This document shows positions 1 through 27,688 of a DNA stretch of 27,688 bases, piece by piece. Position numbers and translations under genes: made by a program. How positions within the stretch are numbered: the stretch's first letter is position 1; every line of letters starts with the position of its first letter. The DNA comes from a virus, in the IMG/VR virus record IMGVR_UViG_3300025127_000202, positions 1 through 27,688 of that record; one strand, given 5' to 3'. A model generated the notes under the pieces. That model saw only the letters and a list, made by a program, of their open reading frames with translations, was not told the DNA's origin and did no database searches.

Positions 1-1
1 A

Positions 2-151
2 TCTGGTTTGATTAATGCAGGCGATTATATAAATGGAGAACTTTTAGATTCTGCTGTAAATACTAGTAATCTTGATGCCAGTACTTATAATCCAAATACT
101 GCTCAAGATACAGTAGTAGATGCAGGACTATACATAAATGTAGAGAGCTAA
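2..151 (+). CDS. C-terminal fragment of a truncated upstream protein
   Basis: An open frame enters from the left edge and stops at TAA 149-151, giving 49 codons that end in LYINVES. The fragment is acidic and rich in Asn, Asp, Ser and Thr, which resembles the fibre-like proteins that follow. The next gene starts 2 nt after the stop, so the two are probably co-transcribed. The N-terminus lies outside the window and no function can be assigned. A phage structural or fibre role is inferred only from composition and neighbours. Confidence 0.6.
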   Translation, partial: SGLINAGDYINGELLDSAVNTSNLDASTYNPNTAQDTVVDAGLYINVES

Positions 152-153
152 TT

Positions 154-588
154 ATGGCAGTACAAATTCAAACAAGAAGATCTAGCACATTAAATGACAG
201 ACCATTTCCAACAAGATTAGGAGCTGGTGAGCTTGCGTTAAATAATCATAGTACAAGCCCAGGATTATTTTTTGCTGATAATGTAGCATCTCCAAGTACT
301 GGATTAATTAAGGTAGGTCCTGTACATATTGGCAGTACTGCACCAAATAGTTCTGCAGCTGGATTTACATCATTAAGTAAAGGAGAAACTTGGCTAGATA
401 CTGCTAGTACACATATATTTAAAATATTTGATGGTTCTTCATTCCAATCTGTAAAAGCTGTGGCATCTGTATCTGCTGGACAACCTGCCAATCCTATTGA
501 TGGTCAATTACACTGGGATACATCTGGTGGTGGTAATGGAGTATTAAAAATATATTTAGCTTCTATCTCTGCTTGGGTTAATGTCTAA
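154..588 (+). CDS. Small tail-fibre-like structural protein
   Basis: The 144-residue protein begins with AVQIQTRRSSTLNDRP and continues into LGAGELALNN. This is the modular Q-x-RR-G/S-T ... L-x-x-GEL start seen at the N-terminus of many phage fibre and receptor-binding proteins (Mtd-N-like). The remainder is rich in Gly, Ser and Thr, with TWLDTASTHIFKIFDGSSF and a second GQLHWDTSGG segment, like the descriptive-domain repeats of cyanophage fibres. A role at the distal tail or baseplate is inferred. Its stop overlaps the stop of the opposite-strand gene at 585-833 by 4 nt. It lies directly downstream of a truncated structural-like frame and upstream of other fibre modules. Confidence 0.75.
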   Translation: MAVQIQTRRSSTLNDRPFPTRLGAGELALNNHSTSPGLFFADNVASPSTGLIKVGPVHIGSTAPNSSAAGFTSLSKGETWLDTASTHIFKIFDGSSFQSVKAVASVSAGQPANPIDGQLHWDTSGGGNGVLKIYLASISAWVNV

Positions 589-833
589 TTAGTGTGATTT
601 AAAAGATGGTCTAATATTCTGTCTAATTTAGTATGCACTGCTTGCATTTCTCTTAAAAAATCTTCTTTTAAGACATAATCGTGAATAACTGTATTTTTTA
701 AATCATCAACTTCTCTTTGAATTCTATCAAATTTTCTATCTATTTTTTTATTAAAATTACCTAAAGCCCTGCTGATACCAGCAAAGGCACCGATACTACC
801 AGATATTATTGCTGCAATTACTTGAGGTTCCAT
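585..833 (-). CDS. Small membrane-anchored coiled-coil protein
   Basis: The 82-residue product has one hydrophobic N-terminal segment (about residues 4-24, IAAIISGSIGAFAGISRALG) and then a charged helical region (about 28-78) with heptad-like spacing (IDRKFDRIQREVDDL, LREMQAVHTKLDRILDHL). This fits a bitopic membrane protein with a cytoplasmic or periplasmic coiled coil. Small proteins of this shape are common in cyanophage structural regions and are sometimes called holin- or spanin-like, but nothing here proves a lysis role. It is the only - strand gene inside the left fibre block and ends tail-to-tail with the 154-588 gene. Confidence 0.6.
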   Translation of the reverse strand: MEPQVIAAIISGSIGAFAGISRALGNFNKKIDRKFDRIQREVDDLKNTVIHDYVLKEDFLREMQAVHTKLDRILDHLLNHTN

Positions 834-887
834 ACTTTTATTATAATAGTAGGCACAGTTTAAAATAGATATTAATAAAGATAAATT

Positions 888-1418
888 ATGTCCACCGCTT
901 ACGAACCGAACATAGAAGGAGCTATTGCAGTCTTAAGGGACTTGATGATAGCGAATAACTTTACGATGACTCGTCAACCATATGAACCTAATTACAGGGG
1001 ATTAGTAGATGCAGTAATAGATGTAAAAGAAGGATTTCCAAACTTTGCTCCATTACAAGTAGGATTTGATGCCACAGCATTTGAAAATGTTAGTGAATCA
1101 GATGCGTTATATATGAGAACTTCTGATGGACAAGTAGGTAAAGCAAGTGCAGCTGATGGAACGGTAGAAAATGCGACTGTTGTAGGTTTTGCTAATGCTG
1201 CAGCAACAGCTAATTCTACAGTTAAAGTAATAGTTGTTGGTATAAAAACAATGAGTGGTTTAGATGCTGGTGATTTATATTTTTTATCTCCAAGTACAGC
1301 TGGAGCTATTACTCTAACCCCTCCATCAAGTGCAGGTCAAGCCGTAGTAAGACTCGGAGAAGCTGCCACTACAACTTCTTTTGCAATACAAATTGAGCCA
1401 CCTATTAAGTTAAGCTGA
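888..1418 (+). CDS. Beta-rich virion protein, first of a tandem paralogous pair
   Basis: The 176-residue protein has an N-terminal segment with YEPNYRGLVDAVIDVKEGFP and a C-terminal beta-rich domain (about 60-176). That domain carries FENVSESDALYMRTSDGQVGKA, DAGDLYFLSPSTAGAITLTPPSS and VRLGEAATTTSFAIQIEPP. The pattern 'G-D-x-V-Y ... G-x-V-x-K-A ... Y-F-L-S ... T-x-T-P-P ... V-G-E-A' recurs in phage fibre and decoration domains. The next gene, overlapping by one base (TGATG), encodes a clear paralogue. A virion surface role is inferred. An upstream YEPN copy at residues 5-8 repeats the YEPN at about 32-35, so the N-terminus may contain a small internal duplication. Confidence 0.75.
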   Translation: MSTAYEPNIEGAIAVLRDLMIANNFTMTRQPYEPNYRGLVDAVIDVKEGFPNFAPLQVGFDATAFENVSESDALYMRTSDGQVGKASAADGTVENATVVGFANAAATANSTVKVIVVGIKTMSGLDAGDLYFLSPSTAGAITLTPPSSAGQAVVRLGEAATTTSFAIQIEPPIKLS

Positions 1419-1882
1419 TGTCAATTGTAAAAAATTATGAGCCTTATGAACCTAATGCACAAGGTTTAACAGAAGCACTTTTAGATTTTAAATCAACTTT
1501 TGCAGGAACACCAGCTCCGAAAGTAACTGGATATGTTGCTACAACATTTGAAAATGTAACTCAAGGAGATGCAGTTTACGCTAGGGCATCTGATGGATTT
1601 ATTGGTAAAGCAATTGGGAATGATACTTTTGACAAAGCTAAAGTTGCTGGATTTGCAGAAACAACAGAAACATCTGGTTCACAAGTTCGAGTTTTAGTGA
1701 GAGGGATTATTGCAACATCTGGTTTGAATTTTGGAAATCAGTATTTTTTATCTGCAAGTTCTGCAGGTTCTATAACAGAAACTCCTCCTACAGGATCAGG
1801 TAATTATTTAACAAGAGTTGGAGAAGCTGGATCTACTGGTCAATTTATTATAAAAATAGAAACACCAATCCTTTTAAGCTAA
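1418..1882 (+). CDS. Beta-rich virion protein, second of a tandem paralogous pair
   Basis: The 154-residue protein is similar over its whole length to its upstream neighbour. Shared features include NYEPYEPNAQGLTEALLDFK at the N-terminus, FENVTQGDAVYARASDGFIG in the middle, NQYFLSASSAGSITETPPTG and LTRVGEAGSTGQFIIKIETP at the end. Its ATG overlaps the upstream TGA by one base, so translation is probably coupled. The two genes look like an old tandem duplication that gave two related trimming or decoration subunits. Function is unknown and a surface-exposed virion role is inferred from the fibre context. Confidence 0.75.
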   Translation: MSIVKNYEPYEPNAQGLTEALLDFKSTFAGTPAPKVTGYVATTFENVTQGDAVYARASDGFIGKAIGNDTFDKAKVAGFAETTETSGSQVRVLVRGIIATSGLNFGNQYFLSASSAGSITETPPTGSGNYLTRVGEAGSTGQFIIKIETPILLS

Positions 1883-1950
1883 CAGTTTACTAGACGTAAA
1901 ATAAATATAACTAGCAATTCAATAATTTTTGAATTGTATCGGAATATAAA
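1883..1950 (+). promoter_or_regulatory. Intergenic hairpin with possible late promoter
   Basis: This 68-nt gap precedes the large fibre gene at 1951. It contains an 8-bp inverted repeat, CAATTCAA (1915-1922) and TTGAATTG (1929-1936), with a 6-nt loop. Just upstream is the AT run TAAAATAAATATAA (about 1898-1911), which loosely resembles a T4-type late promoter (TATAAATA). No T-run follows the stem, so a 5' UTR hairpin is more likely than a terminator. The promoter call is weak. Confidence 0.3.
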
Positions 1951-3228
1951 ATGGCAACAAGAAAGGCACTTGTTTTAGTTTCAGGTCTATTTCAGGAGTT
2001 GAATTCTTCTTCTGATAAATTAGATTTTTCTGGAAATACTACAACCGATTTAAGTGAAGGTTCAAATCAATATTTTACTAATACAAGAGCTAGAGGTGCC
2101 GTATCAGTAACTGATTCTGGTGGGGATGGAAGCCTTGGTTACAATAGTTCTACTGGAGTAATTACATATACAGGACCATCAGCTTCTGAAGCTAGAGCAC
2201 ATTTTAGTGTTGCTTCTGGATCTGGTTTAAGTTACAACTCTGGAACTGGAGAGTTTGGTACTAGTTCTATACCTAATTCCCAATTGGCTAATTCATCTCT
2301 AACCATTGGTGGAACGAGTGTTTCTCTAGGTGCTACCCAAGGAACTTTTACAGGTTTAACTTCTTTAACTTCTACTACTCTTATAGGAACAACATTAGTT
2401 TCTGGAGCAGTAGATGCAGCTAATGCTATCTCAATAGCAAGTGGAAATATTACATTTGAAGGTTCATCAGCTGATGCAAACGAAACAATACTGACAGCAG
2501 CAAACGCTACAGGTGGAGATAAGACTCTTACATTACCTAATGAAACAGGAACAATATTATCAACAGCATCATCAATTGCTAATAGTAATTTAGCAAATTC
2601 TTCTGTAACAGTAGGAAGTACTTCTATATCGTTAGGAGGTACAGCAACTACGATAACTGGATTATCCTCTTTAACTTCTACAACATTAGTTGGTACTACT
2701 TTAATATCAGGTTCAGCTGAGGCTGCAAACTCAATAAAACTTGTAAGTGGAACTTTAATTTTTGAAGGTTCTACTGCAAATGCTTTCGAAACAACTATAT
2801 CTGTTACAGATCCCACAGCTGATAGAACAATTACATTTCCAGATGCAGCTGGTACTGTGGTTTTATTAGGATCTTTAAGTGTAGCTGGTGGTTCAGGATT
2901 AACATATAACTCTGGTACAGGTCAATTTGGCACTAGTTCTATACCCAATTCTCAATTAGCAAACAGTACGGTAACAGTTGGTTCAACAGCAATATCTTTA
3001 GGATCAAGTGCTACTACAATTACTGGATTATCTTCTGTAACTTCAAGTGCGATAGTAACTAATGATAATGGATTTAGAGTAAGAGACAATTCCGATAATA
3101 CAAAACAATTAGCATTTGAATGTTCAGGAATTACAGGTAGTACAACTAGAACCATGACTGTCCCTGACAGTGATGGGACAATCAGCACTGAAAGTTTTGC
3201 TACCGCAATAGCAGTAGCGTTATCATAG
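1951..3228 (+). CDS. Tail fibre protein with internal duplicated modules
   Basis: The 425-residue protein is rich in Ser, Thr and Gly. The N-terminus ATRKALVLVSGLFQEL is followed by LSEGSNQYFTNTRARGAVSV, a segment typical of cyanophage fibres. The rest is about three copies of a unit containing TSSIPNSQLANSS, V-T-V-G-S-T-x-I-S-L-G, TTITGLSSLTSTTLVGTTL, S-G-x-x-x-F-E-G-S-x-A-x-x-x-E-T and LTLPDxxGT. TSSIPNSQLANS recurs almost identically near residues 105 and 330. This fits an elongated trimeric beta-structured fibre. It lacks an S74 domain. The following genes (3233-4299) supply a fibre N-terminal module, a small structural protein and an assembly chaperone. Confidence 0.85.
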   Translation: MATRKALVLVSGLFQELNSSSDKLDFSGNTTTDLSEGSNQYFTNTRARGAVSVTDSGGDGSLGYNSSTGVITYTGPSASEARAHFSVASGSGLSYNSGTGEFGTSSIPNSQLANSSLTIGGTSVSLGATQGTFTGLTSLTSTTLIGTTLVSGAVDAANAISIASGNITFEGSSADANETILTAANATGGDKTLTLPNETGTILSTASSIANSNLANSSVTVGSTSISLGGTATTITGLSSLTSTTLVGTTLISGSAEAANSIKLVSGTLIFEGSTANAFETTISVTDPTADRTITFPDAAGTVVLLGSLSVAGGSGLTYNSGTGQFGTSSIPNSQLANSTVTVGSTAISLGSSATTITGLSSVTSSAIVTNDNGFRVRDNSDNTKQLAFECSGITGSTTRTMTVPDSDGTISTESFATAIAVALS

Positions 3229-3232
3229 TATT

Positions 3233-3637
3233 ATGGCAACCCAGGTTCAATTTAGAAGAGGAACAACAGCACAGCACTTAACATTTAAGGGAGCTGATGG
3301 TGAAGTCACGGTAGATACTTCTCTCAAGACTGTAGTTATACATGATGCGCTCACAAACGGAGGATTTCCATTATTAAGACAGGATGGCACAAATTCTTTA
3401 TTAGAAAGAGGTAGTCCAACTAATTGTGCAATTAAATTTGCTGGGGATACAAATACTGGTTTAATATCACCTGCTGCAGATGAGATAGCGTTAGTTACCG
3501 GTGGGTCTACTCGTCTTACAATAGATGCTAATGGAGCTGCTACCTTTACAGGTAATGTTCAAGTTGATGGAACTTTATCAGTAACAGGAAGCTTCGATTC
3601 CGGAGAAAACTTAGCATTAATTATTGCTTTAGGATAA
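3233..3637 (+). CDS. Fibre protein with Mtd-N-like start module
   Basis: The 134-residue protein begins ATQVQFRRGTTAQHLTFKGA and continues with GEVTVDTSLKTVVIHDALTN and GGFPLLRQ. This is the 'Q-x-RRGT-TA ... GE-x-x-VDT ... x-x-V-HDG' module known from the N-terminus of phage fibre and major-tropism-determinant proteins. The C-terminal half resembles the start of a longer fibre shaft (IKFAGDTNTGLISPAADEIA, GNVQVDGTLSVTG). It may therefore be a short fibre, an adaptor, or an N-terminal module that has lost its shaft. The start lies 4 nt after the upstream stop. A baseplate or distal fibre position is inferred. Confidence 0.75.
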   Translation: MATQVQFRRGTTAQHLTFKGADGEVTVDTSLKTVVIHDALTNGGFPLLRQDGTNSLLERGSPTNCAIKFAGDTNTGLISPAADEIALVTGGSTRLTIDANGAATFTGNVQVDGTLSVTGSFDSGENLALIIALG

Positions 3638-3638
3638 T

Positions 3639-3980
3639 ATGGCAAACACCTTCAAAGTCGATACGAAATCAAGTTGCACAACTGATGCACATACAAGCTC
3701 AACTGCAAATGTTTTATCAGCTGGTGGTTCTGCCACATTAGTTCTTTTAAGTATTTTGGTTGCTAATAAGACTGGAGCCAGTGCGGATGTTGATGTTTTT
3801 TTAGTAACTAATACTGGTGATGATGTTTTTCTTTTAAGAAATGCACCAATACCAGCTGGATCTTCTCTTGAATTGATAAGTGGTTCAAAAGTAATTATGG
3901 AAAGTAGTGATGTTTTGAGAGTAAGAACTGATACCTCTAGTGCTATTGACGTTACTGTAAGTTATCTAGAGCAGACTTAA
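3639..3980 (+). CDS. Small beta-sandwich virion protein
   Basis: The 113-residue protein, ANTFKVDTKSSCTTD..., alternates hydrophobic and polar residues in long strands (TLVLLSILVANKTGASADVD, FLLRNAPIPAGSSLELISGS, DVLRVRTDTSSAIDVTVSYL). This fits a compact beta sandwich. The pattern resembles small structural proteins found beside fibre genes in T4-like cyanophages. That resemblance is from memory of the pattern, not from a search. Its ATG begins 1 nt after the stop of the upstream fibre gene and another gene follows after 1 nt, so it belongs to the fibre operon. Confidence 0.65.
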   Translation: MANTFKVDTKSSCTTDAHTSSTANVLSAGGSATLVLLSILVANKTGASADVDVFLVTNTGDDVFLLRNAPIPAGSSLELISGSKVIMESSDVLRVRTDTSSAIDVTVSYLEQT

Positions 3981-3981
3981 T

Positions 3982-4299
3982 ATGGCTTTAACTGCGAATA
4001 ATGATCTTGTTACTTTATCTGTTAATTTTGAAAGTCTCAAAGCCAAAGTTGACGCAATTGAGATTATTGTCTATGGAGAAAAAGTTTTAGAACTTGATGA
4101 TTCTACTTGGGAAAATATTAGAAAAAAAAGAGATTATATTTTAAAATCTACAGATTGGACTGTAGTTCCTGGATGTAGTGTTGATCAAGCTCAATGGTCT
4201 GCATATAGACAGAATTTAAGAGATATACCTCAAACTTTCACAGTAATTACAGATGTTGTATGGCCGGTTCAACCATCTACTTCAGGACCAAATACCTAG
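3982..4299 (+). CDS. Tail fibre assembly chaperone (XkdW/Phage_tail_APC-like)
   Basis: The 105-residue protein has an N-terminal helical part and then the signature of phage tail assembly chaperones. The visible pieces are KKRDYILKSTDWTVVPGC, then Q-A-Q-W-S-A-Y-R-Q-N-L-R-D-I-P-Q-T-F, and a C-terminal VVWPVQPS. In this family the 'R-D-x-x-L-x-x-T-D-W-T ... W-x-x-Y-R-Q-x-L-R-D-I-P ... W-P' core is diagnostic and the product helps fibres fold or trimerise. It sits 67 nt before the large S74 fibre and just after small fibre genes, so either could be its client. Length is normal for the family. Confidence 0.85.
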   Translation: MALTANNDLVTLSVNFESLKAKVDAIEIIVYGEKVLELDDSTWENIRKKRDYILKSTDWTVVPGCSVDQAQWSAYRQNLRDIPQTFTVITDVVWPVQPSTSGPNT

Positions 4300-4365
4300 A
4301 AATTCCTCATATTTACTGAGCTTAAAATAAACAGAGATACTAAGACGATTCTCGATTAAACTGCT

Positions 4366-7300
4366 ATGCCATATATTGGAAATAATATTCGATCTGCTGA
4401 TGATTTTAGGCTAATTGACGATATCAGTAGCGGTTTTAATGGTAGTGCTACCAGCTTTGCTTTACTTGTTGCTGGATCTTCACCTATCCCTTTTCCAAAA
4501 TCACCTCAAACAGTTTTAATATCAGTAAACGGAGTTATTCAAGAACCTGATCCTACAGGTGCTTCAGGGTTTAATTTAGTTGGTACAAATATTGTTTTTA
4601 GTTCTGCTCCTACGGCAGGACATTCCTTTTTTGGAATAATATATGCAACTGCTGACTATCTAAATGCAGGTGGTACATTCCCAGACGGAAGTACTGGTTC
4701 TCCCTCCATAACCTTCTCAAATGATACCGACACTGGCCTAATGAGGATAGGTTCAGGTGATATTGGTTTTATTTCTAATTCTACTCAAATTGCAAACATA
4801 GATAGTAATGGAATAACTATTTCATCTGGTAGTTTAGTTATTGCTGACAGTATTATTCACAGTGGAGATACCAATACAAAAATAAGATTTTCAGATACTG
4901 ATGAAATAAGTTTAGAAACAGATGGTATTCAAAGATTAAAAGTAGATGGTTCTGAAGTTGTATTTAATAATCCTGGGGCAAATGTAGATTTTAGAATTGA
5001 AGGAGATTCAGATGCAAATTTATTTCTCGTTGATGCTAGTGCAGACAAAATTGGTATAGGTGCTGCACCGATATCTACTGGGGCAAAGCTTGAAATTACT
5101 AGAAGTACAGCAGGTGCTTTTGTAGATGCTTCTGACTCTAATCTTAGACTCTTAAATACAGATACTTCAGGAAATAATAATCAAACCTCATTACAATTTA
5201 CAACCGCTACAACTGGTTCTGGTGCTGATAGTGCAATAGTTTCACAAGCTGAAGATGCAAGTGGTAACAGCAGAATTGAGTTTTGGACTGATACTTCTAA
5301 TGGTATGAGTGAAAAAATGGTCATAACTTCGACTGGACTAGTAGGTATAGGAACATCAAGTCCAAGTGGGAGTTTACACGTTGATGCAGCTTCTGGAGTA
5401 GATGGTCCTGTTTTTGATAGTGGTGGAACAAATAATACAAACCATGCTTTTATAGTAAGAGATAGTGCCAACACTCAGCTTTTAAGAATAAATAATAATG
5501 GAAATATAGGTATAGGTACAACAAGTCCAGGAAATAAATTACACGTTGAAGGTGCAGCACCTAGTGGTGGTTTTATTACAAAGTTATTTAATACAGTCGG
5601 AAGTGGCGATGTAGCTGGTCATGTTTTGTTTTTAGATGCAAATAGGTCAGATACCACTAATACAAGATTAATTGATTCAAAAGATAGCAAATTCACTGTT
5701 TTTTCTAATGGTGCTGCTAATTTTGCTGGAAACGTAGGTATGGGTATATCAAGTCCTACTTTTGCTTCTGGTGGGGGGCTGCATCTAAGAGGTGCAGATG
5801 GTGGTCAAACACGATTACACATGACTACAAGTGGTTCAGGTGATGCTGGAACTGATGGATTTTATATAATTTCTCTTGGTGGAGAAAGTGGATCGGCATC
5901 TGGTGAAGTAATGTTAATGCAAGTAGAAAATAAAGCATTAAGATTTGGAACCAATAATGAAGAGCAGGTCCGTATTACCGAGCTTGGTAGAGTTGGTATT
6001 AACACAACAGCTCCTCAAGCATTTCTAGAAATTGTAGGCACTAATGCCGGTGGTAATGTAGATGCATTGCATTTAAGAAATAACGGTTCATCTGATAATA
6101 CTACTGTAGAAATTAACATGATAACGTCTACAGATAATACTAACACTGCATCAAGGAGTTTTATAAAAAGTGAGAGGCAGAGTAGTGCCTCGGAACTAGT
6201 ATTTGGTACCGCTGACATAGAACGTATGCGTTTGTCCGAGTCAAGTTTATCTTTTGCTGGATCTAAGTCCGGTAATGCTTACCCAGATGCAACTTTAATA
6301 TTTAATTTAAAAGATAGTAATGGTAACAGTAAGAAAGCTCAAATACTTTCAAATAAAGTTAGTGATATACATAGCACTTTAGAATTTGGAACTACTGTCA
6401 GTAATACCTTTGCTGAGAGAATGAGAATTCATACTAATGGATTCGTAGGTATTGGTACAAATAGTCCAACAGCACTTCTTCATGTGGATAGTGATACAGG
6501 TACTGCAGGTATAAGAGTTTCTGGTGATGGTAATGCTTTCATAGAGTTAGATGCAGATACTAGTGTAGCTGGGACTCAAATTTCTTTTATTGACTTTAAA
6601 TTAGCTGGAACAGTAGAAGCTAATATTGCGGTAAATGAAAGTGTTTCTGGAAATCCTTTAGAAATTAACTCTGCTACCGATCATAATATTTCATTGTGCA
6701 CTGGAGGAGGAGATGTAGGTATAGGTACAACAAGTCCAGATGGTAAGTTAAGTGTTACTGGCGATATAGTTTGTAATAGTGGCACAGTTAGATCTAATGA
6801 TGGCTTTGTTTCTGATACTGATTTAATTTTTAATGCAGATGCTAATGCTAATGGTAATAATTCAATAATTTTTAAAGAAAGTAATAACGAAAAGATGCGT
6901 ATAGATTCGAATGGAAGATTCTATTTTGCTACAACTACTCAAGGCCCTCATGGAGGATTCTACAATATTGATGGTAGTGGTGATAGCTTAAATACACTGA
7001 ATGTTAAAGGAAATAATGGTAATTATGTAATGATAAGTTCATCAGCAAGAAGTGGTGGACATCATATATTCTTCTCAAATCGACAGTCTGGTTCTAATGT
7101 TAATACAGGTACAATTCAAGATAATAATTCTAATGTAAGCTATAACACTTCTTCAGACTATCGTATTAAAGAAAATATTGTTTCAATATCAGATGGTATA
7201 ACTCGCCTCAAACAATTAAATCCTGTTAGACATACATTTAAAAATAACCCTGCTGTTGGAACTGTAGATGGATGGATCGCTCATGAATTAGATACAGTCT

Positions 7301-7470
7301 GTCCTTATGCAGTTAATGGTGAAAAGGACGCTGTAAATGAAGATGGTACTCCCAATTTGCAGGGTGTGGATTATGGAAGAATTACTCCTCTTTTAACAGC
7401 AGCTTTAAAAGAGGCAATTGCAAAAATAGAAACATTAGAAACTAAAGTTGCTGCATTAGAAGCAGCTTAA
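4366..7470 (+). CDS. Large tail fibre with C-terminal S74 intramolecular chaperone
   Basis: The 1034-residue protein has three parts. The N-terminal part (1-100, ISSGFNGSATSFALLV, VLISVNGVIQEPD) is shared with the protein at 7886-8416 and is a likely attachment module. The shaft (about 100-925) has roughly seven G-x-V-G-I-G-T-x-S-P-x-x-x-L-H-V repeats, for example VGIGTSSPSGSLHV, IGIGTTSPGNKLHV and VGIGTNSPTALLHV. The C-terminus (about 930-1034) is a Peptidase_S74 chaperone. S930 in SSDYRIKENI and K935 fit the Ser-Lys dyad that self-cleaves after the trimer folds, and the tail ends in a coiled coil (IAKIETLETKVAALEAA). It is a probable host-recognition fibre. DUF7936-like and fibre-like genes follow. 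Confidence 0.92.
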   Translation: MPYIGNNIRSADDFRLIDDISSGFNGSATSFALLVAGSSPIPFPKSPQTVLISVNGVIQEPDPTGASGFNLVGTNIVFSSAPTAGHSFFGIIYATADYLNAGGTFPDGSTGSPSITFSNDTDTGLMRIGSGDIGFISNSTQIANIDSNGITISSGSLVIADSIIHSGDTNTKIRFSDTDEISLETDGIQRLKVDGSEVVFNNPGANVDFRIEGDSDANLFLVDASADKIGIGAAPISTGAKLEITRSTAGAFVDASDSNLRLLNTDTSGNNNQTSLQFTTATTGSGADSAIVSQAEDASGNSRIEFWTDTSNGMSEKMVITSTGLVGIGTSSPSGSLHVDAASGVDGPVFDSGGTNNTNHAFIVRDSANTQLLRINNNGNIGIGTTSPGNKLHVEGAAPSGGFITKLFNTVGSGDVAGHVLFLDANRSDTTNTRLIDSKDSKFTVFSNGAANFAGNVGMGISSPTFASGGGLHLRGADGGQTRLHMTTSGSGDAGTDGFYIISLGGESGSASGEVMLMQVENKALRFGTNNEEQVRITELGRVGINTTAPQAFLEIVGTNAGGNVDALHLRNNGSSDNTTVEINMITSTDNTNTASRSFIKSERQSSASELVFGTADIERMRLSESSLSFAGSKSGNAYPDATLIFNLKDSNGNSKKAQILSNKVSDIHSTLEFGTTVSNTFAERMRIHTNGFVGIGTNSPTALLHVDSDTGTAGIRVSGDGNAFIELDADTSVAGTQISFIDFKLAGTVEANIAVNESVSGNPLEINSATDHNISLCTGGGDVGIGTTSPDGKLSVTGDIVCNSGTVRSNDGFVSDTDLIFNADANANGNNSIIFKESNNEKMRIDSNGRFYFATTTQGPHGGFYNIDGSGDSLNTLNVKGNNGNYVMISSSARSGGHHIFFSNRQSGSNVNTGTIQDNNSNVSYNTSSDYRIKENIVSISDGITRLKQLNPVRHTFKNNPAVGTVDGWIAHELDTVCPYAVNGEKDAVNEDGTPNLQGVDYGRITPLLTAALKEAIAKIETLETKVAALEAA

Positions 7471-7515
7471 AAAATAAGCCAAAGTAAAATAAAAATATAT
7501 TAATTATTTTTTAAA

Positions 7516-7842
7516 ATGGCTGTTACATGGGGTGTTGTTTGTCTTGATTCAACAAAAACAGTAGGAAGTTTATCTGACGTAGTAACTAATGTTCATTGGA
7601 CTGCTTCTGATAGTGAAACTGTTGGTGAAGATACATACACAGGAAATGCATATGGATCTGTAGGTCTAGCTGAGGCTGATTCATCATCTTTTACTGCTTA
7701 TGGTGATATCAAAGAATCTGATGCTATTGCGTGGGCAAAAGCTGCAATAGGAACTGATGAAGTTACTGCGATAGAAACACGTATTGCTGACCAGATTACT
7801 GAAGCTAAGACACCAACAACAACCTCTGGAGTGCCTTGGTAA
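7516..7842 (+). CDS. Conserved fibre-companion protein (DUF7936-like)
   Basis: The 108-residue protein matches a pattern often placed after fibre genes in cyanophages: an N-terminal beta hairpin (VVTNVHWTASDSE), then YGSVGLAEAD, FTAYGDIKESDAIAWAKAAI and a C-terminal helix ending in TTTSGVPW. The 'V-H-W ... Y-G-x-V-G-L ... A-W-x-x-x-x-I-G ... P-x-T-x-x-G-x-P-W' layout is what I recall for DUF7936, but the name is from memory. The role is unknown. Because it follows the S74 fibre by 45 nt, a role in fibre attachment or folding is inferred. Confidence 0.65.
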   Translation: MAVTWGVVCLDSTKTVGSLSDVVTNVHWTASDSETVGEDTYTGNAYGSVGLAEADSSSFTAYGDIKESDAIAWAKAAIGTDEVTAIETRIADQITEAKTPTTTSGVPW

Positions 7843-7885
7843 AGTTAGGCATTTTAAACTAGATATATCAAAAATAGTTATTTAG

Positions 7886-8416
7886 ATGGCATACATAGGA
7901 GCAGAGCCTCTTCCTGGGCAGAATAGAGAAGTAGATGATATTTCCAGTAGTTTTAACGGAAGTACTACTGCTTTTACTCTACAAGTAAACTCCGTTAATA
8001 CTAGTCCCGGCAGTTCAAACAGTATTATTGTATCTGTTGGTGGTGTTATACAAAATCCAGGAACTGATTATACAATCGCTGCTAGTACAATAACTTTCAC
8101 AACAGCACCTGCTGCAGGTCTTGATTTCTTTGGTTTAATTTTAGGAGCCAGTATAGATACTGCAACAGTTGCTGATCAGGTTATTACAAATGCAAAAATT
8201 AGTAACACTGCTGGAATAGCCGGATCAAAAATTGCACCGGACTTTTCAGCTGTTAATGCTGTTACTACAAGATTTATGGTTCCTCCAAAAATTACCACAA
8301 CACAAAGAGGTAATTTAACAGGATTAGTTTCAGGTGCATTTATTTATAACACAACTCTAAATAAATTACAGGTATATAATGGCTCAGCATGGGAGACAGT
8401 TACTAGCTCTACTTAA
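7886..8416 (+). CDS. Short fibre-like protein sharing the attachment module
   Basis: The 176-residue protein begins AYIGAEPLPGQNREVDDISS, then FNGSTTAFTLQV and IIVSVGGVIQNPGTDYTI. It is clearly homologous to residues 1-100 of the 1034-residue fibre. The second half has the segments VTTRFMVPPKITTTQRGNL and GAFIYNTTLNKLQVYNGSAW, a phage fibre tip-like module. It lacks an S74 domain. It may be a short alternative fibre using the same docking site as the large fibre, or a collar or adaptor protein. Both ideas are inference. Confidence 0.75.
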   Translation: MAYIGAEPLPGQNREVDDISSSFNGSTTAFTLQVNSVNTSPGSSNSIIVSVGGVIQNPGTDYTIAASTITFTTAPAAGLDFFGLILGASIDTATVADQVITNAKISNTAGIAGSKIAPDFSAVNAVTTRFMVPPKITTTQRGNLTGLVSGAFIYNTTLNKLQVYNGSAWETVTSST

Positions 8417-8474
8417 TATGTGCTGTTGCATGAGAGATATCAATTTAGTAAAATTTAATTAAATACTAAAGAAA

Positions 8475-8690
8475 ATGCAAAAAATTTTTAACGCTATTGC
8501 CGTTGCTTCGGGAGTTGTCTCTCTAACTGTTGTAGGTGCCACTATAACAGCTTATGTCATGAGAGATGCAATCATACAGACCATACAGGACAAAGCTTTG
8601 GAGACAGTCACAGGTGGTTTTAAAGATGCTTTACCTATTCCAGATGCCACTGGCTCTGTAATACCTGAACTACCTACACCGATGTTTTAA
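8475..8690 (+). CDS. Small single-helix membrane protein
   Basis: The 71-residue protein has one hydrophobic helix (about 5-27, FNAIAVASGVVSLTVVGATI). An amphipathic part (MRDAIIQTIQDKALETVTGG) and a Pro-rich tail (LPIPDATGSVIPELPTPMF) follow. No lipobox or signal-peptidase site is obvious. The next frame starts 2 nt after its stop on a TTG, so the two are probably co-translated. The function is not known. Similar small membrane proteins occur beside structural genes in cyanophages. Confidence 0.6.
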   Translation: MQKIFNAIAVASGVVSLTVVGATITAYVMRDAIIQTIQDKALETVTGGFKDALPIPDATGSVIPELPTPMF

Positions 8691-8692
8691 AA

Positions 8693-9424
8693 TTGTCTGA
8701 AATTTCAGAAATTCTAATAAATACTGTAAGCATTCCTGAAGTAAAAAGTCATTTTTTTTCTCCTATACAATCATTACCACAGAATCCTCCAGTAACTTTA
8801 CAGATTGGTAATCCAATTATTGAGATTCCAGGGTGTGTAATTTTTAATCCAGCGAATGACAAATCAATAAATTTAGTTAATGAGGATGAAAGAGGTAATA
8901 GAGTTTTATGTGATGCGGGTACTCCAAGTTTTACCCCTATGGATTATCAGCCTGAAAATCTAATATACGTACAAGATGCAGCAGCTCCGGAAGTTCAACC
9001 AGCTCCTGAAGTAGAAACTGAACAACCAAATCTAGGTAAATTACCTAAAAATGTACCAAGTTGCCCAAGTCCCAATCAACCTAGAGTTGGAGATTTAACA
9101 CGGAATGGAAAAGAGATAGTTGTAGGTCATGAACTTAATGAGGATAAAACACTCTGCATAGTTTTATATGAGCCAAGCTCACCAGTAGAAAAATTACTAC
9201 CAAATACAAGTCAGGTAAGTAATACAGGTGCTTTAGCAGTAGTAGCAACGGCTTCGGCTGCAGCGACACCCTTATTATTAAGGTTAATACGACCATTAAT
9301 AAAGCAATTAATAAAAAAAATTCAAGCTTTATTAGGTAAAAAAATAGTTAAACCTTCTCGTGCAGAAATAAAAACTAATCAATATCGTGAGAAGAAAGGA
9401 CTACCACCTTTAAAGAAAAAATAG
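8693..9424 (+). CDS. Proline-rich structural or membrane-associated protein, TTG start
   Basis: The 243-residue protein starts at TTG 8693, 2 nt after the upstream stop. No in-frame ATG lies near the 5' end. Residues 1-80 form a compact, beta-like region with a conserved-looking PGCVIFNP and a later Cys. A Pro/Glu-rich linker (about 100-120, PEVQPAPEVETEQPNLGKLP) precedes a second Cys-containing domain with IVVGHELNEDKTLCIVLYEP. A hydrophobic Ala/Leu helix (about 182-200) and a very basic C-terminus ending in LPPLKKK follow. It may be a membrane-inserting virion protein, and its function is unknown. It ends 2 nt before the opposite-strand stop at 9427. Confidence 0.65.
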   Translation: MSEISEILINTVSIPEVKSHFFSPIQSLPQNPPVTLQIGNPIIEIPGCVIFNPANDKSINLVNEDERGNRVLCDAGTPSFTPMDYQPENLIYVQDAAAPEVQPAPEVETEQPNLGKLPKNVPSCPSPNQPRVGDLTRNGKEIVVGHELNEDKTLCIVLYEPSSPVEKLLPNTSQVSNTGALAVVATASAAATPLLLRLIRPLIKQLIKKIQALLGKKIVKPSRAEIKTNQYREKKGLPPLKKK

Positions 9425-9426
9425 AT

Positions 9427-10086
9427 TTATTTTGGAATTGAATGTTGATGATCTGGGATAACCCCATAAGGATTTGCAACTACAATATCGGCACAGATCT
9501 GAGCTGATGGACTTGATTTTGAGAAGGTAACTCCCAATCTTTTTTGCTCCGCACAATGCTTTAACCTTGCCATCTCAAAGTCTAATCTTTTATTGGCTAA
9601 AATTTGTTTATTTAATTCATTTTGAGTATTAGCAGCTCTTAAGCAACCCTCGTTATGCCTTTTATCGAGAGGTATAGTCACGTTCATACTGATACCCCAT
9701 CCAATACTATGATTGGTCTTCTGACCTGTTCTAACAGGTTTTTCGTAAAGTATCGCTCCAGGGTTGTCTAATAGACCATCGTTATTGGTATCGGAGGTGT
9801 CATATACTGGGTCAAGCCATTCTCTTTCATAAGGTTCTTTCCATGAGTCTTGGAGAGTGGCAAAGGGAGTGATGGTAAGGGTAGATCCCTGACAGGACAC
9901 GCCATTTCCGTGAGTATTCGTCATATAAGGTCCCGATAAATTTTGGACGGCTAAATTCGATACGGAACCACTGGAATTTGCTATAGGATTGGCTGTGGCT
10001 GACACCCCTCCTACTTCATTTGCATAGATAGGAGCACTGAATATATTTAAAGCTAAAAATAAATATTTTACTGACTGAAGGTTGAT
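9427..10086 (-). CDS. Exported Cys-containing protein, third of secreted cassette (start unresolved)
   Basis: The frame encodes a hydrophobic export signal (SVKYLFLALNIFSAPIYA, then NEVGG) and a mature part with VSCQGSTLTITPFATL, a charged, Asp/Asn-rich D-T-N-N-D-G-L-L-D-N-P-G loop, and a C-terminal helix (NELNKQILANKRLDFEMARL) with Cys residues. The frame stays open upstream to a GTG at 10239 and has a TTG at 10179. Both lie far inside the preceding gene and would put about 50-70 residues ahead of the signal. The only start near the signal is a non-standard ATC at 10086, used here as a nominal boundary. It is probably exported or outer-membrane associated, with function unknown. Confidence 0.65.
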   Translation of the reverse strand: MNLQSVKYLFLALNIFSAPIYANEVGGVSATANPIANSSGSVSNLAVQNLSGPYMTNTHGNGVSCQGSTLTITPFATLQDSWKEPYEREWLDPVYDTSDTNNDGLLDNPGAILYEKPVRTGQKTNHSIGWGISMNVTIPLDKRHNEGCLRAANTQNELNKQILANKRLDFEMARLKHCAEQKRLGVTFSKSSPSAQICADIVVANPYGVIPDHQHSIPK

Positions 10087-10499
10087 GTTGTATCTGTTAC
10101 GGATTGTATTTCTGTTGTTCTCTGGATTATGGTCTGAGATTTTAATCCAGGTTGGCTGAGTGTAGTAGTCATCTGCCAAGGTTTCGTTTCGTCTACTATT
10201 GAAAAGTTTGGCATATTTGTAGAATCTAAATTTGTCCACGTAGAATTTACTCCATTTAAGGTCTGCGTAACACTTTGAGCTGGAGGAACCAAGCTACTAC
10301 TATCTGTCTTTATATTATTCCCAGTTACGGTATATTGCCAGCCTGTCTGATAATCTATGACATTTATTGTCTCAGTTACCGTAGAAGTAGTCTCAGTATG
10401 AGATTGTAGTACACCTGTATTAAAATTCGGAACTACAGGCACTGCCTTCGCAGTTGTGCTCATCAGACTTAGGAAGATTACTGGTATTAACTTTCTCAT
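10068..10499 (-). CDS. Exported beta-rich protein, second of secreted cassette
   Basis: I prefer the internal ATG at 10499 (the longer alternative starts at 10538) because it puts a classic signal peptide at the start: MRKLIPVIFLSLMSTTAKA followed by VPVVPNF. The mature part is Thr/Ser-rich and beta-prone: SHTETTSTVTETINVIDYQT, then YTVTGNNIK, LSQPGLKSQTIIQRTTEIQ, and VTDTTSTFSQ at the end. YTVTGNNI resembles YSVSGNNV in the first cassette protein, which hints that the two are related. A periplasmic, outer-membrane or released role is inferred. I recall similar trios in T4-like cyanophages, without database support here. Confidence 0.7.
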   Translation of the reverse strand: MRKLIPVIFLSLMSTTAKAVPVVPNFNTGVLQSHTETTSTVTETINVIDYQTGWQYTVTGNNIKTDSSSLVPPAQSVTQTLNGVNSTWTNLDSTNMPNFSIVDETKPWQMTTTLSQPGLKSQTIIQRTTEIQSVTDTTSTFSQ

Positions 10500-10554
10500 C
10501 TGTCTCACGATCTTCTTTTTCTTTAATTGCAAAAGCATGATCCTTTAACTTCAT
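10420..10554 (-). CDS. Possible overlapping 44-residue hydrophilic ORF
   Basis: An ATG at 10554 overlaps the TGA of the upstream exported gene in a perfect ATGA arrangement (10551-10554). It opens a 44-residue frame, MKLKDHAFAIKEKEDRETDE..., ending NCEGSACSSEF. It overlaps the start of the next exported gene in a different frame. It could be a coupling leader that carries ribosomes to the next start, or a real small gene, or chance. It has very charged composition and no known homologue that I recognise. Confidence 0.25.
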   Translation of the reverse strand: MKLKDHAFAIKEKEDRETDEKVNTSNLPKSDEHNCEGSACSSEF

Positions 10555-11048
10555 TTTATTGAAATTTCGCTTACAAATTGACCAATTGCAGTTGTTCCTG
10601 CACCCCCAGCTGTTAAGCTGACTGTTGATGAGGAATCGATTGTCCCCGCTAATCCTGAAGCAGATCCTGCAGCAGTTGAGGTTTGTGTACTTAAAGCACT
10701 TACAGCACCAACACTTGGAGCAGTGCTAACTAAAGCGTCCCCTTGGGTGAATGATTGTGTGAAAGACCAGCTTTCGCCTGCAGTTGCCTGGACAGCAGAC
10801 AATGTAGGAATCGATGCTACTCCTGACGCAATCGTCATAGAACCAATAGAGTTAGTAGCTGATCCACCATCTGGTGTGTATTGTGTTGTCACGTTATTCC
10901 CGGAAACGCTATATGTATTTCCAAGTCGTTCAACATTTGTTGCCGCTGCATTAACAGTTAATTGAATACTACTGGAAATTTTATGAGTGACATCTGCTTC
11001 CGCTGCTGGTGCAAATATCAATATCAACAATGGAAGAAACTTCTTCAT
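10551..11048 (-). CDS. Exported Ser/Thr/Ala-rich protein, first of secreted cassette
   Basis: The 165-residue protein has a clear Sec signal peptide, MKKFLPLLILIFAPAAEA, with cleavage expected before DVTHK. The mature part is a low-complexity beta-prone chain: KISSSIQLTVNAAATNVERL, YSVSGNNVTTQY, ESWSFTQSFTQGDALVST, then Ser/Ala/Gly-rich repeats ending FVSEISIK. No Cys is present. It heads a three-gene - strand group that diverges from the holin-like gene across a palindrome-rich spacer. Export to the periplasm or virion surface is inferred and the biochemical role is unknown. Confidence 0.75.
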   Translation of the reverse strand: MKKFLPLLILIFAPAAEADVTHKISSSIQLTVNAAATNVERLGNTYSVSGNNVTTQYTPDGGSATNSIGSMTIASGVASIPTLSAVQATAGESWSFTQSFTQGDALVSTAPSVGAVSALSTQTSTAAGSASGLAGTIDSSSTVSLTAGGAGTTAIGQFVSEISIK

Positions 11049-11071
11049 TTTTCTAGGTTTATTGTTTGCTA

Positions 11072-11114
11072 TACATAAGTTTACATGAGGGTAAACTTAG
11101 TATGTAATTACATA
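11072..11114. promoter_or_regulatory. Palindrome cluster between divergent operons (operator candidate)
   Basis: The 71-nt gap between divergent genes holds two symmetric elements. AAGTTTAC (11077-11084) and GTAAACTT (11091-11098) form an 8-bp inverted repeat with a 6-nt loop. TATGTAATTACATA (11101-11114) is a perfect 14-bp palindrome. A further TACATA half-site occurs at 11072-11077. This arrangement suits a dimeric repressor or a shared bidirectional control region for the exported cassette and the membrane genes. Regulation is inferred from symmetry and position. Confidence 0.45.
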
Positions 11115-11119
11115 ATCAA

Positions 11120-11479
11120 ATGACAGAGAATTCAAAAGAAAAAAAGAATGTTTTCTCAAAAATAAAAGAAAACATAGATGACAAAGAAGAGCAGATAGCT
11201 TTTATTTCAGTCATTGTCAGACTGGTTGTACTCGGCTGGTCCGCATTCATCGTAAGCCTTAATTACATAAGTATTCCAGGATATTCAAATGAGCCCAAGG
11301 ATATAACTTTTCCGGCTTCGATCCTGACTGCCGCGATTTCAACATTTGGCATTGAGGCATCACGTAAAAAAGGCGAAAAATCTAAAGATACTGAAAATAA
11401 ATCTGGTGCGGTAACCACTCAGATCTTACGTATTGAGCAAGCTCCAATCAAAATAATTACTGAGAGTACAGGTAAATGA
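11120..11479 (+). CDS. Holin-like membrane protein
   Basis: The 119-residue protein has a charged N-terminus (KEKKNVFSKIKENIDDKEEQ) and two membrane segments, about 27-50 (IAFISVIVRLVVLGWSAFIV) and about 64-78 (ITFPASILTAAISTFGI). A basic segment (ASRKKGEKSKD) and a soluble tail follow. Size, two transmembrane helices and charged ends match class II holins, and similar proteins in cyanophages carry that label as I recall. Without an adjacent, clearly active endolysin the lysis role is an inference. The next gene starts 1 nt after its stop. Confidence 0.55.
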   Translation: MTENSKEKKNVFSKIKENIDDKEEQIAFISVIVRLVVLGWSAFIVSLNYISIPGYSNEPKDITFPASILTAAISTFGIEASRKKGEKSKDTENKSGAVTTQILRIEQAPIKIITESTGK

Positions 11480-11480
11480 T

Positions 11481-12035
11481 ATGTATAGTAATAGACCACG
11501 GAGAAATTGGGGAATCATAGCTGTAGTATCGGTTTTAGGGATATCTAATCTCTCTTTAATGAATACTTTAGTTTCTCATAAACTAAAAAATCCTTTTCCT
11601 AATATAAATTTACCAGTAGGACCTTATACAAGTTATAGAGTTGTTACTTCAGAAAAGGGATATAGTATCAGCTATAGAGCAAACGACCCTAAGATTTTAA
11701 CTAGAGTAAAAGATCTAGAAGAACCTAAAGGACTGTTCGGTAATAAGAAAACTGAATTACATCTAAGAGAAACTTATACAATGGAGGGTCATGGTAGTAA
11801 GAAAGAGGTAGAGGGAACCGTAATGACCGATAAAGATATTGCTTGCATAAAAGTAGAGGGTAGTGGTAACTCTACAGGTAAGCTTGTAGGAGCCTCTGTG
11901 GGAGTTAAAGCTGCACCTGTGTTTAGTAACATCCCAATAGTTGGATGGCTTGCTGCTGGCTTTGTAACTATGTTTGCACAGGACAAAGGATCAGAGATAG
12001 GTGGACAAATAGCTAGAGACTACAATGATTGTTAA
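11481..12035 (+). CDS. Membrane protein with extracytoplasmic domain
   Basis: The 184-residue protein has an N-terminal basic stretch (YSNRPRRNW) and one hydrophobic helix (about 10-30, GIIAVVSVLGISNLSLMNTL). A predicted extracytoplasmic beta-rich domain follows (PVGPYTSYRVVTSEKGYSIS, KKTELHLRETYTMEGHGSKK). The C-terminus has a Gly-rich hydrophobic stretch (NIPIVGWLAAGFVTMFAQ) and ends DYNDC. It is separated from the holin-like gene by a single base and is probably in the same operon. Possible roles are lysis or superinfection control, but I do not recognise the family. Confidence 0.6.
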   Translation: MYSNRPRRNWGIIAVVSVLGISNLSLMNTLVSHKLKNPFPNINLPVGPYTSYRVVTSEKGYSISYRANDPKILTRVKDLEEPKGLFGNKKTELHLRETYTMEGHGSKKEVEGTVMTDKDIACIKVEGSGNSTGKLVGASVGVKAAPVFSNIPIVGWLAAGFVTMFAQDKGSEIGGQIARDYNDC

Positions 12036-12078
12036 TAAGTTATTCTAGGGTTATACTCTAAGTAGTTACTTATTTAAC

Positions 12079-12309
12079 ATGTCTTGCGGATTAGAAATGG
12101 AAAAGCTAAAAGATTATGACAAGCAATTGGATGCTCAGCTTGCAGCATTATCAGATCGAATCACACAATTAGAATCTCAGTTAGCCACTGATAAAAATAC
12201 TTATTTAAAAGTTTTAGGTGCAAAAGAATTTTCGACTTCATTAATTAAAGAGGCTACACCAGCTGATGATGCTGTAGCTGCAGTTGTGCCAGAGGCAAGT
12301 GGTGATTAA
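12079..12309 (+). CDS. Small coiled-coil protein
   Basis: The 76-residue protein (MSCGLEMEKLKDYDKQLD...) has a coiled-coil core (about 7-42) with ALSDRITQLESQLATDKNTY, then a short Ala-rich acidic tail ending VPEASGD. No membrane segment is visible. Similar short coiled coils near structural genes often serve in assembly, but no specific function is supported. The following gene begins at ATG 12311, directly after its stop. Confidence 0.6.
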   Translation: MSCGLEMEKLKDYDKQLDAQLAALSDRITQLESQLATDKNTYLKVLGAKEFSTSLIKEATPADDAVAAVVPEASGD

Positions 12310-12310
12310 G

Positions 12311-12535
12311 ATGTTAAGGGAGATGAATAGAGATAGATATAAAGCCTTAAAATTATTAGCAGATCACCTTCGCACTCCATCTAAAGATTTGTCTTTAAAT
12401 GCAATTATTAGTGATGTAAAAGATGAAGATCTTAAATGGGTAACAGAAAAAATTCATTATTATTTATTAAGACTTCTCGAAGAAGTAGACTATGAAAAAG
12501 AAGAAGAGATTGAACTAGTTTCATTAATGGATTAA
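12311..12535 (+). CDS. Small helical protein of unknown function
   Basis: Starting at the ATG at 12311 gives 74 residues, MLREMNRDRYKALKLLADHL..., with an acidic C-terminus (EEVDYEKEEEIELVSLMD). The frame is open from a TTG at 12284, but that start would overlap the previous gene, so the ATG is preferred. The sequence is predicted all-helical with no catalytic motif seen. It precedes the HNH gene by 58 nt, with a short imperfect hairpin (TTACTACACTTGTGTAA) in the gap. Confidence 0.55.
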   Translation: MLREMNRDRYKALKLLADHLRTPSKDLSLNAIISDVKDEDLKWVTEKIHYYLLRLLEEVDYEKEEEIELVSLMD

Positions 12536-12593
12536 TTACTACACTTGTGTAAGTTTATGCAGCATAAAGTTTCTACAAGGTTGCAAGGTACAT

Positions 12594-13001
12594 GTGATTC
12601 ACTGCGAGCAAGATCTACTAGCAAATTTAATTGAACTTTCTCCAAAAAATGCTCGCCACAAATTTCGACAATGTATATTTGAATCTTGGAATTGGAAATG
12701 TGCTTACTGTGACAAAGAATTAGATAGTAAAACAGCAACTATTGATCATATTCTTCCAAAATTTAAAGGTGGACATAATGTTAAATCAAACATGATTTGT
12801 TCCTGCTCTAAATGTAATAGACTTAAAGGATCTAATTTTTTAGAAGATTGGTACAATCCTAGTTATAAGTTTTACCAAGAGGAGAGACTTGTTAAAATAA
12901 AACATTGGATGGAACAAGAAAGTTCTATTAAAATTTTATCTCCGGATAAAGCCACACCATATATAACAAATGACTTCTACATCGGCTGGGTTGCCTCCTG
13001 A
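12594..13001 (+). CDS. HNH endonuclease
   Basis: The 135-residue protein has the complete HNH motif in order. C36-x2-C39 (WKCAYCDKE) starts a zinc site. D51-H52 follows (TATIDHILPKFKGGHN) with H61-N62. The second zinc pair is C71-x2-C74 and leads into NRLKG. Cleavage of double-stranded DNA, often as a homing or free-standing endonuclease, is the known family role. The GTG at 12594 has AAGG a few bases upstream, while the nearby ATG 12592 reads straight into a stop. Its C-terminal 32 nt overlap the next gene. Whether it moves independently or serves packaging is not visible. Confidence 0.85.
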   Translation: MIHCEQDLLANLIELSPKNARHKFRQCIFESWNWKCAYCDKELDSKTATIDHILPKFKGGHNVKSNMICSCSKCNRLKGSNFLEDWYNPSYKFYQEERLVKIKHWMEQESSIKILSPDKATPYITNDFYIGWVAS

Positions 13002-13155
13002 TCCTCAAATGTTTCTTAGAGATAAAGCAACTAAAGTTGCTCTACAAATGGAGGAGTTACAAAGAGCACGTATGCCTAAAGATCCTGCTTTAACAGGAGA
13101 TGAAGGACAAGATTTAAAAAGTAAGATAAGATCAGGACAGTTCAAGATTGTTTAA
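12970..13155 (+). CDS. Small hypothetical protein
   Basis: The 61-residue protein (MTSTSAGLPPDPQMFLRDKA...) overlaps the HNH gene by 32 nt and ends 0 nt before the Dps-like gene. It has a helical middle (LRDKATKVALQMEELQRARM) and a basic C-terminus (KSKIRSGQFKIV). Tight coupling on both sides suggests it belongs to the same transcript. No homologue is recognised. Confidence 0.5.
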   Translation: MTSTSAGLPPDPQMFLRDKATKVALQMEELQRARMPKDPALTGDEGQDLKSKIRSGQFKIV

Positions 13156-13665
13156 ATGGCAAATGTCAATCCGAAAGATGCTCAACTTGTAAATGAGCAT
13201 CTTGTTCAGTGTCTAAGAGACTCAGTAATGGTTCATAATCAAACTCAAATAGTACACTGGGGCTTGTTAGGATCAAAATTTTATCAAATACATCTTCTTA
13301 CAGGGGATATACAAACCGAAATGGGAGAAGGAATCGATAATGTTGCTGAACATATAAGATCTGTGAATGTAATGACACCATCTAGTGTTGGAGATTTGTT
13401 GTCATCAAGAATAAAAGATATCAATATTTCTGATCCATTTGATCAAGACAAGATTATTTTAGATTTAAGTATGGCTCATGACATGCTTGCTAGTTTTTTT
13501 GAGGAGTTAGCGAAGTATGCAGGAATGATAGGAGATGATCTCACTCAGGATTTAGCAGTAGAACGAGCTAGAGTACATAAAAAAAATCAATGGCATCTTA
13601 GAGCTACAATGACATATATGACTTCTAATAAAGAACGTACAGATGTCGAAGAGGGCAAAAGCTAA
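13156..13665 (+). CDS. Dps-like ferritin (DNA-binding/iron-detoxifying) protein
   Basis: The 169-residue protein aligns well with the Dps ferroxidase core. The segment QIVHWGLLGSKFYQIHLLTG corresponds to the family's F-H-W-x-x-x-G-x-x-F-x-x-x-H. H34, H46, D61 and E65 have the same spacing as the E. coli ligands H51, H63, D78 and E82 (12, 15 and 4 residues apart). The motif continues as DNVAEHIRSVNV. Dps dodecamers use hydrogen peroxide to oxidise iron and protect DNA. A phage copy would reduce oxidative damage in a photosynthetic host. Its C-terminal 23 nt overlap the next gene. Confidence 0.88.
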   Translation: MANVNPKDAQLVNEHLVQCLRDSVMVHNQTQIVHWGLLGSKFYQIHLLTGDIQTEMGEGIDNVAEHIRSVNVMTPSSVGDLLSSRIKDINISDPFDQDKIILDLSMAHDMLASFFEELAKYAGMIGDDLTQDLAVERARVHKKNQWHLRATMTYMTSNKERTDVEEGKS

Positions 13666-13930
13666 ACAACTTTCAAAAGATCGTTTGAAATGTAATAAAC
13701 CAAAGAGGACTCCTAGTCATAAAACTAAGTCACATGTTGTAAAAGCATGTAAAGACGGTAAAGAAAAGATAATTAGATTTGGTCAGCAAGGGGTGAAAGG
13801 GGCTGGTAAAAATCCTAAAACAGAAAAAGAAAAAGCAAGAAAACGTTCATATTATGCTAGACATGATGCTCAGGATAAAAACCCTGATAAATTTTCTGCT
13901 CGCTATTGGTCACATAAAGTTAAATGGTAA
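13643..13930 (+). CDS. Basic conserved phage protein
   Basis: The 95-residue product is strongly basic (for example MSKRAKAKQLSKDRLKCNKP) and contains the core QQGVKGAGKNPKTEKEKARK, followed by RSYYARHDAQDKNPDKFSAR. The 'G-V-K-G-A-G-K-N-P-x-T-x-x-x-x-A-R-K-R' core is a pattern I recall from marine phage proteins of unknown function. A nucleic acid-binding role is a guess based on charge. It overlaps the end of the Dps-like gene and its stop abuts the stop of the opposite oxygenase gene. Confidence 0.65.
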   Translation: MSKRAKAKQLSKDRLKCNKPKRTPSHKTKSHVVKACKDGKEKIIRFGQQGVKGAGKNPKTEKEKARKRSYYARHDAQDKNPDKFSARYWSHKVKW

Positions 13931-14737
13931 TTAAATCAAACTCCAACTTCTCCACCATTTTGTAATTATATATTTTTCTTCTTTAGCTGGTGGTAAAGCT
14001 TCATGCATAGTTTTGTAATTAGGAAATCCATTAAGATATAAATTGTTCCAAGCTACTAATAAACCTTTTCTAGGTTTAATTTTTAAATTTAGATATTTAA
14101 AGTATGTTTCACCTCCTTCATGCACATCATTTAAGTAAATCATGGTTGTCCAAGTTCTTTGACCCATCCATTCACAATATGTTTTAAATTCATCTGAAAA
14201 AGGTGAGAAAAAATCATAATGCTCTTTGTAATATTCTCCAGGTGAGTATTTTTGTCCTTGCATAACCTCACCTAAAAAAGGATTTAAATTTAGTAAATTG
14301 GAAATTTTTTTGTCAATTGTTAAAAAAAATGGGTCACTAAAATAACCTAATGTAGCTGTTTTGCTAGTTCTATATTCATTTACTAAACAAGTATCATCTT
14401 TATCAGCAACGGTAGATGCTCTTAAACGTGAACCAATTAATTTAATTAAATCAGTACATTCTTTATTAGTTAAGAAATTTTCATATTGATATATTTGAGT
14501 AAATGGATAATATATTCTTTTACATTTTTTTCTTAATTCATTATTATAAAACTTTAAATAATTTATTATTTTTGGTTTTTTTCTAAAAAAACAACGATTA
14601 ATTATATTATTAACTTCATTGTCATTAAGGTTGCATTGGTTTTTAAAAGTTCGAATTATTTGAGTTTTACTAGCTCCACTAAGAGCACACTCCATAAAAT
14701 ACTCAGTTAGATCTTCTAATTCCATTGTTGAGTACAC
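13931..14737 (-). CDS. 2-oxoglutarate/Fe(II) dioxygenase, prolyl-4-hydroxylase-like
   Basis: The 268-residue protein has an N-terminal helical part (about 1-75) and a double-stranded beta-helix domain. The iron-binding residues are H173 and D175 in YYKEHYDFF and H245 in YKTMHEALP. K255 (KYIITKWWR) is the likely 2-oxoglutarate-binding residue. TTMIYLNDVHEGGETYF carries the usual G-G-E-T-x-F. The family hydroxylates protein prolines or related substrates using oxygen and 2-oxoglutarate, and such genes are common in T4-like cyanophages. The substrate is unknown. The start may be M1 (14737) or M5 (14725). It is divergent from the photosynthesis-type genes that follow. Confidence 0.88.
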   Translation of the reverse strand: MYSTMELEDLTEYFMECALSGASKTQIIRTFKNQCNLNDNEVNNIINRCFFRKKPKIINYLKFYNNELRKKCKRIYYPFTQIYQYENFLTNKECTDLIKLIGSRLRASTVADKDDTCLVNEYRTSKTATLGYFSDPFFLTIDKKISNLLNLNPFLGEVMQGQKYSPGEYYKEHYDFFSPFSDEFKTYCEWMGQRTWTTMIYLNDVHEGGETYFKYLNLKIKPRKGLLVAWNNLYLNGFPNYKTMHEALPPAKEEKYIITKWWRSWSLI

Positions 14738-14773
14738 TTAGTCCTAAAATGATATTAAACGTAAATTCTAATT

Positions 14774-14866
14774 ATGGAAGTAGTTGCCGTCAGTTTTATT
14801 ATATTATTTAGTGGGACATATGGTGTCGGCACTATTTTATTAGAACGTACAAAGAAAGGTAATTAG
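14774..14866 (+). CDS. 30-residue single-helix membrane microprotein
   Basis: ATG 14774 to TAG 14866 encodes MEVVAVSFIILFSGTYGVGT plus ILLERTKKGN. It has one hydrophobic helix (about 3-23) and then a short basic C-terminus, the layout of cyanobacterial low-molecular-weight photosystem or cytochrome b6f subunits such as PetM, PetN or Psb30. I cannot assign it to any one of them. It lies 56 nt upstream of the NblA-like gene on the same strand, which supports expression with it. Confidence 0.5.
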   Translation: MEVVAVSFIILFSGTYGVGTILLERTKKGN

Positions 14867-14922
14867 TGTTAATTGCTCATTAATTCACTATTGGTAGTAT
14901 ATGTATAAAGGTTTTTATTTAT
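14867..14922 (+). promoter_or_regulatory. AT-rich leader before the NblA-like gene
   Basis: This 56-nt gap carries GGTAGTATATGTATAAAGG (14885-14903), which could hold a -10 element or extended -10, and no clear Shine-Dalgarno site. The assignment is weak and rests only on sequence resemblance. Confidence 0.2.
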
Positions 14923-15135
14923 ATGGATCTTAACCTTCCTGTAAATGTAGAGTTTGCTATTCATGCAGCCGCTATATCTATTCAAACTTTAGACCGAGTA
15001 GAATTAGAGGAAGCATTTATTGAGCTTTTACATCAAAAAGCGTTAGATCGTCAAATGTTTTACAGCATTATGAAAGATCATGGCATAGATGCCAACATAC
15101 AATTTCAGCTCTCGACTGAAGGGCAAATTTCTTAA
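14923..15135 (+). CDS. nblA: NblA-like phycobilisome degradation adaptor
   Basis: The 70-residue helical protein resembles cyanobacterial NblA. Residues 24-54 (D-R-V-E-L-E-E-A-F-I-E-L-L-H-Q-K-A-L-D-R-Q-M-F...IMKDHG) line up with S-R-E-D-L-E-D-L-F-I-E-V-V-R-Q-K-M of Synechococcus NblA as I remember it. Both have a short N-terminal helix, a long second helix and a size near 60-70 residues. NblA links phycobilisomes to Clp protease for degradation, releasing amino acids and reducing light harvest. Phage-encoded versions are known from freshwater and uncultured marine cyanophages. The call rests on recalled similarity. Confidence 0.6.
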   Translation: MDLNLPVNVEFAIHAAAISIQTLDRVELEEAFIELLHQKALDRQMFYSIMKDHGIDANIQFQLSTEGQIS

Positions 15136-15140
15136 AGGAC

Positions 15141-15524
15141 ATGGCTACACGAACAATTGAAGCAACTCTAGATACATTCAGTGTTGATGCTGGGTCTGAG
15201 ATAACATATCTAGGTCCTACAACTGCAGGTAATAAAGGTGATTCTATAAGGGGATTTAGAGTAAATCCAGGTGGAACAGGTGATATTAAGGTGACTATTG
15301 ATAGGTCTGAAGGTGTAAATACAATTCAAATATTTCAGGAAGATGCATTTTCAACTGGATCTGCACCTACTGGCTATAAAAAGTTTTTTAATATATCCCA
15401 AGCTGGAAAAGGTAAAGGGGCAGTTGGAGTTACAGTAACTAATGCTGCAAAAAATTACGTTGTACTTTTAGAATTAGATGGTTATTCTGAAGTAAGTTAC
15501 AACGGATCGGTTGTCGTCCCTTAA
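15141..15524 (+). CDS. Small beta-rich hypothetical protein
   Basis: The 127-residue protein (ATRTIEATLDTFSVDAGSEI...) is beta-prone, with IRGFRVNPGGTGDIKVTIDR, TYLGPTTAGNKGDS and NYVVLLELDGYSEVSYNGSV. It ends VVVP and is followed by a TTG start inside its last codons. The composition and pattern suggest a virion component, but no family is recognised. It begins 5 nt after the NblA-like stop, so they share a transcript. Confidence 0.55.
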   Translation: MATRTIEATLDTFSVDAGSEITYLGPTTAGNKGDSIRGFRVNPGGTGDIKVTIDRSEGVNTIQIFQEDAFSTGSAPTGYKKFFNISQAGKGKGAVGVTVTNAAKNYVVLLELDGYSEVSYNGSVVVP

Positions 15525-16227
15525 AAATACTTTTTTTACAGAGAAAGGATTTACTTTAACAAAAAAATTTACTATTCCTAGAGTATCTTTAGGTTTAGGA
15601 AGGTATGCATCATATAAAAATTTTGGTGAAGATAAATGGAAAATAGGTTATGAAAGTGAAATGATTGATGATCATTTTCTTAACGAAAACGATAAAGCAT
15701 CACAAAAACAAATAGACGATCAATTTTATAAAGATTTACAATCATTTTCTTTAACAGCTCAGAAATATATTTTTGTGAAATTAAACAATAATAGGAAAGC
15801 AGCCCTTTTAAGTTTTGCTCATAGTGTAGGAATTAATTCTTTTAAATCATGCAAGTTATTAGATCTTATTAATAGCTATGGTTCAAAAAATAAAATAATT
15901 AAAGAGTGGAGTCCCTTTATAAATCGCATATGGGCTTCAGGTGGAGATTTGATGATTTCAAGAAGAAGAACAGAATTAGATATGTATTTTGCCGCAGATA
16001 AAGAAATACCTACTTTCTATCCTCATAAATGCCATGCTAAGGTTTGTTTACTTAATATTGCAGAAACTTATAACGGATCTCCTACACAAGTCAAAGCGAT
16101 AGAGTATTTAGAAAAAAAATTTAAAGAATTTGATCCATCGGGGAAGACTTTACGTCAGTTTTTTCGATACTGGAACAGTACTCCAAGTGGTCTAGGATCT
16201 CCTTTGCGTCGCAAGGTCGATCCTTGA
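15511..16227 (+). CDS. GH24/lysozyme-like protein, catalytic Glu not apparent
   Basis: The 238-residue protein starts at TTG 15511, overlapping the previous gene by 14 nt. Residues about 40-165 follow the GH24 lysozyme pattern. DKWKIGYESE corresponds to T-I-G-Y-G-H. LNNNRKAALLSFAHSVGINS corresponds to the F-x-A-L-x-S-F-x-x-N-x-G core. WASGGDLMISRRRTELDMYF corresponds to the closing G-G-x-x-x-x-x-L-x-x-R-R-x-x-E. The expected Glu about 15 residues before the I-G-Y motif appears to be a hydrophobic residue, so activity is uncertain. It may be a degenerate endolysin or structural lysozyme-like protein. The C-terminal 70 residues are unassigned. Confidence 0.55.
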   Translation: MSSLKNTFFTEKGFTLTKKFTIPRVSLGLGRYASYKNFGEDKWKIGYESEMIDDHFLNENDKASQKQIDDQFYKDLQSFSLTAQKYIFVKLNNNRKAALLSFAHSVGINSFKSCKLLDLINSYGSKNKIIKEWSPFINRIWASGGDLMISRRRTELDMYFAADKEIPTFYPHKCHAKVCLLNIAETYNGSPTQVKAIEYLEKKFKEFDPSGKTLRQFFRYWNSTPSGLGSPLRRKVDP

Positions 16228-16342
16228 GCCAGTCTAAACAATCCATCAATAATAATTCTCTAGAATAATTTTTTTCGAAAGCGATCCAATCTATAGAGGA
16301 GGAATCAGGTATAGAACGTAATATTGTTGGCTTTGATTCCAT
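16121..16342 (-). CDS. Small hypothetical protein overlapping two neighbours
   Basis: From ATG 16342 the frame encodes 73 residues, starting MESKPTILRSIPDSSSIDWI and containing the helical stretch NYSRELLLMDCLDWLKDRP. The frame also opens at 16390. It overlaps the DUF1599-like gene by 38 nt at its 5' end (16305-16342) and the GH24-like gene's 3' end by 107 nt on the other strand. The composition looks protein-like and the reading frame is in tandem with the DUF1599-like gene, but the long convergent overlap makes this uncertain. Confidence 0.4.
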   Translation of the reverse strand: MESKPTILRSIPDSSSIDWIAFEKNYSRELLLMDCLDWLKDRPCDAKEILDHLEYCSSIEKTDVKSSPMDQIL

Positions 16343-16667
16343 CTCCGTAGATTGCTTTTGCTGTTTCATGTAATTCATTGTTATCATCATTGTTCATACT
16401 TATTTTTAGCAGAACTAAATATCCAATCAAATCATTTACTACATCTTCATCACTAGCTAATAGACCTGCACCTTTCATAATTCGATTTAATTTATCATCA
16501 ATACGAACTAAAAGTTGTTCTGTCGCGGAACATTTACTAAAAATTCTGTTAGGTTTTAAAGCAGAATCTCCATATTTTCTATTTTTATGAATAAGTAATT
16601 CTTTAATATCATCACAGACACCACTTATTTTTAGTTCTGTTTCATTCATAGTCATGTTAGTCTCCAA
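16305..16667 (-). CDS. DUF1599 / nucleotide modification associated domain 1 protein
   Basis: The 120-residue protein has HKNRKYGDSALKPNRIFSKC (about 27-46), ATEQLLVRIDDKLNRIMKG and DEDVVNDLIGYLVLLKIS. The K-N-x-x-Y-G-D-S start, R-x-D-D-K in the middle and E-D-x-x-x-D-L-I-G-Y-L at the end are the family pattern (Nmad1/DUF1599), an all-helical MazG-like fold. Members are proposed to act on nucleotides in phage DNA metabolism or modification, which remains family-level inference. It opens a - strand group with the 16121 frame and diverges from the short + gene at 16680 with 12 nt between starts. Confidence 0.8.
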   Translation of the reverse strand: METNMTMNETELKISGVCDDIKELLIHKNRKYGDSALKPNRIFSKCSATEQLLVRIDDKLNRIMKGAGLLASDEDVVNDLIGYLVLLKISMNNDDNNELHETAKAIYGDGIKANNITFYT

Positions 16668-16679
16668 TACAATAGATGT

Positions 16680-16877
16680 ATGAAACCTCAGTCTACTTCA
16701 AGTTACGACGTTGACAATCGTTACAGATTCTATAAGTCGTTGAATTCACGTACAGATTTAGCTCCATCAAGGCGTGGAGTCAGACCTGGTGTTGATGATA
16801 ATAATTCCAAAAAATTTGTTGATGCTTATGTAAATAGAATGAGAGAGATGAATTTTCCTAGACAAATGATTAGTTAA
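16680..16877 (+). CDS. Small hypothetical protein
   Basis: The 65-residue basic protein (MKPQSTSSYDVDNRYRFYKS...) contains LAPSRRGVRPGVDDNNSKKF and VNRMREMNFPRQMIS. No domain is recognised. It starts 12 nt from the divergent DUF1599-like gene, and its stop overlaps the stop of the methyltransferase-like gene (TTAA at 16874-16877). Confidence 0.55.
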   Translation: MKPQSTSSYDVDNRYRFYKSLNSRTDLAPSRRGVRPGVDDNNSKKFVDAYVNRMREMNFPRQMIS

Positions 16878-17494
16878 CAAATTATTTTTCCAATATTTGA
16901 AAATATGTATTTAAAACGGTCAACCTGATCAAATCCATAATTGAGTGCAGGTAGATAAATAAAGTAACCCCAATTTATAGGTGAATCTAAACATTCAAAT
17001 TTTTTCCCATGAATTAAGTTTGCCCTTTCATATGGCACACAAACTGGATAATCCCACATTTCGGGACAGACTCTAATCATTTCTGGATATGTAGTAAAAA
17101 ATAACGCTTCTGGAATATTTCTTAGTTTCCATTCTCTAAGTAATCTTTTAAACCATATTACGGATGGAGCTTTAGCTCCTTTACCTGCTGACAAACTCCA
17201 TCTCCAAGTGCCTCTTTTTTTTGCAAATGAACATCGGCCATAAGTAGGAGGAAACAAATATGTTTTACCTACCCAAGGTTCATCAATATTAAGACCATCT
17301 TGTTCATATGTATATATTTTTTCTGCTCTTAGAAATTGACAATTAGCATCGTATGTAGAACATGGATCTAAATCTATAGTTTTTAATAGTGCATCTATGT
17401 AAGGTATATATTCACAAGGAGTTAACCAATCATGAGAGATATGATCAACTTGTGCTAAAGATCTTTTACTAGCACCCCATGAACCTTTTGTCAC
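16874..17494 (-). CDS. Dam-like DNA adenine methyltransferase, altered motif IV
   Basis: The 206-residue protein matches the phage N6-adenine methyltransferase family (PF05869 type). HDWLTPCEYI leads to TIDLDPCSTYDANCQFLRAE (D41-LDPCS), then IYTYEQDGLNIDEPWVGKTY and FPPTYGRCSF. In the family the last element is normally N/D-P-P-Y-G. Here it reads F81-P-P-T-Y-G, so the catalytic Asn/Asp is Phe and a Thr is inserted. Catalysis is doubtful while the fold seems intact. Such genes mark or protect phage DNA. It overlaps the next upstream gene by an ATGA (17491-17494). Confidence 0.8.
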   Translation of the reverse strand: MTKGSWGASKRSLAQVDHISHDWLTPCEYIPYIDALLKTIDLDPCSTYDANCQFLRAEKIYTYEQDGLNIDEPWVGKTYLFPPTYGRCSFAKKRGTWRWSLSAGKGAKAPSVIWFKRLLREWKLRNIPEALFFTTYPEMIRVCPEMWDYPVCVPYERANLIHGKKFECLDSPINWGYFIYLPALNYGFDQVDRFKYIFSNIGKIIC

Positions 17495-17898
17495 ATCATT
17501 TTAAAACTTGCACCTTCACAATCTTTTTTATAATGAACTAAAGACATTTGTTTGTCATCTTGAATTATAAATAGAGCGTCTTTATCAGGATCTAACTTCT
17601 CTGCTCTAACTATTGCTTTCTTCATTACATCTGCTTCACCTGTTTTGTCATGTTTATTTAGATCATCTACAGCATGAATAAGGTTATTAACCGTTAAGTA
17701 AAACATGGATTTCTTTTCATCTTCATGAGTAGGTACATAAACCATTACCCCTGGACCTTCATTTGAATAAAATTTTCGATAAAACTCGCACATATCAGCA
17801 CATATTCTTTCAATAGTAAGTTGATAAAGCTTTTTCTCATCCTCATTTATAGCTGTACCTATTAATTTTTTTAGTAATTTATTTCTTCTGTTTGTCAT
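17491..17898 (-). CDS. Hypothetical helical protein
   Basis: The 135-residue protein is largely helical (KLLKKLIGTAINEDEKKLYQ, YLTVNNLIHAVDDLNKHD) with a C-terminal beta segment (DALFIIQDDKQMSLVHYKKD). No family is recognised. It overlaps both neighbours by 4 nt (ATGA), so it is the middle of a translationally coupled three-gene set with the methyltransferase-like protein. A linked role in DNA modification or regulation is possible but not shown. Confidence 0.55.
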   Translation of the reverse strand: MTNRRNKLLKKLIGTAINEDEKKLYQLTIERICADMCEFYRKFYSNEGPGVMVYVPTHEDEKKSMFYLTVNNLIHAVDDLNKHDKTGEADVMKKAIVRAEKLDPDKDALFIIQDDKQMSLVHYKKDCEGASFKMM

Positions 17899-18500
17899 TT
17901 TGAATCCTTAACTTCTATATTTTTACTATTTTTTTTGTCTTTGTCAATTTTTATAAGATCATGCAATCCTGATTTTTTAAGTGTCTCCAATAATTTTGGC
18001 AATGGTCTATAAAGAACAACGGCTTTTTGCATATTTCCAATTTTTTTAATTAATTTTCCATTTTTATCTCTTAATTTTGTAAGTTCACCCTGTCTAATTA
18101 AATATTCTGCAACACATCTATATCTTCTTTTTTCGGCTAAATTTATTTCGGGGTATCTATCACATATAGTGCTAGTTTTCATATCGCTAAAAGTAAGCCT
18201 TATTTGATCAGCTAATGATAAACCAAGAACTAAATCTTTAGTGCTTGTTTCATAACTAGAAACTAATTCTAAATATCTTCTTAAATCTTGATTAGTAAAA
18301 CTACCAGATGGAGGTACAAATATTTCTACTTGCTCTATTAATGATTTACAAAGTTTTTTTCGAAAATTTCTTGTAGTGACTGAATTAATATCTAAATCTA
18401 CAAATCTATAACTCTGATACAAATTGTCCGGATCTTTATGTGGAGCATAATTTGTTGTATCTAAGATATCTACCCAGTCCTCTAATTGTTCTGATTCCAT
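17895..18500 (-). CDS. Hypothetical protein, possible winged-helix C-terminus
   Basis: The 201-residue protein has an acidic N-terminus (MESEQLEDWVDILDTTNYAP) and a long helical middle (NFRKKLCKSLIEQVEIFVPP, NQDLRRYLELVSSYETSTKD). A basic segment follows (NLAEKRRYRCVAEYLIRQGE, then LTKLRDKNGKLIKK), which could be a winged helix-turn-helix. The end is Lys-rich. The ATGA overlap with the next gene and its distance to the methyltransferase-like gene suggest one operon. Function is unknown. Confidence 0.55.
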   Translation of the reverse strand: MESEQLEDWVDILDTTNYAPHKDPDNLYQSYRFVDLDINSVTTRNFRKKLCKSLIEQVEIFVPPSGSFTNQDLRRYLELVSSYETSTKDLVLGLSLADQIRLTFSDMKTSTICDRYPEINLAEKRRYRCVAEYLIRQGELTKLRDKNGKLIKKIGNMQKAVVLYRPLPKLLETLKKSGLHDLIKIDKDKKNSKNIEVKDSK

Positions 18501-18529
18501 TAAAGGACACTATCTATTCGCATACTAGC

Positions 18530-18898
18530 TTATAATTTGTTTTCGTTCCATTGCTGTCTATGACTAAGCAGTAAAACCCAGATATAGTAATGCCTTATAC
18601 TTTTAAAATGATCTTTTAATTTCACATGATCATCCCAATCTTTACCGTATAATTCTGTTAGTCTTTTTTTACATTTTTCAACTGATCCACTATAGTTAGT
18701 GGCCTCCCAACAAGATTTAGCAAATATAATCTCCTGTAATGTGCATAAACTCTCTAACTGTGCAGTGGACATACCATGCAAAAGTTGGCTAATATCAGAG
18801 AGATAAGGATATTTTTCGTCATGCGTCGCCCTATTACTTACGCTGAATTGCTTTTGATTTTGCTTCTGCTCCCTATAGGGTATATCGGAGCTAATCAT
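18530..18898 (-). CDS. Hypothetical protein with overlapping opposite-strand gene at start
   Basis: The 122-residue frame has a helical C-terminal part (STAQLESLCTLQEIIFAKSC, then VEKCKKRLTELYGKDWDDHV) ending HRQQWNENKL. The first 26 codons overlap a convincing 43-residue membrane protein on the other strand (18821-18952). A shorter start at M43 (18772) would remove the overlap and leave 80 residues. No family is recognised. It precedes the 17895 gene by 29 nt in the same direction. Confidence 0.5.
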   Translation of the reverse strand: MISSDIPYREQKQNQKQFSVSNRATHDEKYPYLSDISQLLHGMSTAQLESLCTLQEIIFAKSCWEATNYSGSVEKCKKRLTELYGKDWDDHVKLKDHFKSIRHYYIWVLLLSHRQQWNENKL

Positions 18899-18952
18899 TT
18901 GTATGAGTTTGTTACAGATAGAATCACTATAGAAGTTAAATTTAAAAAGTAA
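18821..18952 (+). CDS. 43-residue single-helix membrane protein
   Basis: ATG 18821 to TAA 18952 encodes MRRPITYAELLLILLLLPIG, then YIGANHLYEFVTDRITIEVKFKK. This is one strong hydrophobic helix with a basic start and a basic end. The next gene begins 1 nt after the stop, suggesting coupled translation. It overlaps the start of the opposite-strand frame 18530-18898. It could be a small lysis, holin-accessory or membrane subunit, but nothing identifies it. Confidence 0.55.
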   Translation: MRRPITYAELLLILLLLPIGYIGANHLYEFVTDRITIEVKFKK

Positions 18953-18953
18953 A

Positions 18954-19520
18954 ATGGGTGGCAGCAGAGGATCGGCTCCTACTATTATTATGCCAGAGCA
19001 AACAGTCGATGAAAGGTATCAAACTGTAATTCCAAAAGAAAGTTTTCAGGATTTAGCTGAAACAATGAATAGGATAGAAACTGATTACAATAAAGCTGTG
19101 GATCGAAGATATGATGTAATGGGAACACCAGCAGAGACAGGGGCAAGACAAAAACTTATAGATTATCAATCAGCTGCATCATATTTAGCATCACTTCCAA
19201 AATTTGATGTAGACACATCATTTCAAACGACACCAAGACCTTTTGATATTGGATCTACCGATACATCTTTTACAACTCCATCAGGTCAAGTAGCAGGTAA
19301 ACAACCAACAAAATCTGGAATATCACCAGGTACAAGCCAATTGGATTTATTAAAACAAGTTACCAAAGAAAGATTAGATTTTGCTAAACAAGATTATATG
19401 AATGCACTTAAATTAGCTCAAACAAAACCAAGACCTACAGGTACAATAACAAAGAATCCATCTTTTGCGACAAGAGATGCAGAGTTATATTTGCCTAAAC
19501 AAGAAGGTAAAACTGTTTAA
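18954..19520 (+). CDS. Hypothetical phage protein, coiled-coil N-terminal half
   Basis: The 188-residue protein starts MGGSRGSAPTIIMPEQTVDE and contains KESFQDLAETMNRIETDYNK, then GTPAETGARQKLIDYQSAAS, YLASLPK and a Gly/Thr-rich C-terminus ending KQEGKTV. It is helical in its first half and disordered later. The pattern resembles small proteins of unknown function in marine cyanophages. It starts 1 nt after the small membrane protein and its stop overlaps the stop of the - strand gene at 19517 (TTAA). Confidence 0.6.
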   Translation: MGGSRGSAPTIIMPEQTVDERYQTVIPKESFQDLAETMNRIETDYNKAVDRRYDVMGTPAETGARQKLIDYQSAASYLASLPKFDVDTSFQTTPRPFDIGSTDTSFTTPSGQVAGKQPTKSGISPGTSQLDLLKQVTKERLDFAKQDYMNALKLAQTKPRPTGTITKNPSFATRDAELYLPKQEGKTV

Positions 19521-20209
19521 ACAGAACCAAAATTAATAGTACCTCCAGCAGCACCAGTTTGTCCTACTACACTCTCTGTAATCAAACCAAAATTAATTTG
19601 TTCTTCAACATTCTCAAATACAAACCTCCAATCAAGAACAGATACATTTAAACCTATTGAATAAGTTGTTTCTAAATATCTTATGTCATTTGTAATTACA
19701 AATAAATACTTACCTTTTTCTAACCTTGTAGAGGGATAATCATTTAATAAACCAGCAGTGTCATCTTCTGCGTAATCAATTGCAGCGTCATGAAAAACAT
19801 ATCCATCATCATTTATAGGCAATTCTTGTCTGTGACCATTTTCATCAATTTCATAAAAAGCTACAAGTGTATTTCTATTAGTATTTTCTTCATATGAAAA
19901 TCTTGAAAATTCTTGTGTAAATTGAACTGATCTAGGAAGATTTAAAATAATTTCATAAAATGTACTTTGTTTTCTAGATAATCCACCATGAGAATTGGAT
20001 ATTATTTGTGACTTAAATATTGATGAAAAATCACCTAAATTAATTGGGTTATTTAAATTATCTCCTTGTTCAGCAGGTTTGGGATCTGACCCAAAATAAG
20101 AAGTAGGACCATATGCTGTCGGACCTCCACCTCCAGTAGGATAGGATTCAACTAATCCTAAATTAAAAAATCCTAAATTATTTGGAATAGTAGTAAGAAA
20201 TCTTGCCAC
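19517..20209 (-). CDS. Beta-rich hypothetical protein
   Basis: The 230-residue protein has a Gly/Pro-rich N-terminal segment (VESYPTGGGGPTAYGPTSYF), then a beta-rich core with FYEIILNLPRSVQFTQEFSR, VAFYEIDENGHRQELPINDD, LEKGKYLFVITNDIRYLETT and INFGLITE. The 'L-x-x-G-x-Y-x-x-x-I' closing strand resembles beta-sandwich pre-peptidase C-terminal (PPC)-type domains, but no firm family is seen. The end TGAAGGTINFGSV is low complexity. The ATG follows the upstream stop by 1 nt, so it is co-transcribed with the HNH-like gene. Confidence 0.55.
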   Translation of the reverse strand: MARFLTTIPNNLGFFNLGLVESYPTGGGGPTAYGPTSYFGSDPKPAEQGDNLNNPINLGDFSSIFKSQIISNSHGGLSRKQSTFYEIILNLPRSVQFTQEFSRFSYEENTNRNTLVAFYEIDENGHRQELPINDDGYVFHDAAIDYAEDDTAGLLNDYPSTRLEKGKYLFVITNDIRYLETTYSIGLNVSVLDWRFVFENVEEQINFGLITESVVGQTGAAGGTINFGSV

Positions 20210-20210
20210 T

Positions 20211-21326
20211 TTAATTTTGTTTACTTCTTTCTCTATGATACTGCAGAATATTTTCGTGATGAAGTTTAATGTCTTTGATAGACTTGCATTGTGGGATTTC
20301 CCTAAGACCTTTTATCATTAAATGTTTAGGATTACAACAAAAAGTTCTGCATTCTGGCTGATTAAATATTCTATATTTACCTGTATATCCACGACTCAAC
20401 CAAAAAGCAATACGTGGTGCTGATTGGGTTTTTCCTGAGTGAAAAGGAGAGGGGAAGTAAGCGGTAGATTCAGTGCCATTTTTTCTAGTAGCACCTTTCC
20501 ATTCCCAACAATCATCTTTCCCTTTTATATCTACCTGTTCCCAAAATCTTTTTACTTGCCAATACCATTTCATTTCAAACTCTCTTACATCAACAGTGCA
20601 TCTAGATTTTTTTATTTCTTCCATACAATCTAAACATTCTCCCATCATACCGAAATTACCTTTATGTTTATTAGTCCCTTGGATATGCCAAGGACATTCA
20701 TAATGTTGAGTTTCTGTCACGACACCTCTAAAATTTTTTGCTTCATTTGGATGAGCTCTCATTAAATTTATACACACATCAGAGAGATTTGACCAAATCT
20801 TTTCCTCATTATATTGATCTTCTTTATCTTCGGCATTATCATAAGTCTCTCCAGAACAAATTCTTCTTACGGAATGATATGGTAATCGATAATGTTTAGA
20901 TAGTTTTCTACTACTTACACCACTCTCACTTTCTGTTCTTAACTTAGTTATTAAGTCAATACTTATACATTTATCACTAGTTTTTGCATTTTCATAAGCT
21001 ACATCCTTCCTAGTTCCCCAGTAATAATGAGAAGGGTTTAGACAATATTGAGATTGACATTCACTTCTTTTTACAATTATTGGATTCTCTTCAGAATAAT
21101 TTCTACCTGTCATGTTTAAGATTAAAGGTCTAGCATCATGACCTTTGTACATGAGTTTTGTTTTTTTACTTGTTGTAAATCCTTTAAATCCAGCATTGTT
21201 CATTTTTGTTAAACACCAACAAGATTCTTTCCCAAAGTGTTCTAGGGCTGTTTGAAAAGCTCGTACAAATAATATTTGATCATATGCAGTTAAATTTTTG
21301 TATAAAAATGCATCATTATTTTTCAT
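20211..21326 (-). CDS. Protein with two HNH-like zinc fingers and central HTH, His lost
   Basis: Starting at ATG 21326 (MKNNDAFLYKN) gives 371 residues. The first finger has ESCWCLTKMNNAG early and ends CQSQYCLNPSHYYWGTRKDV. The second has DDCWEWKGATRKNG and ends ECRTFCCNPKHLMIKGLRE. Both resemble the HNH/AP2-associated pattern C-W-x-W ... C-R-x-x-x-C-x-N-P-x-H-L-x-x-x-x-x-x-E. The usual D-H before the C-R is KRSE in the first and NQPE in the second, so catalysis is unlikely. Between them ITKLRTESESGVSSRKLSKH, YRLPYHSV and RRIC look like a helix-turn-helix. The frame opens further upstream (21497), but that stretch holds repeats and is likely non-coding. A DNA-binding role is inferred. Confidence 0.65.
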   Translation of the reverse strand: MKNNDAFLYKNLTAYDQILFVRAFQTALEHFGKESCWCLTKMNNAGFKGFTTSKKTKLMYKGHDARPLILNMTGRNYSEENPIIVKRSECQSQYCLNPSHYYWGTRKDVAYENAKTSDKCISIDLITKLRTESESGVSSRKLSKHYRLPYHSVRRICSGETYDNAEDKEDQYNEEKIWSNLSDVCINLMRAHPNEAKNFRGVVTETQHYECPWHIQGTNKHKGNFGMMGECLDCMEEIKKSRCTVDVREFEMKWYWQVKRFWEQVDIKGKDDCWEWKGATRKNGTESTAYFPSPFHSGKTQSAPRIAFWLSRGYTGKYRIFNQPECRTFCCNPKHLMIKGLREIPQCKSIKDIKLHHENILQYHRERSKQN

Positions 21327-21386
21327 GCAAAGTAGGGGGTGAGTGTATTGGTAAGCATACATCCCTTTGATAGCAATGGCAATCGT

Positions 21387-21546
21387 TGAACACCCAAATA
21401 CCAAAAATTTTTGCCTATTTATATTACTTTTATAGAAGATGAGGTTAGGTATATGACTGTTAAATTTTATATACACCCACTTACCTAACCACAGCATACA
21501 CGGAGTTAAGTGAAATGCCCTTATTTTTTAGGAACTTGGGTGTTCA
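21387..21546. repeat. 11-bp inverted repeat enclosing element A
   Basis: TGAACACCCAA (21387-21397) is the exact reverse complement of TTGGGTGTTCA (21536-21546). They bound a 160-bp stretch that contains the whole first hairpin element. The arrangement recalls a small terminal-repeat element (MITE-like) or a large stem, but no target-site duplication was found by eye. Confidence 0.5.
21443..21490 (+). repeat. Hairpin element, copy A
   Basis: GGTTAGGTA (21443-21451) and TACCTAACC (21482-21490) form a perfect 9-bp stem around a 30-nt interior that contains TGACTGTTAAA and TATACACCCA. Copy B shares the interior and the stem. Confidence 0.65.
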
Positions 21547-21584
21547 TACTAAATCTTAGTCATATAAATTAATTTGAAATACAA

Positions 21585-21602
21585 AGTACAATTATTTGTA
21601 CT
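21585..21602. repeat. 7-bp hairpin AGTACAA/TTGTACT
   Basis: AGTACAA (21585-21591) and TTGTACT (21596-21602) are separated by the 4-nt loop TTAT. The stem is perfect. It lies between hairpin copies A and B. It is not followed by a T-run, so a terminator is unlikely and a protein-binding palindrome or RNA structure is possible. Confidence 0.5.
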
Positions 21603-21656
21603 AACCCTACCTCTATTTTTAAATATATAAAGCAAAAAGTAATAATTTTCATTTTG

Positions 21657-21705
21657 GGTTAGGTTTGTGACTGTTAAAAAAAGTTATACACTCATACACC
21701 TAATC
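21657..21705 (+). repeat. Hairpin element, copy B
   Basis: GGTTAGGT (21657-21664) pairs with ACCTAATC (21698-21705) if one G-U wobble is allowed. The interior has TGACTGTTAAA and TATACACTCA as in copy A. The single stem change keeps RNA pairing, which favours an RNA or protein-recognised structure over chance. Confidence 0.65.
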
Positions 21706-21752
21706 TCAGAGTTTTGTCGATGATAGTATAGAAATACAAGTTTTTAAAAAAA

Positions 21753-21989
21753 ATGCCAGGATACACAGGTTTTGATCAATCTGGATTACAAATGACCACA
21801 GATTTAGGTGATCCTAGAAGGCAATCCAAATTACCAGGGGGCTATGCGACCCAAGGTCAATCTGTAAGTGCTCCTTATGCAGAAGCAAATATGAAAGCAG
21901 CTGAAAAAACTAATCCGATGAATGCTAAATCACAAGAAACACCTGTAGGAGACAGAGTTGATGAATTTTTAAGTAGAGTCAACAATTAA
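21753..21989 (+). CDS. Small hypothetical protein
   Basis: The 78-residue protein (MPGYTGFDQSGLQMTTDLGD...) is polar and Gly-rich with GGYATQGQSVSAPYAEANMK, then a helical end (DRVDEFLSRVNN). It has no recognised domain. It sits after the repeated non-coding region and 1 nt before the ART-like gene, so it is the first gene of a small + strand set. Confidence 0.5.
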   Translation: MPGYTGFDQSGLQMTTDLGDPRRQSKLPGGYATQGQSVSAPYAEANMKAAEKTNPMNAKSQETPVGDRVDEFLSRVNN

Positions 21990-21990
21990 A

Positions 21991-22338
21991 ATGAATAATT
22001 TCAAAATAGACGAGATAACAGGATTACCTTTTAATCCTGATGGAACTGTCACGGTTTATCATCACACTAATAGGCAAGCAGCCGAAAATATATTGCGTTC
22101 TAGCGAACTCAGAAGTGCTGGAGAACCTGATGTTTATGTTACGACTAGAAAAATTACAGATACTGGTTATGGTGACACTGCTGTACCAATAAATGTAAAT
22201 CCTAAACAGTTAATTCTTGATGATGAGTTTCCAGGAGATGGGAGGAGAGATTTTAGAATTAGACTTGAAAGACCGAAAGGATCTATTCAATTAGAAGTTC
22301 AAAATTTTTTAAACAAAATGGGTATTGAAAATGGGTGA
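21991..22338 (+). CDS. Candidate ADP-ribosyltransferase-fold protein
   Basis: The 115-residue protein has VTVYHHTNRQAAENILRSSE early, then RSAGEPDVYVTTRKITDTGY, VPINVNPKQLILDDEFPGDG and RRDFRIRLERP. The order 'V-Y-H-x-T ... A-x-x-I ... G ... V-Y-x-T-T ... Y-G ... V-x-V ... L-D-D-E' matches small ART-fold proteins seen in phages and polyvalent proteins. The catalytic Glu cannot be placed with certainty, though the DDE is one candidate. If active it would transfer ADP-ribose to a host target. It overlaps the next gene by 8 nt. Confidence 0.45.
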   Translation: MNNFKIDEITGLPFNPDGTVTVYHHTNRQAAENILRSSELRSAGEPDVYVTTRKITDTGYGDTAVPINVNPKQLILDDEFPGDGRRDFRIRLERPKGSIQLEVQNFLNKMGIENG

Positions 22339-22519
22339 TAATGATTTTCCTGCTGTAATGGCAAACGGAGGACAAGGTAAGACATTTTTAAGTGGTTTTG
22401 TCAAAGGTAGAAATCTTATTAGCCAATCTGGAACGGATGTAGAGGATTTCGAAATGGAGAGAGAATATGAGCAAGAATTAGGTAAACCCATGATGGAAAC
22501 TGTGAGATTTCGTAAATAA
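22331..22519 (+). CDS. Small hypothetical protein
   Basis: Starting at ATG 22331 gives 62 residues, MGDNDFPAVMANGGQGKTFL... with a C-terminal acidic helix (DVEDFEMEREYEQELGKP) and the ending METVRFRK. The overlap of 8 nt with the ART-like gene suggests coupled translation. No function is recognised. It could be an immunity or partner protein of the ART-like gene, but this is speculation. Confidence 0.5.
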   Translation: MGDNDFPAVMANGGQGKTFLSGFVKGRNLISQSGTDVEDFEMEREYEQELGKPMMETVRFRK

Positions 22520-22563
22520 ACTCGTCGTAAAATTGAGTTAATAAATCAAAGTTTGAACAATAA

Positions 22564-25500
22564 ATGTCACAGACTAAGGCTCAATTAATAGCTTCAGATG
22601 CTACTTTTACGATATCTTCCGACGCTTCATTTAATTCTGTAACTGTAGGTAAAGGTGCAAACTCTGTTGCTGGTAACACTGTTCTTGGAGAAAGTGCTTT
22701 AGATGCTTCTGTTTCTGGTGCAGATAATACAGCTATAGGTAAAAGTGTTCTAACAGCTTTAACATCTGGTACTGAGAACACAATGGTAGGTTCTTTAGCT
22801 GGTGATGCAGTAACAACAGGTAATAATAATGTAGGTGTTGGAAGGCAAGCTTTAGGCGGTGTAACTACTGGTGGTAATAATGTTGGGGTAGGTTGGAACG
22901 CTGGTGTAAATATTACAACGGCTACTACAAACGTAACTGTAGGTTTTAATAGTTTAGCTGATTGTGTAACTGGTTCAGCTAATACTGCTGTTGGTACAAA
23001 TGCCCTTGCAGATACTACATCAAGCGAAAATGCAGGTTTCGGTAATGAGAGTTTAAGACTTAATACCAGCGGTCAATATAATGCAGCTTTTGGTGCTAAT
23101 ACACTCAAAGCTAACACTACAGCATCTAACAACACTGCTGTTGGATACAACTCTTTAGCAGCAAACACAACTGGAGCTACTAACGTAGCTGTAGGAGGTA
23201 ATTCTTTAGATGCTAATACTACAGCAAACAACAACACTGCTGTTGGCTTTAACTCTTTAGGAGCAAACACAACTGGAACTAATAATGTAGCAGTAGGTGT
23301 ATCTTGTGCACTTTTAAATACTACAGGAAGTGGTAATACTGCAATCGGATCAAACGCTTTGGACGCAAATACTACAGGTGAAAACAACGTAGCTGTGGGT
23401 AGAGGAGCTTTAGGTGGAAACACAACAGCATCATTTAATACGGCTGTTGGTTTTGATGCCGGACTAAATATTACATCAGGATCAAGTAATACTGTAGTAG
23501 GTAAATCAGCATTAGAAGATTGCACTACTGGAACTTTTAATACTGCTATAGGTGATAACGCACTAGCAGATGTAACTACAACTTCAAGTTCTACTGCTGT
23601 CGGTCATGCTGCTCTAAATAAGAATACTGCAGCTGAAAACACTGCTGTTGGAAGAAACAGTCTTAAAGAAAATACATCAGCAAGCAAAAACACTGCTATA
23701 GGTTATGACGCATTACAAGCGAACGTAACCGGTCAAAGTAATGTAGCTTGTGGACATGATGCAATGAGATTATATACAGGTGCTAATAGTGTTGCTGTTG
23801 GCCAGGGGAGTTTATCATCCTCTGGAAGTGGTACACAAAATGGTGGTAGTAATGTAGCTGTTGGTATAAGTTCTTTAAGATTAAATCAAGGTGGACAGCA
23901 AAACGTAGCTGTTGGTGATACTGCAATGCAAAATAATACATCAGGTAACGTAAACGTAGCTGTAGGACAAAGTTGTTTAGGAGCTAATACAACTGGAATA
24001 CAAAACGTAGCTGTAGGAGCCTTCACTTTAGATGCAGCAACAGCAGATAACAACAACGTAGCTATTGGTTACGGTGCTATGACTAACAATAATGGTGGAG
24101 AAAATTGTACAGCTATTGGTTCATTTGCTTTAGAAGAGAATACAACAGCAAACAACAATACTGGAGTTGGCCATAAAGCTTTAGAAAGTAATACAACTGG
24201 AACTTCACTTACAGGCGTAGGTGCTTTTAGTTTAGATGCTAACACCACTGGTAATTCTAATACTGCTTTAGGTATAAATTCTTTAGGTGCTAATACTACA
24301 GGATCTAATAATGTTGCGTTGGGAAATAGTGCGTTATTAGCAAATACTACTGCTAGTGGCAATACAGGAATTGGTCACGCTGCTTTAACTTCTAACACAA
24401 CTGGAACAGGTAATACAGCCGTAGGTTCTGAAGCCTTAGATGCAAACACTACAGGAGGAGAGAATACTGCTGTTGGATTGACTAGTTTAAGTAGTAATAC
24501 TACAGGAGATGGAAATACTGCTGTTGGTAGAACTTGTATGTTTTCTAATACTACAGGAGACCAAAATACTGCTATCGGTAGACAAGCATTAGGGGCAAAC
24601 ACAACTGCAGATAACAATACTGCTGTTGGTTACCATGCTATGTTAACAAACGAAACTGGAGCCAATAATACATCAGTTGGACACGCTGCTTTAAATGCAA
24701 ATACTACAGGTTCAAATAATACTGCATTAGGTAGAGCTGCTTTGGGAGATAATACCACAGCTGCTAACAATACAGCCGTAGGCTATTTTGCTTTACTATC
24801 AAACACAACTGGTACTGAAAACACAGCAATGGGTTCTCAGTCTTTAGATGCTTGCACAACGGCTAATCAAAATACTGCTGTTGGTTATGAATCATTATCT
24901 AATTGCACAACAGGTATTAGAAACACTGGTATTGGTAGGAAAGCATTGAGAGATGTTACTACTTCTAATCAAAATACGGCAGTAGGAAGTTCTTGCTTAC
25001 TTAACAATACAGGTACTAATAACGTTGGTGTTGGAAACGACGCACTGGTACAAAACACAACTGGAGGTAATAACGTAGCTATAGGTTCTTTATCTTTAGA
25101 TGCTAATACTACTGCTGGTGGTAATACTGCAGTTGGTTATCAAACATTATCAGAAGTTCAAACTAATACTGGTCTTACTGCTGTTGGTTACAGAGCTTTA
25201 ACAGTTAGTAATGGTGGAAATAATAATACAGCAGTTGGATATAATGCTGGAGTTGCTTGTACAACTGGTGACTCAAATGTAATGATGGGAGTTAACAGTC
25301 TTCTTTCTTTAACAACTGGAGATAGAAATACTGCCATTGGACATCAAGCTCTATCAGGTCTTACAACTACTGATAATAATACCGCATTAGGATATCAAGC
25401 TGGTGTTAACTATACCAGTGGGGGACAAAGTGTTTTTATAGGAAGAAATTCTGGTGGTACTTCTGGTAGTGGTGTTACAGCTATTGGCTTTTATGCTTGC

Positions 25501-26463
25501 GAGAATACTACAGCAGATAATACTCTAGGTATTGGGTATCAAGCACTCAATGCAAATACAAGTGGAGGAGACAATTTAGCTGTTGGTAATAATGCCCTAG
25601 ATGCCAATACAACTGGAGCTAACAACACTGGTTTGGGTAGACATGCTTTAGGAGAAAACACAACAGCTAGTAACAATACTGCGGTTGGGTCTCTTGCTTT
25701 AGATGCTTGCACAACTGGTGAAAGTAATACAGCTATTGGTTATGCAGCTTTAACAGACTTATCAGATCAAGGACATTGTACTGCTGTAGGATCACTTGCA
25801 GGTGAAAACGCTGTTGGAGATGAAAATACGTTTGTCGGTGGAAGAGCAGGTAAAGGCACTGGCAGCGGTTGTAATGGCACTGATAATGTTGCAATAGGGT
25901 ATAAGGCTTTAACAGCATTTTCCTCTGGAGGAAATAATGTTTGCATTGGCCATGAAGCTGGTAATGGAATTTCAACAGGCAGTGGAAATACATTTGTTGG
26001 CCATGAAGCTGGTTCAAACTCAGTAACAACAGGTGGTAATAATACTTTTTTAGGTAATGGTGCTGGTGCTGCTCAAGGGGGTGCATTGGGAGATAATATA
26101 TTTCTTGGAAATAGTAGTGTTCAAACATTAAGATGCCAACAAACTTCTATTACTGGTCTTTCTGATGAAAGAGATAAAACAAATATTGTTGATTTAACAG
26201 ATGGTTTGTCTTTAGTAAATTTATTAAAACCAAGAAAATTTACTTGGGCTATGCGTACACCAAGTTCAAATGATGGTAAAACAGAAATAGGTTTTGTTGC
26301 ACAAGAATTAGATACTGCTTTTGGTGACAAGAATGAATATGTTGGAATTGTTGATAAAACAGATACTAATAGATTAGAAGCTGCACCAGCAAAATTAATT
26401 CCAATATTAGTTAAAGCAATACAAGAGTTATCCGCAGAAGTAAATGCTTTAAAGGCTGCATAA
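22564..26463 (+). CDS. Giant fibre: YadA-like head repeats with S74 chaperone
   Basis: The 1299-residue protein has a short N-terminal leader (MSQTKAQLIASDATFTISSD), then about 1150 residues of repeats such as NTAVGYNSLAANTTGATNVA. The core [N-x-x-V/I-G-x-x-A/S-L-x-x-x-T-T] repeats with spacing of about 22-24 residues, sometimes shorter, as in trimeric autotransporter (YadA) heads. The C-terminal region is a Peptidase_S74 domain: S1200 and K1205 in SDERDKTNIVDLT match the Ser-Lys dyad, and GFVAQELDTAFG and a C-terminal coiled coil (AIQELSAEVNALKAA) follow. It would form a long left-handed beta-solenoid-like trimer that self-cleaves on folding. A host-recognition or side-fibre role is likely. 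Confidence 0.92.
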   Translation: MSQTKAQLIASDATFTISSDASFNSVTVGKGANSVAGNTVLGESALDASVSGADNTAIGKSVLTALTSGTENTMVGSLAGDAVTTGNNNVGVGRQALGGVTTGGNNVGVGWNAGVNITTATTNVTVGFNSLADCVTGSANTAVGTNALADTTSSENAGFGNESLRLNTSGQYNAAFGANTLKANTTASNNTAVGYNSLAANTTGATNVAVGGNSLDANTTANNNTAVGFNSLGANTTGTNNVAVGVSCALLNTTGSGNTAIGSNALDANTTGENNVAVGRGALGGNTTASFNTAVGFDAGLNITSGSSNTVVGKSALEDCTTGTFNTAIGDNALADVTTTSSSTAVGHAALNKNTAAENTAVGRNSLKENTSASKNTAIGYDALQANVTGQSNVACGHDAMRLYTGANSVAVGQGSLSSSGSGTQNGGSNVAVGISSLRLNQGGQQNVAVGDTAMQNNTSGNVNVAVGQSCLGANTTGIQNVAVGAFTLDAATADNNNVAIGYGAMTNNNGGENCTAIGSFALEENTTANNNTGVGHKALESNTTGTSLTGVGAFSLDANTTGNSNTALGINSLGANTTGSNNVALGNSALLANTTASGNTGIGHAALTSNTTGTGNTAVGSEALDANTTGGENTAVGLTSLSSNTTGDGNTAVGRTCMFSNTTGDQNTAIGRQALGANTTADNNTAVGYHAMLTNETGANNTSVGHAALNANTTGSNNTALGRAALGDNTTAANNTAVGYFALLSNTTGTENTAMGSQSLDACTTANQNTAVGYESLSNCTTGIRNTGIGRKALRDVTTSNQNTAVGSSCLLNNTGTNNVGVGNDALVQNTTGGNNVAIGSLSLDANTTAGGNTAVGYQTLSEVQTNTGLTAVGYRALTVSNGGNNNTAVGYNAGVACTTGDSNVMMGVNSLLSLTTGDRNTAIGHQALSGLTTTDNNTALGYQAGVNYTSGGQSVFIGRNSGGTSGSGVTAIGFYACENTTADNTLGIGYQALNANTSGGDNLAVGNNALDANTTGANNTGLGRHALGENTTASNNTAVGSLALDACTTGESNTAIGYAALTDLSDQGHCTAVGSLAGENAVGDENTFVGGRAGKGTGSGCNGTDNVAIGYKALTAFSSGGNNVCIGHEAGNGISTGSGNTFVGHEAGSNSVTTGGNNTFLGNGAGAAQGGALGDNIFLGNSSVQTLRCQQTSITGLSDERDKTNIVDLTDGLSLVNLLKPRKFTWAMRTPSSNDGKTEIGFVAQELDTAFGDKNEYVGIVDKTDTNRLEAAPAKLIPILVKAIQELSAEVNALKAA
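22640..26090 (+). repeat. In-frame coding repeats of YadA-like head
   Basis: Dozens of degenerate repeats of roughly 66-72 nt, for example variants of AATACTGCTGTTGG and AACACAACTGGA, encode the NTAVG/ANTTG repeats. They are protein-level tandem repeats with varied codons rather than a CRISPR or satellite. Recombination between repeats could change fibre length. Confidence 0.85.
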
Positions 26464-26500
26464 ATTTAAGCTATAATTTAAGTAAATAAAATTTTTAAAA

Positions 26501-26752
26501 ATGGAAGAGAAGACAGCAGACGAAATTGCGGCTATTTTTTCAGCTGCTGGCGACAGCGTTACTGTTATTAACACAGCTAAGACATCAGATGAGACTGATG
26601 ATGATTATAAAGATAAGATCAAAAGAAATGTAGAGCATCTCGAAATTATTAAGGAATACAAGAAGTTAGATGAAACAACTTCTATCTGGACATCAGAAGA
26701 TTTTACAGCCATTGATGCTGCTATTGTTGCAGGTAAGAAAGTTTATTCTTGA
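26501..26752 (+). CDS. Small fibre-companion protein
   Basis: The 83-residue protein contains DKIKRNVEHLEIIKEYKKLD followed by IWTSEDFTAIDAAIVAGKKV near the end. I recall the 'R-N-V-x-H-L-E-I ... W-T-x-E-D-x-x-A-I-D-A-A-I-x-A-G' ending from small proteins that follow fibre genes in marine phages. It may assist assembly or be a structural cap. It starts 37 nt after the giant fibre gene. Confidence 0.65.
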   Translation: MEEKTADEIAAIFSAAGDSVTVINTAKTSDETDDDYKDKIKRNVEHLEIIKEYKKLDETTSIWTSEDFTAIDAAIVAGKKVYS

Positions 26753-26799
26753 TCAATTAAATAAAAGAGATAAAGTAAGGTAAATATCTTTTTATCTGT

Positions 26800-27030
26800 A
26801 TGCAGATAGTAAATTTTTTTCTATCTAAACCATCCGTGTACACACTTCCAGGAACATGGGAAAAACAACCTTTAATAAAACATGGAGATTATGGTGGATT
26901 GCCACCAGAGGGTCAATTAGTTGTTATCATCCTTATATTGTTGCTAACAGTGACCGGATATGGACTGTATGTAGCATTTGGACCACCTAATAAAAACTTA
27001 ACTGATCCTTGGGATGAGCACGACGATTAA
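26800..27030 (+). CDS. psbN: PsbN-like photosystem II assembly protein with N-terminal extension
   Basis: The 76-residue product ends in a single membrane helix and a tail, VVIILILLLTVTGYGLYVAF, then GPPNKNLTDPWDEHDD. This matches PsbN: T-G-Y-x-L-Y-x-A-F-G-x-P-S-x-x-L-x-D-P-F-E-E-H-x-D. PsbN is a 43-residue membrane protein needed for assembly and repair of photosystem II. Here about 33 extra residues precede that core. An in-frame TTG at 26899 would give exactly 43 residues, so the true start is uncertain. The extension contains no obvious signal peptide. The gene follows the fibre companion by 47 nt. Confidence 0.7.
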   Translation: MQIVNFFLSKPSVYTLPGTWEKQPLIKHGDYGGLPPEGQLVVIILILLLTVTGYGLYVAFGPPNKNLTDPWDEHDD

Positions 27031-27077
27031 AGAAATTTTAAAATTTATTGTTATTTTTTCTGGTGTGGTAACTTTTT

Positions 27078-27097
27078 TTGAAATTTTTTCAATTTTT
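27078..27097. terminator. Possible weak terminator between convergent genes
   Basis: TTGAAA (27078-27083) and TTTCAA (27087-27092) form a 6-bp AT hairpin followed by TTTTT. It lies in the 58-nt gap between the PsbN-like gene and the opposite-strand Cys-rich gene. A second palindrome, AAATTTTAAAATTT (27033-27046), lies nearby. The stem is AT-only, so termination is uncertain. Confidence 0.3.
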
Positions 27098-27301
27098 ATT
27101 TAATTTTTTATAATATTCTCTAGCATTTTCAGTTTGTTTTATTTTATTTTTGCAGTGTTCGCAATCACAAGTGCAATGTGGGCACTCACATTTCTTTTTT
27201 AACGCAGCCCTTGCCTCTTGAAAAAAAGGTAAGTTCTTCAATTTATAAGTCTGCAATTTTTTAGTGCAAATATTAATTAAATTATACTTCCAGAAAACCA
27301 T
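27089..27301 (-). CDS. Small Cys-rich, probable metal-binding protein
   Basis: The 70-residue protein carries the cluster K-K-C-E-C-P-H-C-T-C-D-C-E-H-C-K, seven Cys/His-type positions in a short stretch, flanked by helices (FFQEARAALKKK, QTENAREYYKKLNK). Zinc or iron binding is likely. The family is not identified. Its start overlaps the end of the 33-residue membrane ORF, so translation is coupled. It is the last gene of a five-gene - strand chain. Confidence 0.6.
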   Translation of the reverse strand: MVFWKYNLINICTKKLQTYKLKNLPFFQEARAALKKKCECPHCTCDCEHCKNKIKQTENAREYYKKLNKN

Positions 27302-27383
27302 ATAACCCTGCCATTGTCCCTACAATGACAAAGAATCCAAACTCTATAAGTGGATAGTAAGGGCTATAGAAAATTTTTTTCAT
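27282..27383 (-). CDS. 33-residue single-helix membrane protein
   Basis: The frame encodes MKKIFYSPYYPLIEFGFFVI, then VGTMAGLYGFLEV. One hydrophobic helix spans about residues 12-30. It starts in an ATGA overlap with the 24-residue ORF and overlaps the start of the Cys-rich ORF by 20 nt. It resembles photosystem-type microproteins in size and shape, but no family is assigned. Confidence 0.5.
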   Translation of the reverse strand: MKKIFYSPYYPLIEFGFFVIVGTMAGLYGFLEV

Positions 27384-27454
27384 GCATAAATAAAAGCACT
27401 AAGATCAGTTGCTAAATATGCAGCAATAATTAGTGTAAATAATAAATGGTTCAT
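27380..27454 (-). CDS. 24-residue membrane microprotein
   Basis: The frame encodes MNHLLFTLIIAAYLATDLSA plus FIYA, a single hydrophobic helix. Its ATG shares one base with the stop of the upstream 55-residue ORF (TAATG) and its TGA overlaps the next ATG (ATGA). The precise coupling on both ends argues that it is translated, though its length is very small and no family is known. Confidence 0.4.
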   Translation of the reverse strand: MNHLLFTLIIAAYLATDLSAFIYA

Positions 27455-27621
27455 TAGGTTCCTTGATAAACAGGTGTCATAACACCACCTCCTTCATCAT
27501 CATCGTCATCATCATTAGTCCTTAAAACTAATTCAAATAAAACAACAAATCCTATGGGATAGAAACACCATAGGATTGCTTGAAAGGGTGATATTTCGTT
27601 TATTTGTGATAACTCATGCAT
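27454..27621 (-). CDS. 55-residue single-helix membrane protein with Asp-rich run
   Basis: The frame encodes MHELSQINEISPFQAILWCF, then YPIGFVVLFELVLRTN, a run of six Asp, and EGGGVMTPVYQGT. One membrane helix (about 13-33) precedes an acidic linker. I recall similar cyanophage proteins with a poly-Asp segment after the helix, without firm family assignment. Its ATG overlaps the stop of the upstream Hli-like fragment (TAATG), and its stop overlaps the 24-residue ORF start. Confidence 0.55.
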   Translation of the reverse strand: MHELSQINEISPFQAILWCFYPIGFVVLFELVLRTNDDDDDDEGGGVMTPVYQGT

Positions 27622-27688
27622 TAAAAAATGCCGAAGAACATATGTCCTGTGAGTAAATCAGATGTTGCTGCTGCAACCAGCCCAAGCA
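27621..27688 (-). CDS. C-terminal fragment, probable high-light-inducible (Hli) protein
   Basis: The frame enters from the right edge and ends LGLVAAATSDLLTGHMFFGI plus F before TAA. The pattern A/L-G-L-V-A-A-x-x-S-D-L-L-T-G is like the C-terminal part of one-helix Hli proteins, which bind chlorophyll and protect photosystem II. The diagnostic N-terminal E-x-x-N-G-R motif lies outside the window, so this is a probable call only. It is the first visible gene of the - strand chain. Confidence 0.4.
   Translation of the reverse strand, partial: LGLVAAATSDLLTGHMFFGIF

Follow-up and report, generated by a model that had tools for sequence, protein, structure and literature searches.

Cyanophages carry psbA and hli genes and sustain host photosynthesis with them, and we know of no partners of the cyanophage Hli proteins. 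Could such partners be encoded in the chain of minus-strand micro-genes at the right end of a 27.7 kb viral contig from IMG/VR (hereafter the window, meaning the whole 27,688-nt stretch of DNA that was analyzed)? The original prediction, made from the DNA letters, described five same-direction frames beginning with a probable hli terminus and proposed that they supply small subunits to a photosynthetic membrane during infection. All five frames are present in the DNA as claimed, with the junctions TAATG, TAATG, ATGA and a 20-nt overlap in that order, and the 55-, 24- and 33-aa proteins each contain a hydrophobic stretch sufficient for one membrane helix. From the sequence comparisons that follow, these small proteins are probably unrecognized helpers of Hli proteins in the photosynthetic membrane. 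The features of the locus are:

27621..27688 (translated part 27621-27686), minus strand: C-terminus of an hli gene, truncated by the contig end; PHROG 178, E=4.9e-6
27454..27621, minus strand: gene for a 55-aa single-helix protein, T4-GC437 / PHROG 7843; TAATG overlap with hli
27459..27464, minus strand: AAGGAA Shine-Dalgarno (SD) site of the 24-aa gene, within the Gln-Gly-Thr codons of the 55-aa gene
27380..27454, minus strand: gene for a 24-aa hydrophobic micro-protein; TAATG overlap with the 55-aa gene
27282..27383, minus strand: gene for a 33-aa micro-protein with helix EFxFFxxxGxxAGxxG; ATGA overlap with the 24-aa gene
27089..27301, minus strand: gene for a 70-aa Cys-rich soluble protein, CxCPHCxCxCxHC; 20-nt overlap with the 33-aa gene
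26800..27030, plus strand: psbN-type gene of the T4-GC163 family; Pfam PF02468, E=1.2e-16; convergent with the cassette

Composition and conservation of the cassette

The Hli fragment in the window, LGLVAAATSDLLTGHMFFGIF, matches the high light inducible family PHROG 178 over 21 aa. The ExxNGR chlorophyll-binding helix motif lies outside the window, but extension to the right, set beforehand as a test, located it in near-identical longer contigs: those running past the window edge (L010, L044, L064 and L045) encode a full Hli of 43 aa with AETLNGR, which reads ...IAETLNGRLAMLGLVAAATSDLLTGHMFFGIF, and relatives with an identical overlapping C-terminus carry AETLNGRLAM. By these matches the fragment is a true Hli. 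Two further hli genes, of 35 aa and 63-65 aa, precede the 43-aa gene in the near-identical contigs, making three hli in tandem. None of the 55-, 24- and 33-aa proteins contains the ExxNGR motif or has significant profile similarity to Hli. The earlier statement that nothing in the chain could be identified beyond the Hli fragment needs revision: both the 55- and the 33-aa protein have host chromosomal relatives, and the 55-aa protein, whose tail is GGGVMTPVYQGT, is a member of T4-GC437 / PHROG 7843 (E=1e-26 over residues 1-54), with the W-C-x-Y-P helix, Asp6 and GGxMxPxY as hallmarks. No Pfam or NCBIfam model exists for the 55- or the 33-aa family.

When viral contigs were scanned twice with the 55-aa protein as query, about 100 loci emerged, and the gene could be delimited in 94. 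The three small genes are found again in ~90 related phage loci, for the most part with order and overlaps unchanged, which bears out the gene order expected of related phages for hli and the three small genes. The 55-aa gene alone served to select the loci, which makes the two genes downstream independent observations. An ORF of 24-27 aa follows the 55-aa gene in 87 of the 94 loci; 82 of 89 candidate ORFs are exactly 24 aa long, and 58 of the 89 overlap the 55-aa gene by 1 nt at a TAATG junction. Further downstream, 83 of the 94 loci have an ORF of 30-39 aa with EFx(F/V)FxxxGxxxGxxG, reached through an ATGA junction in 40. Upstream, the immediate neighbor of the 55-aa gene is hli in roughly 60 of the 94, and in many of the remaining loci a ~30-aa PVPxKVVPYIF protein stands between the two or replaces hli. 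This micro-protein, PVP(F/L)KVVPYIF..., directly precedes the 55-aa gene in L016, L017, L022, L028, L055, L058 and other loci, often with an ATGA junction, and lies further downstream in L002 and L009; five Prochlorococcus genomes encode significant relatives of it. In the four named cyanophages checked (P-HM1, MED4-213, P-SSM7 and S-SSM4) the 24-aa gene is present yet unannotated, and the 33-aa gene is annotated in P-HM1 alone (PHM1_204, T4-GC554).

Purifying selection, which the original prediction expected of the small frames, was found for all three genes. For moderately divergent pairs taken together, dN/dS is 0.17 for the 55-aa, 0.27 for the 24-aa and 0.18 for the 33-aa gene, values that serve as estimates and not as tests, as the pairs are not independent by descent. 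Among the nearest relatives of the window, pN/pS is 0.10, 0.07 and 0.04, respectively, whereas values of 0.7-4.6 result when this DNA is translated in the two wrong frames. On these sequence comparisons, it is near certain that the three genes are coding.

The Cys-rich gene, which had been counted as the fifth link of the chain, was rejected as a member of the cassette and is a lineage-specific neighbor. It occurs in 11 of 12 near-identical contigs (window included) under weaker constraint (pN/pS 0.40), its ATG at 27301 and the 20-nt overlap are unconserved in relatives, and no relative of the protein is encoded in any phage record searched. In L064 the frame is closed upstream and opens only beyond the end of the 33-aa gene; a TTG near 27256 (giving 55 aa) is therefore the likelier start, and the 20-nt overlap is a coincidence of the window copy and its closest kin.

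The psbN-type protein belongs to PsbN, with PF02468 at residues 40-76 and the conserved C-terminus DPW(D)EHDD, and scores 65 bits against the NCBIfam PsbN model, under its 70-bit cut-off. Its gene is convergent with the cassette and within about 1 kb of it in all 12 near relatives (window included) and in 0 of the 82 other loci. Those 82 are T4-like in appearance, and 19 of them have psbA on the cassette's strand, 0.9-2.2 kb downstream; no psbA was seen beside the cassette in the window and its 11 nearest relatives. The primase of the window's relatives, found in 8 of 11 records, has Synechococcus phage S-EIV1 as its best named match (34% over 99%), and this match, drawn from fragments of the lineage only, indicates that the window's lineage is probably not T4-like. 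The primase/helicase genes at L010 128-1945 and L255 321-2894 are closest to those of freshwater cyanophage S-EIV1, which suggests an uncultured marine relative of that lineage. Elsewhere in the window, all on the plus strand, are a Dps-like gene (13156-13662, PHROG 3636) whose sole named-phage match is S-SRM01, where it is annotated as a DNA starvation protection protein; a short stretch (13690-13930) whose DNA is about 70% similar to that of Puniceispirillum and Roseobacter phages of the HMO-2011 type; and a gene for a 1299-aa repetitive protein (22564-26463) with NTA(V/I)G-type repeats and a C-terminus that resembles an intramolecular chaperone, encoded at a position where the gene differs strongly among relatives.

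Start signals and an embedded Shine-Dalgarno site

An SD-like core precedes the 24-aa gene in 83 of 87 loci, including 57 of 57 with the TAATG overlap, against a background of 11%; for the 55-aa gene the count is only 5 of 94. The SD of the 24-aa gene is written in the final codons of the 55-aa gene, CAA-GGA-(G/A)CN. There the glycine codon is GGA in 66 of 67 distinct genes, versus 109 of 332 (33%) at their other glycines, counts that are uncorrected for kinship. Three of the few loci that lack an adjacent 24-mer have GGT or GGG at that glycine, and GGT, GGC or GGG is the codon in the seven host copies examined whose protein has QGA and one further residue at its end. Judged by this codon pattern, the last codons of the 55-aa gene double as the SD site of the 24-aa gene, and a site constrained inside the preceding gene is independent evidence for translation of the 24-codon gene. 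The 33-aa gene has an SD in none of 40 loci when it overlaps the 24-aa gene by ATGA versus 21 of 36 when the two do not overlap, which suggests reinitiation. The modes of initiation would then alternate along the chain: reinitiation after hli for the 55-aa gene, an SD site of its own for the 24-aa gene, and reinitiation again for the 33-aa gene once the 24-aa gene has been translated. Such overlaps may couple translation, so that the products would be made together and in set ratios.

A translational role could, in principle, be the only role of the 24-aa frame, ribosomes that finish it reinitiating on the 33-aa gene while the peptide itself is inert. The dependence of the 33-aa start signal on the ATGA overlap would be expected of such a device, as would the finding that Met1 and Phe6 alone are invariant across the 24-mer family and that host cassettes manage without a 24-mer. 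An inert product is nonetheless hard to reconcile with the constraint on its codons (0.27 overall, 0.07 in near relatives), with a length that most loci keep at 24 aa and with strong hydrophobicity that is retained; moreover, the 24-mer persists where the 33-mer starts independently downstream. We therefore consider a purely translational function unlikely.

Relatives in Prochlorococcus chromosomes

Profile searches place both other families in the host. The 55-aa family occurs in Prochlorococcus chromosomes with E down to 1.8e-22. For the 33-aa family, 45 of the 121 host-family genomes sampled gave matches, with E down to 1e-14, all of them confined to genomes of 1.1-2.0 Mb, the range typical of Prochlorococcus. 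A scan of bacterial genome contigs with exact peptide patterns of the 55-aa family found nothing, a blank that reflects the limit of such patterns because the profile searches gave clear relatives. GC437 matches at E 1e-3 to 1e-6 in larger host-family genomes mainly cover the acidic tail and were left uncounted.

Many host genomes carry both genes together on one strand, for example as hli, (hli), a 57-aa gene, a 60-aa gene, the 33-mer and GC437. In host genome G025 the order hli-hli-hli-GC437-33-mer-hli is that of the phages, again with a 1-nt overlap between hli and GC437, and G123 is alike but with two hli in front. An hli motif is present in 15 of 30 host GC437 loci versus 2 of 53 Prochlorococcus psbA control loci, and near 1 of 12 of the best-scoring host copies of the 33-mer, which are mostly solitary. 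GC437 of phage S-SSM4 and of host G025 are 75% identical over 55 aa. Host and phage copies interleave in a tree of 61 GC437 sequences with few columns, in which well-supported branches force at least two label changes and so at least two transfers between host and phage, the direction being unknown. From these profile matches and gene orders, the 55- and 33-aa families also belong to the Prochlorococcus chromosome, where they lie beside hli in many strains and in phage order in two, which is new. The host cassettes lack the 24-mer and often place the 33-mer before GC437, so strict coupling is not universal.

Several host loci show further features. The hli clusters L213, L214, L216, L229, L231, L233 and L234 contain additional conserved micro-genes (about 21-25, 57 and 60 aa), situated between hli and the 33-mer. 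A T4-GC272 protein beside hli in P-SSM7 (L005 2915-3130) resembles a 72-aa host protein, FYDFPSSPILI...KYFNSPLNR, encoded at L210 7643-7861 about 1.7 kb from host GC437. L164 is a record titled Euryarchaeota MAG (PAZU01000034.1) with a Prochlorococcus-like psbA, and is probably mis-binned.

For the 24-mer, a profile search of 61 host genomes gave weak matches (best E 0.019) and no convincing host relative. The four weakly matching loci inspected all lie within hli clusters, with the matches in or beside hli coding helices. Aligned against Hli with hhalign, the 24-mer has a P of 2e-4 (probability 46%), compared with 0.027 for the 33-mer and 0.62 for the 55-mer, and a shuffle test of the resemblance was mixed, some Hli helices beating 99% of shuffles and others not. 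The weak resemblance of the 24-mer to an Hli helix may be taken as a lead.

Proposed role and comparison with known systems

Small one-helix phage proteins often serve lysis, superinfection exclusion or host take-over, and the cassette might encode membrane effectors of this kind that stand beside hli by chance. Besides the commonness of such roles, it would suit this explanation that no photosystem family was matched: searches of the 55-, 24- and 33-aa proteins against Pfam, NCBIfam and PDB, including known photosystem, cytochrome b6f and NDH subunits, gave nothing above noise, and the PDB profile searches returned insignificant matches only, among them PsaJ (E=1.2). Proteins directed against the host would, however, hardly be expected to have relatives retained in Prochlorococcus chromosomes, to be hli-linked in half of the host GC437 loci, or to lie by psbA in T4-like relatives and by psbN in the window, and we regard this explanation as improbable. 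An origin of the small frames by chance, as ORFs of AT-rich DNA travelling with hli, can be practically discounted: despite their small size and the fact that named phages mostly leave them unannotated, selection, length, order, start signals and codon choice all argue otherwise, and a pS of about 0.3 excludes alignments of one recent clone.

The explanation that we favor, with reasonable though far from complete confidence, is that the cassette is a phage copy of a host-type hli micro-operon whose small products act as Hli partners. It comprises tandem hli genes followed by three small genes, whose products are an acidic-tailed 55-aa one-helix protein, a hydrophobic peptide of 24 aa and a protein of 33 aa whose helix is of the small-residue (GxxxG-like) type. 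The photosynthetic-membrane set proposed at the outset gains here a linkage to hli in phages and Prochlorococcus, to psbA in T4-like relatives and to psbN in the window, and this linkage points to the thylakoid; by gene neighborhood the small proteins are candidates for the Hli-associated thylakoid class. Hli proteins act with chlorophyll synthase and Ycf39 in a ChlG-HliC/D-Ycf39 complex (PMC12142464), the small protein Psb34 modulates Hli binding to photosystem II intermediates (PMC9458560), and infection in the light induces host hli genes (PMC5082946). Together with the thylakoid linkage, the ChlG/Ycf39 and Psb34 precedents favor Hli partners. The small proteins would become part of the thylakoid membrane, where their partners would be either Hli proteins or Hli-protected photosystem assembly intermediates, and may thereby modulate Hli binding or chlorophyll handling while the phage sustains photosynthesis. 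Their most likely role would thus be that of single-helix Hli partners in photosystem assembly or protection during infection.

A bolder and doubtful extension is that Prochlorococcus and its phages share an undescribed group of one-helix, obligate Hli partners, exchanged with unrelated phages as a coupled cassette, in which the 24-mer would be a phage-specific "mini-Hli" without chlorophyll ligands. The cassette supplies specific, very small candidates for Hli partners that annotation has passed over in virus and host alike, and the question becomes testable through existing Prochlorococcus genes and existing infection transcriptomes and proteomes. No paper describing this small-protein set was found in the cyanophage and Prochlorococcus literature covered, a coverage that leaves out subscription journals.

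Among known systems, the closest are the hli clusters of T4-like cyanophages and Prochlorococcus (hli03, T4-GC267/270/271/436; Sullivan et al. 2010, PMC3037559), which are likewise tandem and overlap end to start. The cyanophage clusters lie near psbA, and the window cassette has the same Hli type but psbN in the place of psbA. In that study the trailing micro-genes are given as hypotheticals only (T4-GC437, T4-GC554) and the 24-mer is absent; new for T4-GC437 / PHROG 7843 are its hli-linked relatives in Prochlorococcus and final codons that contain the SD of the following gene. psbN itself was already known in cyanophages, T4-GC163 being a core gene of Prochlorococcus T4-phages (PMC3037559); the window protein has the same domain and here adjoins an hli cassette in a phage that is not T4-like in appearance. 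Psb34 (Ssl1498) and ChlG-HliC/HliD-Ycf39 of Synechocystis act with Hlips or compete with them in photosystem II assembly (PMC9458560, PMC12142464). No sequence relationship to these was found for the phage proteins, which may resemble them in working mode only.
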